Assembly: GCF_009017255.1 (NCBI RefSeq)
Contig: NZ_WBZB01000040.1
Span: forward strand, 1 to 64,000
DNA from: Alkaliphilus serpentinus
GTDB lineage: Bacteria > Bacillota > Clostridia > Peptostreptococcales > Natronincolaceae
Direction of reading: 5' to 3'
DNA: 64,000 bases
Positions within the stretch are counted from its first letter, which is position 1. The number at the start of each line of letters is the position of its first letter. Below the pieces are notes generated by a model. The model saw only the letters and a program-made list of their open reading frames with translations. It did not search any database and was not told where the DNA came from. Of the stretch, positions 1-64,000 are shown one piece after another. A program made the position numbers and the translations under genes.

Positions 1-35
1 CACTTATTCGTGACACAACTCGCCTCTCCTTATTT

Positions 36-67
36 TTATAAGGGGGGTGCCCCCTTAAAATCCCCCC
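36..67. repeat. GC-palindrome shared with a distant intergenic site
   Basis: The 17-base near-palindrome AAGGGGGGTGCCCCCTT lies at 40-56. It is followed by TAAAATCCCCCC in an otherwise AT-rich region downstream of recN. Almost the same block (AAGGGGGGCACCCCCTT, then TTAACAACCCCC) occurs at 49071-49098, in the intergenic element after sigK. This suggests a dispersed intergenic repeat family. No gene is visible in positions 1-118. Confidence 0.45.
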
Positions 68-99
68 ATTATATAGGTAACAAGAGACTTTCCTATTAA

Positions 100-131
100 A
101 TAAAAAAATCTGAAGCTTTTATACTTCAGAT
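100..131 (-). terminator. Intrinsic terminator of recN
   Basis: On the minus strand an 8-bp stem (ATCTGAAG at 131-124 and CTTCAGAT at 115-108) closes an 8-base loop and is followed by a run of seven T. The hairpin overlaps the last codons and the TAA of recN, ending the tlyA/argR/recN side of the cluster. Confidence 0.8.
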
Positions 132-1822
132 CTCCTTTGATTTAGCAATTCTTCAGCATGCTTTATTGTAATATCCGTTAAGGTTCCACCTAGCAGCCTG
201 CCTATTTCCTTTGTTCTCGCATCCATATGCAATTTTTTCACATGAGTTACAGTACTTTCCTCCACCTCAACCTTTTCTATTAAGAAGTGAATATCAGCCT
301 GGGCTGCAATTTGAGGAAGATGGGTTATGCAAATTACCTGATGGCCTCTAGCTATATTATAAAGCTTGTCTCCAACAATTTTAGCGGTATTACCGCTTAT
401 ACCGGTGTCAATTTCATCAAATATTAAAGTGCTTATTTCATCAACATCTGCTAAGATTGCTTTTATAGCCAGCATGATTCTTGACATTTCTCCACCAGAA
501 GCTATTTTCGCTAAGGGTTTAAGATCTTCGCCTAAGTTTGTTGAAATCATGAATTCGATATGATCAATACCCTTTGAGGAAAATTTTAAATCCTTTTCTT
601 CATTTACTAGATTTTGAATCTCCACCTTTAATTGAGCCCTTGGCATATTTAAATCAGCCATAATTTTTTGAAGCTCCCCTTCTAACAATGCTGCAATATC
701 TTTCCTTAGTTTGCTTAACTTTAAAGAGTCCTCCGTAAGATCCTTTTTAATCTTTTCAATTTCCACCTGTAGAATCTTAATTTCTTCTTCACTATTGGTA
801 TAAAAGTCAAGCTCTCTCTCTATTTGCCTTTTATAATCCAATATTTCCTTTATGGAAGCACCATATTTTCTTTTTAAGCTATTAATTAAGTCTAGTCTTT
901 TCTCTACCTCATTGAGTAAGTAGGGTTCAAAATCTATATTGTCTTTAAAATCTCTAATTTCTCGAGATAAATCCTCAAGCCTATATTGAAGCTCCTCTAA
1001 GGAACCATGAAATCCTGATAATTTTTGATGAAAGGAGGCTATACCTTGAAACTGATTTACAATATTCCCGAGATTGTCTAGTATAGAGGGGTAATTACTA
1101 CCTTCATACAACCCTTCATAGGCTTGTGAAACCGTCTTGTAAATTTTCTCGCCATTGGCCAATAAATTTCTTTGATGGGTTAATTCTTCCTCTTCATCAA
1201 TCTTTAAAGCTGCGGCTTCAATTTCCTCTAATTGAAAACGTAGTAGGTCTATTTTTCTTTCCCGTTCCATTTCATTTCCACATAAGTTTTTCAGCCTACC
1301 CTCTGCCTTCAAAAGTAGCTTGTAATTATGGTCAATTAGTTGACGATATTTAGCTACCTCATCACCCCCAAAGGCATCCAGTAATTCAATATGAAAAAGA
1401 GGATTCAACAAAGATTGATGCTGGTGTTGTCCATGGATATCAATCAATTTTTCTGTAATAGACTTTAACAACCCCTGGGTCACTAAAACTCCATTAATCC
1501 GTGAAATACTTCTACCATTGGCATAGATTTCTCTTGTGATGATGATCAGTTCTTCTTCATCCCAGTCAATGCCACTCTCAGTAAAAAGTCCCCTGATATC
1601 CCCTCTGTCTGTACCATCGAAAATAGCCTGAATTGTACATTTGTTGGTGCCATTTCTCACAACTTGGCGATCAGCCCTTTCACCAATTACCATATTGACA
1701 GCATCAATGATTATTGACTTACCAGCTCCTGTTTCCCCCGTTAAAACATTAAGTCCTTTTTCAAACTGAAGATTTAATTGATTAATTAACGCAAAGTTTT
1801 TTACCTCCAGCTCTAAAAGCAT
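119..1822 (-). CDS. recN: DNA repair protein RecN
   Basis: RecN is an SMC-like ATPase that organises DNA ends during recombinational double-strand break repair in the cytoplasm. The 567 residues match the usual family length. Visible features are a Walker A motif GETGAGKS at about residues 29-36, a long central coiled-coil region, an ABC-type signature ASGGEMSR near residue 441, and a Walker B segment LIFDEIDTG near residue 465. The ATG gives the standard N-terminus MLLELEVKNFALI. It lies 12 bases after argR and is probably cotranscribed with it, as is common in Firmicutes. Confidence 0.97.
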   Translation of the reverse strand: MLLELEVKNFALINQLNLQFEKGLNVLTGETGAGKSIIIDAVNMVIGERADRQVVRNGTNKCTIQAIFDGTDRGDIRGLFTESGIDWDEEELIIITREIYANGRSISRINGVLVTQGLLKSITEKLIDIHGQHQHQSLLNPLFHIELLDAFGGDEVAKYRQLIDHNYKLLLKAEGRLKNLCGNEMERERKIDLLRFQLEEIEAAALKIDEEEELTHQRNLLANGEKIYKTVSQAYEGLYEGSNYPSILDNLGNIVNQFQGIASFHQKLSGFHGSLEELQYRLEDLSREIRDFKDNIDFEPYLLNEVEKRLDLINSLKRKYGASIKEILDYKRQIERELDFYTNSEEEIKILQVEIEKIKKDLTEDSLKLSKLRKDIAALLEGELQKIMADLNMPRAQLKVEIQNLVNEEKDLKFSSKGIDHIEFMISTNLGEDLKPLAKIASGGEMSRIMLAIKAILADVDEISTLIFDEIDTGISGNTAKIVGDKLYNIARGHQVICITHLPQIAAQADIHFLIEKVEVEESTVTHVKKLHMDARTKEIGRLLGGTLTDITIKHAEELLNQRRSEV

Positions 1823-1834
1823 AAAAGGCCTCCT

Positions 1835-2284
1835 CTATTTCATAAGTTTTCTAAATTTCTCCTTCATCTCATCCATCATATTTGCATCTCTTATTAAAAC
1901 AAAGATTGTATCATCTCCAGCAACAGTACCCACTATTCCCTCAAAGCCTGTAGCATCGATGGCTGATGCAGCAGCCTGAGCAGCAGCAGGGATTGTTTTA
2001 AGTACTAGAAAATTTCCAGCATGATCTATTGATAAAATGGAATCCTTAAACAATCTGATGAGTCTATCGGACAATATAGAATCCTGACTCTTTAATGTAG
2101 CATATTTATATTTACCAGTTTTAGACAAAACCTTTATAAGTCGTAGCTCCTTAATATCCCTGGAAACTGTAGCTTGTGTTACATTTAACCCTATTCTTTT
2201 TAGTTCTTCTGATAGCTCCTCTTGAGTTTCTATCTCCTTATTCTCGATAATCTCTAGTATTTTTGCATGTCTTGTGTATTTCAT
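1835..2284 (-). CDS. argR: Arginine repressor ArgR
   Basis: ArgR is the arginine-responsive regulator of arginine biosynthesis and catabolism and usually works as a hexamer. At 149 residues it has family length. The N-terminal winged helix (about 1-70) contains the recognition segment [19 protein letters not shown]. The C-terminal oligomerisation and arginine-binding domain carries [15 protein letters not shown] from about residue 119, the conserved GT(I/V)AGDDT ligand motif. A good GGGAGGATTACC ribosome binding site precedes the ATG. The next gene, recN, follows at 12 bases. A candidate ARG box lies in its upstream region. Confidence 0.96.
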
Positions 2285-2344
2285 GGTAATCCTCCCTTAA
2301 AATAATTAATATATAACCATACCCCGTTTGTCTTATGCATAACC

Positions 2345-2361
2345 ATGTATTTTTATTATTC
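2345..2361. promoter_or_regulatory. Candidate ARG box upstream of argR
   Basis: The sequence ATGTATTTTTATTATTC resembles one half-turn of the Bacillus ARG box (core TGNATTTTTATT). It sits about 60 bases upstream of the argR start, where an autoregulatory site is often found. The match is to a short AT-rich consensus, so it could be chance. Confidence 0.35.
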
Positions 2362-2514
2362 TTCATTTATTTTCAATTTCCTTCAAATTTACCAATAAAA
2401 CTTATTATATTTATCATATGATTAATTTTTTTTATTTGGACTGCAATCATTTGCATTATAATTTGAAACATTAAAAAAAATGTGGAATTCCAAGGAGGAA
2501 AGGTTTTTTATTGC

Positions 2515-2546
2515 TATACAACAAAACTAGCAATAAATGCTAGTTT
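2515..2546 (-). terminator. Probable terminator after tlyA
   Basis: On the minus strand AAACTAGCA pairs with TGCTAGTTT around a 5-base loop (2524-2546). The tail that follows is T-rich but interrupted (TTTTGTTGT). It lies just after the tlyA stop, so it probably separates the OLE/oapA/dxs/tlyA unit from argR/recN. Confidence 0.6.
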
Positions 2547-2549
2547 GTA

Positions 2550-3353
2550 TTAGAGAGAATGATGAGATTCCTTTATAATCTGAATAATGTCCTCTTCATT
2601 ATATTGATTATCCTTAATATTGTTATTGCAAAGATGTAATAAATATTCAATATTTCCTTCTGGACCTTTAATAGGTGAAAAGGAAAGGCCTTCTACCTCA
2701 AATCCGTGATTTTCTGCAAATTGAATAATATTAACAACCACATCTATATGTACATTAATATCCCTTACAACACCTTTTTTCCCTACACGATCTCTACCTG
2801 CTTCGAATTGAGGTTTTATTAAAGCAACCACATGACCCGATTCCTTCAACAGTTCCTTAACAACAGGCAGCACCAGCTTTAATGAGATAAAGGAAACATC
2901 AATGGAAGCAAAATCCGCTAATACTCCAATATCTTCAGCTTTGACATGTCTAATATTTGTTCTTTCCATACAAATGACCCTTGGATCTTGCCTGAGCTTC
3001 CAATCCAATTGCCCATATCCAACATCAATGGAAAAAACCTTTTCTGCACCCTTCTGAAGCATACAATCGGTAAAGCCACCGGTGGAAGCCCCTATATCTA
3101 AACATGTGAAACCCGTTAAATCTAAGGAAAACTCTTTAATAGCTTTCTCAAGCTTTAAGCCACCTCTACTTACATAGGAAAGGGGGTTTTCCTTTACCAT
3201 TATATCGGCTGTTTCACTGATCTTTGTACCAGCCTTGTCTACCTTTTGATTATCAACATAAACTACACCAGCCATTACAGCCCTTCTTGCTTTTTCTCTA
3301 CTATCAAAAAAACCTTTTTGAAATAATAATTGATCTAATCTTAATTTTTCCAT
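2550..3353 (-). CDS. tlyA: TlyA-family rRNA 2'-O-methyltransferase (YqxC type)
   Basis: Members of this family methylate ribosomal RNA 2'-O positions. Some were earlier called hemolysin A. The 267-residue protein has an N-terminal S4 RNA-binding domain (about 1-60, MEKLRLDQLLFQKGFFDSRE). An FtsJ-like methyltransferase domain follows, with the SAM loop CLDIGASTGGFTDCML near residue 85 and a FASIDVSFISL segment. An AGGAG six bases before the ATG supports the start. It follows dxs at 13 bases in the usual Firmicute order dxs-tlyA-argR-recN. Confidence 0.95.
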   Translation of the reverse strand: MEKLRLDQLLFQKGFFDSREKARRAVMAGVVYVDNQKVDKAGTKISETADIMVKENPLSYVSRGGLKLEKAIKEFSLDLTGFTCLDIGASTGGFTDCMLQKGAEKVFSIDVGYGQLDWKLRQDPRVICMERTNIRHVKAEDIGVLADFASIDVSFISLKLVLPVVKELLKESGHVVALIKPQFEAGRDRVGKKGVVRDINVHIDVVVNIIQFAENHGFEVEGLSFSPIKGPEGNIEYLLHLCNNNIKDNQYNEEDIIQIIKESHHSL

Positions 3354-3366
3354 ATCATACTCCTAG

Positions 3367-5268
3367 CTATCGTGTTAACACAAATGGCGAATAAACATTA
3401 CCTAAAAAATCCTGCTGGATCTCCTGGGCTAGTTTATCTCCGCATAAGTGGTAATAATCATGGAGTATATGGACGTCTCCATGTTCAACAAACTCATCTG
3501 GAATGGCAAATATTCTAACTTCCTTATTAATTGAATGATCATTAAGAAGGCTGAGAACTTGACTACCAAATCCTCCGTGCTTTACATGATCTTCAATAGT
3601 ATAAATACTATTGCACTTATTGGCATACTCTAATATCAATCCTTCATCTAAGGGTTTAATAAATCTGGGATTAATGATGGTGACCTTAATGCCCTTTTGC
3701 GCCAATGTATGGGCTGCCTTTAAGGCTTCTTCACACATAGTACCCAGAGCTATAATCAAAGCATCTTTTCCAGCTTCAAATAGTATTTCCCCTTTGCCCT
3801 TATGGATAGAAATATTGTTGGAATCTTCTGTTATTCCAGCATTGCCTCTAGGATATCTTATGGCTACTGGTGATTTCAGCTTTAGCGAGTATTGGATCAT
3901 TTCCTGAAGCTCATCTCCATCTTTGGGTGCCATCATGACTAAATTTGGAATGCAGGATAAGAAAGATATATCAAATACTCCATGATGGGTTTCTCCATCA
4001 TTTCCTACCAATCCAGCTCGATCTAGTAATAAGGTTACAGGGAGATTCTGAAGACAGACATCATGAAGAACCTGATCATAGCCTCTTTGTAAAAAGGTTG
4101 AATAAACTGGAAAAACAGGTCTACAGCCTGCAGCTGCCAAGCCTGCTGCTAAGGTTACCGCATGTTGTTCCGCTATTCCAACATCTATGAAGCGCTCTGG
4201 AAACTTTTGCGAAAACTCAGTTAGGCCTGTCCCGGAAGGCATGGCGGCTGTAATAGCCACAATAGAATCATCTGCCTCTGCAGCCTTAACCAGAGTGGAT
4301 CCAGCAATATCCGAAAAGGTGGTTTTCTTTTTTGCCTTTAAGGGTTCCCCAGAATCAATTTTGAAGGGACTGACACCATGGAAGTCATGGGGCGAGGTTT
4401 CTGCTGGCTTATATCCCTTCCCCTTTTTTGTAATCACATGTACTAAAACTGGTCCATTTAAGTTTTTATATTTATTTAGAACCTTACATAGGCTCTCGTA
4501 ATTATGTCCATCAACTGGTCCTATATAGGTAAAGCCAAGCTCTTCGAATAAAATGCCTGGAACAAAGAAGTATTTAATACTATCCTTAGCCTTTTCTACT
4601 GTTTTTACAACACTTTTACCTATTGCAGGAATTTTACCGATTAACTGTTCAATATCACCCTTAACTCTATAATAGATGGGAGCAGTTCTTATTCTCGTTA
4701 AGTAATCAGATAAACCACCAACATTGGGTGAAATGGACATCTCATTATCATTTAAAATGACCATAAGATTTTTTTTGCTTTGACCAGCATGATTTAATGC
4801 CTCAAAGGCCATACCACCCGTTAAGGCACCATCCCCTATAACAGCTATAATGGAATGATCCTGTTGTTGTAAATCTCTAGCAAAGGCCATACCCAAGGCT
4901 GCAGAAATGGATGTACTACTATGACCGGTATTAAAATGATCGTGGATACTTTCTGAAATTTTAGGAAATCCACTAATCCCCTTGTACTGTCTTAATGTAT
5001 GAAATTCATCTTTTCTCCCGGTAAGAATTTTATGAACATAGGATTGATGTCCTACATCCCAAAGGATTCGATCTTTAGAAGTATCAAAAACCGTATGCAA
5101 TGCTAAGGTAAGCTCAACAACTCCAAGATTTGAAGCAAGGTGCCCACCTGTTTTAGATACAGATTCTATCAAAAAATTACGAATTTCCTTAATTAGAACT
5201 TCCACTTCTTTTTCCGTTAATTTTTTCAGATCTTCAGGCATACTAATACCTGATAAATATGAGTACAT
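3367..5268 (-). CDS. dxs: 1-deoxy-D-xylulose-5-phosphate synthase
   Basis: Dxs condenses pyruvate and glyceraldehyde 3-phosphate to DXP, the thiamine-diphosphate-dependent first step of the MEP isoprenoid pathway. At 633 residues it has full length. Motifs seen are WDVGHQSYVHKILTGR, the ThDP-binding GDGALTGGMAFEALNHAG near residue 145, and the transketolase-type DRAGLVGNDGETHHGVFD near residue 415. It lies directly after oapA and close to ispA, which makes the product's downstream prenyl diphosphate. Its ribosome binding site is poorly spaced (AGAGAG about 9 bases upstream, a GGGG touching the ATG). Confidence 0.97.
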   Translation of the reverse strand: MYSYLSGISMPEDLKKLTEKEVEVLIKEIRNFLIESVSKTGGHLASNLGVVELTLALHTVFDTSKDRILWDVGHQSYVHKILTGRKDEFHTLRQYKGISGFPKISESIHDHFNTGHSSTSISAALGMAFARDLQQQDHSIIAVIGDGALTGGMAFEALNHAGQSKKNLMVILNDNEMSISPNVGGLSDYLTRIRTAPIYYRVKGDIEQLIGKIPAIGKSVVKTVEKAKDSIKYFFVPGILFEELGFTYIGPVDGHNYESLCKVLNKYKNLNGPVLVHVITKKGKGYKPAETSPHDFHGVSPFKIDSGEPLKAKKKTTFSDIAGSTLVKAAEADDSIVAITAAMPSGTGLTEFSQKFPERFIDVGIAEQHAVTLAAGLAAAGCRPVFPVYSTFLQRGYDQVLHDVCLQNLPVTLLLDRAGLVGNDGETHHGVFDISFLSCIPNLVMMAPKDGDELQEMIQYSLKLKSPVAIRYPRGNAGITEDSNNISIHKGKGEILFEAGKDALIIALGTMCEEALKAAHTLAQKGIKVTIINPRFIKPLDEGLILEYANKCNSIYTIEDHVKHGGFGSQVLSLLNDHSINKEVRIFAIPDEFVEHGDVHILHDYYHLCGDKLAQEIQQDFLGNVYSPFVLTR

Positions 5269-5285
5269 CCCCTTCAGCTCTCTTT

Positions 5286-5861
5286 CTATTTTTTGCCATT
5301 CACATCAGGGATTATGTCAACCCCTATATTAATATGAAGAAAGTTTAAAAAACGTGCCGCTTTAAAAACAATTTTCTGCGATTGTCTAATTGCAATATTT
5401 TTACCAACAGCCTTTCCACCAACCGTTAAGGAAGCAACAAATCCCGCCAGTACTACAGTAATCATAGACTTTGAAATTAACAGGCCATCAGGAAGCTGTA
5501 ATATGATACTGGTTCCTACTACACCACTGATGATTCCACATATATCTCCTATTACATCATTACAGAAGCTACTAACTACACTGGCATTTCGAACTAACTT
5601 GATGGCAATTTTAGAACCTTCAACCTTATCTGCCGCCATTGCATGAAAGGGCTTGGCATCTGCAGCAGCTACTGCAATACCCAGCATATCACTTATAACT
5701 CCAATAAAAATTATGATTAGCAGCAAAAGGAAGGCTATAATTATCGCTGTGCTTGATAAAAAGATTTCTGATAAAAAGCTAAAAATTATCGTAAGTATGA
5801 AGGTCCATATTGAGATAACTATTACCCATCTTAAATTATATTTTTTCCATAATCCATTCAT
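5286..5861 (-). CDS. oapA: OLE-associated membrane protein OapA
   Basis: This is a membrane protein whose gene directly follows an OLE RNA gene. The OapA family (related to CorB/CNNM-type domains in older annotation) binds OLE RNA and anchors it to the membrane. Hydrophobic helices lie at about residues 12-30, 40-65 and 100-160. The conserved-looking core AAADAKPFHAMAADKVEG and CNDVIGDICGIISG lies between them. I chose the ATG at 5861 (191 residues, AAAGGG nine bases upstream), close to the family length. A TTG at 5921 behind GGGGGGA would add 20 charged residues. The gene lies between OLE RNA and dxs. Confidence 0.88.
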   Translation of the reverse strand: MNGLWKKYNLRWVIVISIWTFILTIIFSFLSEIFLSSTAIIIAFLLLLIIIFIGVISDMLGIAVAAADAKPFHAMAADKVEGSKIAIKLVRNASVVSSFCNDVIGDICGIISGVVGTSIILQLPDGLLISKSMITVVLAGFVASLTVGGKAVGKNIAIRQSQKIVFKAARFLNFLHINIGVDIIPDVNGKK

Positions 5862-5987
5862 TTCATTATTCCCTTTGTTTGCCTTTTTAATTTTCTTAAA
5901 GTCACTATTGTCCGACGACAATACAATCCCCCCAAAATTTTTAATAATCTATAGTAATATTATTAAATATTATATCTTTTTTCAAGA

Positions 5988-6020
5988 AAAATAAAAAGCT
6001 GATAGCCCTATACTATCAGC
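5988..6020 (-). terminator. Intrinsic terminator of OLE RNA
   Basis: On the minus strand an 8-bp stem GCTGATAG/CTATCAGC with a 7-base loop is followed by TTTTTATTTTT. This marks the 3' end of the OLE transcript, about 130 bases before the oapA start. It means oapA and dxs depend on read-through or on a separate promoter. Confidence 0.9.
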
Positions 6021-6603
6021 AAATTAAGGTAGTGGCAATACATTAAGTAAATTTTACGGCTTAGGTCCAGTTGGATTTCCCAATTCAATACTGTCTGTCG
6101 CCATAACAGCGGTTTCCCTTTAAATCGAACTCTGAATTGTCACCAATTTCAGGACTGGATTACCACTTAGTCCGCACTGTAATCCCTAATGCACTTCAAA
6201 TAGAACAGTCTAGGAGTTTTCCTCAACAATTAATCCAGCTCTTAGCCTCTTTTGCAGACTAGGTTTCAAGGAGCAATGATCTTTTCCAAAGGGCCCTTTT
6301 GTCCAAGACCTGATCTCCTTATCCACCCACCCCACTCAAGGCAGGCTACACTACAGACTGTACCTCATACATGTCTGCAGGTTCCCCCTACTTTAAATTA
6401 CTAAAGCTGGTCTCCACGAAGTGAGGGTCATCGCCCGCATGCCATTGCAGATCGCCCCCATCTCCTTACTCCCTGAATCGACCCCCAACTGGGCGTCAGC
6501 AGCCGAAACAAAGAACTTCATCGATACGCCCTTCAACGGATTTTTAGCCCCGTCTTCCAAGATGGATTAATTGACTAGAATACTGTACCACTACAAAGTT
6601 TCT
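5990..6603 (-). ncRNA. OLE RNA (ornate, large, extremophilic RNA)
   Basis: A roughly 614-base stretch between a yuiD-like gene and oapA lacks any convincing reading frame but has base composition and hairpins typical of structured RNA. Its minus strand has a consensus promoter ending at 6610, implying a start near 6602. It ends at a strong intrinsic terminator near 5990. This matches the known length of OLE RNA, about 600 nt. The context (ispA upstream, oapA and dxs downstream) is the characteristic OLE locus. GC-rich structured blocks such as GGGGGCGATCTGCAATGGC and GACCCTCACTTCGTGG lie around 6400-6470. OLE forms a membrane ribonucleoprotein with OapA. In the alkaliphile Bacillus halodurans it is linked to tolerance of cold, alcohols and Mg2+ stress. 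Identification rests on location, size, boundaries and general appearance, not on a covariance-model search. Confidence 0.9.
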
Positions 6604-6639
6604 AAAATGATTATAACATAAGTTAAATATTAGTATCAA
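6602..6639 (-). promoter_or_regulatory. Sigma-A-type promoter of OLE RNA
   Basis: On the minus strand TTGATA (6639-6634) and TATAAT (6615-6610) are 18 bases apart. The -35 box contains the TGA stop codon of the upstream yuiD-like gene. The predicted start near 6602 gives a transcript of about 610 nt to the terminator. Confidence 0.8.
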
Positions 6640-7085
6640 ATCACTAGATTGGCAATAATAATACCTAGGAAGGCACCAGCCAACACCTCAACCGGTGTAT
6701 GGCCCACTAACTCCTTCAATCTCTTTTCAGTTAGCTTTTTCTCCTTCTTAGTATGGAAATCAGCAAGAATTCTATTTAGGATAATTGCCTGCTTACCTAC
6801 AGCCCTTCTTACCCCTGCTGCATCATACATGACAATAAGAGACATGGAAAAGGCCAAAGCAAATATACTGGAATCCCAACCGTGGGTTAAACCGATTGAT
6901 GTAGATAGTCCCATAACAAAGGCTGAATGGGAGCTGGGCATACCTCCTGAACCTACAAAGCGCCAAATGTTAAATCGTCTATCAACTACGTAGGAATGTA
7001 TAACCTTTAAAGACTGGGCAATAAACCATGCCAACACTGAAGCCCATAAAATTTTGTTATTTCCTATGGATTCTAAAAAGTACAT
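6636..7085 (-). CDS. Divergent PAP2-family membrane protein (YuiD/DUF212)
   Basis: This small integral membrane protein is distantly related to acid phosphatase/haloperoxidase (PAP2) enzymes. Its substrate is unknown, and a lipid or prenyl phosphate would fit the neighbours. Family hallmarks are the segment GSGGMPSSHSAFVMGLSTSIG, the later VMYDAAGVRRAVGKQA, and C-terminal LKELVGHTPVEVLAGAFLGI. The start at 7085 is chosen because AAAGGAGG lies six bases upstream, which gives 149 residues. It begins 14 bases after ispA, and its stop codon forms part of the OLE promoter. Confidence 0.9.
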   Translation of the reverse strand: MYFLESIGNNKILWASVLAWFIAQSLKVIHSYVVDRRFNIWRFVGSGGMPSSHSAFVMGLSTSIGLTHGWDSSIFALAFSMSLIVMYDAAGVRRAVGKQAIILNRILADFHTKKEKKLTEKRLKELVGHTPVEVLAGAFLGIIIANLVI

Positions 7086-7099
7086 GGTGTTTCCTCCTT

Positions 7100-7987
7100 T
7101 TAACACTCTCTTTCCATTAAATATATACCCAAATCTCGAAGGAATCCGCTTTTATTTCCATAGCTATTTAAAATTATTTCTATTTCCTCTGTCAATTCCC
7201 TTACTCGACTTTGAGAATACTCTAAACCATACAAGGAGGGGTATGTGGATTTGTTATTGTCCATGTCACTACCAATATCTTTCCCTAACTTTCCCTTATC
7301 TCCGATAATATCTAAAATATCATCCTTTATTTGAAAGGCAAGCCCAAGGCTTCTGCCAATGACCTCCATATTTTTTATATCGGTTTCCTTTGCCTCAGCC
7401 ATAATAGCCCCAGCCTTTAGGGATGCTGTAATCATGGCTGCAGTTTTATTAAGATGTATATAATCTAAGGTACTGCCATCAATCAATGTATTTTCGCTTT
7501 CTATATCAACAACCTGCCCGCCAATCATTCCATTCACACCAGCAGCGGTTGAGATTTCGTATATTGCCTGAGTAAAGGGTCTAGTATCCTTATGGGTTAA
7601 AGCATCCTTAAGCATGATTTCAAAGGCATAATTTAGCAATCCATCCCCTGCTAAAATTGCCAACCCTTCACCAAATACCTTGTGATTCGTTGGCTTCCCC
7701 CTTCTATAATCATCATTATCCATTGCTGGTAAATCATCATGTATTAAGGAGTATGTATGGATCATTTCTATACCACAGCAATAGGGTAATGGAGTTTCAG
7801 TATCCTCTCTAAAAAGATTATAGGCAGCAAGCATTAGTACAGGTCTAAGTCTTTTTCCCCCAGCATTTATACTATAGGCCATAGCATCAAAGAGATTTTT
7901 ATTGGTAGTATCTATCATAGGAAAGTATTCATTTAGCTTTTTATTTACCAATTCCACATAGTTCATTAACTGAGTTTTAAATTCCAT
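7100..7987 (-). CDS. ispA: Farnesyl/geranyl diphosphate synthase
   Basis: This is a short-chain trans-prenyl diphosphate synthase that condenses DMAPP/IPP to GPP/FPP. The 295-residue protein shows the first aspartate-rich motif DDLPAMDNDDYRRG near residue 80, the second one FQIKDDILD near residue 215, and GGKRLRPVLML near residue 43. The ribosome binding site GGAGGAG overlaps the last codons and stop of xseB (2-base spacing), so the two genes are translationally linked. It supplies isoprenoid chain synthesis together with dxs in the same cluster. Confidence 0.96.
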   Translation of the reverse strand: MEFKTQLMNYVELVNKKLNEYFPMIDTTNKNLFDAMAYSINAGGKRLRPVLMLAAYNLFREDTETPLPYCCGIEMIHTYSLIHDDLPAMDNDDYRRGKPTNHKVFGEGLAILAGDGLLNYAFEIMLKDALTHKDTRPFTQAIYEISTAAGVNGMIGGQVVDIESENTLIDGSTLDYIHLNKTAAMITASLKAGAIMAEAKETDIKNMEVIGRSLGLAFQIKDDILDIIGDKGKLGKDIGSDMDNNKSTYPSLYGLEYSQSRVRELTEEIEIILNSYGNKSGFLRDLGIYLMEREC

Positions 7988-7989
7988 AG

Positions 7990-8217
7990 CTACTCCTCCT
8001 CTGTTTCAAAGGGAACCATTTTAATGCTTCCGTTATCATCTAATATTTTAGATATTCTCTTTTCCGCTTCATCTAATTTAGAATGACATTGTTGATATAG
8101 TTTTGTTCCCTCCTGAAAAAGCTTTAAAGACTCATCTAGGCTTAGTTCTTTATTTTCAAGTTGATCTATGATTTCTTCTAGTTTTTTAAAGGCCTCTTCA
8201 AAATTTTCCTTCTTCAT
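7990..8217 (-). CDS. xseB: Exodeoxyribonuclease VII small subunit
   Basis: XseB is the small subunit of exonuclease VII, which degrades single-stranded DNA to oligonucleotides with XseA. The 75-residue helical protein has the family pattern FEEAFKKLEEIIDQLENKEL followed by SLDESLKLFQEGTKLYQQC. The ATG at 8217 is preferred because GAGG lies nine bases upstream. An in-frame ATG three codons earlier sits too close to the ribosome binding site. It is separated from xseA by about 165 AT-rich bases. Confidence 0.95.
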   Translation of the reverse strand: MKKENFEEAFKKLEEIIDQLENKELSLDESLKLFQEGTKLYQQCHSKLDEAEKRISKILDDNGSIKMVPFETEEE

Positions 8218-8383
8218 TAAACCCATCCTCTCCCTTGTACTGCTATCTAATTAGATACTCAATATCAGCAATTACTTTTTATTTATATATCCATACATTT
8301 TATAAGGTATTTAGATACAAAGATCATTTACTTAAACTTTAAGCTTTGTTTGTTTTTTTTACATCAGCTTCCATTTTCATTTT

Positions 8384-9601
8384 TCAACTTTCAATTTTTC
8401 CTACCTTTATTTCCTTCACTAAACAGGTGACCTCTCCATCCCTAAGTCTAAGATTGATATCTTCGTCCTCCTGTATATCCTTCACACTTCTAAGGATCCT
8501 ACCATCGGTTTTCATTGCCACTGCGAAACCCCTTGAAAGGACTGACAATGGACTTAAGGTATTTAATCGTTCTCCAGTAAATAGTAAGTCCTTTCTTAAC
8601 TCTTTAGGGTATTCAGCCATTGCTTTACAAAGATATTGATAATTTGTATCCAGATTTTGTCGCAAGGTATTTATTTTATCCATTGGATATTTAAAGGGAT
8701 AACTAGTTTCAACAGCCTTTAATCGATCCTTTAGGGTATTTAATCGGTTTTTGATGATTAATTCAAGTCGCCTTTTTCTAATCTCTAACTGTAGGATAAG
8801 CTCTCTGTATTCAGGAACGGCAAGCTCGGCTGCTGCAGAAGGTGTAGGAGCTCTTAAGTCTGCTACAAAGTCGGCAATCGTAAAATCTGTTTCATGTCCC
8901 ACTGCTGAAATAACGGGAATTCTACTACGATAGATTGACCTTGCCACGATTTCCTCGTTAAAGGCCCACAACTCCTCAATAGAGCCTCCACCCCTACCTA
9001 CTATTAAAACCTCCAGCTCAGTATCAAGATTTGCTTTATTTATTGCAGAAGCAATATCTTTAGCAGCTCCCTCCCCCTGTACCAACACAGGATAAACAAC
9101 TATATGGATATTGGGAAATCTTCTGGTGATAATACTTAAAATATCCCTGATGGCTGCACCGGTTGGAGAGGTAATTACCCCAATCTTCTTGGGTAGATAT
9201 GGAAGCTTCTTTTTTACGGTTTTATCAAATAGACCTTCCTTTTCTAGCTTTTCCTTTAGCTGTTGAAAGGCTAGATATAAGGCTCCTACCCCCATGGGCT
9301 CCATACTATTGGCATATAGCTGATATTGACCATCCCTTTCAAATATCGAGATATAACCTGCCAGAGTTACCTTCATACCCTCTTTAACCTTAAACTTCAG
9401 TTTTTTAGCATTACTCTTAAACATTACACAGCTAATTCTATTGCCTTCATCCTTTAAGGTAAAGTACATATGTCCACTGTTATGATGTTTAAAATTGGAG
9501 ATTTCTCCTTGAACCTTAAGATTAAATAGAATAGGATCATTTGTTAAAACTCTTTTTATATATTGATTTAATTCTGAAACACTCAATATTCTTAATTGCA
9601 T
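8384..9601 (-). CDS. xseA: Exodeoxyribonuclease VII large subunit
   Basis: XseA is the catalytic subunit of exonuclease VII. At 405 residues it has family length. It has an N-terminal OB fold (about 1-100, QGEISNFKHHNSGHMYFTLKD). The catalytic core contains IGVITSPTGAAIRDI, GRGGGSIEELWAFNEE and SAVGHETDFTIADFVADLRA. A C-terminal region with the typical LSRGFAVAM motif follows. The last codons run straight into a simple TTGAAAA-type tract between xseA and xseB. Confidence 0.97.
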   Translation of the reverse strand: MQLRILSVSELNQYIKRVLTNDPILFNLKVQGEISNFKHHNSGHMYFTLKDEGNRISCVMFKSNAKKLKFKVKEGMKVTLAGYISIFERDGQYQLYANSMEPMGVGALYLAFQQLKEKLEKEGLFDKTVKKKLPYLPKKIGVITSPTGAAIRDILSIITRRFPNIHIVVYPVLVQGEGAAKDIASAINKANLDTELEVLIVGRGGGSIEELWAFNEEIVARSIYRSRIPVISAVGHETDFTIADFVADLRAPTPSAAAELAVPEYRELILQLEIRKRRLELIIKNRLNTLKDRLKAVETSYPFKYPMDKINTLRQNLDTNYQYLCKAMAEYPKELRKDLLFTGERLNTLSPLSVLSRGFAVAMKTDGRILRSVKDIQEDEDINLRLRDGEVTCLVKEIKVGKIES

Positions 9602-9643
9602 TTTGAAACCACCCTATGCTCATATTAAAAAACCTTATTCTTG

Positions 9644-10609
9644 TTAAAAGATTTTACCATCTATTACTTTCTTTAAGGCGAAGGCTGCTATGCCCACAGC
9701 ATTATCTGATGAATAGCGAGGAATTGATAAGTGGGTATAAATCCCTTTAGGTCTTAAGGATTCCGTCAGTATAGCCCTTATTTGGTTATTTGCTGCAACA
9801 CCTCCAACAATCAGCAAATCTCTGTAGGAATTTTGCATCCATGTATTTGTTAACAATGTTGCTAAGGATTTCCCTATAGACTCAAACAATGAATAGGCCA
9901 GTTCTTCCTTTGAGGAAAACGCATCTAAGCTTCTTTGCAAATGGGTTTCAGGACCAGAAAAACTAATTTCACTACCTTTAACAGAAGCAGGGAGCTTTAT
10001 TGCCTCTCCCTTCCATTCCTTTGCTAAGTTCTCTAGGGCTGGACCAGAGGGAAAGGGTAAGCCCAACTTGACGCCTATTCGATCTATAAATTGCCCTGCA
10101 CTCAAATCGGTGGTTCCACCGATTATATCAATTTCATAACCAACTCCATTGGGTAAAACCCTTAAGAGCTCCGTTGTTCCTCCCGAAATATGTAGGGCTA
10201 TAAATTCCTCATTAATTGCTGTTTTCAATGACCATAGACCGGCTTCTATGTGGCCTTCCTGATGGCTAAATTCAAAAAAGGGTACCCCAAGTAGGGCTGA
10301 ACAGGCTTGTCCATAGGATTTGGCAGCCATAAATACCGGCATATAGGATCCTTCCACTGGTCTTGGAGCAGTTGCAGAAGCAATTGCAACAATTTTACCA
10401 GGAATTTTGCTTTTAAGCTCTTCCATAATGTTGGGGAGATTCTTAATATGCTGAAATAATGCCTCCGATTGTCTTAAGCCAACATCTCCTACCCTAACAG
10501 ATAAGAGTATTCGTGAATCTGCAACAAGCTTCCCTTCAAGGTCTAGTACTGCAATAGAGGTTGTATAATTACTGGTATCAATCCCTAAAACATAACCCTC
10601 TTTATTCAT
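9644..10609 (-). CDS. TsaD/Kae1-like protein (glycoprotease family paralogue)
   Basis: This is an ASKHA-fold protein of the TsaD (Gcp/YgjD) family. True TsaD makes the t6A base of tRNA with TsaB, TsaC and TsaE. The 321-residue protein keeps the N-terminal YVLGIDTSNYTTSIAV, the metal-binding HxxxH in FEFSHQEGHIEAG, the phosphate segment HISGGTTELL, and a C-terminal GGVAANNQIR. It is somewhat short and diverges from canonical TsaD (for example GIDTSNYTTS rather than GIETSCDET). It is therefore likely the second copy often found next to nusB/xseA in Clostridia. Its start overlaps the end of nusB by 8 bases. Function unproven. Confidence 0.85.
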   Translation of the reverse strand: MNKEGYVLGIDTSNYTTSIAVLDLEGKLVADSRILLSVRVGDVGLRQSEALFQHIKNLPNIMEELKSKIPGKIVAIASATAPRPVEGSYMPVFMAAKSYGQACSALLGVPFFEFSHQEGHIEAGLWSLKTAINEEFIALHISGGTTELLRVLPNGVGYEIDIIGGTTDLSAGQFIDRIGVKLGLPFPSGPALENLAKEWKGEAIKLPASVKGSEISFSGPETHLQRSLDAFSSKEELAYSLFESIGKSLATLLTNTWMQNSYRDLLIVGGVAANNQIRAILTESLRPKGIYTHLSIPRYSSDNAVGIAAFALKKVIDGKIF

Positions 10610-11018
10610 CCTTCTTTAATCCCCTGGCCTCAACAAACTTCCCTAAGATTCCATTGATAAAATTATCCGATTCATCTGAGCTGTATTTTTTTGCCATCTC
10701 GATTGCTTCATTTATGGATACAGCATAGGGAATATCCTCAAGATAAAGAATTTCGCCGAAGGCTAGTCTTAATATTGCCAAATCTACCTTAGCGATTCTA
10801 TTAATATTCCAGCCCTTTGAAAATTCCTCGATTATTTCATCAATGGTCTTCATGTTATTGATGGTAGCTTCTAGGGCCCTATTAATATAATCCTGTTGTC
10901 CATCAAAGGTTAGTTCTTCTTCTAAATAACGATTCATTACTTCGGTGCTATAATCCTTTAGAATACTCATTTGAAAAAGGGTCTTCATACAAAGCTCCCT
11001 TGCAATCTTCCTACTCAC
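10602..11018 (-). CDS. nusB: Transcription antitermination factor NusB
   Basis: NusB binds boxA RNA with NusE (S10) and supports antitermination of rRNA transcription. The all-helical 138-residue protein has the family pattern SRKIARELCMKTLFQM and the C-terminal AVSINEAIEMAKKYSSDESDNFINGILGKF. A GTG at 11018 preceded by AAAGGAGG at 7 bases is the likely start. An in-frame ATG eight codons earlier lacks a site of its own. It overlaps the downstream TsaD-like gene by 8 bases. Confidence 0.96.
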   Translation of the reverse strand: MSRKIARELCMKTLFQMSILKDYSTEVMNRYLEEELTFDGQQDYINRALEATINNMKTIDEIIEEFSKGWNINRIAKVDLAILRLAFGEILYLEDIPYAVSINEAIEMAKKYSSDESDNFINGILGKFVEARGLKKDE

Positions 11019-11115
11019 TTTACTTCCTCCTTTGTATCTCAATTAACTATATTGTTAGAAAATAATAGCAATTTTAATCTACTTTTAAGGAAGATTTAAA
11101 ATTACTGTAAACTGT

Positions 11116-11141
11116 AAGAAAACCCTCTAACCTAAGAGGGT
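11116..11141 (-). terminator. Terminator after asp23
   Basis: On the minus strand ACCCTCT and AGAGGGT form a 7-bp stem with a 6-base loop, followed by TTTTCTT. It closes the spoIIIA/asp23 unit and leaves nusB onward to its own promoter. Confidence 0.65.
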
Positions 11142-11151
11142 CTCAATTCAA

Positions 11152-11541
11152 TTATTTTGATTGTTTCTGCTGGGGGTCATCCTCTTTTATATTTGGAAAA
11201 GCTACCCCTTGAATATGTATATTCACTTCAATTACATTTAAATTGGTCATCGTTTGAATAATGGTTTTTACTTTATCTTGGATTTCCCATGCGATATCTG
11301 GGATTCTAACACCATATTCAACAATAAGGTATAAATCAATAAAGGCACCTTTATCGTTAATATCTATTTTAACGCCCTTAGATAGGCTTTTTTTACCTAA
11401 GATTTCTGCTATGCCTCCTACTAATCCTCCACTCATGCCAGCAACACCCTTTACATCGGTTGCTGAAACTCCAGCGATTGTAGCGATTACATCTTCGGAA
11501 ATTTTAATATCACCGTTTTCTAGCTTTTGTATGGCATCCAT
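11152..11541 (-). CDS. Asp23/Gls24 family envelope stress protein
   Basis: This is a small Asp23/Gls24-family protein (YqhY type in Bacillus, where the gene lies between accC and nusB). Members associate with the membrane or influence fatty-acid synthesis. The 129 residues show ISEDVIATIAGVSATDVKGVAGM at the N-terminus, then VKIDINDKGAFIDLYLIVEYG and VKTIIQTMTNLNVIEVNIHIQGV, which is the family core. It lies between spoIIIAH and nusB, the standard position in Clostridia. Confidence 0.93.
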   Translation of the reverse strand: MDAIQKLENGDIKISEDVIATIAGVSATDVKGVAGMSGGLVGGIAEILGKKSLSKGVKIDINDKGAFIDLYLIVEYGVRIPDIAWEIQDKVKTIIQTMTNLNVIEVNIHIQGVAFPNIKEDDPQQKQSK

Positions 11542-11609
11542 ATCTTCACCTCCTGCTTGTCAATATCTAGAATTATTATACCAAATTCCAGCAATATTGA
11601 CAAACAGTC

Positions 11610-12296
11610 TTATTTTTTCTCCATGATGGTTATGTTGTCCATTGGAATATCCGTTTCCCTTGTGATAATATCAACAATTTTAGCAACATCTATTTCATTT
11701 AAACCTTCACTTTGTACGATCACATTAATGGAATCGTCACCTAGATATACAATTACATCATTAAAGCCCTTAGCAATAATCATATTTTCTATAAGCATTT
11801 CCATTTCCGTGTTGCTTAATACTACAAGCTTCATCCCTTGAGCTTGATTCCTAAGATCCTCAGAAGTATATTGATTATCGATGATATCATTTAAATAACT
11901 CATCATCTCACTTCTTCTTTTATCTCGCTCAAGTCTACCCTCTATAAAATAAGAACTACTACTCATCATTTCTTTATTGGTTAAAATGTCTGTTATTTCT
12001 GAACTGGTTTCATTGGCAACATCATTGATGATGTCACCTTCTAAACTATCAACAATAATGGTATCATAATCATCCTCTGGGTTTGCAACCTCAGCTAAGC
12101 CCTCTTCCTCTTCATTGACTACTATGTCTACCGGAGCCTCCTCCTCCAACATCATAAGCTCATATTCTTCCAGGTCACTGGAGGTTTCAAGTAGGGACTG
12201 TTTATTTAAGCTGTAGTTGATATAACCTATTAAACCTAACATTAACACTAATGAAAAAATTATAAAGTTCTTTTTGTACATGCCACTGATTTTCAT
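11610..12296 (-). CDS. spoIIIAH: Stage III sporulation protein AH
   Basis: SpoIIIAH is a mother-cell protein whose extracellular domain binds forespore SpoIIQ across the intermembrane space, forming part of the feeding channel. The 228 residues have an N-terminal membrane anchor (about 8-27), an acidic low-complexity linker, and a C-terminal YscJ/FliF-like domain (about 125-228, RDKRRSEMMSYLNDIIDNQ onward). It is the last gene of the eight-gene spoIIIA operon. Confidence 0.95.
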   Translation of the reverse strand: MKISGMYKKNFIIFSLVLMLGLIGYINYSLNKQSLLETSSDLEEYELMMLEEEAPVDIVVNEEEEGLAEVANPEDDYDTIIVDSLEGDIINDVANETSSEITDILTNKEMMSSSSYFIEGRLERDKRRSEMMSYLNDIIDNQYTSEDLRNQAQGMKLVVLSNTEMEMLIENMIIAKGFNDVIVYLGDDSINVIVQSEGLNEIDVAKIVDIITRETDIPMDNITIMEKK

Positions 12297-12308
12297 ATAA
12301 TTCCCTCC

Positions 12309-12890
12309 TTAATTCTTAGTATATATCTGTACTTTATGGCCAGGTACCTGCAAAACTGTTTTAACAGCTTCATAAAGCATTGATTTTACCTGAATATCAT
12401 CAGCACCTTCAGCTACTACAATTACACCCTTTATCTGTGGCATTATCTCCTTAATCACCAATGGTTTGTTCCCACTGCTATCATTGATTGTTGCAATGTT
12501 TCCTGTGGTACTTTCTGAGGTAACCACCCTAGTACCTCCATTGGCATCCTTCTCTTCGGTTTTATCCGTAGAGGTTACCGTGTTCATTGCTGCCACCATT
12601 TCAGAGCCTATTTCAAAGGTAATCATCACTTCTACTTCTCCAGCTCCTTTAATTTCTTGTAATATCCTCTTTAATCGACCTTCAACAATTTCTTCATCTG
12701 TTTTTTGACCTTCACTATTTACCAAAATCTCATCGTTGTACTGCCTATTGGAGTTATTTTGAGTTCTACTGCTTGCACCAAAATCGCTGAAAAAAATAAG
12801 TAGCAGAATACCAGCAGTAATTACAACCAACAGGTTGGCTACATATTTCTTTTGTAGAAGTTTTTTCAATTCCTCAAAAAGTTTTTCCAT
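12309..12890 (-). CDS. spoIIIAG: Stage III sporulation protein AG
   Basis: SpoIIIAG forms a large ring in the intermembrane space of the engulfed forespore and is related to type III secretion ring-building proteins. The 193 residues show one membrane helix (about 19-36). The ring-building domain follows (about 65-190) and contains LKRILQEIKGAGEVEVMITFE and IKGVIVVAEGADDIQVKSML. It lies 12 bases after spoIIIAF. Confidence 0.95.
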   Translation of the reverse strand: MEKLFEELKKLLQKKYVANLLVVITAGILLLIFFSDFGASSRTQNNSNRQYNDEILVNSEGQKTDEEIVEGRLKRILQEIKGAGEVEVMITFEIGSEMVAAMNTVTSTDKTEEKDANGGTRVVTSESTTGNIATINDSSGNKPLVIKEIMPQIKGVIVVAEGADDIQVKSMLYEAVKTVLQVPGHKVQIYTKN

Positions 12891-12901
12891 TTTAGTACCC
12901 C

Positions 12902-13525
12902 CTATTTTTTATTCTTCAGTAAAGTTACAATAATGCTGTCTTGGGAAATGCTATAAAAGTCACTTAAATCCTTTTTAATTTCATCTCCTTCATTATTTAA
13001 CAATATGCTATCATCGTCTGGTTTATTATTTTTTTTTCCATCTATCACAACATTTACCGATATGTCGGAAACTCCTTTTGGATTTTCTGCTTCCTTTTCC
13101 TCCAGAAGATACACTTCCACACTATTAATCATTCCGAAGGTCTCTCCCTCCTCTTCAACGATGTTAATTCTTAAATCATCAACGGGGTAGCCCATCTTGT
13201 TTTCAATACGATCCAACATTTGCTCCTTCAGTTGCTGCTTATAAAGATTAATAATATTCTCTTTATTGGCTAAATCTACATGATTATAATGATTTTTAAC
13301 AGTCATCATTTCCATCTGATTGGTATTCTGAAGGATTTCTTCACCAAAGGGTATTTGCTGATTGATGACACCCATAACGGGCTTTAAGATAACCAACATA
13401 ATTAATAGACCTACAACCACATTAATGTACTTTCGATTGTTTGAATTGGGCAGTAAAATTTCAACAAAGGTTATAAAGATAATTACAGAAAGGATTGTTA
13501 CAATCCATTGACGAATAAAGTCCAT
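12902..13525 (-). CDS. spoIIIAF: Stage III sporulation protein AF
   Basis: SpoIIIAF is a component of the mother-cell channel complex. The 207-residue protein has two N-terminal membrane helices (about 7-25 and 33-52, with VVGLLIMLVILKPV). A soluble domain with the family pattern IENKMGYPVDDLRINIVEEE and IIVTLLKNKK follows. It is placed between spoIIIAE and spoIIIAG in canonical order. Confidence 0.93.
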   Translation of the reverse strand: MDFIRQWIVTILSVIIFITFVEILLPNSNNRKYINVVVGLLIMLVILKPVMGVINQQIPFGEEILQNTNQMEMMTVKNHYNHVDLANKENIINLYKQQLKEQMLDRIENKMGYPVDDLRINIVEEEGETFGMINSVEVYLLEEKEAENPKGVSDISVNVVIDGKKNNKPDDDSILLNNEGDEIKKDLSDFYSISQDSIIVTLLKNKK

Positions 13526-13533
13526 ACTACCAC

Positions 13534-14715
13534 CTACCTCATCATTAGAGTTAAATTACCCGCACCCACAACGATTGTTATGGTTATGAAGAACATTACG
13601 GCTATGGTTGACACCGTAGCAAATAATAATATTAATGAACTGCTCATTTGATTGAGACAGTCCACCAACTGTCCATGGGCTATAGGCTCTATAATTGCAG
13701 CACATAGCTTATAAATTACAATTAGGGCTAATATTTTAAGCATTGGAATCAAACATATGATAAAGATACTGAATAAGCCAATGGCTCCAACTGCATTCTT
13801 AATTACTAAAGAACAACCAACCACAGTATCCATGGCGTCGGATAAAAACCCACCTACAATAGGAATGAATTTATCTACTGCAAATTTAGCGGTTCTAATG
13901 GTAACCCCATCCACTGTTGCAGAAGCGATGCCTTGTATAGATATAATTCCTACAAAGGCAGTTAGGATGAAGCCTAATATTACTGCAGCAGTTTGTTTTA
14001 GCAATCCAGCCAGCTTCGAAACCTGAATTTTAGAAGATAAATTATTGACTATTGCCAATACTGCTGAGAAAAATATAAGGGGTAATACAACGGTTTTTAC
14101 CATTGTGGCTACAAAGCCTATGGCCCCCAGCAATATTGGATGGAAGAAGGCAGAGGTGGTTATCCCCCCCATTGCCAGTAAAATAGCCAAGAGTATTGGA
14201 ATTAAGGCTTGCATAAAGGTCACCATCATATCAATGGTTTCTTTTCCTAGATTAATGGCTATTAAGAAGCTTTTTATCGTAATGCTGATAATTACCATGT
14301 AACAAACGGTATAGGCCAGTCTTCCAACCACATCATGATCGAAGCTACTCTGTAAATTGCTTAATAGAGCATAGATTGTTGACATAACGATTATTTGTAC
14401 CAATAGAATCCAGTTGGCCACCACCTCTTTAAACAAATATCGGGTACCTCCGCTGATGATATCCTTAAAGGAGAAGGCTCCTTCCCCTTTAACTACCTTG
14501 ACAATAAGCTCTCTAAAATTAATTTTGGGTAAATAATCCCCTAAGTCTTTATTTAACACATCGATGATTTCCTGTAGCTCATCGGTGTTCATACCCTCTA
14601 GCTGATCATTTATGATGCTGTCTATAGATACTCCTCCATCATCTGCAAAAACACTAGATAGGCTTAAGAGACAGAAAAGCAAAGTGAATATGATAATTTT
14701 TCTCATGTTTTTCAC
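13534..14715 (-). CDS. spoIIIAE: Stage III sporulation protein AE
   Basis: SpoIIIAE is a polytopic membrane protein of the sporulation feeding channel. The 393 residues begin with a cleavable-looking signal peptide (MRKIIIFTLLFCLLSLSSVFA), a soluble segment to about residue 85, and then about seven hydrophobic helices. GGFLSDAMDTVVGCSLVIKNAVG near residue 288 is typical of the family. It is 3 bases from spoIIIAD. Confidence 0.95.
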   Translation of the reverse strand: MKNMRKIIIFTLLFCLLSLSSVFADDGGVSIDSIINDQLEGMNTDELQEIIDVLNKDLGDYLPKINFRELIVKVVKGEGAFSFKDIISGGTRYLFKEVVANWILLVQIIVMSTIYALLSNLQSSFDHDVVGRLAYTVCYMVIISITIKSFLIAINLGKETIDMMVTFMQALIPILLAILLAMGGITTSAFFHPILLGAIGFVATMVKTVVLPLIFFSAVLAIVNNLSSKIQVSKLAGLLKQTAAVILGFILTAFVGIISIQGIASATVDGVTIRTAKFAVDKFIPIVGGFLSDAMDTVVGCSLVIKNAVGAIGLFSIFIICLIPMLKILALIVIYKLCAAIIEPIAHGQLVDCLNQMSSSLILLFATVSTIAVMFFITITIVVGAGNLTLMMR

Positions 14716-14718
14716 ATC

Positions 14719-15105
14719 CTAAGGTACCATATTTATAATTAAATCCATTAATGAAACTAAGATTGGTACTGCCATAACCATAATTAAGACCTTACCTGCA
14801 AACTCAATTTTTGAGGCAATCACCCCTTCCCCTGCATCTCTACATACTTGTGCACCGAACTCGGCTATATAGGCTATTGCAACGATTTTCAATACGATTG
14901 ATAAGTAGACATCCTCTATATCGATTCTGCCAGCCAGCTGATTTAGGATTTCGATCACCGATTGTAGTTGTGACAGGACCAGCAAAAATATAATTAAGCC
15001 TGCAACTATGCTAATATAAATACCGAACTCGGGCTTATGGTTTTTAAGTAATATGGCCAAAATAGCTGCCATAACTCCAATTGCTACAATTTGAAAAATA
15101 TTCAT
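14719..15105 (-). CDS. spoIIIAD: Stage III sporulation protein AD
   Basis: SpoIIIAD is a small membrane protein of the SpoIIIA channel. The 128 residues contain about four hydrophobic segments and the family pattern VYLSIVLKIVAIAYIAEFGAQ with CRDAGEGVIASKIEFAGKVLI. It follows spoIIIAC at 14 bases. Confidence 0.95.
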   Translation of the reverse strand: MNIFQIVAIGVMAAILAILLKNHKPEFGIYISIVAGLIIFLLVLSQLQSVIEILNQLAGRIDIEDVYLSIVLKIVAIAYIAEFGAQVCRDAGEGVIASKIEFAGKVLIMVMAVPILVSLMDLIINMVP

Positions 15106-15119
15106 AACTTTTCACATCC

Positions 15120-15323
15120 TTAATACAACTGAAACATTGTTTTTACTGTATCAAAGAGATTGCTGACTAAATTAATCACCATCATCAGTACTACTACAAT
15201 TCCCACAAGGGTGGTCATCATTGCCTGTTCCTCTCTTCCTGCCTTATTTAAAACCATATTTAAAACAGAAACAATTATACCAATGGCTGCAATTTTAAAG
15301 ATTATATCAACATTAATGGTCAT
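15120..15323 (-). CDS. spoIIIAC: Stage III sporulation protein AC
   Basis: SpoIIIAC is a 67-residue two-helix membrane protein, homologous to part of SpoIIIAD, found only in spore formers. The sequence INVDIIFKIAAIGIIVSVLN and NKAGREEQAMMTTLVGIVVV is characteristic. It lies between spoIIIAB and spoIIIAD. Confidence 0.95.
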   Translation of the reverse strand: MTINVDIIFKIAAIGIIVSVLNMVLNKAGREEQAMMTTLVGIVVVLMMVINLVSNLFDTVKTMFQLY

Positions 15324-15336
15324 TGTACTCCCTCCC

Positions 15337-15858
15337 TTAGAATAGAATTATTACAATAGTAACACCTGTCAACAATCCTAAATGTCTATAAAGCTTTAAA
15401 TTTTTATTCTCTTCTTCAATAGCCTTGTTATAATTCCTTTTCACTTCCTCCATTAAAATTCTTAAATATTTTACCTGATTCACCCCATCTGAATTTCCTA
15501 AATTACTGCCTAAAAGCCTTAACAATTCTAAATCCTCTTTATATAATCCCGAGGTTTCACCCTCGGAAGAAATCGCTAGATTCCATGCCTCCATAAAGCT
15601 ATTACTTCCATTTTCCTGCAACGAATAGGCAGTTCTTAGTAGTAGCTTTGAAACATCCGAATTGCTTCTGTTGCCGATCTTTTCTAACAATAAGGGTAAG
15701 GGTGTTGCATTATAGCTGATTTCAGTTTCAAACATCTGTAGTGCAACAATCAATTCTCCCAAAAGTTTTTTCCTTTCTGTGAAGGTTCCAGCGTAAATTG
15801 AACCCAACTGAAAGGAAGAAACCACGATCACAGCTGAAACCACTAGCTTTAACCACAT
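15337..15858 (-). CDS. spoIIIAB: Stage III sporulation protein AB
   Basis: SpoIIIAB resembles type II secretion GspF-like proteins with a short membrane-anchored helical domain. The 173 residues start with a membrane helix (about 4-22), contain ERKKLLGELIVALQMFETEISY near residue 29, and end with a C-terminal helix GLLTGVTIVIILF. It is adjacent (1 base) to spoIIIAA, the motor ATPase. Confidence 0.95.
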   Translation of the reverse strand: MWLKLVVSAVIVVSSFQLGSIYAGTFTERKKLLGELIVALQMFETEISYNATPLPLLLEKIGNRSNSDVSKLLLRTAYSLQENGSNSFMEAWNLAISSEGETSGLYKEDLELLRLLGSNLGNSDGVNQVKYLRILMEEVKRNYNKAIEEENKNLKLYRHLGLLTGVTIVIILF

Positions 15859-15859
15859 A

Positions 15860-16891
15860 CTAATTCACCACCTTATTCCTAATGGGAGTACCTATTAGAT
15901 TGACTTTTGTATTAACATCGATGATTGACTCAATGGTTCCTATGTCATTTTTATTAGACAAAATAATCATTCTTTCGAAAACCTTATTTTTCACTAAGTC
16001 TCCTATAACTTTTTTGCCATAGATATCCTCCAAAGAAGTTCCATGAACAGTGGTTATTAATTTAATGCCTGCTAACAATGCTTCAGAAATGGCGTAGCTG
16101 TCCTCTTCTCTGCCTATCTCATCGGTGGCAATTACATTAGGGGACATTGCCCGAATTAAAATCATCATCCCTTCTGCCTTTGGACAACTATCTAATATAT
16201 CCGTTCTGATCCCTAAATCCAGCTGCGGAATGCCATTGCAACTGGCTGCAAGCTCTGATCTCTCATCAACTACTCCAACTTTAAGACCCAATATTCCATT
16301 ACTGGCATTACCATTGCTAACGTTGAGAATAATATCTCTAAGGAGGGTTGTTTTACCACATTGGGGTGGAGAAACAATTAAGGTATTGAGAAATTTCCCT
16401 TTATGATATAGATAAGGCATTACAGCCTTTGCTGCCCCCTTCTTCTCTCTAGCAATTCTAAAATTGAGGCCATTAAAATCCTTCATAGTTCTTATGGATT
16501 TACCATCATATAGTACCTTTCCTGATAAACCAATTCGATGACCACCGGCTATAGTAATATATCCACGCTTTATTTCTTCCTCTACTGAATAGAAAGAGTA
16601 ATTGGAAATGAATTGTATGGATAAATCAATATCCTTCCTTGTTACCATAATTGCCCCTTGGGAGTTCCTTAATAATCTACCATCGGATGCAAGGAAATAA
16701 TCCTTATTACCTCCATATACCATTAGAGGCCTGTTGATTCTAAGCCTGATTTCCTCTAAATCCCTCTTAAAATCTATGGGTAGAGCTTTTATTGCTGCTC
16801 GTATGATAGGGCATAGGTAAGCTTCATATATTTCAGTTCCAGTCTTTTCATTCATTCTTTCTCTTCTTATCTGAGGTTGATTATTCATCAT
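15860..16891 (-). CDS. spoIIIAA: Stage III sporulation protein AA (ATPase)
   Basis: SpoIIIAA is the cytoplasmic ATPase of the feeding channel, related to secretion/pilus ATPases. The 343 residues carry a P-loop VSPPQCGKTTLLRDI near residue 176 and an Asp/Glu segment MSPNVIATDEIGREED near residue 250. It is the first gene of the operon. The start MMNNQPQ is 10 bases from GGGG. Another ATG at codon 13 is possible. The upstream AATATT (about 16935) is sigma-E-like, but the -10 is weak. Confidence 0.95.
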   Translation of the reverse strand: MMNNQPQIRRERMNEKTGTEIYEAYLCPIIRAAIKALPIDFKRDLEEIRLRINRPLMVYGGNKDYFLASDGRLLRNSQGAIMVTRKDIDLSIQFISNYSFYSVEEEIKRGYITIAGGHRIGLSGKVLYDGKSIRTMKDFNGLNFRIAREKKGAAKAVMPYLYHKGKFLNTLIVSPPQCGKTTLLRDIILNVSNGNASNGILGLKVGVVDERSELAASCNGIPQLDLGIRTDILDSCPKAEGMMILIRAMSPNVIATDEIGREEDSYAISEALLAGIKLITTVHGTSLEDIYGKKVIGDLVKNKVFERMIILSNKNDIGTIESIIDVNTKVNLIGTPIRNKVVN

Positions 16892-17036
16892 AACAACATG
16901 TCCCCTTCCTTATATATATAGATATTAGAGAAGGTCCTTTAATATTCTAGAAACCATAAGGAAGATGAAAAAAATAATAAAACACCTATAATCCTGATGG
17001 ATACAATAATACAGAATGATTAATGTTTTAAACATA

Positions 17037-17068
17037 AAAAAACCAATGAACTTAATCATTGGTTTTTT
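17037..17068 (-). terminator. Intrinsic terminator between CD1247-type gene and spoIIIA
   Basis: A stem of CCAATGA/TCATTGG (7 bp, extended by flanking A/T tracts to about 13 bp) closes a 6-base loop and has a T run on both strands. It ends the efp-side transcript before the spoIIIA operon. Confidence 0.85.
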
Positions 17069-17093
17069 GAGATCTAGTATTTTATTAATTTCT

Positions 17094-17552
17094 TTAGTCT
17101 TCTTGATCTATTTCATCATCATATTCATCATGATGATGTCCACAACAGCCATCGTGATAATGTTCTTCTTCCATTACTGTTATTGTTCGATGACATTTTG
17201 GACATTCAACTTCCAACTCATCTTCACCATCCAGCAAGTCTTCATCAACATAGATCTCTTCACTGCAGTATGGACACTCTACTTCAGCGAAGTCAATATC
17301 CTCGTCATCGTAGTCCTCATCTTCATCTTCTTCAAAGATTTCATCCTCAACATCCATTAAATCTTCGTCTAAAGCTTCTACATACTCACTTAGGTCATTT
17401 TGCTCATCACTTAACTCCACAATTGCATCAGCAAAATCTTCAAGGGTATCAATAAAACTCATTAGAAGCTTTCCTTCCTTTGAACTCTCCTTGATATTTA
17501 AACCATCTGCCAATCCCTTTAAGTAGGCTACTTTTTCAAATAAATGATCCAT
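17094..17552 (-). CDS. CD1247-type zinc-ribbon acidic protein
   Basis: This is a conserved Clostridia protein of unknown function. The N-terminal helical part (about 1-70, MDHLFEKVAYLKGLADGLNI) is the CD1247 domain. A strongly acidic stretch follows, then a zinc ribbon with CPYC near 93 and CPKC near 116, and a His/Asp/Cys-rich tail (HYHDGCCGHHHDEYDDE) that could bind metal. Its position after efp and before spoIIIA is usual in this group. The extreme acid content is real coding bias and not an artefact. Confidence 0.85.
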   Translation of the reverse strand: MDHLFEKVAYLKGLADGLNIKESSKEGKLLMSFIDTLEDFADAIVELSDEQNDLSEYVEALDEDLMDVEDEIFEEDEDEDYDDEDIDFAEVECPYCSEEIYVDEDLLDGEDELEVECPKCHRTITVMEEEHYHDGCCGHHHDEYDDEIDQED

Positions 17553-17640
17553 AGTATTTACCTCCTCTTCTCTTTAGAAAATAACATAAGAAAGATATTC
17601 TTTCATTATGCTTATATAGTATTACATTGAAAACATGATT

Positions 17641-18198
17641 TTATGCCCTTGACATATACTCTCCAATCCTTGTGTCCACTCTAATAACATCACCTTCATT
17701 AATAAAAAGTGGTACCTGCACTACCGCTCCAGTCTCTAGGGTAGCTGATTTTGTCACGTTAGAAGCAGTATCACCTTTAATACCTGGCTCTGTTTCAACA
17801 ACAGTTAATTCCACAAAGTTTGGTGCGTCAACTTGGAATGCTTTCCCTTGATAAAACTTAATGGTTGCGCTATCATTTTCCTTAAGAAATTTGATTGCAT
17901 CTTCAACCTCTTCATAACGCAATGGAAATTGTTCAAAGGTTTCATTATCCATAAAATAATAAAACTCTCCATCATTATATAGGTATTGCATTTCCTTAGT
18001 TTCAATATGGGCCCTTGGAAACTTGTCACTTGGGTTGAAGGCTTCTTCTCTAATGGCACCAGATTTTAAATTCTTGTACTTAGTTCTTACGAAGGCAGCA
18101 CCTTTACCAGGTTTAACATGTTGAAAATCTAGTATTACATATGGTTCCCCATTCATCTCAAAGGTAACACCTTTTCTAAATTCACTTGCTGAAATCAT
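17641..18198 (-). CDS. efp: Elongation factor P
   Basis: EF-P relieves ribosome stalling at polyproline stretches. At 185 residues it has standard three-domain length. The lysine-bearing loop [18 protein letters not shown] is near residue 28, and the C-terminal motif [20 protein letters not shown] is canonical. It lies downstream of the Xaa-Pro peptidase and aroQ, the common Firmicute order aroQ-pepP-efp. Confidence 0.98.
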
Positions 18199-18233
18199 TT
18201 TATCCCTCCGCGTTTAATAATGTAAGATTAAAA

Positions 18234-18274
18234 TTAAAAGTTAAAAGTTAAAAGTTAAAAGTTAAAAGTTAAAG
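18234..18274. repeat. TTAAAAG tandem repeat (7 bp x 5)
   Basis: Five perfect copies of TTAAAAG (18234-18268) plus a partial sixth lie between efp and the peptidase gene. This looks like a replication-slippage tract and its copy number probably varies between isolates. Confidence 0.9.
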
Positions 18275-18338
18275 GAAAAACTGCTTATTAGTTTATACTT
18301 GCTTCATTTCTCACTTTACATTTTTCACTTTTCACTAA

Positions 18339-19400
18339 TTAAAGCTCTATCAGTTCTTTAGTAGATTTTGATAAGACCTTATAACCAGTCTCTGTTACAG
18401 CTACAAGATCTTCAATCCTAACTCCACCAAAATCAGGAATATAGATACCTGGCTCATCTGTAATAACCATACCTGCCTCCATTGCTGCTTCTCCAATGGA
18501 GTTAACATGGGGTAGCTCATGGATCTCAAGTCCTACACCATGGCCTAAACCATGGCCAAAGTACTGACCATATCCCTTCTCGGTGATGTAGTTTCTTGCG
18601 ATATCATCTAAATCCTTACCAGTTATTCCAGGTTTAACAGCCTCTAATGCCATTTTTTGAGCTTCTAAAACAATATTATAGATTTCTTTTTGCTTTTCGC
18701 TGGTTTTACCTACAACAACTGTTCTAGTCATATCAGAGCAGTAGCCCTTATAAACACACCCAAAATCCAGGGTAACAAAGTCTCCCTCTTCAATAAGCTT
18801 CTCTGAAGCAACTCCGTGGGGTAAGGAAGAACGATTACCAGATGCAACAATGGAGTCGAAGCTTAACTTCGAAGCACCTTGCTTTTTCATAAAGTGCTCT
18901 AGCTCCAAGGCTATATCTAGCTCTCGAACACCAGCCTTTATGTAGGCTTGAATATGCTGAAATGCTAGGTCTCCTATGGCTGCAGCCTTCTCTATCATTT
19001 GAAGCTCATCGGAGGATTTAATAGCTCTAAGCTTTGTAATTGCACCCTTTAACGGGATAAATTCTACATTTTCAAGCTTCTCCTTTAATTCCATATATTG
19101 ACAATAGGTTGCAAAGTCATCTTCGAAGCCTATACTAGCAACATCATATTCTTTAATTATGGATGATAAAGGTTTTGTTTTACTATTTTCAACAACTGTA
19201 TAACCTATACATTGGGTCATTGCTTGTTGGGTATATCTAAAGTCAGTAATAAAAATGGCTTCTTTATTGGTAATAAGAACATATCCTGTGGTGCCTGTGA
19301 AGCCAGAAGCATAAAACCTATTCTCTGGTTTTTGTAATAAAATCCCATCGATTTCTTTTTCTTTTAAGATTGACCTAAATTGATCGATTCTTTTTGACAT
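18339..19400 (-). CDS. Xaa-Pro aminopeptidase (M24 family)
   Basis: This dinuclear-metal peptidase removes N-terminal residues next to proline. The 353 residues consist of a creatinase-like N-terminal domain (about 1-125) and a pita-bread catalytic domain. The metal ligands are visible in [42 protein letters not shown] and GGVRIEDL. The start overlaps the end of aroQ by 26 bases. YqhT/PapA in Bacillus occupies the same place. Confidence 0.95.
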
Positions 19401-19848
19401 TCATATCCCCCTTATTCTGCAACCCCTCATTCAAGAAGGCATACAGGGCCATTACATAACTGTAATATCCAAAACCACTTATTACACCAATGCAGGCACC
19501 TGCTGTTACAGATTTTTTTCTAAAATCCTCACGGCTATATATGTTGGAAATATGCACTTCAATAACAGGTGATTTAATACCCTTAATTGCATCATAAATT
19601 GCCAAGCTATAATGGGTGTAAGCTGCTGGATTGATGATAATTCCATTAATATCAGCATTGAGATGCAGCTTATCTATTATTTCACCCTCACTGTTACTTT
19701 GTATTATCTCCAATTCTACATTGTTTTTATAAGCAATTTCCATTAATAGCTTATTAATTTCCTGTAGAGTGTTATTTCCATATACCTCAGGCTCCCTACT
19801 TCCCAACAAATTGAGGTTGGGGCCATGTATCACCAATAATTTTTCCAC
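19375..19848 (-). CDS. aroQ: 3-dehydroquinate dehydratase, type II
   Basis: AroQ catalyses the third step of the shikimate pathway. The 157-residue protein has the N-terminal [19 protein letters not shown] with the catalytic Tyr/Arg region, [29 protein letters not shown], and the catalytic His segment [19 protein letters not shown]. It heads a short aroQ-pepP-efp run. Confidence 0.97.
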
Positions 19849-19955
19849 AGTTGTTAAACCCTTCCTATGTAAATTCCTATTCTATAATACCATATTTTAA
19901 ATTATTTGAATAGCTTACATTCATTTTAATAACATAGTATTTTTGTCACTATTCC

Positions 19956-20219
19956 TTAATGTCTTGGTCTTTCAATAACCTTCTTTATTGCAATCACCAA
20001 GGCAGTAATAGCATCAGCTTCAAATTGAGAGGATAGCTCATTAACCTTAGTATAAACCTCACCTGCTTCAGTAGCAACATACTTAGGTGGAAGATGATTA
20101 AGGGCAATTGCCTTAATATCACTTGCACATCTTTGGCATTTGCAAACCTCAGGATATCTTTTTATAACTTCTGGAAACATCCTATCAATTACATCCTCCA
20201 TATAGTTCTTTACCCTCAT
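19956..20219 (-). CDS. ComFB-like (late competence) protein
   Basis: This small ComFB-family protein has an unclear function. The family includes cyclic-dinucleotide-related proteins in other phyla. The likely start is the ATG at 20219 with GAGGAGG 8 bases upstream, giving 87 residues (MRVKNYMEDVIDRM). Cys residues in CKCQRC, followed by DIKAIALNHLPPKYV, are typical. It follows the cytochrome b5-like gene, with a GC-rich hairpin between them. Confidence 0.85.
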   Translation of the reverse strand: MRVKNYMEDVIDRMFPEVIKRYPEVCKCQRCASDIKAIALNHLPPKYVATEAGEVYTKVNELSSQFEADAITALVIAIKKVIERPRH

Positions 20220-20243
20220 TACTAATACCTCCTCTAAGTTCAT

Positions 20244-20268
20244 TAAATAATGGGGCAGCACCTGCCCC
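20244..20268 (-). terminator. GC-rich hairpin before comFB-like gene
   Basis: GGGGCAG (20252-20258) and CTGCCCC (20262-20268) form a perfect 7-bp stem with a 3-base loop. On the minus strand it is followed by ATTATTTAAT. It could be a partial terminator or attenuator for the upstream gene. Its tail is weak. Confidence 0.5.
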
Positions 20269-20281
20269 AAAAGCTTTAATC

Positions 20282-20632
20282 TCAGCATTCATCCAATAAA
20301 TATTTTCCCACTACAGGCAATCCCTCTAGTTTAGATATACCATGGGGTGAATTGGTATTTATTTCGTAAGTAAGGTCTTTACCAGCCTCAAAGTCGTTAT
20401 GCTTTCCCTCAGCCCAAGAATCTGCGTTGGTTACATCATAAACAATGCCATCTACTGCTATATATGCAGGTCTACCTTCTTTCCCATCATATTTACTCAG
20501 TTCTGCTTTGTCGAAAAGTTTTTCACTAGAATCCGTTGAGGATGAATCATCCTTATTAAATAGTGGTGAAAATATTGTAAAAGAGAGGATTCCTATCAAT
20601 GCTACAATAATAATAATGTTGATTTTTTTCAT
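20282..20632 (-). CDS. Membrane-anchored cytochrome b5-like heme/steroid-binding protein
   Basis: This small protein has an N-terminal signal anchor (about 5-23) and a cytochrome b5-like domain of the MAPR type (about 40-113). The domain is recognised by DKAELSKYDGKEGRPAYIAV, DGIVYDVTNADSW and SPHGISKLEGLPVVGKYL. His residues in EGKHNDF and SPHG are candidate heme ligands but cannot be assigned here. Such proteins are common in anaerobic Clostridia and may serve redox chemistry at the cell surface. The true ligand is unknown. Confidence 0.85.
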   Translation of the reverse strand: MKKINIIIIVALIGILSFTIFSPLFNKDDSSSTDSSEKLFDKAELSKYDGKEGRPAYIAVDGIVYDVTNADSWAEGKHNDFEAGKDLTYEINTNSPHGISKLEGLPVVGKYLLDEC

Positions 20633-20785
20633 ACTTTACCCTCCAATTATAATGATTGTATTTTATAATCCAACTGAGAAATGGAAATATATACTTTAAT
20701 TATAAAGACTAGCTTCCTTAAAGTCAAACCCAACACTACTTTATTGTAGGATGAGCAAATAAAATTGGACATAGGACCCTTTTTT

Positions 20786-20814
20786 CAACAAAAAAAGAGA
20801 GCCAAAATGGCTCT
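20786..20814 (-). terminator. Terminator of the type IV pilus operon
   Basis: On the minus strand AGAGCC/GGCTCT with a 5-base loop is followed by seven T and further T-rich sequence. It lies about 45 bases after the Ig-like gene, so that gene and the SLH gene belong to the pil transcript. Confidence 0.85.
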
Positions 20815-20860
20815 GTTATATAGGAGTTGGTTAATAATATTTTGGAGCTTTAGTACTTTT

Positions 20861-21895
20861 TTAGTCAATATAAGGAACCTTTAAGGTTTTGAATTCCTTA
20901 TTCCCAGCTTCATCTATTGCAGTTATTTTAAGCTCTATATCTGAGTCTGGAAGATTACTTACAGATATTGATGTGGTGGTAGCCCTTCCCTCTATATACA
21001 TTTTCACTCTGCCAGCTTCTGAAATAGCTTGATAACCTAAATGAACTTCGATCATATAATCAATATATTCTGATTGTAGATCCAACAAGCTAAGATCAAA
21101 TTCTAGCCTTCCATTTACATGTATTAAGGAATGATAATGGCTGCTAACTTCTATTTGTGGCTTAGTTTTATCTATCAGATAGTATACCTGATAGATACTA
21201 CCCTCTATCCCATGCTGATTTCTACTTCTAATATATACAAGTTTCTTTCCTTCACCCCCATCAAAGGAAAGCTTTAAATCAATGATATTACTAGAAACAG
21301 TATGCCATTCAGACCATTCTCTACCATCAATAGAATAGGATATCTCCTCAGTATTACTGGTTTTTAGGATTAAAACCGTATCATTAGATGAGATAATAAA
21401 GGGATTAAAGCTCTCTCCAGACTGTTTTATAGCTTTATCAGAAAAAGCCATCTCGTTGGCTAGAATATGATTTATTGTGGGTAATCCGTTATTAGAGGTA
21501 TAATTTATTTCTCCCCATCCGTAGCTAACCTTGCCACCTATATCCTTTATTCTAACATAAATCCTTACCAAGCCTTCGGTTTCACCTATATCAAAGGCTG
21601 TATAGTACTCTTGATAAGCACCCTTATAATTGCTTTCCCAGGTTTTTGCATGTGGATTATATCCCCTCCAGTTATGGTTATCTAAAGAAAACTCTACTGA
21701 AGCAATATTCTCTTTTTGTATATTTACGGGCAATAGGTTTAGAATCACCTTATTACTGCTGGTAATCTCCTCACCATAATTTATCATAACCTTCACGCTA
21801 CTTTCCTCATTCTGAAAACCCGCAAAGACCAATGAAAAGCTTAAGCTTATAAGGATTATACCTATCGTAGTGATTTTTAAAAGCAGCTTTTTCAA
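20861..21895 (-). CDS. Secreted Ig-like repeat protein at end of pil operon
   Basis: This 344-residue secreted protein begins with a signal peptide (MKKLLLKITTIGIILISLSFS, then SLVFAG). The rest is beta-rich with Ig-like segments: VEFSLDNHNWRGYNPH, ISYSIDGREWSEWHTV and LKITAIDEAGNKEFKTL recall the 'sense of the motion' repeats of bacterial surface proteins. No catalytic motif is seen. It is the last gene of the T4P operon, so it is probably a surface component or substrate-contact protein. Function unknown. Confidence 0.75.
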   Translation of the reverse strand: MKKLLLKITTIGIILISLSFSLVFAGFQNEESSVKVMINYGEEITSSNKVILNLLPVNIQKENIASVEFSLDNHNWRGYNPHAKTWESNYKGAYQEYYTAFDIGETEGLVRIYVRIKDIGGKVSYGWGEINYTSNNGLPTINHILANEMAFSDKAIKQSGESFNPFIISSNDTVLILKTSNTEEISYSIDGREWSEWHTVSSNIIDLKLSFDGGEGKKLVYIRSRNQHGIEGSIYQVYYLIDKTKPQIEVSSHYHSLIHVNGRLEFDLSLLDLQSEYIDYMIEVHLGYQAISEAGRVKMYIEGRATTTSISVSNLPDSDIELKITAIDEAGNKEFKTLKVPYID

Positions 21896-21945
21896 TTTAT
21901 AAACCTCCTTTTAAGGTAGGAAACTTTATGTAAAAAATCATCGGA

Positions 21946-23430
21946 TTATTTCAGACTATATAAAAGGTAAATAATTTCTGCCTTTGTTACAAATAACCTA
22001 TTATTTAGTAAGCCAAGGGAGCTAAAACCCTTTTCCTCCTCGAGTTTTTCTGCCACTGTCTCCCATTTAAAGCCCTTATTGTTTAAAATCTTTTGCATAA
22101 TCCACTCAACCTCTTGATAGGATATTGGCATATGGGGCCTTAAAGTATCATCAGAATATCCGCTTATATAACCTAATGCTACTCCTTTACCAAAGGAATT
22201 TTCGTAATCCTCTAAGATAACACTATCCTTATATTTAGATAGATTTACATTGTTGATAGTAGGCCATTTATAGTATTTATCCAATAATAATATAAATTCA
22301 CCTCTTGTCATGGGATTATCGGGTTTATAATATTTTCCTTCTTCAGCCCTTAATAAGTTGTTTCGATTAAAATAATCTAGTTCAACATTAGCCCAGTGAT
22401 CCTCTATGTCTTCTAATTCTTTATAGCTTCCACTGATAAATACAGCATATTTTCCACCTTTGTAAAGGGGTTCCTCAATCATTGTGTAGATATCCTCCCC
22501 TTCAATTTTACTACTGAGATAAATCCAATCTCCATCCTTTAAGGCATATATCCCACCACTTTCAGGTCCGAAATATTTAAAGGATAGTCTAAAGGGCTTC
22601 TGAGGAAAAATTGTTGCTTCCTGTAGCTTCACCTCATAAAGCTCTGTAGTAGGGGTTAGCTGAAAGATGGGATCTAATACCTTTAGTTCACTAGTTTCAA
22701 TAGCTATATAATTATCCTTGTATAGCCCACCCTTGTCAAAGGTGATGGTCATAACCTTATCATCAGAGGATATGGATCCACCAAAGGTGGTAATATTGGT
22801 ATATTCAATCTCATCTACTACATTTATATTTTTTAGGATTTCATTTAAATTGGCATTTCTAAAGCCCATAATATAATGGGTTTCGAAGGCCTTTTTAAAG
22901 CCCTCCAGAAAACCGCCTTTATAGGAAGGGACCTCTCTATATAGGTTATAGGTTTCAATAATCTCTTCATCGGAGGGCAAAACCCTTCTCCAGCTGCTGT
23001 TTAGACCCTTTTCAAAGTCCTCAGTACCCTTTAGCTGACCCATAATTTCACCAATAGCCAATCCGTCAATTAGACCAGTATTATCAGCTTCTTCTGTTGC
23101 CAGTGTGACATTTGATTCTCGAAAGGCTTCTTTATAGCCCTCTTCAAAGTATTTTCTAAAGTAGGTAATAAAGGCATTGCGATAGGTGTAGGTTTCTCTA
23201 GATAAATTGAATAATTTAATGATTTCCTTTTGAGAAGGTATGGCTTCCTGCCAATCGTTATCTTTACCATCATTGTAATCATTTTTTCCAAATAATTCTC
23301 CAATAAATTTCCCCACCGTCTCCCCATCTTCTTTACCATGGTCGGAGTCAATGCTACCATAGGAGAAGCTAGTAAATACAATAGTTAAGAGCAGCAATAT
23401 CAAAACAATTCTTCCAATAGATTTTTTCAA
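21946..23430 (-). CDS. SLH-domain protein with duplicated N-terminal module
   Basis: This 494-residue secreted protein has a signal peptide (about 1-26) and two copies of an approximately 77-residue module (about 31-107 and 118-194). The copies share DG-x-x-x-G, PS-x-x-EII, NL-x-RE, F-x-x-x-F-x-x-x-FE and FR-x-x-N. A beta-rich middle follows, then C-terminal SLH-like repeats: VELDYFNRNNLL to PMTRGEFILLLDKYY, and KGVALGYISGYSDDTLRPHM to PISYQEVEWIM. SLH repeats bind pyruvylated secondary cell-wall polymers. Its place in the pil operon suggests a wall anchor or collar for the pilus apparatus. That role is inferred. Confidence 0.8.
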   Translation of the reverse strand: MKKSIGRIVLILLLLTIVFTSFSYGSIDSDHGKEDGETVGKFIGELFGKNDYNDGKDNDWQEAIPSQKEIIKLFNLSRETYTYRNAFITYFRKYFEEGYKEAFRESNVTLATEEADNTGLIDGLAIGEIMGQLKGTEDFEKGLNSSWRRVLPSDEEIIETYNLYREVPSYKGGFLEGFKKAFETHYIMGFRNANLNEILKNINVVDEIEYTNITTFGGSISSDDKVMTITFDKGGLYKDNYIAIETSELKVLDPIFQLTPTTELYEVKLQEATIFPQKPFRLSFKYFGPESGGIYALKDGDWIYLSSKIEGEDIYTMIEEPLYKGGKYAVFISGSYKELEDIEDHWANVELDYFNRNNLLRAEEGKYYKPDNPMTRGEFILLLDKYYKWPTINNVNLSKYKDSVILEDYENSFGKGVALGYISGYSDDTLRPHMPISYQEVEWIMQKILNNKGFKWETVAEKLEEEKGFSSLGLLNNRLFVTKAEIIYLLYSLK

Positions 23431-23444
23431 CTATCATCACCCCT

Positions 23445-24788
23445 TTATGGTTTTGGAATAATCAATATTTTGCCTGCCGTTAGATCACTTTCCTTTTCTA
23501 ATCCGTTAATCCTCATAATTTCATATACATAGCTATTGCTATTATAAAATCTCATGCTAATTTCTATAAGGGTATCATTAGGTTGAACCTCATAATGAAT
23601 AAATTCATCTTCTTCCATAATAATGGGGTCAACAACAGGCTCTGGATTGTAAATTGCTTCTAACCCATCTAATAATAGAACCCCACCTTCTTCATTACCA
23701 CTGGTAGACTCAATCATAATTCCATCCAGTTCAATGGGATAGAGTGTTTTATCTTGCGGTATTAGGGCAGACACCTGATTCCAACCAACCCAGTTTATAT
23801 TATTTGTAAAGTCAAGGGTATAAACTTGGCTGTCAGTCGTCTTCAAGCGACCCCTTAGTATTAAATCAGCAGGGTTATAGGAATAAACCCAAAGATTAAT
23901 GGCCATAGGAGGATCCTTTATGACTAAGGGAGAACCTCCTAAAGATATAAAAACATGAGAGGTTTCGTCTCTTTTGGGAAAATTGTATTCTAGTTTTAAG
24001 GAGTAATCCTTAACCTTAGAGTTTGAATTTAGCGATCCATTAGCCTTTATATTACTATGGGAGGAGTTCAAACTATAGTTAAGTTCCATATAATCCTCAA
24101 GTAGAACTCTACTTGTTTCAAATTCTATGATAATATCTTCAAAGTTTATGTTAGATGAAGCTTCATCATTAAAATCTCCGTTATGTACAAATGGGTTATG
24201 ATAACTTCCTTCCGTTACCATCCATTGGGTATTTAATTGTTGGGATTCTTCAAAACCGTGAAAGGTTAGCAACAAGTTCCCATTTAACAAACCCTCTTCA
24301 GAGGCGGCAATTCCTAAGCTATCAACAATGATTTTTTTCTCATAGCCATTTATTAACTCCATAAAATCCAATAAAGATGAATAGCTACCTTGGTAGGCTA
24401 AAGTAACACTCATAGAGTATAGTTTTGTATGGTTGTAGTCTTCATTTTTCATGGGTAGAAAGGTTAAACTATTGGAGGTTAAATTAGATGCATTCAAAAA
24501 ATCATAGATTATTGTAATGATATCCTCTTGAATGATGGCTCCAAAGTAGTTTTTCTTAACTTCATCAGCATCATTTTCCAACTCCTTTAAGCTAGCGTCA
24601 AGTTCCTTTTCCAATGCAATATAGCGATTAATCGTATCATAATCCATGTCCTTTTCCAGCTTCTGAGCCTTCAAAGATTCAATAGCTCTATTTTGATTTC
24701 CTAAAACTAGCTCATTGTATCCCCAAAGAAATACCAAGGTTAAGAGTATAATTAAAAGGTTTCTTTCTCTCTTACTAATCTTCATCAA
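23445..24788 (-). CDS. pilO: PilO-like protein with C-terminal LysM domain
   Basis: This 447-residue protein has an N-terminal membrane helix (about 9-27), a coiled coil and a PilO-like ferredoxin fold (about 75-160). A beta-rich extracellular insert (about 200-385, sugar-binding-like jelly roll) follows, then a C-terminal LysM domain (HYEVQPNDTLIEISMRFYN, INGLEKESDLTAGKILIIP). PilO with PilN forms the alignment complex, and in Gram-positives LysM would bind peptidoglycan. It overlaps pilN by 14 bases. PilO orthology is based on position and domain pattern, since sequence is poorly conserved. Confidence 0.75.
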   Translation of the reverse strand: MMKISKRERNLLIILLTLVFLWGYNELVLGNQNRAIESLKAQKLEKDMDYDTINRYIALEKELDASLKELENDADEVKKNYFGAIIQEDIITIIYDFLNASNLTSNSLTFLPMKNEDYNHTKLYSMSVTLAYQGSYSSLLDFMELINGYEKKIIVDSLGIAASEEGLLNGNLLLTFHGFEESQQLNTQWMVTEGSYHNPFVHNGDFNDEASSNINFEDIIIEFETSRVLLEDYMELNYSLNSSHSNIKANGSLNSNSKVKDYSLKLEYNFPKRDETSHVFISLGGSPLVIKDPPMAINLWVYSYNPADLILRGRLKTTDSQVYTLDFTNNINWVGWNQVSALIPQDKTLYPIELDGIMIESTSGNEEGGVLLLDGLEAIYNPEPVVDPIIMEEDEFIHYEVQPNDTLIEISMRFYNSNSYVYEIMRINGLEKESDLTAGKILIIPKP

Positions 24789-25335
24789 GATTCACATCCT
24801 TAAACTTAGAGGTTATAGAAAATTTATAGATTCCATTTTCCGAATAAATGGTTGGTATAAAAACATCATATAATCCTTGATTTGCCTTCAGGTTAAATTC
24901 TAACTGAGCTATATGATTCTTAGAATTTGCAATGCCTGATATTTCAATAGTACCATCGCTAATATTTAAAGATTGAAAATATACTCCCTCAGGTAAGCTT
25001 TGGGTAAGGGTGGTAATCAAATCATTATGAATATTTACTGCTGTATCTATTTTAGCTTCAGCATTCTTTACTTCAGATATATATTTCCTAAGGGTTTCTA
25101 ATTCTTCCTTCTTCCCATCTATTCTATCAATTGTACTTTTTGTATAACTGGAGTCTAAAACTTCCTCCATTGCGTGAATATCTTTTTCTAAGCTTAAATA
25201 GTTTAGATGATTAAACAAAGGATACATTACCAATAGGGCTATGGCCACAGTACTTATAGCTATATAAATTAATCTTCTTAAATCTTGTTTTTCCCCTTTT
25301 TCAGCATAGGTTTGAAAAAAATTATAATCCTTCAC
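24775..25335 (-). CDS. pilN: Type IV pilus assembly protein PilN
   Basis: PilN binds PilM through a cytoplasmic N-terminus and PilO outside the membrane. The 186 residues contain a short cytoplasmic start (about 1-20), a membrane helix near 22-45, a coiled coil (about 50-95), and a C-terminal fimbrial assembly domain with SLPEGVYFQSLNISDGTIEI. It sits between pilM and the pilO-like gene. Confidence 0.88.
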   Translation of the reverse strand: MKDYNFFQTYAEKGEKQDLRRLIYIAISTVAIALLVMYPLFNHLNYLSLEKDIHAMEEVLDSSYTKSTIDRIDGKKEELETLRKYISEVKNAEAKIDTAVNIHNDLITTLTQSLPEGVYFQSLNISDGTIEISGIANSKNHIAQLEFNLKANQGLYDVFIPTIYSENGIYKFSITSKFKDVNLDED

Positions 25336-25346
25336 AGATATCCCCC

Positions 25347-26465
25347 CTATCTACCAATCATTGCGCCTATAGCATTATAATAGGTATCCAAATCCTTAGT
25401 TAACAGGTTTTTGTTTTTATTAATTCCAGCTATATCCGTTAATTTATAAGTGGGGATTTGAAAGGCCTCCTTAAAATATCCCTCAATACCCTTTACTCTT
25501 GATCCACCACCATATAGATAGATTGCATCTAGCTTATTGTTAACCTCTCTACTGGTATAATACTTAAAGAGCCTCTCGATATCATAGACCCAATTGTCTA
25601 TAGTAGCCTTTATATTGCTATTTACAATTTCCTCTAATTCACTAAGGGTGCTACCTTGAATATTCTTTATTTCTTTCTTCTTTTCCGAAGCCTCTCTTAA
25701 TGTTAGATTTAAAGCATTGGCAAGATTAACATCAATTTCATTGCCTCCAGACTGTATTAATCTATTAAATTTTAATACTTTCTTCTCAATAATAATTACA
25801 TTCATACTTTTATAGCCTATGTCTACCACAGCTATGGTTTTATTAGACACATCTTCCCCTTTGTTGAGAAAGGCCTTTTCTATTATAAGCTTATAGATGC
25901 TATTGAAATTAAGATCCAAAACCACCGCCTTAAGCTTTAATAGCTGGGCTAACTGATAATACTCTGAAACCATCTCCTTTGGTAATGCTGCCACCTGAAG
26001 ATTGGATTTCTTAATACCAGATTCCATAAATTCTTCAAGGATTTTTTTCTGAAGAATGTAATCATCTAGGTTCACTGGTAAATACTGTTGTAGCTCATAC
26101 TCCAAAATAGATTTTATTTCTTCTGGTTTTGTAGTAGGTAATATAATTTCTCTAGTAATAACAGAAGTGCTTCCTATTGTAAAAATCAGTCGTTTAGCTT
26201 TAATCTTTTCTATCTCAATTGTCGTACTTACTGCTTCCCTCAATTTGTTAATATCGGTTATTTTCCCATCAGAAACTGTCTCTAAGGGTGTAGGGATAGA
26301 GATCAGCCTTTCTATATTAATAGCACTTCTTGTCCAATTTCCTTCAACTATTTTGATACTATGGCTTCCAATATCCAATGATAAAAACGGACCATAAAAC
26401 ATATTTAATAATTGATTTTTCAAGCATATCACCCCTTGTAAATTTTTAACTCCTAAATTATTCAC
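25347..26465 (-). CDS. pilM: Type IV pilus assembly ATPase-like protein PilM
   Basis: PilM is an actin-like (FtsA-fold) cytoplasmic protein that links PilN to the assembly motor. The 372 residues include the phosphate-1 motif FLSLDIGSHSIKIVEG near residue 27, IAVVDIGYKSMNVIIIE near 212, and the adenosine motif AIYLYGGGSRVKGIEGY near 315. The first in-frame start leads to 18-20 residues before the fold, so a later start is possible. pilN follows at 11 bases. Confidence 0.92.
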   Translation of the reverse strand: MNNLGVKNLQGVICLKNQLLNMFYGPFLSLDIGSHSIKIVEGNWTRSAINIERLISIPTPLETVSDGKITDINKLREAVSTTIEIEKIKAKRLIFTIGSTSVITREIILPTTKPEEIKSILEYELQQYLPVNLDDYILQKKILEEFMESGIKKSNLQVAALPKEMVSEYYQLAQLLKLKAVVLDLNFNSIYKLIIEKAFLNKGEDVSNKTIAVVDIGYKSMNVIIIEKKVLKFNRLIQSGGNEIDVNLANALNLTLREASEKKKEIKNIQGSTLSELEEIVNSNIKATIDNWVYDIERLFKYYTSREVNNKLDAIYLYGGGSRVKGIEGYFKEAFQIPTYKLTDIAGINKNKNLLTKDLDTYYNAIGAMIGR

Positions 26466-26473
26466 TACCTATG

Positions 26474-28270
26474 CTATTGTATTTCACCTTGAATGGGTCC
26501 TGCATCCATCATTAGATATGTACCTGAAACCTTAAGGATATGATCCTTACTTTCAAAGATTGCTCCAGCACTGTAGATACCGTTCACTCTGTTGGATGAA
26601 GTATACACATTGATATAAGCATCTTCCCTCATTCTTAATTCTGAAGCTAAAGCTGATAGCCTTCTATTAAAGTATATTAAAATTTCACCATCATGAGATA
26701 TCAACGTGGAATTGTCTATAGCAGCCTCCTTACTGGCGTTAATAAGAATTCTTGAATCACTGCTATTTCGTATATGAAGACCTTCTCCAGCGATATTGCC
26801 ATTACTTAATATTTCTACGTCCCCGGTGAAAAGGAAATTATCAGCATCAAATTCGCCAATATTTGAATTGGTCATATGGATATCATCCTCAGCCATTATA
26901 TAAATGTTTTTGTCACCTATCGATATGATTTCAGAGGAAAGAATCTCTATATTATGGCGGGATTTTATCTCAATTACACCTATGGATGATGAAGCTTCTG
27001 GTTGAATAATTGAATGATCAATTACTATATCCCTACTGTTATGAATATTTGGAGCTCCACTGGTATCAATAATCACATTTCCCCCGGTCAGAATAGTTGA
27101 CCCCAATAGATTCATTAGTCCATTAGCAGATAATTGAACATCCCTCATTGATTCTATTAAGGCTTTATTTTGCAGATTTATATTGCCCCTTCCTTCTGTA
27201 ATAAGGTTAATATTACCCTCTGTTGATATTTTAGGACCTGTGGTATGTCCTGAAGGATTTTGGTATTGATAGAGGGTTATGTTTCCATTTCTTGTTTTCA
27301 AATGAACATCTGTTTTGTTTTGAACCTCTATAATCGTTGCTAGATGGATGTTATTACATACTATCCAATCTAATTGTTTGGTATTATCAATCACGATATC
27401 TCCAATGTTGGTGGGTACATATAGGGATCCACCCAAGAGGCTAACCTCGTTTAAATCTTCATCATAAAAAGGGGTTTCAGTGTCAAAGGCTGTGAACAAA
27501 ACCTCTTTATCAAATTTATAATCTACCCCTTCTTCATAAATTCCATTATCATTTAAATCAACCCATGGAAAGTTGCCCATTTTCCAATCCGGTCCAGAAA
27601 CGAATACTGCTTGGCTGGCAACTTCCGCCCCCCTTAATCCATGTACATCAACTGGGGTTACTGTAAATACAATATAACGATTGGGGAAGGCCGATAAATT
27701 GCTTAAGCTGAAGGAGGCTTCTCCAGTTATTAATTGATAGTCCCTTGGAAAATCATTGCCCCCTGCCTCTGGCTTTGTAACATACCATCTGTAAAGGTGG
27801 GTATAAACAGCAGAGCTCCCCTCTACTGTATCGTAGGATCCAGTTAATATTGAGGATTGGTCTGCATTTAGATCATTAGGATCATTACTTACGGTTATTT
27901 TAACATTTTCAGCTACAGGTGGATTTGCTGCAGCTTTTTTTGAATAAACTTCTGAAAGAAACACAAAAACCTCAAGGCTAGGATTATCGGGAAAGGGTAT
28001 TTCCAGTAGGTTTCCTTCAACATTCTTTCCAAAGAATTCTATTGGAGTAGGATCACTTGCCCTTAGGTTATGAACAATTTCCCTTCTGATTTCTAAAACA
28101 TTTTTTTCTATTTCTTCCTGCCCATTAAATAGGTTTATGGTTGCTTTTTTGGTATCATTCATCATTTTTATACTAGAAGAAAATAAAGTCAAAAATCCTA
28201 TGGAGATAATTCCTAGAAGAGCAATAGATATGATGATTTCAATTAAAGAGATGCCTTTTTTATTCAACAT
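26474..28270 (-). CDS. Large prepilin-like protein with predicted beta-helix body
   Basis: This is an unusual 598-residue minor pilin candidate. The N-terminus MLNKKGISLIEIIISIALLG is a class III signal with cleavage after G6 and Glu at mature position 5. A fibronectin-like segment lies near 105-215 (YRWYVTKPEAG). A calcium-loop-like sequence, DLNDNGIYEEGVD, is near 238. From about 280 to 580 there are repeats rich in I/V/N such as GNINLITEGRGNINL, GNVIIDTSG, DIHMTNSNIG and EILSNGNIAG, a pattern suggesting a parallel beta-helix. It lies between the vWA pilin and pilM, and is probably a tip or shaft adhesin. No known family was recognised for the body. Confidence 0.75.
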   Translation of the reverse strand: MLNKKGISLIEIIISIALLGIISIGFLTLFSSSIKMMNDTKKATINLFNGQEEIEKNVLEIRREIVHNLRASDPTPIEFFGKNVEGNLLEIPFPDNPSLEVFVFLSEVYSKKAAANPPVAENVKITVSNDPNDLNADQSSILTGSYDTVEGSSAVYTHLYRWYVTKPEAGGNDFPRDYQLITGEASFSLSNLSAFPNRYIVFTVTPVDVHGLRGAEVASQAVFVSGPDWKMGNFPWVDLNDNGIYEEGVDYKFDKEVLFTAFDTETPFYDEDLNEVSLLGGSLYVPTNIGDIVIDNTKQLDWIVCNNIHLATIIEVQNKTDVHLKTRNGNITLYQYQNPSGHTTGPKISTEGNINLITEGRGNINLQNKALIESMRDVQLSANGLMNLLGSTILTGGNVIIDTSGAPNIHNSRDIVIDHSIIQPEASSSIGVIEIKSRHNIEILSSEIISIGDKNIYIMAEDDIHMTNSNIGEFDADNFLFTGDVEILSNGNIAGEGLHIRNSSDSRILINASKEAAIDNSTLISHDGEILIYFNRRLSALASELRMREDAYINVYTSSNRVNGIYSAGAIFESKDHILKVSGTYLMMDAGPIQGEIQ

Positions 28271-28296
28271 AAAATCTATTTTCCTCCCTAGTTAGT

Positions 28297-29886
28297 TTAT
28301 TGCGGTCCATAAATATGCCATAAATCACTTAAAATAATGACTCTAACTTCCTCGAAAATTTCTGCAAGGTCCTCTTGGTTTTGGGCTGAGTAATAAGTGC
28401 CATTGCAAATATTTGCAATCTCCGTAGCCCTAGCAACTTCCTCTGGTACTGCAGTGAAACCAATTACAAAGGTTTTTATATTGATTTCGCCATTATCAAT
28501 TAGGTTTTCACCAATGTATTCAACATAATTCATAGAATCAGCTATATTAGATGCTGTTGAAAATCCAGTACCAATGATTTCATTACCGTAAAACTGTAGA
28601 GGTACGCTTGAATTATTAGACTGCTCCACCCACCCTGGAGAGCTATACATTGTATGACTTGAGGAAAAATCATCAGTACTTCTTAGATATATTTGATCCT
28701 GATAATAGCCCTGCCCTGGCCAAAAGCCAGTTCTAATCCAAGCAGTTCTTCTATTGGTTGCCTGTAGAAAAACATTGTCATCAACATTTCCATCATCAAG
28801 TTTGTAATCACTGATATCGGTAAATTCATTTGTTCTGGTTAGCCAATAGTTGCTATAGCCAGGCCATTGTCTGTTTCTTACGGCATCGGTTTGGGGCTTA
28901 ACGCTAGAAAAGGTTGGGTCACCATCCACCAATAAAATCACATAATTCATAATATCAAAATCCGTATGATCATTATTGTAGTTTTTTAGCTGATGAAATC
29001 CCCTTCTCATTCCGTCTCCAATATTGGTTCCTCCAAATGCCGTCAAATCATTGATTTCATCCAGTAAAAAATCCTCATTTACTGAAGCATCATAAAAGTC
29101 AGAGGGATTGTTAGCCGAAGTTGAAAAGGGTATTAAGCTGACATCCACCGTTTCCATCTCTGAAAAGCCCTCTATCAAATCGATGGCTTCATTTTTCATA
29201 ATATCGACACGCCTATTGGGATAATTAGCGCTAGAACCATTCATACTCAATGCCATACTCCCTGAAATGTCTAGTACCATTGATACAGCAGCCCTTGCGT
29301 TCTCAGGCTTAGGTCTTTCATCGGTACGATAGGCCAGCGCTGTAGCATAGATTCCATCTGTCCCTCGATCTACCACCTGCAATGCATTTAGGGCTTCAAC
29401 CTCAGATTCAATAACAATTCTCTTATTTTCAGCTCCCACTATAAAGCCTTCTAAGGCAAAGCTTAATAGTTTACTATCGAAGGATAGATCCTTTTTATGG
29501 AAGGAAAGATTATAGTTAAGAAACGCCTCCGATGTTACTATAATTTTCTTATCATGGTTCCCGGTGGCCTCATTATATAAATAATGAATGATTTCTGTTT
29601 TATCCTCACTAACCCCAAAATAGTTCCAATTCTCAGCTAATTTATCCTCTTTAAAGCTTTCCATAGGAACAGTAAATACAGCGGTGGAGTATCTAATAAA
29701 TTCATTGATTTTTTCAGTAGCCACCCTCATTTCAGATTGTAATCTGTATTCATCAATAGTTGTTTTATGGGCTCTAGTTGAGAAGTTCAACATAGAAACA
29801 GCTATTAAAATAACCATTCCCAGTAAGGCTAAGCTTAGAATTACCTCCAAAAGAGTAAAACCCTTTTTATTCAAAATTCGATTCAT
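28297..29886 (-). CDS. Minor prepilin fused to von Willebrand factor A domain
   Basis: This 529-residue protein has a class III signal (MNRILNKKGFTLLEVILSLA, cleavage after G9). A pilin-like segment (about 10-175) and a large C-terminal vWA domain (about 200-525) follow. The MIDAS metal-binding residues are present: D206-x-S208-x-S210 in VLDISGSM, T287 in GGTNIGDG, and D321 in LLVDGDPTF. vWA minor pilins in other Gram-positive T4P act as tip-located adhesins. An EYIGENLIDNG stretch and a terminal ILSDLWHIYG segment complete it. It lies between the PilX-like gene and the beta-helix pilin. Confidence 0.88.
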   Translation of the reverse strand: MNRILNKKGFTLLEVILSLALLGMVILIAVSMLNFSTRAHKTTIDEYRLQSEMRVATEKINEFIRYSTAVFTVPMESFKEDKLAENWNYFGVSEDKTEIIHYLYNEATGNHDKKIIVTSEAFLNYNLSFHKKDLSFDSKLLSFALEGFIVGAENKRIVIESEVEALNALQVVDRGTDGIYATALAYRTDERPKPENARAAVSMVLDISGSMALSMNGSSANYPNRRVDIMKNEAIDLIEGFSEMETVDVSLIPFSTSANNPSDFYDASVNEDFLLDEINDLTAFGGTNIGDGMRRGFHQLKNYNNDHTDFDIMNYVILLVDGDPTFSSVKPQTDAVRNRQWPGYSNYWLTRTNEFTDISDYKLDDGNVDDNVFLQATNRRTAWIRTGFWPGQGYYQDQIYLRSTDDFSSSHTMYSSPGWVEQSNNSSVPLQFYGNEIIGTGFSTASNIADSMNYVEYIGENLIDNGEINIKTFVIGFTAVPEEVARATEIANICNGTYYSAQNQEDLAEIFEEVRVIILSDLWHIYGPQ

Positions 29887-29921
29887 TTACATCACTCTCT
29901 CCTATTGATGCTATAGCCTTG

Positions 29922-30365
29922 TTATTTTGATCTATAAATGGCAGTAGGGTTATTGATGTTAAACTCCATTTTGGTGCTATGGGTTACCCCAGAAACCCCT
30001 AATCTTCCTATAGATAATATCCTAATCCATTGCTCTCCATCCTTTGTAAAGGAAGAAACCGATACATCTATGGTTCCATTGCCAAAGGGTTTATTCAGTT
30101 CCTCCATCTGATGGGTAGGATCATTTATAAAGTCGTCCAACAAGTGGGCATTATCCATCATCAGAGCCCCATAAGCTAGTTCTGCCCCAGAAGTTGCTAG
30201 ATAATAGGCCCGCATGGAATCCTCCTGAAGCTTTACTTGTTTGATGTTGGTGTTGTTAATATAAATCACCGAGGCAATTAATATTGTAATAACCATAAAA
30301 ACAATTAAAACCAACGGCAAAGAGGCCCCATTTTTACTCTTTATCACTTTGTAAATTTTCAACAT
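29922..30365 (-). CDS. PilX-like minor pilin
   Basis: This 147-residue membrane protein starts MLKIYKVIKSKNGASLPLVL followed by a hydrophobic helix. It resembles PilX-type minor pilins that lack the canonical Glu at mature position 5. The segment EDSMRAYYLATSGAELAYGAL near residue 43 is typical of the family. It lies between pilD and the vWA pilin, so it probably helps assemble the tip complex. Confidence 0.78.
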   Translation of the reverse strand: MLKIYKVIKSKNGASLPLVLIVFMVITILIASVIYINNTNIKQVKLQEDSMRAYYLATSGAELAYGALMMDNAHLLDDFINDPTHQMEELNKPFGNGTIDVSVSSFTKDGEQWIRILSIGRLGVSGVTHSTKMEFNINNPTAIYRSK

Positions 30366-30402
30366 CCTAATCTCTCCTAAAAGCCTTGAAGCTCAATTAT
30401 GG

Positions 30403-31155
30403 CTAAATTATACTTAAATACCATTGTAGAAGCTCCTTACCGAAAAAAGTGACAATGGTAGTAGCTATAACAATAAAGGGCCCAAAGGGAATGTAATCCT
30501 TTCTTCCCTTCATCCTCAATAGAACTAACATACTAGATAGGATTCCACCGATTATAAAGGATAAAAATATAATTAGGATAACCTCCATTAAGCCAAACCA
30601 AAATCCTAAGGCTGCCATTAGCTTAATATCTCCCCCTCCCATTGCCCCATTGGTTAAGACAGCAATAAGGAGAAAGAAGCCTCCAGCAACTAACAAACCC
30701 AGGAAATTACTTAAGGGAAAAGAATGAGTGGCAAGATTTTTTGATCCAATAAAGATCATTGCTAAAACAAAAATGAATATATTTAAACCATCGGGGATTA
30801 TTTGATGGTAATAGTCAATCATAAAAATAACAATCAATCCACTTATAAGAAGGGCATATTGTAGAAACTCAATAGAAAAACCAAATTTCATAAAGAGCAG
30901 CACATACATAAGACCATTCATAGACTCAACAATTGGATATTGAAGGGAGATTTTTTCACCACAATACCTACATCTGCCTCTATAGATTATAAAGCTGATA
31001 ATGGGAATTAAATCTATAGCCTTTAATGAAGTTTTACATTGGGTACAATGGGAGGGGGGAAATACAATTGATTTTTCCTCTGGAATACGGTAAATACAAA
31101 CATTTAAGAAGGAACCGATAACTAACCCAATTGTAAAGATGAGCAAATAATTCAT
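30403..31155 (-). CDS. pilD: Prepilin peptidase (leader peptidase/N-methyltransferase)
   Basis: PilD is a membrane aspartyl protease that cleaves class III signals and N-methylates the mature pilin. The start at 31155 is supported by AGAAGGAGG six bases upstream, giving 250 residues. The N-terminal domain has two CxxC pairs (CTQC...CRYC, zinc-binding) after FLNVCIYRIP. The catalytic GxGD-type aspartates are in VIFMIDYYHQIIPD and NGAMGGGDIKLMAALGF. About seven membrane helices follow. It is the only prepilin peptidase seen here. Confidence 0.95.
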   Translation of the reverse strand: MNYLLIFTIGLVIGSFLNVCIYRIPEEKSIVFPPSHCTQCKTSLKAIDLIPIISFIIYRGRCRYCGEKISLQYPIVESMNGLMYVLLFMKFGFSIEFLQYALLISGLIVIFMIDYYHQIIPDGLNIFIFVLAMIFIGSKNLATHSFPLSNFLGLLVAGGFFLLIAVLTNGAMGGGDIKLMAALGFWFGLMEVILIIFLSFIIGGILSSMLVLLRMKGRKDYIPFGPFIVIATTIVTFFGKELLQWYLSII

Positions 31156-31283
31156 GATTGTCCTCCTTCTTCTGTAAAAAAATCCATTACTAAATCCATA
31201 GCTTTGAATAGTTTTTGAAAAAAATTTTAATACTATCATACAATACCCATCTGTAAAATAAGCTGTTTTAGGGGGTGTATGAT

Positions 31284-31589
31284 ATGAAAAAAAACAAGCT
31301 AATATACCTTTTAATTTACCTATTGACCATTATGGATGTCCTCTGTACATCCATTGGTATAAAGCTGAAGCTAGTTAGTGAGGCCAATCCTATATTAGCC
31401 TTCTTTATAAATAAATCCTTGTTATTAACAATGATGGCTGTACTTCTATTTGTTGGTGGTCTATTATACTTTATTTATAAGGTAAGAAACAGAATTAAGT
31501 GGCTACCTACGGCCTTAAGTCTCGTTGTAGTAGTTAAGGTGTATGTAATGTTTTTGCATGCAAGGTGGATGGTAGCTGCGCTAAATTAA
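31284..31589 (+). CDS. DUF5658-like small membrane protein
   Basis: This plus-strand gene inside the minus-strand pil operon encodes about 101 residues with three membrane helices. The motif LTIMDVLCTSIGIKLKLVSEANPI (positions about 14-37) and a C-terminal LVVVVKVYVMFLHARWM are typical of the family. The ATG at 31284 has GGGGG about 8 bases upstream. A GTG at 31275 is also open. Function unknown. Its opposite orientation between pilD and pilA is odd. Confidence 0.7.
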   Translation: MKKNKLIYLLIYLLTIMDVLCTSIGIKLKLVSEANPILAFFINKSLLLTMMAVLLFVGGLLYFIYKVRNRIKWLPTALSLVVVVKVYVMFLHARWMVAALN

Positions 31590-31596
31590 GATTGAA

Positions 31597-31692
31597 GAAT
31601 TAAGAATTAAGAATGTTGAATGAACAGCTAATGTTGAATGTTAAATGTTGAATGAACAGCTAATGTTGAATGTTAAATGTTGAATGTTGAAT
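31597..31692. repeat. 32-bp tandem repeat with short AT-rich repeats
   Basis: After GAATTAAGAATTAAG, a 32-bp unit beginning ATGTTGAATGAACAGC is present twice exactly (31613-31644, 31645-31676), followed by ATGTTGAATGTTGAATG. The tract lies between the DUF5658-like gene and the major pilin gene. A related tract in inverted orientation lies on the other side of pilA. Confidence 0.9.
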
Positions 31693-31699
31693 GAAGGTT

Positions 31700-31724
31700 G
31701 GAGGGGCAAGCCCCTCCTATTTTG
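31700..31724 (+). terminator. Terminator of the DUF5658-like gene
   Basis: GGAGGGGC and GCCCCTCC form a perfect 8-bp stem with a 2-base loop, followed by TATTTTGTT. It is oriented for plus-strand transcripts, downstream of the repeat tract. Confidence 0.6.
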
Positions 31725-31790
31725 TTAAAAGGTAATATGTAAACCTAAAGAGCTAAGCTGGGACACTAAACATCCCTTTGTCCCAAACTT

Positions 31791-32153
31791 CTAGGGAATT
31801 GCTGTCAAAGTGTTTGTCCCTGGTGCCCATCGTCCACCTGGTGTATCTATGCTTTCTACATCAACTCCATTATAGTTTATTACATAAGTTCCATTTAAAC
31901 CATCTAGGTATGAAGTTAAATCTGTCATTGCAGGTGTGGAATTTTCTCCAAACTGTGCTTTATACATATTTACTGCATTTAGAATTGTTCTAGCATTGGC
32001 AACTTCAGCTATTTCTTCTGCCTGACCTCTAAAAGCACCTAATCTAGGCACTGCTATGGCCGCCAAAATACCTAAAATAGCTATTACTACAATAAGTTCT
32101 ATTAGGGTGAAGCCTTTTTTGTTTCTAATTTTTCTGTTGATTAATTGAATCAT
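31791..32153 (-). CDS. pilA: Major type IV pilin
   Basis: This 120-residue prepilin has a class III leader (MIQLINRKIRNKKG, cleavage after G14) and the mature N-terminus FTLIELIVVIAILGILAAIA with Glu5, ending in a short C-terminal domain (about 70 residues) and no cysteines. RBS AAGGAGGAG precedes the ATG. The small globular domain is typical of Gram-positive major pilins. It lies between pilC and the DUF5658-like gene and is flanked on both sides by simple repeats. Confidence 0.93.
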   Translation of the reverse strand: MIQLINRKIRNKKGFTLIELIVVIAILGILAAIAVPRLGAFRGQAEEIAEVANARTILNAVNMYKAQFGENSTPAMTDLTSYLDGLNGTYVINYNGVDVESIDTPGGRWAPGTNTLTAIP

Positions 32154-32191
32154 TATTTCTCCTCCTTTTTTTATGTATATATTTATTTTTT

Positions 32192-32211
32192 CCCTGTTTT
32201 ATTTATCAGGG
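32192..32211 (-). promoter_or_regulatory. Hairpin in the pilA leader
   Basis: CCCTG and CAGGG (10-base AT loop) would fold about 40 bases upstream of the pilA ATG in the minus-strand transcript. The run following it is A-rich, so it is not a terminator. It may stabilise or process the pilA message. Confidence 0.35.
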
Positions 32212-32218
32212 CAAAGAT

Positions 32219-32338
32219 GATTAAATTAAGAATTAAGATTTTGGAATTAAGAATTAATGTTTGAACAATATTAAAATATCTGCTTCGATTTATCGAAGCT
32301 ACTTTAATTCAACATTCATCATTCAACATTACATTGAA
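32219..32338. repeat. Simple-repeat tract between pilC and pilA
   Basis: Contains two GAATTAAGAATTA-type copies, an 8-bp hairpin GCTTCGAT/ATCGAAGC (32282-32299), and, on the minus strand, AATGTTGAATGATGAATG. The latter is the same motif as the repeat at 31613-31692, in opposite orientation. Together they enclose pilA. Confidence 0.8.
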
Positions 32339-33550
32339 TTATATTGTACTTATCATATCAAACATTGGCAGAAGCATTGCAATTACTATGGCTCCAATTA
32401 TCAAGGCCATAAAAACGATCATCAAGGGCTCTAATAATCCCGTCATCTTTTGAATGGCAGTTTCAACCTCATCATCATAAAAGTTTGCAGTTTTCTCTAA
32501 TATATCATCCAAGGCTCCTGATTCCTCGCCGATTTGAAGCATCGAGTCCAACATTGGAGGAAAAAAGCCACTGTTTCTTATGGGCTTAGAAAGGGGTGCC
32601 CCCTTTCTCACATCCTCCATTGTTCCATGAATAACCTTCTCTAGCACCTTATTTCCAACAACCCTAGCAACGATATCCAAAGCCTCTAAAAGAGAGATTC
32701 CACTAGCTAAAAGGATGGATAAGGTCCTTGAAAATCTTGAGGTTGCTACCTTCTTTATGGTGTTACTTACCACTGGTATTTTTAGCTTGAAGCTATCAAA
32801 GGAATACTTACCATCCTCGGTACTGATAAAGACCTTAAAGGAAAAAACCATTAATACAGTAGCAGCAACAAAGAAATACCAATAAGTGGTTAAGGTGTTA
32901 CTTATATTCAGAAGTATTTTTGTCGGTAAGGGTAAAGGCACCCCGCTTCCTTCAAACATACTTACAAAGGTGGGCATTACAAAGGCTAGTAGAAATACCA
33001 CCACTGTTAGGGCTAATATACTAAGAACTAAGGGATACATCATAGCTGTTTTTACCTTGTTGTTGATTTTGTTCTCCTTTTCATAGTGTTCTGCCATTCT
33101 ATTCATTATGGTATCCAAGTTACCACTGGCTTCACCTGCTTCCACCATGTTAATAAACAAATCTGGGAAAATATTATTTTTTGTCTTCATGGCTTCAGAA
33201 AGGGTTCTACCTTTTTGAAGATCTTCATAAATGTTGGCAACAGCCTCCCTTAGCCTTTTATTCTCCGTTTGCTTTTTTAATATATCTAAAGAGGCTATTA
33301 TACTAACACCTGCATTCAGCATGGTGTAGAACTGTCTACAAAATATGGATATATCCTTAACCTTGATCCTACCACCAATGGTAAAGCTGTTCATATTGAG
33401 GTTTTTACCTTCTGTTGCCTCAATAATATTTATGGGATATTGGTTACTTTCCCTTATTAGGGTAACTACTTCACCCTTACTATTGGCAACAAAAGTGCCT
33501 TCTACGGTTTTTCCTTCACTTGTAGTTGCTTTATAACTAAAGGTTGGCAT
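32339..33550 (-). CDS. pilC: Type IV pilus inner-membrane platform protein PilC
   Basis: PilC is the GspF-family platform that couples the PilB/PilT motors to pilin polymerisation. The 403 residues have a cytoplasmic N-terminal region (KATTSEGKTVEGTF), two T2SSF domains (about 70-190 and 270-395), and three membrane helices near 170, 225 and 380. Recognisable segments are FCRQFYTMLNAGVSI and SGNLDTIMNRMAEHYEKE. pilT lies 15 bases upstream. Confidence 0.96.
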   Translation of the reverse strand: MPTFSYKATTSEGKTVEGTFVANSKGEVVTLIRESNQYPINIIEATEGKNLNMNSFTIGGRIKVKDISIFCRQFYTMLNAGVSIIASLDILKKQTENKRLREAVANIYEDLQKGRTLSEAMKTKNNIFPDLFINMVEAGEASGNLDTIMNRMAEHYEKENKINNKVKTAMMYPLVLSILALTVVVFLLAFVMPTFVSMFEGSGVPLPLPTKILLNISNTLTTYWYFFVAATVLMVFSFKVFISTEDGKYSFDSFKLKIPVVSNTIKKVATSRFSRTLSILLASGISLLEALDIVARVVGNKVLEKVIHGTMEDVRKGAPLSKPIRNSGFFPPMLDSMLQIGEESGALDDILEKTANFYDDEVETAIQKMTGLLEPLMIVFMALIIGAIVIAMLLPMFDMISTI

Positions 33551-33564
33551 ATAAACACCTCATT

Positions 33565-34620
33565 TTAAAGTAAAATCATTCTATTAATAAATTCAACATC
33601 TACTCCCTGACTAAGGAGGGTTTCTTGGTCAATAAGGTCCTTTTTAAAAAGATTAATTAAGCAGCTGTCCATCAATTGCATCCCATATTTTGATCCTGTT
33701 TGAATGCTATTTTGTATTTGATGGGTTTTACCCTCTCTAATTAAATTCTTTACAGCAGGATTGGCAACCATCACTTCGAAGGCTGCTACTCTGCCCCTTC
33801 CATCCTTTTGAGGTAAGAGTTGCTGAGAGATGACTCCCTGAATAACAGAAGCCAACTGAACTCTAATCTGCTGCTGTTGATGGGGTGGAAATACATCAAT
33901 TATTCGATCTATCGTTTTAGCTGCTCCTAGGGTGTGAAGGGTGGATAGAACAAGATGTCCGGTTTCTGCCGCCGTTATAGCAATGGAAATCGTCTCTAAA
34001 TCCCTCATTTCTCCCACGAGAATCACATCGGGATCTTGTCTGAGAGCTGATCTTAAGGCATTGGAAAAGCTATTGGAATCATTACCAATCTCCCTCTGAT
34101 TTACGATACTTTTGTTATGCTTATGTATATATTCAATTGGATCTTCGAGAGTTAGTATATGATAGCTTTTTTCTCTATTGATTAAATCGATCATAGAAGC
34201 CAGAGTAGTGGATTTACCGCTACCGGTGGGACCAGTTACCAATATAAGGCCCCTTGGTTTGTTGGCCAGCTCCTTTACCACAGGAGGAATCCCCAAGGTC
34301 TCCATAGAGGGAGTATTTAATGGTACCTGTCTTAAAGCCAAACCGTAGCTTCCCCTTTGCTTAAAAATATTGACTCTAAATCTTCCCAAGCCAGGGCTGC
34401 TGTAGGAACAATCAAGTTCTCCTCTTTCATCTAGCTCTTCAAATTGGTGGTCATTAATGACTTCTTTAACTAAGGATTTGGTATCCTCTGGTGTTAAAAA
34501 TCCCTCCGTCATGGTGATCAATTTACCATTTAATCGCATTGTTGGAGGATATCCAACTGTGATGTGTAAATCCGAGGCATTACTTTCAACAATCCTTGAT
34601 ATTAAAACTGTAATATCCAT
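33565..34620 (-). CDS. pilT: Twitching motility ATPase PilT
   Basis: PilT is the hexameric retraction ATPase. The 351 residues include the Walker A GPTGSGKST at 130-138, the Asp box TLEDPIEYIHKHN, Walker B ALRQDPDVILVGEMRD, the His box TGHLVLSTLHT, and the PilT-specific C-terminal AVKNLIREGKTHQI. Its presence shows the pilus is likely retractile. It is 10 bases after pilB. Confidence 0.97.
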   Translation of the reverse strand: MDITVLISRIVESNASDLHITVGYPPTMRLNGKLITMTEGFLTPEDTKSLVKEVINDHQFEELDERGELDCSYSSPGLGRFRVNIFKQRGSYGLALRQVPLNTPSMETLGIPPVVKELANKPRGLILVTGPTGSGKSTTLASMIDLINREKSYHILTLEDPIEYIHKHNKSIVNQREIGNDSNSFSNALRSALRQDPDVILVGEMRDLETISIAITAAETGHLVLSTLHTLGAAKTIDRIIDVFPPHQQQQIRVQLASVIQGVISQQLLPQKDGRGRVAAFEVMVANPAVKNLIREGKTHQIQNSIQTGSKYGMQLMDSCLINLFKKDLIDQETLLSQGVDVEFINRMILL

Positions 34621-34630
34621 CTGTGTCCTC

Positions 34631-36310
34631 CTAATCTAAGCTGTAGGCTACCTTCAATAATTCCTCAATTGAGGTAACGCCCTTTAAAACCAATTCTCTA
34701 CAGCTGTCCTTTAATGTTGTCATTCCATTTTTTTCTGCTTCATCTCTAATCTCATCAATTGAAGCGCCTCTATCAATCAAAGCCCTTATCCCCTTTGAAA
34801 TAGCCATTACCTCATGTACAGCAATTCTACCTTTGTATCCAGTATTGTTGCAGGTGTTACAGCCTTTACCAGTATAAAGCTTGGTTCCTCTTTCTAGGTT
34901 TAGGATCTTCATTTCCTTTTCTGTAGTGGTATACTGAGATTTACAGTCTTCACAGAGTCTTTTAACCAAACGTTGTGCAACAACCCCCACCATCGAAGAA
35001 GAAACGAGATATGAGTCCACACCCATATCCATTAATCTAGCAACCGTTGATGCTGTATCATTTGTATGCATAGTACTTAGTACTAAATGTCCGGTTATTG
35101 CTGCCCTAACAGCAATCTGTGCGGTTTCTGAATCCCTAATTTCACCAATCATAATAATATCAGGGTCTTGTCTAAGTATCGATTTTAATCCATTTGCAAA
35201 GGTTAGTCCTGCCTTGTTATTTACTTGTACCTGTGAAATACCCTCCAATTGGTATTCCACAGGATCTTCAACGGTTATGATGTTTTTTTCAATTTTATTT
35301 AACTCCCTTAATACTGTATATAGGGTTGTACTTTTACCACTGCCAGTTGGTCCAGTTACTAGCACGATTCCATTGGGATTTTTAATAATTCCATCAAATA
35401 TAGCCAAATTATTATCTGTAAAGCCCAATTGGGTTTTTGTCACTAAAAAGTTTCCCCTATTTAAAAGTCTAATAACAATTTTTTCACCGAATACAGTTGG
35501 TAGAATGGATATCCTTAAATCTACCTCTACTCCATCAACCGACATCTCTACCCTACCGTCTTGTGGAATTCGTTTTTCAGCTATATCCATTTTTCCCATA
35601 ATCTTTATTCTTGTTACTATGGCAGAATGAGTAGACATGGAGGGTGTCATAATCTCCTGTAGATCACCATCAATTCTAAAACGTACCCTTATGAATCTTT
35701 CAAAGGGCTCTATATGTATATCACTGGCATTATATTTTATCCCTTGCTTGATGATAGAATTAACCAGTTTTACAACAGGAGCATTTTTTATAGCACTTAA
35801 TACCTCTTCATCAATGTTCTCGATATCCTCTAAGTTATATTGCTCTTTAAACTCTTCTATAGCCTTCTCTGCACTTTGCTTTTCATAATATTTTTCAATG
35901 GCAGCCACAATTGATGTAGAGGAGGCTATTACAGGCTCCACCTCCATTTTTGTGGCTATTTTGATATCATCTATGGCAAAAATATTAAGGGGATCTGACA
36001 TAGCTACCACCAGCTTACCCCTTGAAATCTTTATGGGCATTAACAGGTGTCTTCTTGCCAACTTTTCTCCAACCAACTTAATAACCTCTGTGTCTATATA
36101 GTACTTTTCTAGGTCGACATGAGGAATTCCTAATTGAAATTCTAAAACCTCAATCATAGCTTTTTCTTCAATAAATCCCTTTTCAATTAAAACTTCACCC
36201 AGCTTCTTACCGGTAGATTTTTGTAGTTCTAACGCTCTCTTCAGGCTTTCATGGGTAATAATTCCGGATTCTACCAAAATATCCCCTAACCTTTTTCTAA
36301 TTATTGCCAT
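34631..36310 (-). CDS. pilB: Type IV pilus extension ATPase PilB
   Basis: PilB (GspE family) powers pilus assembly. The 559 residues have an N-terminal GspE domain (KRLGDILVESGIITHESLKR, about 1-150) and a RecA-like core with GPTGSGKST near 322, QDPDIIMIGEIRDSETA near 388 and HLVLSTMHTNDTAS. A zinc motif follows, with CEDC near 456 and CNTC near 485. It is the first gene of the pil operon, whose upstream region contains no clear riboswitch. Confidence 0.97.
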   Translation of the reverse strand: MAIIRKRLGDILVESGIITHESLKRALELQKSTGKKLGEVLIEKGFIEEKAMIEVLEFQLGIPHVDLEKYYIDTEVIKLVGEKLARRHLLMPIKISRGKLVVAMSDPLNIFAIDDIKIATKMEVEPVIASSTSIVAAIEKYYEKQSAEKAIEEFKEQYNLEDIENIDEEVLSAIKNAPVVKLVNSIIKQGIKYNASDIHIEPFERFIRVRFRIDGDLQEIMTPSMSTHSAIVTRIKIMGKMDIAEKRIPQDGRVEMSVDGVEVDLRISILPTVFGEKIVIRLLNRGNFLVTKTQLGFTDNNLAIFDGIIKNPNGIVLVTGPTGSGKSTTLYTVLRELNKIEKNIITVEDPVEYQLEGISQVQVNNKAGLTFANGLKSILRQDPDIIMIGEIRDSETAQIAVRAAITGHLVLSTMHTNDTASTVARLMDMGVDSYLVSSSMVGVVAQRLVKRLCEDCKSQYTTTEKEMKILNLERGTKLYTGKGCNTCNNTGYKGRIAVHEVMAISKGIRALIDRGASIDEIRDEAEKNGMTTLKDSCRELVLKGVTSIEELLKVAYSLD

Positions 36311-36511
36311 AAAAAATCCCCCGTTTTAATTTATTGGTACTACTAGATTCGTATAAACTCATTAGGCTTCATTTATAGTATTTATAGGCATATAGTCCTA
36401 TTTTTACTAATATAAAATATTCTCTTTAATTTGCCAAATTCCTTCATTTTATTTTACATATGTTGAAAATTATATAGAAAAAACAGTTTAAACCTCTAAT
36501 TAACTCGAATA

Positions 36512-36548
36512 ATAAAGGCCCTGACCAATTATAGTCAAAGCCTTTAAA
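36512..36548 (-). terminator. Probable terminator after yqeG
   Basis: AAAGGC...GCCTTT with an inner CTGAC/GTCA stem could fold in this 284-base gap between yqeG and pilB. The minus-strand tail is only TTTATTATT. The rest of the gap (36311-36594) shows no gene. Confidence 0.45.
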
Positions 36549-36594
36549 TTGTAAGTTTTTTGTATACTTGCTAGTTTGCTAATGAAATTATCAA

Positions 36595-37101
36595 CTAGAT
36601 ATCTCCCCTATGGCTAGGAATCACCCGCTTAAGGACATGTCTTTCCACTTTTCTTACAAGGGTTGTCCACCAAAATTCTTTACTCTCAATTGGAATCACC
36701 AATATTGTAAATAGTCCCATTCTGTTTCCACCGAGGACATCGGTAAAAATTTGATCACCAATGACTGCGGTATTCTTTAGATTAGACTTCATTAGCCCCA
36801 TGGCCTTTTTAAAAGCTCCCCTTCGAGGCTTAGTAGCCCTATGGATGGCTGGTAGCTTAAGTTCTTCATTGAAGGTTACTACCCTATCCTCTGTATTATT
36901 AGAAACCAAACAAACATCAAAGCCCTGCTCCTTAAGCTTTAATAGCCACTTTTTTGTATCTTCACTGGCAAACTTAATATCCCAGGCAACAAGGGTATTG
37001 TCAATATCAATAATTAATCCCTTAATTCCTCTCTCCTTTAGCGTATCAAGGTTTAGTTGAAATATTGAATCAACAAATAAATCAGGAGTTAATAGCTTCA
37101 T
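36595..37101 (-). CDS. yqeG: YqeG-family HAD phosphatase
   Basis: This HAD-superfamily phosphatase of the YqeG/Gep4 type, related to phosphatidylglycerophosphatases, has an unproven substrate in this species. The 168 residues contain motif I LIIDIDNTLVAWD near residue 31, CLVSNNTEDR near 64 and the lysine/aspartate motifs RATKPRRGAFKKAM and AVIGDQIFTDVLGGNRMG. It is downstream of the YvyF-like gene. Confidence 0.92.
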   Translation of the reverse strand: MKLLTPDLFVDSIFQLNLDTLKERGIKGLIIDIDNTLVAWDIKFASEDTKKWLLKLKEQGFDVCLVSNNTEDRVVTFNEELKLPAIHRATKPRRGAFKKAMGLMKSNLKNTAVIGDQIFTDVLGGNRMGLFTILVIPIESKEFWWTTLVRKVERHVLKRVIPSHRGDI

Positions 37102-37155
37102 TTATATCACCTCTTTTTACTATATCTATATTATACCCAAATTTAATCATGTGAT

Positions 37156-37584
37156 TTATCTATAGGTTCTAAACCTCATCTTCCCAGTTTCCTTTATGTC
37201 GATTTTATTTGAAGCTAAATCTTCCTTAGCCTTGTCTAAACTCCTAATCATCTCTATTTCACAAGGAGGACAGAATTTATGATGGGCAGAAAGAAGTAAA
37301 CAGCCACATTTTGCGCATTCTAAATTTAAGAATTCATTGGGTATCTCTATCAACCTTCCATCCTTTATATAGTTGTTAATAATATGCATTGATATACCAA
37401 GCCTTTGCTGTATTTCAAAGGAGGTTGATGCGGGATATTCTTTGAGATAATCTCTAATTTTATCAAAGGTTTCTTCGACCTTTCTAAAACATGCTTCACA
37501 ATAATTATGTAGGGAATTTTCATGTAACGGAGCTCTACACTTCCTACACACCTTAATTTTTATTTGACCAGATTCCTTTTTCAT
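37156..37584 (-). CDS. YvyF-like (TIGR03826-type) zinc protein
   Basis: This 142-residue protein resembles the flagellar-operon protein YvyF of Bacillus. An N-terminal zinc-ribbon-like CRKCRAPLHENSLHNYCEAC is followed by a helix-turn-helix (SFEIQQRLGISMHIINNYIKDG) and a second Cys cluster (CAKCGCLL...CPPCE). No flagellar genes are in this window, so its role may differ. DNA or RNA binding is possible from the HTH. Confidence 0.75.
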   Translation of the reverse strand: MKKESGQIKIKVCRKCRAPLHENSLHNYCEACFRKVEETFDKIRDYLKEYPASTSFEIQQRLGISMHIINNYIKDGRLIEIPNEFLNLECAKCGCLLLSAHHKFCPPCEIEMIRSLDKAKEDLASNKIDIKETGKMRFRTYR

Positions 37585-37715
37585 TTAAACCATCCTCACA
37601 TATTATAGCATAGTTCGTAAAATTATCATATGTTTGAAGGTATTGCAGGCTATTGACTAATAAAACCTTATATGACTTTTTCTTTTACTTATATCTTCAT
37701 TCTATTCTATTAGGA

Positions 37716-37748
37716 AAACCTGAACAATAGGTGCTCAGGTTTATTTTT
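37716..37748 (-). terminator. Terminator of dcd
   Basis: AAACCTGA/TCAGGTTT (8 bp, 11-base loop at 37716-37742) has T-rich sequence on either strand. It directly follows the dcd stop. Confidence 0.6.
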
Positions 37749-37753
37749 TATGA

Positions 37754-38275
37754 TTATTTTGCAAAATCCTTGTACAATAGGCTTGGCTGTATACCGATAT
37801 TATTTTGATATTTGTTACTTTTATACCTATCATATTCTCCTTCAATGGTGTGATAGAATATTTGACAGATTTCCACACCTGGATAAACCTTAATAGGATG
37901 AACACAGAATATTTCTAAGGTCCAATAACCGTTAAAGCCTACATCTCCGAATCCAGCAGTAACGTGAACAAATAGTCCTAATCTGCCAATTGAAGATCTT
38001 CCCTCCAGCATTGGAACACAGCCTTCTGTTCTAGTATGTTCAAGGGTTCTCCCTAAATAGAGCTTTCCAGCCTCCAGCAATAACCCTTCCGCTGGGATAA
38101 TAAGCTTTTCAGCTTTGTTTTCTTTTTTCATATCTAAAGTTGTCTCTTGGTAGACAAGTAATTCATTATGTAGCCTAAGATTATAGCTATTGGGATTCAA
38201 TTGATCATCACTATAGGGCTCTATAAATATTTCTTTACCTAATCTTTTTTTAATTTCCTTACCAGAAAGAATCAT
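37754..38275 (-). CDS. dcd: dCTP deaminase
   Basis: Dcd deaminates dCTP to dUTP for thymidylate synthesis. The 173-residue form starts at the ATG at 38275 (GGGAG eight bases upstream). Motifs are the active-site EGRSSIGRLGLFVHVTAGFGD near residue 94 and QLNPNSYNLRL near 26. Its length is somewhat short for E. coli Dcd (193) but normal for Clostridia. Bifunctional dCTP deaminase/dUTPase is possible. Confidence 0.9.
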   Translation of the reverse strand: MILSGKEIKKRLGKEIFIEPYSDDQLNPNSYNLRLHNELLVYQETTLDMKKENKAEKLIIPAEGLLLEAGKLYLGRTLEHTRTEGCVPMLEGRSSIGRLGLFVHVTAGFGDVGFNGYWTLEIFCVHPIKVYPGVEICQIFYHTIEGEYDRYKSNKYQNNIGIQPSLLYKDFAK

Positions 38276-38530
38276 AGCCAAATCTCCCATCTTATATAAA
38301 TTTATTTAATAATTCTACAAAGTAATATAAAATCCTTTATAATATTTTTAATCAACTTTGGCTTATAAGTATTTTAATGTCCCTAAATAATTGTAAAACC
38401 TATTATATCCATCATTATTCCTAGTTTTTATAATTTATTAAATATGTTATAATCATACTTGTAGTAGAAAATTTATAAACATACTAAGAAAACTTTAATT
38501 AACCTATATATTTTTTCGGAGGCATCACCT

Positions 38531-39268
38531 ATGAAGAAAATAAAACAAAATATCATTTTAGGTTTCCTGTTACTTTTGCTTGGTTTTATTATAGCTGCAC
38601 AATTTCAAAATGTTAGAAAGGTAATAGGAGAAGACCTTTTATCAGTATCTAAAGCTAGACAGCTACTAAAGGAATTAAATGAAATCTCTGAAGAAAAAAC
38701 TGCTATACAAGAAGAGATTTCAAAATTGGAGGGTGAGATAAAAAAGCTTGAAGAATCCGAGATGGCAGAAAGCTATATTATACAGAATTTACAAAATGAA
38801 TTGTCTAAGTATCAAATTTTTGCTGGCACCAGAACCCTTGAAGGACCTGGCATAGTGGTTACAATTTCAGAACCTTCTGTAGAAACTGATGATGCTGAAG
38901 ATTCCTTTTATTATGATGACTCAATTGTCGTTTACTACAAATACCTTCTAGGCATTATTAATGATTTAAATATTGCTGGTGCTGAAGCAATAACTATAAA
39001 TGATCAAAGGTATTTGGCTACAACAGAAATTCGACCTAATGTAGATAATTTAATAATTAATGGAGTGCCTGTAACCCCACCTATTAATATAGCTGCCATT
39101 GGCGATCCTGATGAGTTGGAAGCTACAATGAATATCCCCTTTGGTTTAATTCAAGAAGAAATAAAGCTCTATACAAATTTACAGGTTAATGTTAAACGAC
39201 ATAACAATATTGTTGTACCAAGGTATAGCAGAGTTCAAGGCTTTCAGTATGCAAAACCAATAGAATAA
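38531..39268 (+). CDS. DUF881 family membrane-anchored protein
   Basis: This 245-residue protein with one N-terminal membrane helix (about 7-25), a coiled coil (about 40-90, EISEEKTAIQEEISKLEGE) and the C-terminal DUF881 domain (LEGPGIVVTISEP, NDLNIAGAEAITINDQRYLA). Family members such as YlxW/YlxX lie near division genes in other bacteria. Role unknown. It is a lone plus-strand gene here, with TATAAT at 38447. Confidence 0.88.
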   Translation: MKKIKQNIILGFLLLLLGFIIAAQFQNVRKVIGEDLLSVSKARQLLKELNEISEEKTAIQEEISKLEGEIKKLEESEMAESYIIQNLQNELSKYQIFAGTRTLEGPGIVVTISEPSVETDDAEDSFYYDDSIVVYYKYLLGIINDLNIAGAEAITINDQRYLATTEIRPNVDNLIINGVPVTPPINIAAIGDPDELEATMNIPFGLIQEEIKLYTNLQVNVKRHNNIVVPRYSRVQGFQYAKPIE

Positions 39269-39282
39269 TATCATTCTTAAAA

Positions 39283-39348
39283 AATTAAAAAGATTCTTTC
39301 CTATTTAAATTGAGCTATCCTCAATTATAAAATCTGAAAGAGTTTTTT
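39283..39348 (+). terminator. Terminator after DUF881 gene
   Basis: The stretch contains AATTGAG/CTCAATT (7-bp stem) nested in CTTTC/GAAAG and is followed by nine T. It is oriented for the plus strand. Confidence 0.65.
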
Positions 39349-39395
39349 TTTAGGCTAATATTTCATCATTCCCACTATCGGAATAAGCATAAACA

Positions 39396-39743
39396 TCATT
39401 CCTCCCGAAGGTTCTTTAGGTCAGCTTCTATACTCCATCCCTTTTCTTTACATATGGCTTCAAAATAACGAATCACCTCATTAACCCTAGAGGTTTCAGC
39501 ACCCAATGTAAAGCCAAATAATCCAGTTCCACCGCCACCAGCAATGATATCAATTATACAAATATTATCACCTTGAAGCTTTATAATAAAGCTGGATAGT
39601 AGGTTGGAGTCGTTTCGTAAATAGTACTTTTCGCTATAATAAACGTAAACATTAGCTGAGGGCTGAAATTTAAAATCTCCCTCTACCATATCAATAATCT
39701 CACCAACCCTCTCACCCTCAATTCTAATACTATATGCATCCAT
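39396..39743 (-). CDS. Hypothetical protein
   Basis: I do not recognise this 115-residue protein. The ATG at 39743 is chosen because AAGGGAGG precedes it by 7 bases. It looks soluble, with alternating beta and helix, a glycine-rich IIAGGGGTGLFGFTLGAE near residue 67, and an acidic/lysine C-terminus. Upstream is a GNAT gene that ends 19 bases away, so the two are probably cotranscribed. Confidence 0.65.
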   Translation of the reverse strand: MDAYSIRIEGERVGEIIDMVEGDFKFQPSANVYVYYSEKYYLRNDSNLLSSFIIKLQGDNICIIDIIAGGGGTGLFGFTLGAETSRVNEVIRYFEAICKEKGWSIEADLKNLREE

Positions 39744-39762
39744 CTCTAGCCCTCCCTTATAA

Positions 39763-40290
39763 TTATCGTGCATATTCATGGCTTAAAATGGAATACACTA
39801 GTGAATCCTTAAAGCTACCCCTAACAAAAATATTCTCCCTAAGAATCCCTTCCTTTTTCATTCCAAGCTTCTTCATAACAGCTTCAGAACCTGTGTTTTC
39901 AGGTCTGCAAAATGCATAAATTCTGTGGGCCTTTAGATATTTAAATCCTAATTCCAAAAGGGCTGTAGCTGCCTCTGATGCGTAACCCTGCCTCCAATAC
40001 TCAGAGTCCAGACAGTAACCAATTTCACAATTCGTGTCCCTTTGGTGAATACCACAACCACCTATTAATGTATGATTTTTCTTTAGTATAATGGCAAATT
40101 CAAAGTCTCTTCTATTTTCTTGTTTTTCCATATCTCTTGCCATTTTTATATAATTCTTCGTTTCTTCCTCGGTATTTGGCCCCCAGTCCATATATTTTAT
40201 AACTTCAGGCTTTACGGCGTATCTATGTACACAAAGCCAATCCTCTACTTCAAAATCTCTAATAATTAATCTATTGGTTTGAATTTGCAT
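39763..40290 (-). CDS. GNAT acetyltransferase (RimJ/RimL type)
   Basis: This N-acetyltransferase of the RimJ/RimL group has 175 residues. Recognisable parts are LIIRDFEVEDW near 8, the acetyl-CoA segment SEYWRQGYASEAATALLELGF near 96, and the C-terminal NTGSEAVMKKLGMKKEGILRE near 130. These enzymes acetylate ribosomal proteins or small amines. The substrate here is unknown. Confidence 0.88.
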   Translation of the reverse strand: MQIQTNRLIIRDFEVEDWLCVHRYAVKPEVIKYMDWGPNTEEETKNYIKMARDMEKQENRRDFEFAIILKKNHTLIGGCGIHQRDTNCEIGYCLDSEYWRQGYASEAATALLELGFKYLKAHRIYAFCRPENTGSEAVMKKLGMKKEGILRENIFVRGSFKDSLVYSILSHEYAR

Positions 40291-40432
40291 ATTATCCCCC
40301 TTTTTAATCTATTTCTTGTTAAAGAAATCCCAAAACCTTCCTTCTTGCACCATAATATGGTCAGCCCCCATTATCAATAATACCTTCTTGTTTTCTTTGA
40401 AATCCTAGATAACTTTATTATTTTGAAGGACC

Positions 40433-41413
40433 TTACTCTTTAATCTCCTTTATAACAGAATCGGGTAAGACGTTAAATAATGGGCTTACAGATTCTCTTC
40501 TATGAATTCTCATGATTGCTTCAGCAAACAAAGGTGCAACTGAAAGAGTTTTAATTTTATTGCTTGTAGATATTAATGGGTTATAAACTGAGTCTGTTGC
40601 TACTAATTCTTCTATTGGGCTATTCTCAATCTTTTCGATTCCCTCCTTACTTAGAAGGTTGTGGGATAAGCAGGCAATGATTTTTTTAGCCCCCTTATCT
40701 TTTAAAGCCCTTGCCAAATCTACTAAGGTGCCTCCTGATAAACTAAAATCATCCACGATGATGGTGTTTTTGCCTGCTACATCACCAATAATTTCAAGGA
40801 TTTCAGCCTTTTCATTATGTTCTTTGCGGGTTTTATCCCCAATGGCTACAGAGGTTTTTAAATAATCTGCATATTTTCTTGCTTGTTTAGCGAAGCCTGC
40901 ATCTGGAGATACAACAATTATATCCTCCAATTGTAGACTTTTAATATACTCACATATTAGTGGTAGTGCAAATAGATGGTCTACCGGCTTCTTAAAAAAG
41001 CCTTGTACCTGTGGACTATGTAAATCCATAGTAACAACCCTGTCAGCCCCTGCAAGTTCTATACTTTCAGCACAAACCCTTGCCCTAATTGAGACCCTAG
41101 GTTCATCCTTTTTATCAGCTTTAGCATAGCTGAAATATGGAATGATGGCTGTAACGGAGTTTGCACTTGCTCTTTTGAAGGCATCCATCCAAAATAGTAT
41201 TTCAACAAACTCATCATTGGGTTTAAGGCCTATTGGCTGTACTAAATAAACATCCTTATCTCTAACAGTTTCGCCGGCCTTAACATAGGTGTTTCCTTCC
41301 GAAAAGGTAATTACTTGAGATATGCCTAGCTGGGTACCCATATAATTACACATTCTTTCTGCAAAAAGTCTACCGCTACTCCCTGCAAATATTTTAATTT
41401 CTCCATTCTGCAT
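40433..41413 (-). CDS. prs: Ribose-phosphate pyrophosphokinase
   Basis: Prs makes PRPP from ribose 5-phosphate and ATP for nucleotide, histidine and tryptophan synthesis. At 326 residues it has family length. Motifs are SGRLFAERMCNYMG, PYFSYAKADKK near 91, the Mg-binding VVTMDLHSPQVQGFF near 128, and the PRPP loop NTIIVDDFSLSGGTL near 213. The loop differs from the usual VDDMIDTAGT and the catalytic flexible loop is DKTRKEHNEKAE instead of KRRxxxN. It may therefore be a divergent class. prs has a consensus promoter. Confidence 0.88.
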   Translation of the reverse strand: MQNGEIKIFAGSSGRLFAERMCNYMGTQLGISQVITFSEGNTYVKAGETVRDKDVYLVQPIGLKPNDEFVEILFWMDAFKRASANSVTAIIPYFSYAKADKKDEPRVSIRARVCAESIELAGADRVVTMDLHSPQVQGFFKKPVDHLFALPLICEYIKSLQLEDIIVVSPDAGFAKQARKYADYLKTSVAIGDKTRKEHNEKAEILEIIGDVAGKNTIIVDDFSLSGGTLVDLARALKDKGAKKIIACLSHNLLSKEGIEKIENSPIEELVATDSVYNPLISTSNKIKTLSVAPLFAEAIMRIHRRESVSPLFNVLPDSVIKEIKE

Positions 41414-41451
41414 TAGTTACAACTTCCTTCCGATTTTTATATAGTAGTTGA

Positions 41452-41480
41452 ATTATACTATAATATCCAATATGAAACAA
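41452..41480 (-). promoter_or_regulatory. Sigma-A-type promoter of prs
   Basis: Minus-strand TTGTTT (41480-41475) and TATAAT (41457-41452) are separated by 17 bases. The predicted start is about 35 bases upstream of the prs ATG. Confidence 0.55.
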
Positions 41481-41564
41481 TAAATTAACGATACATGAAT
41501 ATTGTTTCCTTGCAAAGCTCTGTAATTAGCTTAATATGCCACAAAAAGAAAATTGCTCTATAAG

Positions 41565-41620
41565 AAGTTTTTCAACAGTCTGAGGCCAGTGGTTAACCAC
41601 TGGCCTCGTGTTTTTTTTAT
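41565..41620 (+). terminator. Long palindrome with plus-strand T tract
   Basis: A perfect 13-bp-arm palindrome at 41582-41607 (GAGGCCAGTGGTT and its complement) is followed on the plus strand by GTG and eight T. Both flanking genes, prs and oppA, are on the minus strand, so the T tract faces the wrong way for them. The preceding TTTTTCAACAGTCTGA motif recurs at 49239. Confidence 0.6.
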
Positions 41621-41633
41621 TATCTCCTTTTAA

Positions 41634-43325
41634 TTAGTCTAATAGCTCTGCTCCACTAAAGTCTACAGTACCCAATACACTTCGATCCCAGCCTACAAGC
41701 TTAGGAGAAGCCATCATCATATCTGAGTAGTGATATACAGGGATGATTGGAAGCTCTGTCATAAGAATATCTTGGGCTTCATAAAGAAGGTCAAAGTGTT
41801 CTTTGCCTCTTGTTAATGCTGACTTAGATAATAATTCATCGTACTTAGGATTACTATAATTAGGATCATTATAGGCATTTTCAGTTGTGAAAATACTTAA
41901 TAGTCCCATAGGATCCATAAAGTCTGTTAACCATCCACCACGGGATAATTCATAATCTCCAGCTTTTCTTGTATCTTGGAATACTGCCCATTCTTGGTTC
42001 TCAAGCTTAGTATTTAAACCAAGGTTGGTCTTGAACATTTCTTGAATCATTTCAGCAACTAGCTTATGGTTTTCATTAGTATTATACATAATTGTAAACT
42101 CTGGGAAGCCCTTTCCATCAGGATATCCAGCTTCAGCCAATAGCTTCTTAGCTTCTTCAACTCCACTGTTATCAGTAGGAATTCCATAGTTTCCTGAGGT
42201 TTCAAAAAAGTCCTTACCATCAGCATCTAAGAATCCAGGAGGCACAAACCCTGCTGCTGGAACCTGACCAGCTGCCAAAGTCTCTGTGATTAGTTCTCTA
42301 TCGATAGCCAGGGTTAAAGCTCTTCTTACTCTAACATCCTGCCACATATCAAGATCTAAATTAAAGTTATAGTAATAGGTACCCAATAATGGGAATACAT
42401 AGAAGTTTGGATCTTCTGCTATCAATCTAGGCACTTCAGCTGCTGGAATTGATATAGGAGGTATAAAGTGTAATTCTCCACTTTGATAAGCTTGATAACC
42501 AGTTGCTGTTTCATCAATAAACTTACCTTCAATACCATCTAACTTAACATTATCAGCATTCCAATAATGCTCATTTTTAACTAGAGATAATCCTTCACCA
42601 ATTTTGTAGGAAGTTAATTTAAATGGTCCATTACTAATTGCTAGTTTAGGATCTTTAGCCCATGCTCCATCAGGTCCGGCTTCTACTGAAGATTGCTTAG
42701 TAGGTAGGAAGTGATAGAAGGATAGTAAACTTACAATATAATCGGTAGGAGTATTTAACTTAACCTCTAGGGTATGATCATCTAAAGCTTTAACTCCAAC
42801 ATCATCAAGGGAGCCACCGTTTACGGCTTCAGCTGATCCAACTACATTTGTATACTCCCATATCCAAGCATACTCAGATGCTGTAGCAGGGTCCATACCA
42901 CGCTTCCAAGAGTATACAAAATCATGGGCGGTTAAAGGTGAACCATCAGACCATTTTGATTCTCTTAAATAGAAGGTTACAGTCAAACCGTCAGGTGAAA
43001 CTTCCCAGGATTCAGCAATACCAGGATAAACAGTACCACTTTTTTCCCTTACAAGTCCTTCAAAGGTTTGATTAATAACATCTCCACCATCGCTGGCTCC
43101 ATTAAGAACTGGGTCTATTGTCAAAGGATCTGCACCGATATTCCAGTACATAATAGATAACCCATCATCTTTATCTTCTTCTTCAGCAGGTGATTCTTCT
43201 TCAGTTTCAGAAGGTGTTTCTGCTGGTGGTGCATCTGTTGGATCTTCCGTTTTACTACAGCCAATTAAAGCCATAGAAGATGCTAAGATCAGAACCAAAA
43301 TCAATGCTAACAATCTTTTTTTCAT
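41634..43325 (-). CDS. oppA: Oligopeptide ABC transporter substrate-binding lipoprotein
   Basis: OppA captures extracellular peptides for import. The 563-residue protein has a lipoprotein signal with lipobox cysteine C23 (SSMALIGC), an acidic Pro/Glu-rich linker, and a type 5 solute-binding domain (YVYSWKRGMDPATASEY near 138, NGPFKLTSYKIGEGL near 231, VRVRRALTLAIDRELI near 320). It is the last gene of oppBCDFA, with a short hairpin before it. Confidence 0.92.
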   Translation of the reverse strand: MKKRLLALILVLILASSMALIGCSKTEDPTDAPPAETPSETEEESPAEEEDKDDGLSIMYWNIGADPLTIDPVLNGASDGGDVINQTFEGLVREKSGTVYPGIAESWEVSPDGLTVTFYLRESKWSDGSPLTAHDFVYSWKRGMDPATASEYAWIWEYTNVVGSAEAVNGGSLDDVGVKALDDHTLEVKLNTPTDYIVSLLSFYHFLPTKQSSVEAGPDGAWAKDPKLAISNGPFKLTSYKIGEGLSLVKNEHYWNADNVKLDGIEGKFIDETATGYQAYQSGELHFIPPISIPAAEVPRLIAEDPNFYVFPLLGTYYYNFNLDLDMWQDVRVRRALTLAIDRELITETLAAGQVPAAGFVPPGFLDADGKDFFETSGNYGIPTDNSGVEEAKKLLAEAGYPDGKGFPEFTIMYNTNENHKLVAEMIQEMFKTNLGLNTKLENQEWAVFQDTRKAGDYELSRGGWLTDFMDPMGLLSIFTTENAYNDPNYSNPKYDELLSKSALTRGKEHFDLLYEAQDILMTELPIIPVYHYSDMMMASPKLVGWDRSVLGTVDFSGAELLD

Positions 43326-43365
43326 TCTTTCTCCTCCTTTATTTTTAAAGATGTTTCTATTTTGA

Positions 43366-43378
43366 CCGACGATGTCGG
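43366..43378 (-). promoter_or_regulatory. Intercistronic hairpin between oppF and oppA
   Basis: CCGAC/GTCGG with a 3-base loop lies 40 bases upstream of oppA. It is too T-poor for a terminator. It could stabilise the oppA part of the message, since the binding protein is usually made in excess. Confidence 0.4.
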
Positions 43379-43419
43379 CAAAAAACGGTTTAAATCTAAA
43401 GCTAATATTATTATTATAT

Positions 43420-44406
43420 TCAAGGCTTATTAACTAAATGACAAGCTACATAATGCTCTGGTTCCACCTCGATTAACTGAGGAGTTACCTCTTTACATAC
43501 ATCCATACAGAAACGGCATCTTGAGTTGAATCTACAGCCCTCTGGTGGATCTATTGGGCTCTTAACGTCTCCTTGTAGAATAATCCGTTTATTTTCTCTA
43601 TTGAGTTTTGGATCAGGTATCGGGATTGAAGATAATAAGGCTTGGGTGTACGGGTGCAAGGGCTTTTTATAAAGCTCTTTACTTTCACAAACCTCCATAA
43701 GCTTTCCTAAGTACATAACCCCTATTCTATCGGATATATGCTTAACCATCGATAAATCGTGGGCAATGAAGAGGTAAGTTAATCCCATATGATCCTGCAA
43801 ATCCTCCAGCATATTTACAACCTGTGCTTGTATTGAAACGTCTAATGCGGAAATAGGCTCATCACATATAACCAACTCTGGCTCTACCGCCAAGGCCCTG
43901 GCAATACCAATCCTTTGCCTTTGGCCTCCGGAGAACTCATGGGGATATCTACTTGCATGCTCCTGCTTGAGGCCTACCGTTTCTAATAAGCTCTTAATTC
44001 TATCTAGTCTTTCTTTGCTTTTGAATAGCTTATGAGTATCAATCCCCTCACCAATTATCTCTGAAATAGTCATTCTGGTATTTAAAGAAGCATAGGGATC
44101 TTGAAAAATCATTTGAATTCTCTTTCTGTATTTCAGCATTTCTCTTTGGGAAATTTTGCTAATGTCATCCCCATCGAAGATAATATTTCCACCAGTAGGG
44201 TTGTATAGTCTTATCACCGTTCGGCCTAAGGTAGATTTTCCACACCCTGATTCTCCAACTAATCCAAAGGTTTCTCCTCTTTTTATCTCAAAGGATATGT
44301 CATCAACAGCTGTTAAATATAACCGCTTTCTCTTAAATAAGCTTTTACTAACATCGAAATATTTCTTTAATCCTTTTATTTGTAATAACGGTTTATTATC
44401 AGTCAA
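43420..44406 (-). CDS. oppF: Oligopeptide ABC transporter ATP-binding protein OppF
   Basis: OppF is one of two ATPase subunits of the peptide importer. The likely start is a TTG at 44406 overlapping the oppD stop (AAAGGA about 10 bases upstream), giving about 328 residues. An ATG 16 codons earlier (44454) has no ribosome binding site. Motifs are Walker A GLVGESGCGKSTLGR, Q-loop MIFQDPYASL, signature HEFSGGQRQRIGIARAL, Walker B LVICDEPISALDVSIQ, and the oligopeptide C-terminus with CRFNSRCRFCMDVC. Confidence 0.93.
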   Translation of the reverse strand: MTDNKPLLQIKGLKKYFDVSKSLFKRKRLYLTAVDDISFEIKRGETFGLVGESGCGKSTLGRTVIRLYNPTGGNIIFDGDDISKISQREMLKYRKRIQMIFQDPYASLNTRMTISEIIGEGIDTHKLFKSKERLDRIKSLLETVGLKQEHASRYPHEFSGGQRQRIGIARALAVEPELVICDEPISALDVSIQAQVVNMLEDLQDHMGLTYLFIAHDLSMVKHISDRIGVMYLGKLMEVCESKELYKKPLHPYTQALLSSIPIPDPKLNRENKRIILQGDVKSPIDPPEGCRFNSRCRFCMDVCKEVTPQLIEVEPEHYVACHLVNKP

Positions 44407-45427
44407 TTTCAACACATCCTTTTTGGTAGCCTTCAACTGTTGGGGCATCGTCATGCAATAACCAGCAAGCTGAGGTATGGAATTTATCTACTTTGAAATT
44501 GGGAACTGCTTCATCTAAACAGATCTTCATTACATGGGGACATCTAGTTGAAAAAGGACATCCAGCTGGAGGGTTTAAGAGATCTGGTGGTGACCCCTGA
44601 ATAGGAACCAATCTCCCCTTCTCTTCACTGTCCATTCTGGGAACGGATTTTAGAAGTCCCTTTGTATATGGATGCTGTGGGTTATAGAATATATCCTCCA
44701 CTGATCCCTTCTCCATGATTTTACCTCCATACATTACAATAATATTGGTACATAAACCTGCGATTACTCCTAAATCATGGGTTATAAGAATAATTGATGT
44801 ATTCAACTCATTGGTAATATTCTTCATAATATCTAATATCTGCGCTTGAATCGTTACATCTAAAGCTGTTGTTGGTTCATCAGCAATCAGAAGCTTAGGG
44901 TTACAGGATAAAGCAGTGGCTATCATAACCCTTTGTCTCATCCCCCCTGAAAATTCATGGGGATAGGAATTGATCCTTTTTTCAGCCTCAGGGATTCCAA
45001 CCATGTTAAGCATTTTTATGGCGGTTTCTGTGGCTTCTCTTTTACTCAGCATCTGGTGACGTCTGATTACCTCTATCATTTGATTTTTCACACTAATAAC
45101 TGGGTTTAGCGATGTCATAGGATCTTGAAAGATCATAGCAATTTCATTTCCCCTCATATTAGACATCTTCTTATGGGAGTAATTTGTGATATCTTGATTA
45201 TTAAAAATGATTTCTCCATCTTTAATTTTTCCTGGATGATCAATAAGCTTCATAACCGATAAAGCAGTCACGCTTTTTCCGCTTCCAGACTCGCCAACGA
45301 TGCCTAGAATTTCACCCTTCTCCATTTTAAAGGATACTCCCCTTACTGCTTGCACTTCTCCCACATGGGTGTAAAAGGAGGTTTTCAAATTATTAATTTC
45401 TAAAATATTATTTTTAATATTTTCCAT
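44399..45427 (-). CDS. oppD: Oligopeptide ABC transporter ATP-binding protein OppD
   Basis: OppD is the partner ATPase. The 342 residues show Walker A IVGESGSGKSVTAL near 44, Q-loop MIFQDPMTSLNPV, signature HEFSGGMRQRVMIATAL, Walker B LLIADEPTTALDVTIQ, and the C-terminal FeS-like Cys motif CPFSTRCPHVMKIC. It ends overlapping the oppF start, which suggests translational coupling. Confidence 0.94.
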   Translation of the reverse strand: MENIKNNILEINNLKTSFYTHVGEVQAVRGVSFKMEKGEILGIVGESGSGKSVTALSVMKLIDHPGKIKDGEIIFNNQDITNYSHKKMSNMRGNEIAMIFQDPMTSLNPVISVKNQMIEVIRRHQMLSKREATETAIKMLNMVGIPEAEKRINSYPHEFSGGMRQRVMIATALSCNPKLLIADEPTTALDVTIQAQILDIMKNITNELNTSIILITHDLGVIAGLCTNIIVMYGGKIMEKGSVEDIFYNPQHPYTKGLLKSVPRMDSEEKGRLVPIQGSPPDLLNPPAGCPFSTRCPHVMKICLDEAVPNFKVDKFHTSACWLLHDDAPTVEGYQKGCVEID

Positions 45428-45435
45428 GTTGTCTC

Positions 45436-46641
45436 TTATCCTTTCCTTAATCTTGGATCTAAAGCATCCCTTAACCCATCACCAATAAAGTTCAATGCCA
45501 GCATGGTTATAGCGATAGCCAGTGCAGGGAAAAACAATTGATAAGGATATGAAGTTAATCCTGGTAAAGCACTGTTGGCTAAAGTTCCCCATGAAGCTTG
45601 AGGAGCTGAAACACCTAAGCCTATAAATCCTAAAAAGGCTTCAGTAAAGATGGCTGCGGGAATCATCATTGCTGTTGACACAATAATGGGCCCCATTGCA
45701 TTTGGTATTAAATGCTTAAAAATAATTCTCAGCTTTGATACCCCCATCACTCTGGCTGCTAAAATATATTCCTGTTCCTTTAAGGCTAGCATTTGGCCTC
45801 GAACCAATCGCGCCATTTGTACCCAGTAGACAGAACCTAGTGCTAATATAATGTTGTTTAAGCCCCCATCTCTAAACCAAACCATTAGGAGGATTACATA
45901 CAACACTAATGGTACCGAATTGATAATATCCACTAGTCTCATCATAATTTCATCAGCCCTACCGCCGGTGTAGCCCGATATACTTCCATATATTACTCCT
46001 ATACATAGTACAACGATTGTTGCGATTAAGGCTATTAAAAGGGAAATTCTAGCACCGTACATGACCCTTGTTAAAAGGTCTCTACCCAATTCATCCGTAC
46101 CAAAGGGAAATTCTTTATTCAGCTTCTTATCCCATGCCTCAGCAGAGGTTACTGTTTTGCCTTTATACTCAATGGTAAAATCATAATCATAACCTTGTTT
46201 AGTAGGCAATGTATTATAAGAAAAGTCTAATTTAATGTCCTCTTCACCTAGCTTATAATAATAAATCTTATTGATAACGTCTCTTCTTTTTTTATCTAAT
46301 TCTAAACGATCGATTAATTGGCCGTCTTCAGCAACCTGAAACATATTATAATCCTTAGATAGATAAAGGTAGGTATCGTCAAGCTTATAGAGCTGTAGAA
46401 ATGGTGGTAAATTTTTATATTTGTTAATTTGATCAGAGTATGAATAGGAAGTAAAAAATGGTCCTATAACCCCAAAGCAAATAATTAAGAAAATCATAAA
46501 AATTCCGAACATAGATAATTTATTTTTCTTAAGTCTTCTCCATGCATCCTGCCAATAGGTTAAGCTTAGTCTTGTGGTTTCAGAATCTACTATGTTAATT
46601 TCTGTAAATACAAATTTATCTTCATTTTTTGATTTCAACAT
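45436..46641 (-). CDS. oppC: Oligopeptide ABC transporter permease OppC
   Basis: OppC is the second membrane permease. The 401 residues begin with a cytoplasmic N-terminus, a membrane helix near 43-65, then an unusually large extracytoplasmic insert (about 75-170) before EFPFGTDELGRDLLTRVMYG near 177. Five membrane helices and the EAA loop GVSKLRIIFKHLIPNAMGPI follow. Standard OppC is about 300 residues, so the extra roughly 100 residues are notable. oppB is 3 bases upstream. Confidence 0.93.
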   Translation of the reverse strand: MLKSKNEDKFVFTEINIVDSETTRLSLTYWQDAWRRLKKNKLSMFGIFMIFLIICFGVIGPFFTSYSYSDQINKYKNLPPFLQLYKLDDTYLYLSKDYNMFQVAEDGQLIDRLELDKKRRDVINKIYYYKLGEEDIKLDFSYNTLPTKQGYDYDFTIEYKGKTVTSAEAWDKKLNKEFPFGTDELGRDLLTRVMYGARISLLIALIATIVVLCIGVIYGSISGYTGGRADEIMMRLVDIINSVPLVLYVILLMVWFRDGGLNNIILALGSVYWVQMARLVRGQMLALKEQEYILAARVMGVSKLRIIFKHLIPNAMGPIIVSTAMMIPAAIFTEAFLGFIGLGVSAPQASWGTLANSALPGLTSYPYQLFFPALAIAITMLALNFIGDGLRDALDPRLRKG

Positions 46642-46644
46642 AAG

Positions 46645-47571
46645 CTATTTATCCTCCCCAAACTTGATACGTGGGTCAATAATCACGTATGCGATATCCA
46701 CCAATAGTACCATGATCATATAAAAGGCAGCATAAAATACTGTAACCCCCATGATGGTTGTATAATCACGATTTGTAATACTTTCAACAAAATGGCGTCC
46801 CAGGCCGGGTACAGCAAATACCCTTTCCACAACAAAGGAGCCGGTTAAGATCGTTGCGATCATTGGTCCTATGTAGGTTACTACTGGAATTAATCCATTT
46901 TTAACTGCGTGCCTGGCGATAACAGAAAATTCCTTTATTCCATTTGCTCGGGCTGTTCGAATATAGTCCTGTCTCAAAACCTCCAGCATACTTGAACGAG
47001 TTAGTCTCGAAATAAAAGAAAGAGAATAACCCGATAGAGCAATTACAGGTCCGATATAGGCCAAGGGTGAATTTAAACCAAAACCAGGTAACCATCCCAG
47101 CTTCCCTGAGAAAAAATAAATAATTGCAGTGCCTATAACAAAGTTAGGAACAGTGATCCCTAAAGTTGCTATAATCATTACAAAATAGTCTAGCTTGCTA
47201 TTTTGCTTCAATGCAGAAATAACCCCTATCGGTACCCCTAACCCCACAATCAACAGTGTTGCCAATAGACCAATTTTAGCTGACGATGGAAATCCTGATG
47301 TGATTAATTCATTTACAGTGGTACCAACCTTTGAGTAAGAGGGACCTAAATCAAAAGTGACTAAGCCCTTCATGTAATTTAAATATTGAATTGGTAATGG
47401 ATCATCTAGATTGTATTTAGCTTCTAATGCCCTCAAAATTTCAGGAGGAACGGGCCTTTCTCTAGTAAAGGGCCCTCCAGGTATTGTATGCATCATTGAA
47501 AAAGCAATAATGGTAATTAATATGATTGTTACAACCATTGAAACAATCCGTTTTAAAAAATATGTTGCCAT
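46645..47571 (-). CDS. oppB: Oligopeptide ABC transporter permease OppB
   Basis: OppB is the first membrane permease. The 308 residues begin MATYFLKRIVSMVVTIILIT, have PGGPFTRERPVPPEILRALE, six membrane helices, and the EAA motif EFSVIARHAVKNGLIPVVTYIG. It is the first gene of the operon. GGAAAGGAGAG precedes its ATG. Confidence 0.95.
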   Translation of the reverse strand: MATYFLKRIVSMVVTIILITIIAFSMMHTIPGGPFTRERPVPPEILRALEAKYNLDDPLPIQYLNYMKGLVTFDLGPSYSKVGTTVNELITSGFPSSAKIGLLATLLIVGLGVPIGVISALKQNSKLDYFVMIIATLGITVPNFVIGTAIIYFFSGKLGWLPGFGLNSPLAYIGPVIALSGYSLSFISRLTRSSMLEVLRQDYIRTARANGIKEFSVIARHAVKNGLIPVVTYIGPMIATILTGSFVVERVFAVPGLGRHFVESITNRDYTTIMGVTVFYAAFYMIMVLLVDIAYVIIDPRIKFGEDK

Positions 47572-48165
47572 TTTGTCTCTCCTTTCCAGGTTAATATTTG
47601 GTTTAATACATAAATATAGTTGTATTGTATAAATATATTTATTTTAGTTTATTAAATCTTTATATGGTTTTTTATCTATAAATTCCCCTTTATTAGCACC
47701 TATAGTATTTTATGGGAACATGTCTATGAATAATTCTAAAATCCTCTAATATTAAAAATATTTATTCATTTAAAAAAAATTATAGGAATTTGGTTTTTAT
47801 TTCCATTAACTCTAATGCCTTGCGATTAAAAGAAGGGAAGCATTGGTATGACCATTGCCATTCCTCAATAAAATTTATTAAATTTTTGTAATACTATCCT
47901 CTATAAAGATTAAAATATCGGGTTTTATTAATTTAATACACTAAATCACCAAACTATAAGTGAATATTCCCCCTTCTCCTATCTTTTTAAATCCCTTCAC
48001 AAATAATGACACTTGATCATTTGCCATCTATCGACATGCTTAAATCTATAAATAAAGTACAAGGCTGAACAAGTTGAATTTCTAACGTACATGCACAATA
48101 CCGTTATTTTCAACATATTATTTATAGTGACATACTATTCGGTTTTAGAAAGGAGATGAATAATA
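47572..48165. other. Long divergent intergenic region oppB/sigK
   Basis: A 594-base AT-rich gap with no supported gene. The part next to sigK contains a CATACTAT -10-like sequence at about 48130-48137 behind an ATATT, which recalls a sigma-E promoter, although the spacing is not ideal. The oppB side holds AT-rich sequence with TACAAT near 47618. I found no riboswitch-like fold. Confidence 0.5.
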
Positions 48166-48879
48166 ATGTGGGCTGTATTAACGGGAGTAATCCCATTTAT
48201 AGTCAAACCCTTTATGTTGACAGTTTCATACATCTCCAGCAGCACATCCTTTCCCCAACCTTTAAGCCCTGAGGAGGAGGCCATGTATCTTGAAAGGTAT
48301 GAAAGCGGGGACGAGGAATCAAGAAATGTGCTTGTAGAAAGGAACCTCCGATTGGTTGCTCATATAGTGAAGAAATATGGAAATATAGGTTGCGATCCTG
48401 ACGACCTTATATCCATTGGAACTATTGGTTTAATTAAGGGCATAACCACCTTCGATCGTAATAAGGGAACCAGGTTAGCAACCTATGCAGCAAGGTGTAT
48501 TGAGAATGAAATATTGATGACCATACGCTCAAACAAAAAGCTTAAAACTGAGGTGTCACTGCAGGAGCCAATTGGTATTGATAAAGAGGGAAATGAAATT
48601 TCTCTATTAGATTTACTTGGTACAGAACCCGATAAGGTGTTGGAAGAGGTAGAAAAAAAGATGCAGATTAAAAAGCTCTATAAAAAAATGACCGCGGTGT
48701 TAAAAACCCGGGAGAGAATTGTGCTGGAGCTTCGATATGGAATTAGTAGTGGAGGTTGTATGACCCAAAGGGAGATCGCAAAGCTTTTGGGAATCTCTAG
48801 ATCCTATGTATCTAGAATAGAAAAAAGAGCCGTTAAGAAACTCCTTAAGGCTCTACAGTGTAATGGAAATGAACAGTAA
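48166..48879 (+). CDS. sigK: RNA polymerase sporulation sigma factor SigK (pro-form)
   Basis: Sigma-K directs late mother-cell gene expression. The 237-residue protein keeps a pro-sequence, MWAVLTGVIPFIVKPFMLTV, followed by SYISS, which aligns with the Bacillus cleavage site before YxxxxxFPQPLS. Region 2 (RNVLVERNLRLVAHIVKKYG, DLISIGTIGLIKGITTFDRN) and region 4 with helix-turn-helix MTQREIAKLLGISRSYVSRI are complete. The gene is not interrupted by a skin element. Strong RBS AGAAAGGAGATG. Confidence 0.96.
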   Translation: MWAVLTGVIPFIVKPFMLTVSYISSSTSFPQPLSPEEEAMYLERYESGDEESRNVLVERNLRLVAHIVKKYGNIGCDPDDLISIGTIGLIKGITTFDRNKGTRLATYAARCIENEILMTIRSNKKLKTEVSLQEPIGIDKEGNEISLLDLLGTEPDKVLEEVEKKMQIKKLYKKMTAVLKTRERIVLELRYGISSGGCMTQREIAKLLGISRSYVSRIEKRAVKKLLKALQCNGNEQ

Positions 48880-48883
48880 TAAT

Positions 48884-48909
48884 AAAAAAAGCATCCTGGG
48901 ATGCTTTTT
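48884..48909 (+). terminator. Terminator of sigK (copy 1)
   Basis: A 6-bp stem, GCATCC/GGATGC, is preceded by seven A and followed by five T. The same hairpin recurs at 49260-49279, which makes a matched pair around the intervening element. Confidence 0.8.
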
Positions 48910-49254
48910 GAGGTTGTTGAAAAAATCGACCACATCCAGACTGTTCAAAAGCTGTTAGAGTCGAGGCGGAATAAAAGTATTAGCTATATAATTTCCGGAG
49001 AATACTTTTATTCTTCCAGGGAACCCATGCGTTCCCTAGGACGCTTCTCTGTACCCTCCTATATTATCATAAGGGGGGCACCCCCTTAACAACCCCCACG
49101 AATAGTTAAGACTTCTATTCGCAAGGAAACCCAGCGGTTGCAGCGTATACAACAATACGCAAGGCTGTAATATGGTAGGGTCTGTCTCTCAGGGGTTAAT
49201 GAAAGTGCAAGGTTTCTGCAGCAACAAAGAATATGATAGTTTTTCAACTGTCTG
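48910..49254. repeat. Structured, MITE-like intergenic element
   Basis: About 345 bases without a gene but with many hairpins: AATAAAAGTATT/AATACTTTTATT (48970-49012), GGGAAC/GTTCCC (49019-49036), AAGGGGG/CCCCCTT (49071-49087), CGAATAG/CTATTCG (49099-49121), GCGTAT/ATACGC (49143-49160). Near its ends it has inverted sequences CAGACTGTTCAAAA (48937-48950) and TTTTTCAACTGTCTGA (49239-49254). The last motif and the GGGGGG block recur elsewhere (41568, 40). It is bracketed by identical terminator hairpins. It may be a non-autonomous mobile element or a structured RNA. Confidence 0.5.
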
Positions 49255-49279
49255 AAAAAGCATCCTGGGATGCTTTTTT
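49255..49279. terminator. Terminator (copy 2), between sigK and HTH gene
   Basis: Same GCATCCTGGGATGC hairpin as at 48891, with seven T on the plus strand and five A before it. As the palindrome serves both strands, it could also end the minus-strand HTH gene, which stops at 49287. Confidence 0.75.
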
Positions 49280-49286
49280 TATGTTT

Positions 49287-50306
49287 TTATTTCAATTTCT
49301 CCATATAGCCATCAAAGGCTTTTTGAATGATATCCTGCTGCACCTGATAGTAGGCCTTTTTTCCCTCCTGCAAATCAATCTTTAAGATACCCACCATCAT
49401 CAATTTACCGATATGATAACTTATGGTTGCTTTTGTAAGCTTAAGCCTTTTAGCAATGTCCCTTGCACAAACCCTTTCACTGGCTATCATTTCAATGATA
49501 TTCAGCTTGGTTTGATCGGCTAGACACTTGAAAAACTCTAGATGATATTGAGAATCCTCAATAAGCCTGCTCCGAAGGCCAATGCCTATAATCATGTGTA
49601 AGTACTTTTTATCGGAATCTATACTAAAACTAACGAAGTTTTCCAGAAAAATATTGATATAGACATTTACATCCTTCTTAGTATAGTCGTAGGTGTCCTT
49701 TCCAATCACATAAAGCTGTTGGGCAAAGGAATCCTGATTACTAAGATACTCTTTAAATACTTCCTCATACTTTTCTTCTAAAAGCTTAATTTCTGTATTA
49801 AGGTCTTCATAGATGGCACTAATTGCCTCTAGGCATTGAATAATCCTAGGGACGATTAAGTGGATTTCCTTTTCAAAGGTTAAAAAATCCTTGTAGGTTG
49901 GAAGAAAAGAAATGGAGTTATTATCCTGATGCTGCGAGATTTTTTCCTTTATTTCCTCAATGGTTGTATCTGCTTTAACATTAAACATTTCCTGACGATA
50001 AAATTCCTTAAACTCCTCCATAGAAAATCCTTGGATTATTAGAATAAATCTACTAACAGATATTTCGTTATGATCAAAGGCATAGGACATGATGAATTGA
50101 TAAATATGAAATTTTTTAGCAAGGTATTCTAAATCATTACTTACTACCTCTGAAAGCTGATTATTGATCTCTTCTATTATTTTTTTAACCTCTTGATCCA
50201 TCTCAAATTTTTCTTTTTTAATATCCTTCTCATATTCCTTTAGATTGGATAGTCTTTTAACAGCTAAGGCAAAATTAATTAGTGGGTTTCTTTTTAATAA
50301 AAACAT
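49287..50306 (-). CDS. ArsR-type HTH transcriptional regulator
   Basis: This 339-residue protein has a long helical N-terminal region of unknown function (about 1-250) and a C-terminal winged HTH of the ArsR type: LEFFKCLADQTKLNIIEMIA, then ERVCARDIAKRLKLTKATISYHIGKLMMVGIL. It is cotranscribed with the MFS gene and likely represses or activates it through GTTAGA sites in the shared upstream region. The effector is unknown. Confidence 0.85.
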   Translation of the reverse strand: MFLLKRNPLINFALAVKRLSNLKEYEKDIKKEKFEMDQEVKKIIEEINNQLSEVVSNDLEYLAKKFHIYQFIMSYAFDHNEISVSRFILIIQGFSMEEFKEFYRQEMFNVKADTTIEEIKEKISQHQDNNSISFLPTYKDFLTFEKEIHLIVPRIIQCLEAISAIYEDLNTEIKLLEEKYEEVFKEYLSNQDSFAQQLYVIGKDTYDYTKKDVNVYINIFLENFVSFSIDSDKKYLHMIIGIGLRSRLIEDSQYHLEFFKCLADQTKLNIIEMIASERVCARDIAKRLKLTKATISYHIGKLMMVGILKIDLQEGKKAYYQVQQDIIQKAFDGYMEKLK

Positions 50307-50316
50307 TCAATCACTC

Positions 50317-51570
50317 CTATGGGGTTACTAAATTAGATTGTTGGTCATATTGTGCAATAACTTCATTCCTATGAATTCCATAGGATATTGCTATTAGCAT
50401 GGCTCCAACAACACTAAAAATGATGTAGGTTGGTATATAGTCAATGATCATTCCAGTAATGATATAGGCTAGAGGTATAATTCCCATACTTATCAGAGAT
50501 ATTGTACCCATTACTCTACCTCTATAGGCTTCATCTATTGTTGTTTGTGATAAAACCGCTAAAGGAATTTGTACTGTAATTGCTACTCCTGCTAGCATTG
50601 CCATAGCAACTGCATAATATGGGATAACCATATATCCTAAGTTTACACCAGGAAGGACTGGAATTGCAAATATAAGCTTAACAAAGCCTAATAAAGCCAT
50701 AGTATTTCTAAAAAGACTTCTCGAAAATTTTAATTGTTTTTTACCTACATACATGGACATAATCATCATCCCTATAGGGAAGGCTGCATTTATAAAACCG
50801 TAGCTATTGGAGGATAACTTCAACTTTGTTAATAAGTTAAAGGGCATAATAACTGAGAAGGCTGCCAAGAAAAAGTTAATGAAAAAGGCATAGGTCATAA
50901 TGGCAACAAACAACTTTTGCTTTTTTAGATAAGCGAAGCCTTCCTGCATATCCTTAAAAAATTCCTTCTTTTCTTTTTTTACATCCTTCAACTCAGAGAA
51001 GAGATTAAAATCAATGAATATCTCTGAAAAGGAGGAGATTAAAAAGGATATCCCATTTATTAAAAGAAACATTCGTATGTCAATTATGGCGTAGATGATT
51101 CCCCCTATTATTGGAGACATAAATTGTATAAAGGCTTCAATTGTTTGCTGATAGGAATTGATTTTTATGATATTTTCCTTAGAGACAATAGCTGCATAGG
51201 ATGCTGCAAAGGATGTATTAAGAAATACAAACATTACAGATAGAATTACTGATCCAAAGTAAATCATGGTTAAGGACAGATCCCTGTTGATGGTTAAGAT
51301 AAATAGAGTAACCATTAAGATACCACTGACTAAATCTGCAATAACTACTAGGGCCTTTCTATTTAGTCTATCTACAAGATTGCCAGCGAAGGGGCTTATT
51401 AATATTCTGGGTAAAATTGATAAGGTAAGGCTTAAGGCAAAGCTTTGGGCCGATCCTGTAATGCTAAGTATATAAAAGCTAATGGCAAAGCTATAAAGAT
51501 AACTGCCCGCCTGAGAAACCCCCTTACCTGCTAGGGTCAATATTAAATTTCTTCTTTCCTTTATATTCAT
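50317..51570 (-). CDS. MFS transporter
   Basis: This 417-residue major facilitator protein has about twelve membrane helices. The characteristic loop RLNRKALVVIADLVSG (about 65-80) and a YRGRVMGTIS segment later mark the enterobactin-exporter/macrolide-efflux group (MefA/YfiS type). It probably exports a drug or peptide. Substrate not deducible. The ribosome binding site GAGGAGG is clear, and the HTH gene follows at 10 bases. Confidence 0.88.
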   Translation of the reverse strand: MNIKERRNLILTLAGKGVSQAGSYLYSFAISFYILSITGSAQSFALSLTLSILPRILISPFAGNLVDRLNRKALVVIADLVSGILMVTLFILTINRDLSLTMIYFGSVILSVMFVFLNTSFAASYAAIVSKENIIKINSYQQTIEAFIQFMSPIIGGIIYAIIDIRMFLLINGISFLISSFSEIFIDFNLFSELKDVKKEKKEFFKDMQEGFAYLKKQKLFVAIMTYAFFINFFLAAFSVIMPFNLLTKLKLSSNSYGFINAAFPIGMMIMSMYVGKKQLKFSRSLFRNTMALLGFVKLIFAIPVLPGVNLGYMVIPYYAVAMAMLAGVAITVQIPLAVLSQTTIDEAYRGRVMGTISLISMGIIPLAYIITGMIIDYIPTYIIFSVVGAMLIAISYGIHRNEVIAQYDQQSNLVTP

Positions 51571-51595
51571 TGTATTACCTCCTCAAACTATTTTA

Positions 51596-51695
51596 GTTAG
51601 ATATGTCTCTAACTTATTCGTTAATTGTATTATACAACAGTTTTTTATTAAGTTCAATGGTTATCTAACTATTTTTTTGTCTTTTTTAATCTAAC
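51596..51695 (-). promoter_or_regulatory. Promoter and GTTAGA operators of MFS/HTH operon
   Basis: On the minus strand TTGAAC (51657-51652) and TATAAT (51634-51629) are 17 bases apart, a strong sigma-A promoter. Just downstream lies an imperfect palindrome GTTAGATATGTCTCTAAC (51596-51613, GTTAGA-N6-TCTAAC). Two further ATCTAAC half-sites (51663-51669 and 51689-51695) lie upstream of the -35, 26 bases apart. These probably bind the operon's own HTH regulator. Confidence 0.75.
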
Positions 51696-51803
51696 TAATA
51701 TTAATGAAAGTTCTTAGGGAGAATTTCTCAGTTTAAAATTTAGAGTTTTTTGATAATCACCTATCATAGATTGTTGATGGGTTACGAGAACCTTTTGTTT
51801 CCA

Positions 51804-51846
51804 CAAAAAAAGACTAGTATTTAAAATATTAATTACCAGCCTTTTA
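51804..51846 (-). terminator. Terminator after PBP gene
   Basis: On the minus strand AAAGGCTGGTA and TACTAGTCTTT pair (two G-U) around an AT loop and are followed by seven T. Confidence 0.7.
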
Positions 51847-51849
51847 TAA

Positions 51850-53511
51850 TTAGTAACCCAGCTCCATCATTTTTTCTAAAATTTCCTTGAATACAGGAAC
51901 TGCATTTCTGCCTCCTGACCCCCCCTGCTGTATAAAAACCGTTACCCCATACTTGGGTTCGTCATTGGGATAATACCCTGTAAACCATCCATGAAATATT
52001 TCTTCTCCTTTATGGGCCGATTGGGCAGTTCCGGTTTTACCAGCAGTTACATTCCCCAATTCCCCAATGGTTTTTCCTGTCCCACTGGTCATAACTCTTT
52101 TCATTAGGTCTTGAAGGGCTTCAGCAATCTCCTGGCTAATCACCCTTTCTTCTTGGGGTTTATCAAATTCTTCAATTACATCATAATCATCATCAATAAC
52201 CTTATCTATTAAGTATAAATCCTTCTTAATACCGTCATTGGCAATTATTTGGGTTAATTGATTGATTTGCAGGGGAGTAACCTCAATATCTCCTTGGCCG
52301 ATTGAAATATTTCCGATGGCAGGACCTAAAATATGGTCTCCTGAGGGTAGATGTCCCTTTTCCTCTTCTAAAACTCCTATATCCACCCTCTCACCTAAAC
52401 CAAAGACCTTTGCCATTAGGATAATCTTTTTTGCCCCTACCCTTTGGCCTACTTGTATTAGGGTAGAATTACAGGATTCTGCTACGGCCTGCTGAAAGGT
52501 TATATCTAACCCTTCCTCTATATTGTTATGGGCACTACACTTTATCACAACATTCCCTATTTCCTGTTGTCCATTGCAATGAAATACCTCATCTAAAGTA
52601 ACCTGTTCTTCTTCTAATGCTGCTGCAGTAACTATTAGTTTAAAAATTGAACCAGGAGGGAAGGACATTTGCAGAGCTTTATTATATAGTTCATCACCAT
52701 AGCTATTCATATGATTTTGAATCCTATTGGGGTTATAGGTAGGACTACTGGCTATAGATAACAACTCTCCTGTTTTTATATTACTAATAACCACTGCTCC
52801 ATTTTTATTTTGATTTTTTAAAGCTTCCTCCCCTAAGGTTTGAAGGTGATAGTCTATGGTTAATTGTAAATGCTTCCCCTCTTCTGCAACTGTACTAAAA
52901 CCGGCTCCTGGCAATATTCTTTTTTTACCATCTAGTACCGCTGTAACCTTTTGTTTGTTAGAGTTAAACAATACTTCATTAAAGGATTTTTCTAAACCCG
53001 ACATTCCATTATGATCTATGCTATTGATATATCCAATTATATGGGCTAGTCTTTGGTTGTCCTGATAACGAAGCTTTTTCTCAAAGAAGTAAACTCCCTT
53101 TGGAATCAATAAATCACCATTACTAATTTCAATATCCGGCAGCAATTCCAATTCTACAATTTGTTGGGGTGTATCAAGGGCTTCTTCTAATTCATTAATT
53201 GTAATCCCGGTTATTTCTTCAATAATTGCAAGATTCCTTTCGTTTTTCTCGAATACTTTATTAGAAATCAAAAGTACAGTTTTTTCTTGTCTATCGGTAA
53301 AGGATATAAAGTTTCTATCAACTATATTGCCCCTGCCGCTATTTACTGGGATATCTATGTTCCTTTGATAATTCACCTCTGATAAATATAAATCATTTTT
53401 AATGATCTGTATGTAATATAATCTTCCTAGCAGATAAAGCAAGCAGACAGTCGAAATGATACCAATAAGCAGTAGCTTTTTTCTTGTTTGATTTATTTGT
53501 GTTTGATCCAT
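51850..53511 (-). CDS. Class B penicillin-binding protein (PbpI/YrrR-like)
   Basis: This peptidoglycan transpeptidase has 553 residues. A membrane anchor (about 12-30) is followed by the dimerisation domain and a transpeptidase domain with S-x-x-K in FPPGSIFKLIV near residue 288, S-x-N in AESCNST near 345 and KTG in TAGKTGTAQSA near 500. Synteny with udk/trhP/trmR matches Bacillus pbpI (yrrR), a sporulation-associated PBP. Its ribosome binding site GGGGG lies in the terminator arm just upstream. Confidence 0.9.
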   Translation of the reverse strand: MDQTQINQTRKKLLLIGIISTVCLLYLLGRLYYIQIIKNDLYLSEVNYQRNIDIPVNSGRGNIVDRNFISFTDRQEKTVLLISNKVFEKNERNLAIIEEITGITINELEEALDTPQQIVELELLPDIEISNGDLLIPKGVYFFEKKLRYQDNQRLAHIIGYINSIDHNGMSGLEKSFNEVLFNSNKQKVTAVLDGKKRILPGAGFSTVAEEGKHLQLTIDYHLQTLGEEALKNQNKNGAVVISNIKTGELLSIASSPTYNPNRIQNHMNSYGDELYNKALQMSFPPGSIFKLIVTAAALEEEQVTLDEVFHCNGQQEIGNVVIKCSAHNNIEEGLDITFQQAVAESCNSTLIQVGQRVGAKKIILMAKVFGLGERVDIGVLEEEKGHLPSGDHILGPAIGNISIGQGDIEVTPLQINQLTQIIANDGIKKDLYLIDKVIDDDYDVIEEFDKPQEERVISQEIAEALQDLMKRVMTSGTGKTIGELGNVTAGKTGTAQSAHKGEEIFHGWFTGYYPNDEPKYGVTVFIQQGGSGGRNAVPVFKEILEKMMELGY

Positions 53512-53557
53512 AAAAAACCCCCTGCCTTTTATAGAGAGTATCGACTATAAACAGGGG
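53512..53557 (-). terminator. Terminator of udk overlapping the PBP ribosome binding site
   Basis: On the minus strand CCCCTG pairs with CAGGGG, and inner TTTATAG with CTATAAA, giving a long stem with a 10-base loop, followed by six T and then the PBP ATG. The 3' arm GGGGG is the only ribosome binding site of the PBP gene. When folded, it stops transcription and hides the translation start. Confidence 0.85.
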
Positions 53558-53565
53558 ATTTAAAC

Positions 53566-54201
53566 TTATGCTTTTATTAATTGGTCTCGGATAACAGATT
53601 TTATTTTTGTAACCATTATATCGATTGCAACTTGATTATTGCCTCCCTCAGGAATGATGATATCTGCATATCTCTTGGTTGGTTCCACAAATTGAAGATG
53701 GGCAGGTCTAACGGTGCTTAAATATTGGCTAATAACAGATTCCAATGATCTGCCTCTGGCTTTTATATCCCGAACGATCCTTCTAACAATTCTTACATCG
53801 GCATCTGTGTCTACAAAAATCTTAATATCCATCATATCCCTTAAAACAGGGTCATCTAGTATCATGATTCCCTCAAGTATAATGATATCCCTAGGCTCAA
53901 TATGTTGGGTCTCTCTTTTTCTTGTATGGAGCTCGAAGTCATAAATGGGCTTATTAACGGGTTTATTTTGTAAAAGCTCCCTTAAGTGAGTTATCATCAG
54001 TGGTGTATCAAAGGCCAATGGATGATCATAATTTGTTTTTACCCTTTCTTCAAAGGATAGATGACTCTGATCTTTATAGTATGAATCCTGTTCAATTACC
54101 AAAATGTTCTTCTCTGATAGGCTTTGGAAAATAGCCCTAGCCACAGTACTTTTTCCTGAGCCAGTACCCCCAGTTATACCAATAAGAATTGGTCTATTCA
54201 A
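53566..54201 (-). CDS. udk: Uridine/cytidine kinase
   Basis: Udk phosphorylates uridine and cytidine to UMP/CMP in pyrimidine salvage. At 211 residues it has standard length. Visible are P-loop [14 protein letters not shown] near residue 8, [26 protein letters not shown] near 58, and [10 protein letters not shown] near 107. It lies downstream of the U32 peptidase, as in Bacillus. Confidence 0.95.
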
Positions 54202-54228
54202 TTTGATCCCAACCTTTCATCCTATGTT

Positions 54229-55458
54229 TTATTCCTCTCGTATCTTCCGCAGCAAATCAAAGGGCTTAAGGGGATAATCGATTTTGATTTTCACCAATTG
54301 CTGAGGGTGAGGGGCTACATCAATTTGATTCCCATCAATATCCCACATTTCTTCTATTACCCTTTCATAAATCTCCTCCCGAGGTCCAACAACCTCTATA
54401 TGATCTCCTTTAAAGAATCGATTTCTTTGTTCAATTAATGCCACCTTTTCTTTTTCATCATATTCCTTTACTAAACCTATAAAATCGTAGGTTCTTACAT
54501 AGGATTGATCAGAATAAATATGCTCCTTTTCATCTGGCCTTTGAAAATAGAAGCCTGTTGTAAAATCCCTATGGCTGGCTTTATTTAGTTCCTCTAACCA
54601 TTGGGGGTTACTCCTCCAGTTTTTAGGATCCTTTAAATACTCATCTATAGCCATTCGATAGGCTCTAACAGTTGTAGCTACATAATAAGTGGTTTTCATC
54701 CTACCTTCAATCTTTAAGCTATTGATTCCAGCCTCTATAACCTCTGGAATATGCTGAATCATACATAGATCCTTGGAATTCATTATATAGGTGCCGGTCT
54801 CATCTTCGTATACTGGCATAAACTCACCAGGACGCTTTTCTTCTACTATGTGATACTTCCAGCGACATGGTTGGGCACATTCTCCTCTATTGGCGTCCCG
54901 ATTGGCCATATAATTGCTTAGAAGACATCTTCCAGAATAGGACATACACATGGCTCCATGAATAAAGCCCTCTAGTTCTAGGTCTTCTGGAATCTTCTCA
55001 CTAATTTCTTTAATTTCATTTAAGGATAGCTCTCTAGCCAAAACAACCCTCTTTGCTCCTTGCTTGTACCAGAAATTGATGGTTCTATAGTTGGTATTAT
55101 TTGCTTGAGTACTTATATGGATTTCCATATCAGGTAAAACCTCTTGAACAATTGAGAAGGTTCCAGGGTCTGATATTATTAAAGCGTCTATCCCTACCTT
55201 ACCTAGCTCTACTAAGTAATCTGGCAAATCCGTTAAATCCTCATTATGGGGGATGATATTGGCAGTAACATAAACCTTAACACCTCTACTATGGGCAAAT
55301 TCCACAGCTTCTTTAAGATCCTCTATGGAAAAGTTCTTTGCAGCAGACCTTAATCCAAAAATCTGGCCTCCCACATAAACTGCATCTGCACCGTAAATAA
55401 CTGCAACCTTTAATCTCTCTAAGTCACCTGCTGGGGCCAGCAGCTCTATTTTTTTCAT
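54229..55458 (-). CDS. U32-family tRNA hydroxylation protein (TrhP type)
   Basis: The 409-residue U32 peptidase-family protein resembles Bacillus YrrO/TrhP2 and E. coli TrhP, which participate in forming 5-hydroxyuridine at tRNA position 34. The conserved motif AMCMSYSGRCLLSNYMANRD and the Cys residues in CAQPCRW near residue 195 are present. Family length normal. It lies between trmR and udk, and the neighbour TrmR methylates the same nucleoside, which supports the tRNA role. Confidence 0.9.
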   Translation of the reverse strand: MKKIELLAPAGDLERLKVAVIYGADAVYVGGQIFGLRSAAKNFSIEDLKEAVEFAHSRGVKVYVTANIIPHNEDLTDLPDYLVELGKVGIDALIISDPGTFSIVQEVLPDMEIHISTQANNTNYRTINFWYKQGAKRVVLARELSLNEIKEISEKIPEDLELEGFIHGAMCMSYSGRCLLSNYMANRDANRGECAQPCRWKYHIVEEKRPGEFMPVYEDETGTYIMNSKDLCMIQHIPEVIEAGINSLKIEGRMKTTYYVATTVRAYRMAIDEYLKDPKNWRSNPQWLEELNKASHRDFTTGFYFQRPDEKEHIYSDQSYVRTYDFIGLVKEYDEKEKVALIEQRNRFFKGDHIEVVGPREEIYERVIEEMWDIDGNQIDVAPHPQQLVKIKIDYPLKPFDLLRKIREE

Positions 55459-55514
55459 ATTTTAACCATTCCTTTCACAAGGCTGTAGGAATATATTATT
55501 AATATCAATTCTTT

Positions 55515-56177
55515 TCACTCTTCATTAATTCTTGACTTCTTATAGCTTATTGCCAATCCATCACCGATGGGAACTATACTGGTTTCCAGCATTGGATGAC
55601 TGCAAATGGTATCCAAATAATTTCTCATCCTGTTGACGATTGTTCTTTTGCGTCTAACAGCATAATCATCGTGGGCAATCATACCTTTATATAGTATATT
55701 ATCAGACACAAGAAGTCCACCGGGTTTCAAAAGATTTATGCATTCATTTAAAAATTCATTATACTGACCCTTTGCGCCATCTAAAAAAATCATATCGTAT
55801 TGAGCATCTAAAAATCTTAAGACCTCATCTGCTTCTCCTGGTAGAAGTCTGATCATACTCTCTTTATTTGCTATGGAAATATTTTTCTTCGCTTCAATGA
55901 TCATCTCTTCATTTCTTTCAATGGTTGTTATATGTCCATTTTCACCCATTGCATCACAAAAAATCAGGGTAGAATAGGCAATTGCAGTTCCCACCTCTAG
56001 AATTCTTTTGGCATCAACAGCCATTGTTAATACCCTAAGAAGGGCTGCAACCTCCTTATGAACTATTGGTACATTATTTTCAACAGCGTAAACCTCCATC
56101 TTATGAAATAAATCCTGGGAAGGAGGCAGTATGTCTCTAATGTAGTTTTCAACAAATTCATTGGTAATATTACTCAT
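55515..56177 (-). CDS. trmR: tRNA 5-hydroxyuridine methyltransferase (TrmR/YrrM type)
   Basis: This SAM-dependent O-methyltransferase methylates 5-hydroxyuridine to 5-methoxyuridine in tRNA wobble position 34 in its Bacillus homologue. The 220 residues include the SAM motif ILEVGTAIAYSTLIF near 60, ITTIERNEEMI near 83, and the metal-binding DMIFLDGAKGQYNEFL near 127 with SDNILYKGM near 158. It is upstream of the U32 gene, as in Bacillus yrrM-N-O-udk. Confidence 0.88.
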   Translation of the reverse strand: MSNITNEFVENYIRDILPPSQDLFHKMEVYAVENNVPIVHKEVAALLRVLTMAVDAKRILEVGTAIAYSTLIFCDAMGENGHITTIERNEEMIIEAKKNISIANKESMIRLLPGEADEVLRFLDAQYDMIFLDGAKGQYNEFLNECINLLKPGGLLVSDNILYKGMIAHDDYAVRRKRTIVNRMRNYLDTICSHPMLETSIVPIGDGLAISYKKSRINEE

Positions 56178-56297
56178 TTAAACAACAACTCCCTAAAAGG
56201 ATTAAATAAAACGTGGTTAGCTGAAGGCTCCACGTATTTATTAAGAGTTTTCCCTTTATTTTCATGTATTATTATATTATTACTGTGGCAAAAAAAC

Positions 56298-56326
56298 AAG
56301 AAAAAACACACCATCTCAGTGTGTTT
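56298..56326 (-). terminator. Terminator after ylbF-like gene
   Basis: AAACACAC (56304-56311) and GTGTGTTT (56319-56326) make an 8-bp stem. On the minus strand a TTTTTTCTTG run follows. Confidence 0.75.
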
Positions 56327-56330
56327 AATG

Positions 56331-56675
56331 TTATTGATCCAGACCTATGTTAATATCCATTGCTTCCCCTAAGATTTTATAAATATCAGCCATCATTTGT
56401 GTTAATCTAAATTCAGCCTGCATAAATCTGCTAATGATATCATCCTTTATCAGTAGATTGTGAAGCTCCTGAAGCTTTTGAATTTTCTCTTCCTCAACCT
56501 CTTGACCCATCATTTGGGCACTCTGTATCTCAAATTGACGTCGTCTAAAGTCCTCCATAATATCCTTTACCTGTGGATTTCCGTTAAGGTTTTTTTCCAG
56601 CTCTTTATAGGCTTTATACTCATCACTGCCCTTTAATGCCTTTGCCAACTGATGCGCACAATCATATACATTCAT
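56331..56675 (-). CDS. YlbF/YmcA-family protein
   Basis: This 114-residue helical protein of the YlbF/YheA group has the family pattern AHQLAKALKGSDEYKAYKEL and NPQVKDIMEDFRRRQFEIQ. Bacillus members (YlbF, YmcA, YaaT) form a complex that influences RNA processing, sporulation and competence. Which member this is cannot be settled from sequence alone. Confidence 0.85.
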   Translation of the reverse strand: MNVYDCAHQLAKALKGSDEYKAYKELEKNLNGNPQVKDIMEDFRRRQFEIQSAQMMGQEVEEEKIQKLQELHNLLIKDDIISRFMQAEFRLTQMMADIYKILGEAMDINIGLDQ

Positions 56676-56832
56676 AGGTAATGCCCCCTTAATTTCTTCA
56701 AAATCAAGTATTACAAACCGACATCTTTAATAATCGTGTATATTCATTATAAACCCTTTAATAGTTCCTTGCAACCATCCAATATCTGCCCTTACTTTAT
56801 TATTCCTTATCATTTATATGATGATTTTTTCA

Positions 56833-57435
56833 TTAAATTCCACCTAATGACATAATTAAGGGTACCAGGATCGGTACCATGGAGGATAACACAACACCCG
56901 TTATAAAAGAAACCATTGCTATACTACCATCAGTTGACTTAGAGATAATGGGTAGGGTTGTATCCATAGCCGTTGCGCCAGCAGGTGCTATGGCTTCGTA
57001 GTTACCGACATATTTTGCGATAAGGGGGATGGTTATTAAGGCTATAATCTCTCTTATAACATTTGTTATAAAGGCTAAAGTACCCAATTGAGCACTGTGC
57101 TTTGAAAGCTCAATTGCAGATAAAGAGTACCAACCAAAGCCTGCACCAATAGCCCCTGCTTCGTTAAAGGGAAGGTTGATGAAGATCCCGGCAGTTATTG
57201 CACCAGCGATACTTCCTATAGCAACCATTAGGGGTACTAATAGTACTTTAAAGCCCATTTTCTTAATCTTTGTTAAGATATTACCCTGCATTCCTATGTC
57301 TATCCCTACAAATAACAGTAACAAACAAAGACCTACATCAATTAATAAACCGATATGCTGTACCATAAAGGAAGGAAAATAAAAATAACCAGTTATAATT
57401 CCAAGGATAACAGCCGCTAGAATTTTAAAGGTCAT
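56833..57435 (-). CDS. LysO-family lysine exporter, C-terminal part
   Basis: The 200-residue membrane protein matches the C-terminal part of LysO (DUF340, YbjE in E. coli), with LIDVGLCLLLLFVGIDIGMQ and GAIGAGFGWYSLSAIELSKH. The ATG at 57435 (RBS AGGAGG nine bases before) overlaps the end of the N-terminal half gene by 11 bases. The family is one 299-residue protein in E. coli. Here it is two coupled genes, as in many Firmicutes. Confidence 0.85.
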   Translation of the reverse strand: MTFKILAAVILGIITGYFYFPSFMVQHIGLLIDVGLCLLLLFVGIDIGMQGNILTKIKKMGFKVLLVPLMVAIGSIAGAITAGIFINLPFNEAGAIGAGFGWYSLSAIELSKHSAQLGTLAFITNVIREIIALITIPLIAKYVGNYEAIAPAGATAMDTTLPIISKSTDGSIAMVSFITGVVLSSMVPILVPLIMSLGGI

Positions 57436-57745
57436 TGACTTCAACCTCCTTATTTTTTTTTAGGATAGTGGCAGAAACCAATTTAACTCCAAGAACACTA
57501 AAGATTATTGAAAATAATGCCAATATAAGTCCTTGAAAACCAATGGTATTTAGGGATAAGAGGATTTCTTTTTCGAGGCCTATTTTAACCCCCATGATAA
57601 ATAGCAAAAATAATAGTGCAAGGTTTTGAACTGTAGCGATTCTATTTTTTATATTGCCTTTAAGCTTACCCTTTAAGCCTATGATGGCTCCTAAAATAAG
57701 AATTAATAGATATAATAATATGTTCATAAGGTACCTCCCATTCAT
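57425..57745 (-). CDS. LysO-family lysine exporter, N-terminal part
   Basis: The 106-residue protein with four hydrophobic segments (ILLYLLILILGAIIGLKGKL, LALLFLLFIMGVKIGLEKEI, LGFQGLILALFSIIFSVLGV-like) matches the N-terminal part of LysO. It is overlapped by the gene for the C-terminal part, so the pair is likely translationally coupled and forms one transporter. Confidence 0.82.
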   Translation of the reverse strand: MNGRYLMNILLYLLILILGAIIGLKGKLKGNIKNRIATVQNLALLFLLFIMGVKIGLEKEILLSLNTIGFQGLILALFSIIFSVLGVKLVSATILKKNKEVEVNDL

Positions 57746-57855
57746 GTCAATATCATCATTATACTATCTAATTGAGTTTAACAAAAGGATTTTACCCTTA
57801 AACATTTGAGAAAGTCATTTGATTAAGGCCTCTTGTAGTGGGTAAGTGCTGAAAA

Positions 57856-57885
57856 TATTAAGAAGTCACCTAATTGGTGACTTCT
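57856..57885 (-). terminator. Terminator of rnj
   Basis: AGAAGTCACC and GGTGACTTCT form a perfect 10-bp stem with a 5-base loop. On the minus strand the following sequence is TTAATATTTTC. It lies between rnj and lysO. Confidence 0.65.
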
Positions 57886-57903
57886 ATAATAGATATATGC
57901 TTT

Positions 57904-59568
57904 TTAGACTTCCATGATAACGGGTAATATCATAGGTCTTCTTTTGGTTTTTTCGTATAAGAAATCCTTTAAACCATCTCTGATGGAGCTTTTTAAGGTT
58001 GACCATTCACGAGCATTTTGGCTTTCACATATTAATAGCGCATTTTTCACTACCTCTTTTGCCTCCACCATTAATACCTCAGATTCTCTAACATATACAA
58101 AGCCTCTAGAGATGATGTCTGGCCCAGCAGCAATTTTGCCTGTTTCCTTAGAAATGGTTACTACCACCACCATTAAGCCATCCTCAGCTAGATGCTTTCG
58201 ATCCCTTAAAACGATGTTTCCTACATCACCAACGCCTAAGCCATCAACCAGCACTCTACCAGCAGGAACTGTCCCACCAACTTTAGCATTGTCCTTGGTA
58301 AATTCCACAATGGTTCCATTGTTAACAATAAAGATATCTTCCCTATTCATTCCCAAGTCTTCAGCTAGATTGGCATGCTTTCTTAGATGCCTGTATTCAC
58401 CATGTACTGGTATAAAAAATTTAGGCTTAACCAATCGGTGCATAAGCTTTAGTTCTTCTTGGCAGGCATGACCAGAAACATGAACCTCTGCCAAGCTTTC
58501 ATATATTACATCTGCTCCCTTTTCAAAAAGCTGATTAATTACTCTACTAATTCCCTTTTCATTACCTGGTATTGGCGAGGATGAAAACACCACCAAATCA
58601 CCTTGTCGAATTTCAAGCTTCTTATGATCTGAGCTGGCCATTCTTGAAAGGGCAGCCATTGGCTCACCTTGGCTTCCTGTTGTAATGATCACTATTTGAC
58701 CGTCATTATATTGATCCATCTCATCGATATCAATAATGAGATTGTCAGGTATCGTCAGTATTCCAAGATCAACAGCTACTCCTACTACATTCACCATACT
58801 TCTTCCGGATACAACAACCTTTCGGTTATACTTTTGGGCGGCTTCCATAATTTGCTGTACCCTATGAACGTTGGATGAGAAGGTGGCAACTATTATACGC
58901 TTGTCTGTATTTCTAAAAATATTTTCAAAGGTGGCTCCTACATTTTTTTCTGACATTGTAGAGCCCCTTCGCTCTGCATTAGTACTGTCTGCAAGCATAA
59001 CTAAGACTCCTTTTTGTCCTAGCTCTGCAATTTTATGAAGATCAATGAATTGATCATCTATAGGCGTATAGTCAATCTTAAAATCCCCTGTATGGAACAC
59101 AATTCCCATAGGTGTATGAATGGCAATTGCACAGGCATCTGGGATACTATGACAGGATCTAATAAATTCGATGCTAAAGATGCCTAACTTTATACTCTCA
59201 CCATGATTCACCCTTTGAAGATGGACATTGGCAATCTTATGCTCCTTTAATTTTAATTCTACTAGGCCTAAGGTTAATCTGGTACCATAAACGGGTACAT
59301 TAATCTTTTTTAGAACATAAGGTAAAGCCCCAATATGATCCTCATGACCATGGGTGATTACAAACCCCTTGATCTTCTCTTTGTTTTTTATTAAATAAGA
59401 AATATCAGGTATAACGATGTCAATACCCAGCATTTCGTCCTCTGGAAAGCTTAATCCACTGTCTATAACTACAATTTCATCTTTATATTCTATGGCAGTC
59501 ATATTTTTACCAATTTCATTTAAGCCACCCAGGGGAATGATTTTAAGTTTAGTCGGTTTTCTCCCCAA
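57904..59568 (-). CDS. rnj: Ribonuclease J
   Basis: RNase J is a metallo-beta-lactamase-fold nuclease with 5'-exonuclease and endonuclease activity central to mRNA decay. The 554 residues include the metal motif HGHEDHIGALPYVL near 74, GDFKIDYTPI near 160, DSTNAERRGSTMSE near 193, and the C-terminal SGHACQEELKLMHRL near 365 (beta-CASP). Its 5' region shows an AT hairpin near 59600-59620. Confidence 0.96.
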   Translation of the reverse strand: MGRKPTKLKIIPLGGLNEIGKNMTAIEYKDEIVVIDSGLSFPEDEMLGIDIVIPDISYLIKNKEKIKGFVITHGHEDHIGALPYVLKKINVPVYGTRLTLGLVELKLKEHKIANVHLQRVNHGESIKLGIFSIEFIRSCHSIPDACAIAIHTPMGIVFHTGDFKIDYTPIDDQFIDLHKIAELGQKGVLVMLADSTNAERRGSTMSEKNVGATFENIFRNTDKRIIVATFSSNVHRVQQIMEAAQKYNRKVVVSGRSMVNVVGVAVDLGILTIPDNLIIDIDEMDQYNDGQIVIITTGSQGEPMAALSRMASSDHKKLEIRQGDLVVFSSSPIPGNEKGISRVINQLFEKGADVIYESLAEVHVSGHACQEELKLMHRLVKPKFFIPVHGEYRHLRKHANLAEDLGMNREDIFIVNNGTIVEFTKDNAKVGGTVPAGRVLVDGLGVGDVGNIVLRDRKHLAEDGLMVVVVTISKETGKIAAGPDIISRGFVYVRESEVLMVEAKEVVKNALLICESQNAREWSTLKSSIRDGLKDFLYEKTKRRPMILPVIMEV

Positions 59569-59813
59569 TATATAACACTCCTTTTTAAATTATTCCGCCC
59601 GCTTTTTTATTAAAAAATCATTTACATGATTTACCCGTACGAATTTAGATACCTTTTCCTATTTTACCACAATTATTATTGAATTTAAACTAAATAATTA
59701 TTAAATAAATATTATTAGAATCAACTGTAAAAGCTGAAATCTTATCTATTTATTATATATTTTAACCCTTTGAAAGTTTTTTAAGCATTTACTCGCAAAA
59801 GACCTAGATTACC

Positions 59814-59846
59814 ATAAAAAAAGTCTTGCATGAATCTCGCAAGACT
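59814..59846 (-). terminator. Terminator of the Fur-family gene
   Basis: AGTCTTGC (59822-59829) and GCAAGACT (59839-59846) make an 8-bp stem. The minus strand has seven T afterwards. It directly follows the Fur-family stop. Confidence 0.85.
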
Positions 59847-59847
59847 G

Positions 59848-60285
59848 TTATTTTCTACAATCACTACATACGCCATTAAATTTCACTTTATGATCTTTAA
59901 TTTTAAACTTATAGAGTTTCTCAATCTCACTTTCCAATTGCTCTAACAAATCTATTTCTACTTCAATTACATCTCCACAGACCTCACAAATTAAATGATG
60001 ATGCTGATGGTCATCCTCGTGACTATTAAATTCATATCTACTACACCCATCATCTAGGTTTAGTCGAGAAACTAATTCCATATCCTCCAATAGTTGTAGG
60101 GTTCTGTAAACGGTAGCCAAACCAATTTCGGGACATTCATCCTTCACCAAACCATATATTTCTTCTGTGTTTAGATGTTTACCTTGATTTTCAAATACGA
60201 TATTTAAAATTGCTCTCCTTTGAGGGGTTAGCTTAAATCCCTTTTCCTTTAATCTTTCTTTTAGAACATCCATTAGATTATCCAT
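59848..60285 (-). CDS. Fur-family metalloregulator
   Basis: This 145-residue DNA-binding regulator senses a metal or peroxide. The N-terminal winged helix contains KLTPQRRAILNIVF and CPEIGLATVYRTLQLLEDMEL. The metal region HEDDHQHHHLICEVCG and the C-terminal CSDC form the structural zinc site CxxC...CxxC. Fur, PerR and Zur cannot be distinguished with confidence. It has a near-consensus promoter 44-71 bases upstream. Confidence 0.9.
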   Translation of the reverse strand: MDNLMDVLKERLKEKGFKLTPQRRAILNIVFENQGKHLNTEEIYGLVKDECPEIGLATVYRTLQLLEDMELVSRLNLDDGCSRYEFNSHEDDHQHHHLICEVCGDVIEVEIDLLEQLESEIEKLYKFKIKDHKVKFNGVCSDCRK

Positions 60286-60328
60286 AACTTAACCCTCACT
60301 TCTCAAATAATAACACTTTTCATGTAAT

Positions 60329-60356
60329 AGTATATCATCATTTCAAGTTTTGTCAA
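60329..60356 (-). promoter_or_regulatory. Consensus promoter of the Fur-family gene
   Basis: Minus-strand TTGACA (60356-60351) and TATACT (60334-60329) are 16 bases apart. A T-rich stretch with TTATTATTT just downstream may hold an autoregulatory box, but I cannot identify one with confidence. Confidence 0.75.
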
Positions 60357-60445
60357 TGATTTCCTTCAGAATTTTTCCACCTTTGAATGAAACCTCAATT
60401 GTAAAATTAAATTCCACCCTCTCTATGGTTTTTAAAATCCATCTA

Positions 60446-61156
60446 TTATACTCGTATCTCTAATCGATCCTTTAATTTAACAGTATTATTTTTTACAATT
60501 GAATTATAGGCATAAAATTCTACCCCCTCATCTATTGCCTTTAGCATTGCTCCATAAAAGGCCTTATCCATTTCTTGATTGGGGGTAAAGGCAATGGAAT
60601 CTTCCCTTTGAATGATAAAAAAAACAGCTGCTTCGATTCCTTGACTTTTTGCTTCTATCAATTCTAATAGATGTCTTGTTCCCCTTTCCGTTGGTGCATC
60701 TGGAAAGGAGGCCATTTTATTTTCCTTAACGAGGGTAACACACTTGGCTTCAACAAGGGCATTAGAGTTATTGTTAGACAATGAAAAGTCAAATTTACTC
60801 TTACCAAAGGTCACCTCAGCCTTTACATAGTTGTACTGACGAAATTCTGGTATAGAACCTTCTTGAAAGGCCTTATTTAAGATCCTATTTGGAAGCTTAG
60901 AATCTATAGCCACTAAAATCCCCCTTTGGGTATAGACCATCAACAGATCATATTGGGTTTTTCTCAAGGGATTATCTACCTTTCTGACGATAACCCTAGC
61001 CCCTTCTAATAATAGCTCCCTCATCCTTCCAGTGTTTGGGACATGGGTCAAATGTCGTTCTCCATCTAATAATATTTCCGCAATAAATCTGTTATGACGC
61101 TTAATAAATGTTGCTTCATGCATTTCTCCATCTATAAATAATTTCATATTTTTCAC
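60446..61156 (-). CDS. sfsA: SfsA family DNA/RNA nuclease-like protein
   Basis: SfsA is a DNA-binding protein originally named for sugar fermentation stimulation, and structural work suggests a nuclease fold. The 236 residues show RHNRFIAEILLDGE near 20, LTHVPNTGRMREL, VEAKCVTLVKENKMASFPDAPTERG near 133 (D/E-x-K nuclease core) and the C-terminal EDSIAFTPNQEMDKAFYGAM. It is divergent from the membrane gene next to it. Confidence 0.95.
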   Translation of the reverse strand: MKNMKLFIDGEMHEATFIKRHNRFIAEILLDGERHLTHVPNTGRMRELLLEGARVIVRKVDNPLRKTQYDLLMVYTQRGILVAIDSKLPNRILNKAFQEGSIPEFRQYNYVKAEVTFGKSKFDFSLSNNNSNALVEAKCVTLVKENKMASFPDAPTERGTRHLLELIEAKSQGIEAAVFFIIQREDSIAFTPNQEMDKAFYGAMLKAIDEGVEFYAYNSIVKNNTVKLKDRLEIRV

Positions 61157-61208
61157 CTACTTATGTTATACTAAGCTTATATAATAATAGAAACAGGGGG
61201 GAGCATTT

Positions 61209-61661
61209 TTGAAAACCAACAAAGAACTCTTCTTAAACACCATTCATGGTTTGTTTTTTGGAATTGTGCTAGGTATTACTTTATCTATCATATCAATTGA
61301 TATTTATCCCGAAGTTGAGAAATTTTTAAACAGCAATTGGATTTTACCAGCTCTATCTTTAGTTGGAGCCCTTATTGGTTTTATAAAGGGCTATAGCTAC
61401 AAAGCTAGATACTTAAATTTTTTATTCTCTACAGCTGGGACAATCCTCACACCCATCTTATTATCTGCTATTATGATCTATTTTATAGGAATTGATAGAT
61501 TTATCGTTTTACCTCCTATTGTGTTTAAAACAGCCATTGGTCTTCAAGATTTAGATACGCAAATTGCAACCTATATCTTTAGCATCGTATTTACAATGAT
61601 TTTCATAGCAGCTGTTGTTTCAAGCTTAACCATTAATAAAAGAAAGAGATGGACTTGGTAA
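61209..61661 (+). CDS. Hypothetical four-helix membrane protein
   Basis: This 150-residue protein begins at a TTG (61209) with GGGGGAG six bases upstream. Four hydrophobic segments (about 10-28, 44-60, 72-92, 120-140) and a basic C-terminus NKRKRW are seen. It is a lone plus-strand gene with no recognised family. Function unknown. Confidence 0.6.
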   Translation: MKTNKELFLNTIHGLFFGIVLGITLSIISIDIYPEVEKFLNSNWILPALSLVGALIGFIKGYSYKARYLNFLFSTAGTILTPILLSAIMIYFIGIDRFIVLPPIVFKTAIGLQDLDTQIATYIFSIVFTMIFIAAVVSSLTINKRKRWTW

Positions 61662-61696
61662 AATAACCTCCATCTTTCAAAGGGCTTATTTATAAA

Positions 61697-61745
61697 AAAC
61701 CTAGCACCCTGCTTATTGTAAAAGATAAGCTTTAGTGCTAGGTTT
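61697..61745. terminator. Bidirectional terminator
   Basis: AAACCTAGCAC and GTGCTAGGTTT form an 11-bp stem around a loop with an inner CTTAT/ATAAG. It lies between the convergent membrane gene (plus) and DUF1292 gene (minus), with A/T tails on both strands. Confidence 0.7.
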
Positions 61746-61790
61746 ATTTATGACATTGGTCTTTTAAAAAACACAACCTATTAAAAACCT

Positions 61791-62051
61791 CTAGTTTTCT
61801 TCATCAACTATAGCTTCATACGCTGCCACTACATTTTCATATTCTTCATCATCTTCTATAGCTACAAGAGTGTATTCATCATTATTTTCACTAACAATCT
61901 TAAAGATATATGCATCATCTTCTTCGTCACCCTCTAAAGGCATCAATATTGCATATTCATTATCCTCTACTTCAAGAGTCATGATTATCTCAAAATCCTC
62001 TTCATTTCCTTCTTCATCAACCAATGTTATTATATTATCTCTTTCTTCCAT
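61791..62051 (-). CDS. DUF1292 family protein (YrzB-like)
   Basis: This 86-residue very acidic protein has the DUF1292 pattern NIITLVDEEGNEEDFEIIMTLEVEDNEYAILMPL. In Bacillus, yrzB is next to yrrK (ruvX) as here. Function unknown. Confidence 0.9.
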   Translation of the reverse strand: MEERDNIITLVDEEGNEEDFEIIMTLEVEDNEYAILMPLEGDEEDDAYIFKIVSENNDEYTLVAIEDDEEYENVVAAYEAIVDEEN

Positions 62052-62133
62052 TTAATTATCTCCTTTCATTGTGGTTTTGACCATATTTGTATTATATACT
62101 ATATTTCGATAAAAAAACACTCTGTCAATGTAA

Positions 62134-62550
62134 TCATTTAGATTTAGCGTCAAGATATCCCTGCAATATATAGACAGCAGCCATTTTGTCAATTACTTCT
62201 TTACGTTTTTTTCTACTTACATCCGCTTGGATTAATTGTTTTTCTGCTGCAACAGTAGTTAGCCTTTCATCCCATAGGATGATTTCCTTCATAAATCTTT
62301 TTTTTAATCTTTCCGAAAACTCTATTACCTTTTCTCCTTGAGGTCCTATTGTTCCATTCATATTTTTAGGTAGGCCTACAACAATTTTCTCAATTTCATA
62401 TTCCTTAATTAGTTCTTCCAACCTTTGTAAGTCTTTTTTAATGCTGGTTCTTAAAATGGTTTCTATTCCTTGAGCAGTCCAGCCTAATAAATCACTTGCA
62501 GCAACACCAATGGTTTTATCTCCGACGTCTAAACCCAGGGTTCGTCCCAT
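62134..62550 (-). CDS. ruvX: Holliday junction resolvase-like protein RuvX/YqgF
   Basis: This RNase-H-fold protein is implicated in rRNA maturation and Holliday junction resolution. The ATG at 62550 (AAAGGAG about 11 bases upstream) gives 138 residues. Motifs are [19 protein letters not shown] near residue 5, [18 protein letters not shown] near 58, and [14 protein letters not shown] near 95. DUF1292 follows. Confidence 0.94.
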
Positions 62551-62578
62551 ATTTAAACCAACTCCTTTCATTTTTACT

Positions 62579-63526
62579 TTACACTACCTTTATACAAAAA
62601 TGAGGGCAATACTTAGAGCAATAGCCGCAAAGGACACATTTGCTATAATCCACCTTCAGTTGATCATTCTGAATGCTCAAAGCCTCATGACTGCAAGCAA
62701 ATACACAGTTTCCGCATTTTTCACACCAATGGGCTATGTTTAAAGCTTTGTCAGCCAGCATTTCTTCATCTAATGTAAAATCATCTATACCTTTTTCTAA
62801 GATTGAACTATTGATATCTATTTCCTTAGCAGTCTTCATGCCTATTGCTATAGAATGAAGTAAGGGAATATCCAACACAAACTCTAAGCATTCCTTGAAG
62901 CTTCTTAGCAAGTTACCTCCACCTAAGGGCTTCATACCGTATATGCCTTTACCAGCTTTATAAGCTTTTTCTAGCTGTAGGAGCATTTCATCAATATTGC
63001 CGTCCTGTATTCCTAAGCCTGCAATATTTACAATGGGATGTAATACCTCTATTTCTTTCATGGTTAGGGTGTCTCTAATAGCGGCAATATGGTGGGTAGA
63101 AATTCCAAGGGCCTTAATATAACCCTTCTCCTTCATCTTTATAAAATATTCCATAGCTTCTTGGTGTCCCCTTAAGGTATATTGGCTTTCCTGCTCGTGA
63201 AGGAGAAATATATCGATATAGTCGACCTTCATTTCGTCGAAGGCTTTCTTAAGACTCTTCTCCGCTGTAGTTGCAGAATATGCATAGGATTTTGTAGCTA
63301 TGACAATATCCTCCCTTTTTATACCCTTCAAGGAGGCTGCAATGTGGGGATAGGTGCCATAAAGCTCTGCTGTATCAACAAAATTAATCCCTTTATCGTA
63401 TCCATGCTTTAACAAATCTCCACCATCTTTAGGGGATAAACAGCCCTGTAGGGGACCCAGGGTCAAACTTCCATAGCATAGTTTAGAGACATAGATTTCC
63501 GTGTTTCCAAGTTTATTCTTTTCCAG
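62579..63526 (-). CDS. Aldo/keto reductase with C-terminal 2x[4Fe-4S] domain
   Basis: This predicted oxidoreductase has an aldo/keto reductase barrel (about 20-250) and two ferredoxin clusters at the C-terminus ([11 protein letters not shown] and [11 protein letters not shown]). The typical N-terminus [20 protein letters not shown] lies upstream of the first standard start (TTG at 63466). It is opened by CTG at 63526, right after a TAA, with AAGAAGG about 11 bases before. I place the start at this CTG, which gives 315 residues. The CTG overlaps the upstream gene's end by 14 bases. Redox partner and substrate unknown. Confidence 0.8.
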
Positions 63527-64000
63527 TTAAATCACAGCCTTCTTTAAAAAGATTATTAGTGGATCCTATAAATAAAGATGCATTCAATACTAGGTATAAT
63601 ATGGAGGTTGTTAGGTATATGGCCGCCATTGCTGCAGTTACAACACCTGAATCATTCACTAAAAATCCAACAACGCAGGCCACTAGAATACCACTCCATC
63701 CAACTACCATACTAGGGAAGGCATCAGCAATCCTTCTAAATAGCCCTACAGGCTTATAAAAGATCACAGTTAAAACACCAATGGCTATTAGTAATACCCT
63801 ACTCCATATGGTGACACCCATTACCCGAATATTCATAGAAACCTTTCTAGTAATGATCCTCACAATTTCAGATGGACCACCCTCTATGATATCTTTTATA
63901 GCCCCTGCTAAATGGCTACTTTTTTCAACTATTAATAAATCGATTAGGGCTAATGTAGTGATTGCACCTACAGCTAATAGAAGAATATAGATCCAGGTTT
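63513..64000 (-). CDS. C-terminal part of a polytopic membrane protein (partial)
   Basis: The reading frame is open to the right edge of the window, so only about 161 C-terminal residues are seen. It has hydrophobic helices (TWIYILLLAVGAITTLAL, WSRVLLIAIGVLTVIF, MVVGWSGILVACVVGFLVN) and VNDSGVVTAAMAAIYLTTSI near the end. Some clostridial alkaline-phosphatase-superfamily membrane proteins have similar C-termini, but this is not proven. An internal GTG/ATG near 63863 is not the likely start. Confidence 0.6.
   Translation of the reverse strand, partial: TWIYILLLAVGAITTLALIDLLIVEKSSHLAGAIKDIIEGGPSEIVRIITRKVSMNIRVMGVTIWSRVLLIAIGVLTVIFYKPVGLFRRIADAFPSMVVGWSGILVACVVGFLVNDSGVVTAAMAAIYLTTSILYLVLNASLFIGSTNNLFKEGCDLTGKE

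Follow-up and report, generated by a model that had tools for sequence, protein, structure and literature searches.

A sequence-conserved hairpin between OLE RNA and oapA in the ole-oapA locus of Alkaliphilus serpentinus

The window analysed here, a stretch of 64,000 nucleotides of Alkaliphilus serpentinus DNA, carries on its minus strand the order xseB - ispA - DUF212 gene - OLE RNA - oapA - dxs - tlyA - argR - recN. The ole-oapA pair is flanked by ispA (farnesyl diphosphate synthase, 7987-7100) and dxs (1-deoxy-D-xylulose-5-phosphate synthase, 5268-3367), both on the minus strand, and the isoprenoid setting claimed in a sequence-only reading of this DNA was thus found; that reading named the two flanking genes correctly and passed over the DUF212 (divergent PAP2) gene (7106-6636, minus strand), which lies between ispA and ole and overlaps the ole promoter with its 3' end. 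Isoprenoid and DNA-repair genes are both present near ole, and these are processes named for ole neighbourhoods in passages of PMC12265935. The predicted primary transcript of OLE RNA occupies 5990-6603 (minus strand) and is composed of the Rfam match at 6607-6016 and a 3' terminator hairpin. Its ends were deduced from the promoter at 6639-6610 and the terminator at 6020-5998, which in sequence delimit about 6603-5990, in agreement with the earlier claim of a 614-base unit having a promoter and a terminator of its own. Next comes oapA (5286-5921, minus strand, TTG start), encoding OLE-associated protein A, a CNNM-like membrane protein of 211 aa with a DxxxD motif.

The host had been called a spore former, and SpoIIIAA, SpoIIIAE, SpoIIIAG and SigK are indeed all encoded within the window. 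By OapA identity, the closest named isolates are Alkaliphilus peptidifermentans (67%, classified in Natronincolaceae, Peptostreptococcales), A. transvaalensis (63%) and Natronincola peptidivorans (60%), with metagenome-assembled genomes (MAGs) interspersed; by reference to these relatives the host is presumably anaerobic. Elsewhere in the window a type IV pilus-like cluster was noticed at 26474-36310, with a PilT family ATPase at 33565-34620, and the protein at 28297-29886 is one that we take, by eye, to have a pilin-like N terminus and a von Willebrand-type region.

OLE (RF01071) is the sole Rfam match of the whole window, with 484.2 bits (E 5e-139) over model positions 1-616 of 616 at 6607-6016 on the minus strand. 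The gathering score of this model is 50 bits and it was passed widely, so the test which the sequence-only reading had itself proposed for its OLE claim came out in favour of that claim. A covariance-model search of the 3.29-Mb host genome gave this single OLE match, and the fold z-score of the RNA is -4.6 (20 shuffles). Every defining feature of OLE or OapA that was tested was found in the window copy. Judged by its sequence, the window copy is a full-length member of the known OLE ribonucleoprotein class. OLE was detected in 284 of the 398 genomes of a phylum sample, and passages of PMC11332333 list it in 2,822 Bacillota genomes, with near-complete co-occurrence of OLE and OapA. Because OLE is so widespread and so regularly accompanied by OapA, an ole-oapA copy in the window is to be expected; the copy itself is one more member of the class, and the finding is mostly already known.

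Homologues of OapB, OapC and bS21, the OLE partners of the Halalkalibacterium halodurans system, are present in the host genome too. The OapB homologue is a 94-aa frame (E 6e-14 to PDB 7k9b, 'OLE-associated protein B'), flanked by genes which by eye we take to be map and infA. The OapC/YbxF homologue is an 81-aa frame (E 7e-16 to PDB YbxF) followed by what looks, also by eye, like rpsL, and bS21 gave one match. In the 148 genomes of the order an OLE match was obtained for 64, and in 63 of these it lies above the cut-off. OapA was found in 66/148 genomes, including 63/63 of those with OLE above the cut-off. The three genomes with OapA and no OLE match are G018 and G049, where the contig stops within OLE and leaves a piece of it beside OapA, and G031, whose oapA stops 2 bases short of the contig end. 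Six genomes of the phylum sample gave several OLE matches each (G265, G300, G331, G362, G382, G413), which might have indicated large insertions in OLE; for G331, G362, G382 and G413 this was rejected, as pieces there start no more than 120 bases from a contig start. A paralogous second OLE in G048, a 450-contig draft, was likewise rejected: it sits on another contig behind another ispA-DUF212 pair, genes which we recognised by eye, and a mixed assembly is for this reason likelier than a paralogue.

The gene beside OLE had been claimed to encode a membrane protein of the OapA type, which is upheld by the DxxxD motif and by a predicted fold closest to CNNM transporters. The motif is D122-V-I-G-D126 in the window protein, and both aspartates are invariant in 22/22 aligned homologues; they would be the equivalents of D100 and D104 of H. 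halodurans OapA, a correspondence drawn without alignment to the H. halodurans sequence. At the sequence level Pfam CNNM scores 23.2 bits on OapA, below the cut-off of 28.4, no curated Pfam cut-off is passed, and only 2/22 OapA homologues reach CNNM at E 0.001. The AlphaFold2 model (pLDDT 77.7) has as its best structural match the CNNM protein MtCorB (7m1t), with Z 12.9 over 134 residues at rmsd 2.8, a value to be read with the tool's warning that Z below about 13 may be a common arrangement among helical proteins, as the OapA model is all-helical. The top four rows are all CNNM chains with Z 11.3-12.9 (7cff at Z 11.4), the next row falls to 7.6, and the best Foldseek E is 0.02. A CNNM-like fold of OapA was published previously, as stated in passages of PMC11332333. 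Published work on H. halodurans makes it probable that OapA is a CNNM-type domain for metal-ion transport. With CNNM/CorC/MpfA transporters the model shares the CNNM transmembrane domain (7m1t, 7cff); it differs from them in having DxxxD and in that the CNNM region alone is matched, the Pfam scan giving CNNM only and no CBS or CorC_HlyC domain in the 211-aa protein. Apart from OapA, the host genome encodes an MpfA-like CorC_HlyC protein (a 426-aa frame) and a 275-aa frame that also matches CorC_HlyC.

The ole promoter, TTGATA - 18 nt - TATAAT with TG ahead of the -10 box (6639-6610, minus strand), agrees with the consensus at 11/12 bases, and its -35 hexamer includes the stop codon TGA of the DUF212 gene. 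In the 75 nt that precede the OLE core, 49/65 loci of the order have a promoter-like site matching at least 10/12 consensus bases; by the same criterion such sites occur in 5% of dinucleotide-resampled upstream sequences and in 1.3% of windows elsewhere in the loci, and the ole promoter is on these grounds more than chance. Where a promoter of this quality and a DUF212 stop are both present (44 loci), the TGA falls inside the -35 hexamer in 37. That ole has its own promoter, as predicted here, is already stated for Bacillus halodurans in passages of PMC9723947. A promoter sharing bases with the stop codon of the gene before it was not met in the more recent OLE literature, which was searched for an ole terminator; the overlap is a new detail relative to that literature, and its priority is not established. 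Since 16/65 loci are without a promoter of at least 10/12 and 29/65 are without a terminator in the scan given below, independent transcription of ole is not universal. Locus L094 (G067, an Anaerosolibacter MAG) is about 120 nt shorter than G111 in the stretch from the -35 box to the P4-type stem and so lacks the -10 box together with some 90-100 nt at the 5' end of ole. It retains oapA and the 3' hairpin, and the gap is either a deletion or an assembly error.

The 3' terminator hairpin of the window copy (5998-6020, minus strand) reads GCUGAUAGU-AUAGG-GCUAUCAGC in the RNA, from the DNA stem GCUGAUAG/CUAUCAGC; the stem at 6020-5998 is followed by TTTTTATTTT, the U tract continuing to about 5988, and the stem sequence is kept across families. 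In a scan blind to sequence, an intrinsic terminator was located just 3' of OLE in 36 of the 65 loci (1.1% of resampled sequences), and by manual count 32 of these 36 have a stem of the RCTGATRG...CYATCAGY type. If a locus is instead counted whenever its stem deviates by no more than 3 mismatches, the hairpin is found in every OLE locus of families f1 (18/18), f4 (7/7), f6 (5/5, three of them with partial OLE) and f7 (1/1) and in part of f5 (4/6) and f11 (4/15), and it is absent from the loci of f2 (12), f3 (1), f8 (2) and f12 (1). Named carriers include Alkaliphilus, Natronincola, Tindallia, Anaerosolibacter, Geosporobacter, Tissierella, Sporosalibacterium, Anaerosalibacter, Caloranaerobacter, Schnuerera, Anaeromonas and Gudongella; the hairpin was absent from the ole loci examined in Bacilli, Thermoanaerobacter and Thermoanaerobacterium. 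In a Thermosediminibacteraceae MAG (L171), Fervidicola (L195) and Thermovorax (L224), a hairpin CACCTC-GTTY-GAGGTG at the ole-oapA junction replaces the terminator and includes the likely ribosome-binding site of oapA, which suggests another way of limiting oapA.

Whole genomes were searched for the exact pattern GCTGATAG-N3-10-CTATCAGC, with the same pattern read backwards as the control. It occurs in 30/148 genomes of the order, once in each, and 27 of these copies are the ole hairpin by coordinates; the control pattern occurs in 1/148. These counts do not support the idea that the hairpin is a generic terminator of these genomes. The copies away from ole belong to G027, G137 and G140 (family f3), genomes with no OLE match whose fetched stretches are also devoid of OLE, and the copy of G137 sits after an unrelated gene. 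A further 24 genomes (one locus was entered twice) were chosen by hand, 15 because their ole locus has a hairpin of this type and 9 because it does not. Of the 15, 11 have the exact pattern, once each and always at ole, and 4 have a stem variant; the 9 have none. Taking the order and the chosen genomes together, the exact copies are at ole in 38/41 genomes. In the phylum sample the exact pattern was found in 10/398 genomes (control 1), namely the host and 9 others, one of them with two copies, and OLE was absent at the 10 places of those 9 others. Although the exact stem pattern also occurs away from ole, almost every exact copy in this branch belongs to the ole hairpin.

Conservation was measured on 131 OLE loci, a set leaving out the loci judged to be duplicates, L153-L160, L162, L163, L165, L168 and L192, the locus L189 in which the OLE core is absent, and the partial OLE of G018, G030 and G049; the 129-row OLE alignment is further without L166 and L196, in which the 5' core is absent. 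A stem with at most 3 mismatches is present in 51 of the 131 loci and is exact in 35. Over these 51 loci the mean identity amounts to 94% for the arms, 74% for OLE alignment columns and 53% for 6-nt loops, while loops in general differ in length (4-10 nt) and in sequence. The arms are that similar across loci whose OapA share only about 50% identity. All listed stem variants keep pairing, through G-U pairs or two-sided changes (G-C to A-T in 4 loci, A-T to G-C in 2), a result which is biased, since similarity to the stem sequence was itself the basis for choosing the loci. As a control, the 12 kb following ole were taken from 20 genomes of f1 and f4, families with the hairpin at every locus examined, together with 7.2 kb of the window, and the ole hairpins were labelled by stem sequence. 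Each of the 21 ole hairpins has a counterpart (14/16 or more stem positions) in every one of the 19-20 genomes from other genera. For the 51 other hairpins of terminator-like form, a counterpart is present in 0.8 such genomes on average, and 34 of them have none. The six control hairpins with counterparts in 4 or 5 genomes correspond, judging from their sequence and location, to a stem within OLE.

It is with high confidence that we regard the region as an ole-oapA locus of a spore-forming relative of Alkaliphilus and Natronincola, with the following explanation included in full. The ole gene would be a transcription unit of its own, with a promoter at the end of the DUF212 gene and a hairpin before oapA. 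Most transcripts would stop at the hairpin and oapA would be made by read-through, to which the upstream operon may add some. It is proposed that OLE RNA would be in excess over OapA because oapA is expressed by read-through past the hairpin. By analogy with the work on H. halodurans, the RNA would dimerise and OapA would anchor it in the membrane, OapB and OapC would bind the P12.2/P13 and kink-turn regions, and the complex would help the cell in the cold, with alcohols or excess Mg2+ present, and on poor carbon sources. The window locus and H. halodurans OLE/OapA have in common the match to the whole covariance model and the position of oapA directly downstream; in contrast to H. halodurans, a terminator-like hairpin of conserved sequence closes the window ole ahead of oapA. 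The H. halodurans cluster is described in passages of PMC12265935 and PMC11332333 as one polycistronic transcript whose RNA is processed at the 3' end. In a soda-lake metatranscriptome OLE RNA accounted for about 1% of ncRNA reads, the source organisms being unstated in the passages concerned (PMC6704655).

The word terminator does not occur in PMC9723947, PMC12054373, PMC11332333 or PMC12265935. In PMC10898510 the passages seen with this word concern the ykoY riboswitch and those in PMC8058203 are not about ole. No ole terminator is mentioned in the OLE literature searched, from which the 2006 discovery paper, the 2011 membrane paper, the 2012 alcohol paper and the 2020 and 2021 OapB papers were missing. 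The sequence-fixed 3' hairpin was hence not seen described; it is a new detail relative to this literature, and its priority is not established. According to passages of PMC12286853, OLE beyond its 5' region was not resolved by cryo-EM. A lineage-specific fixed hairpin between ole and oapA would offer a small, swappable handle on how the level of OLE RNA, its 3' end and the level of OapA are coupled.

The hairpin probably ends OLE and limits read-through into oapA. The fixed sequence of the stem is not accounted for by termination alone and suggests that something besides RNA polymerase reads it. On the reading to which we give a chance approaching, and not quite reaching, the even, the hairpin is an RNA element read by sequence, by a protein partner, a 3'-trimming nuclease or an antiterminator of oapA, and was added in the Peptostreptococcales/Tissierellales lineage. 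A conservation exceeding that of nearby terminator-like hairpins argues for it, as does the pairing kept by every listed variant, with the bias of locus choice noted above. Because the variants keep pairing, an RNA site is favoured over a DNA site, and a dimeric DNA-binding protein is unlikely because, in addition, the spacing of the arms ranges over 4-10 nt. In two Anaeromonas loci (L175, L187) an extra copy of the 5' arm, degenerate in L187, was seen by eye downstream of the hairpin and ahead of the oapA start, an arrangement in which the 3' arm might pair with either copy; this fits an antitermination switch and hints at antitermination there. Against an element of this kind stand the hairpin-free loci within the same families (f5, f11) and the lack of any known partner. 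An attenuator-type alternative pairing inside OLE was also looked for and rejected: when 50 OLE with the hairpin were compared with 79 without it, no aligned OLE segment was complementary to either arm in more than half of the hairpin set, and no conserved partner segment for the element was found inside OLE.

It is conceivable, if on balance rather doubtful, that the hairpin is an ordinary intrinsic terminator inherited from one ancestor, the sequence of which has simply not drifted. Its presence does follow the OLE tree, with 7 parsimony changes on 129 tips compared with a shuffled mean of 40, and in the window the hairpin has the stem and the U tract expected of a terminator. Further clades have distinct ole terminators, which resemble each other among relatives when compared by eye, as in Acetobacterium (L191) and a Eubacteriaceae MAG (L198), or in G143 (family f3) and Peptoclostridium litorale (L185), which have the common stem TCCTAGTA/TACTAGGA. 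Such an origin sits badly with arms that are nearly identical while loops vary and OapA is only half identical, and with the f1/f4 control, in which neighbouring hairpins are matched between genera far less often. A pure terminator is weakened further because the U tract demanded in the blind scan is not recognised in 4 of 36 full hairpin loci of the order (G006, G067, G111, G118). Returning to the sequence-read element, we propose tentatively, and would sooner expect to see the proposal fail than hold, that part of Peptostreptococcales/Tissierellales has an undescribed extra 3' element of OLE, in which the near-fixed stem would serve to end the RNA and would also be recognised by its sequence, through a protein partner or an antitermination switch, and so set the amount of OapA per OLE RNA.

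That the window RNA is a decayed, non-functional copy of OLE is very improbable. In favour of decay, a segment equivalent to model positions ~208-232 is mostly absent from it in the Rfam alignment, albeit in a part of OLE that varies among relatives (passages of PMC12265935 give common variations from J6/7 through P8); the full-length 484-bit match and the intact OapA frame, promoter and terminator all speak against decay. A possible loss of OLE was seen in another genome of the order, G108, where a 22-bit OLE-like remnant (L097, G108:C51:7399-7469) is found and OapA is absent. G096, also of the order, has one OapA and three different OLE RNAs (L017 1501-2101, L063 4591-5180 and L064 5076-5625), which are 73-81% identical. 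The best promoter of its canonical, oapA-adjacent copy is 7/12 and not of the usual kind, and the two orphan copies have promoters of 12/12 and 11/12. In both orphans conserved nucleotides are changed at a loop which we take, by our own assignment, to be the OapB site of P13, and at a GA near the kink-turn region. Two Clostridiales-2 sRNAs (RF02937) were also observed in L064, at 1183-1266 and 5700-5784, one of them directly after an orphan OLE.
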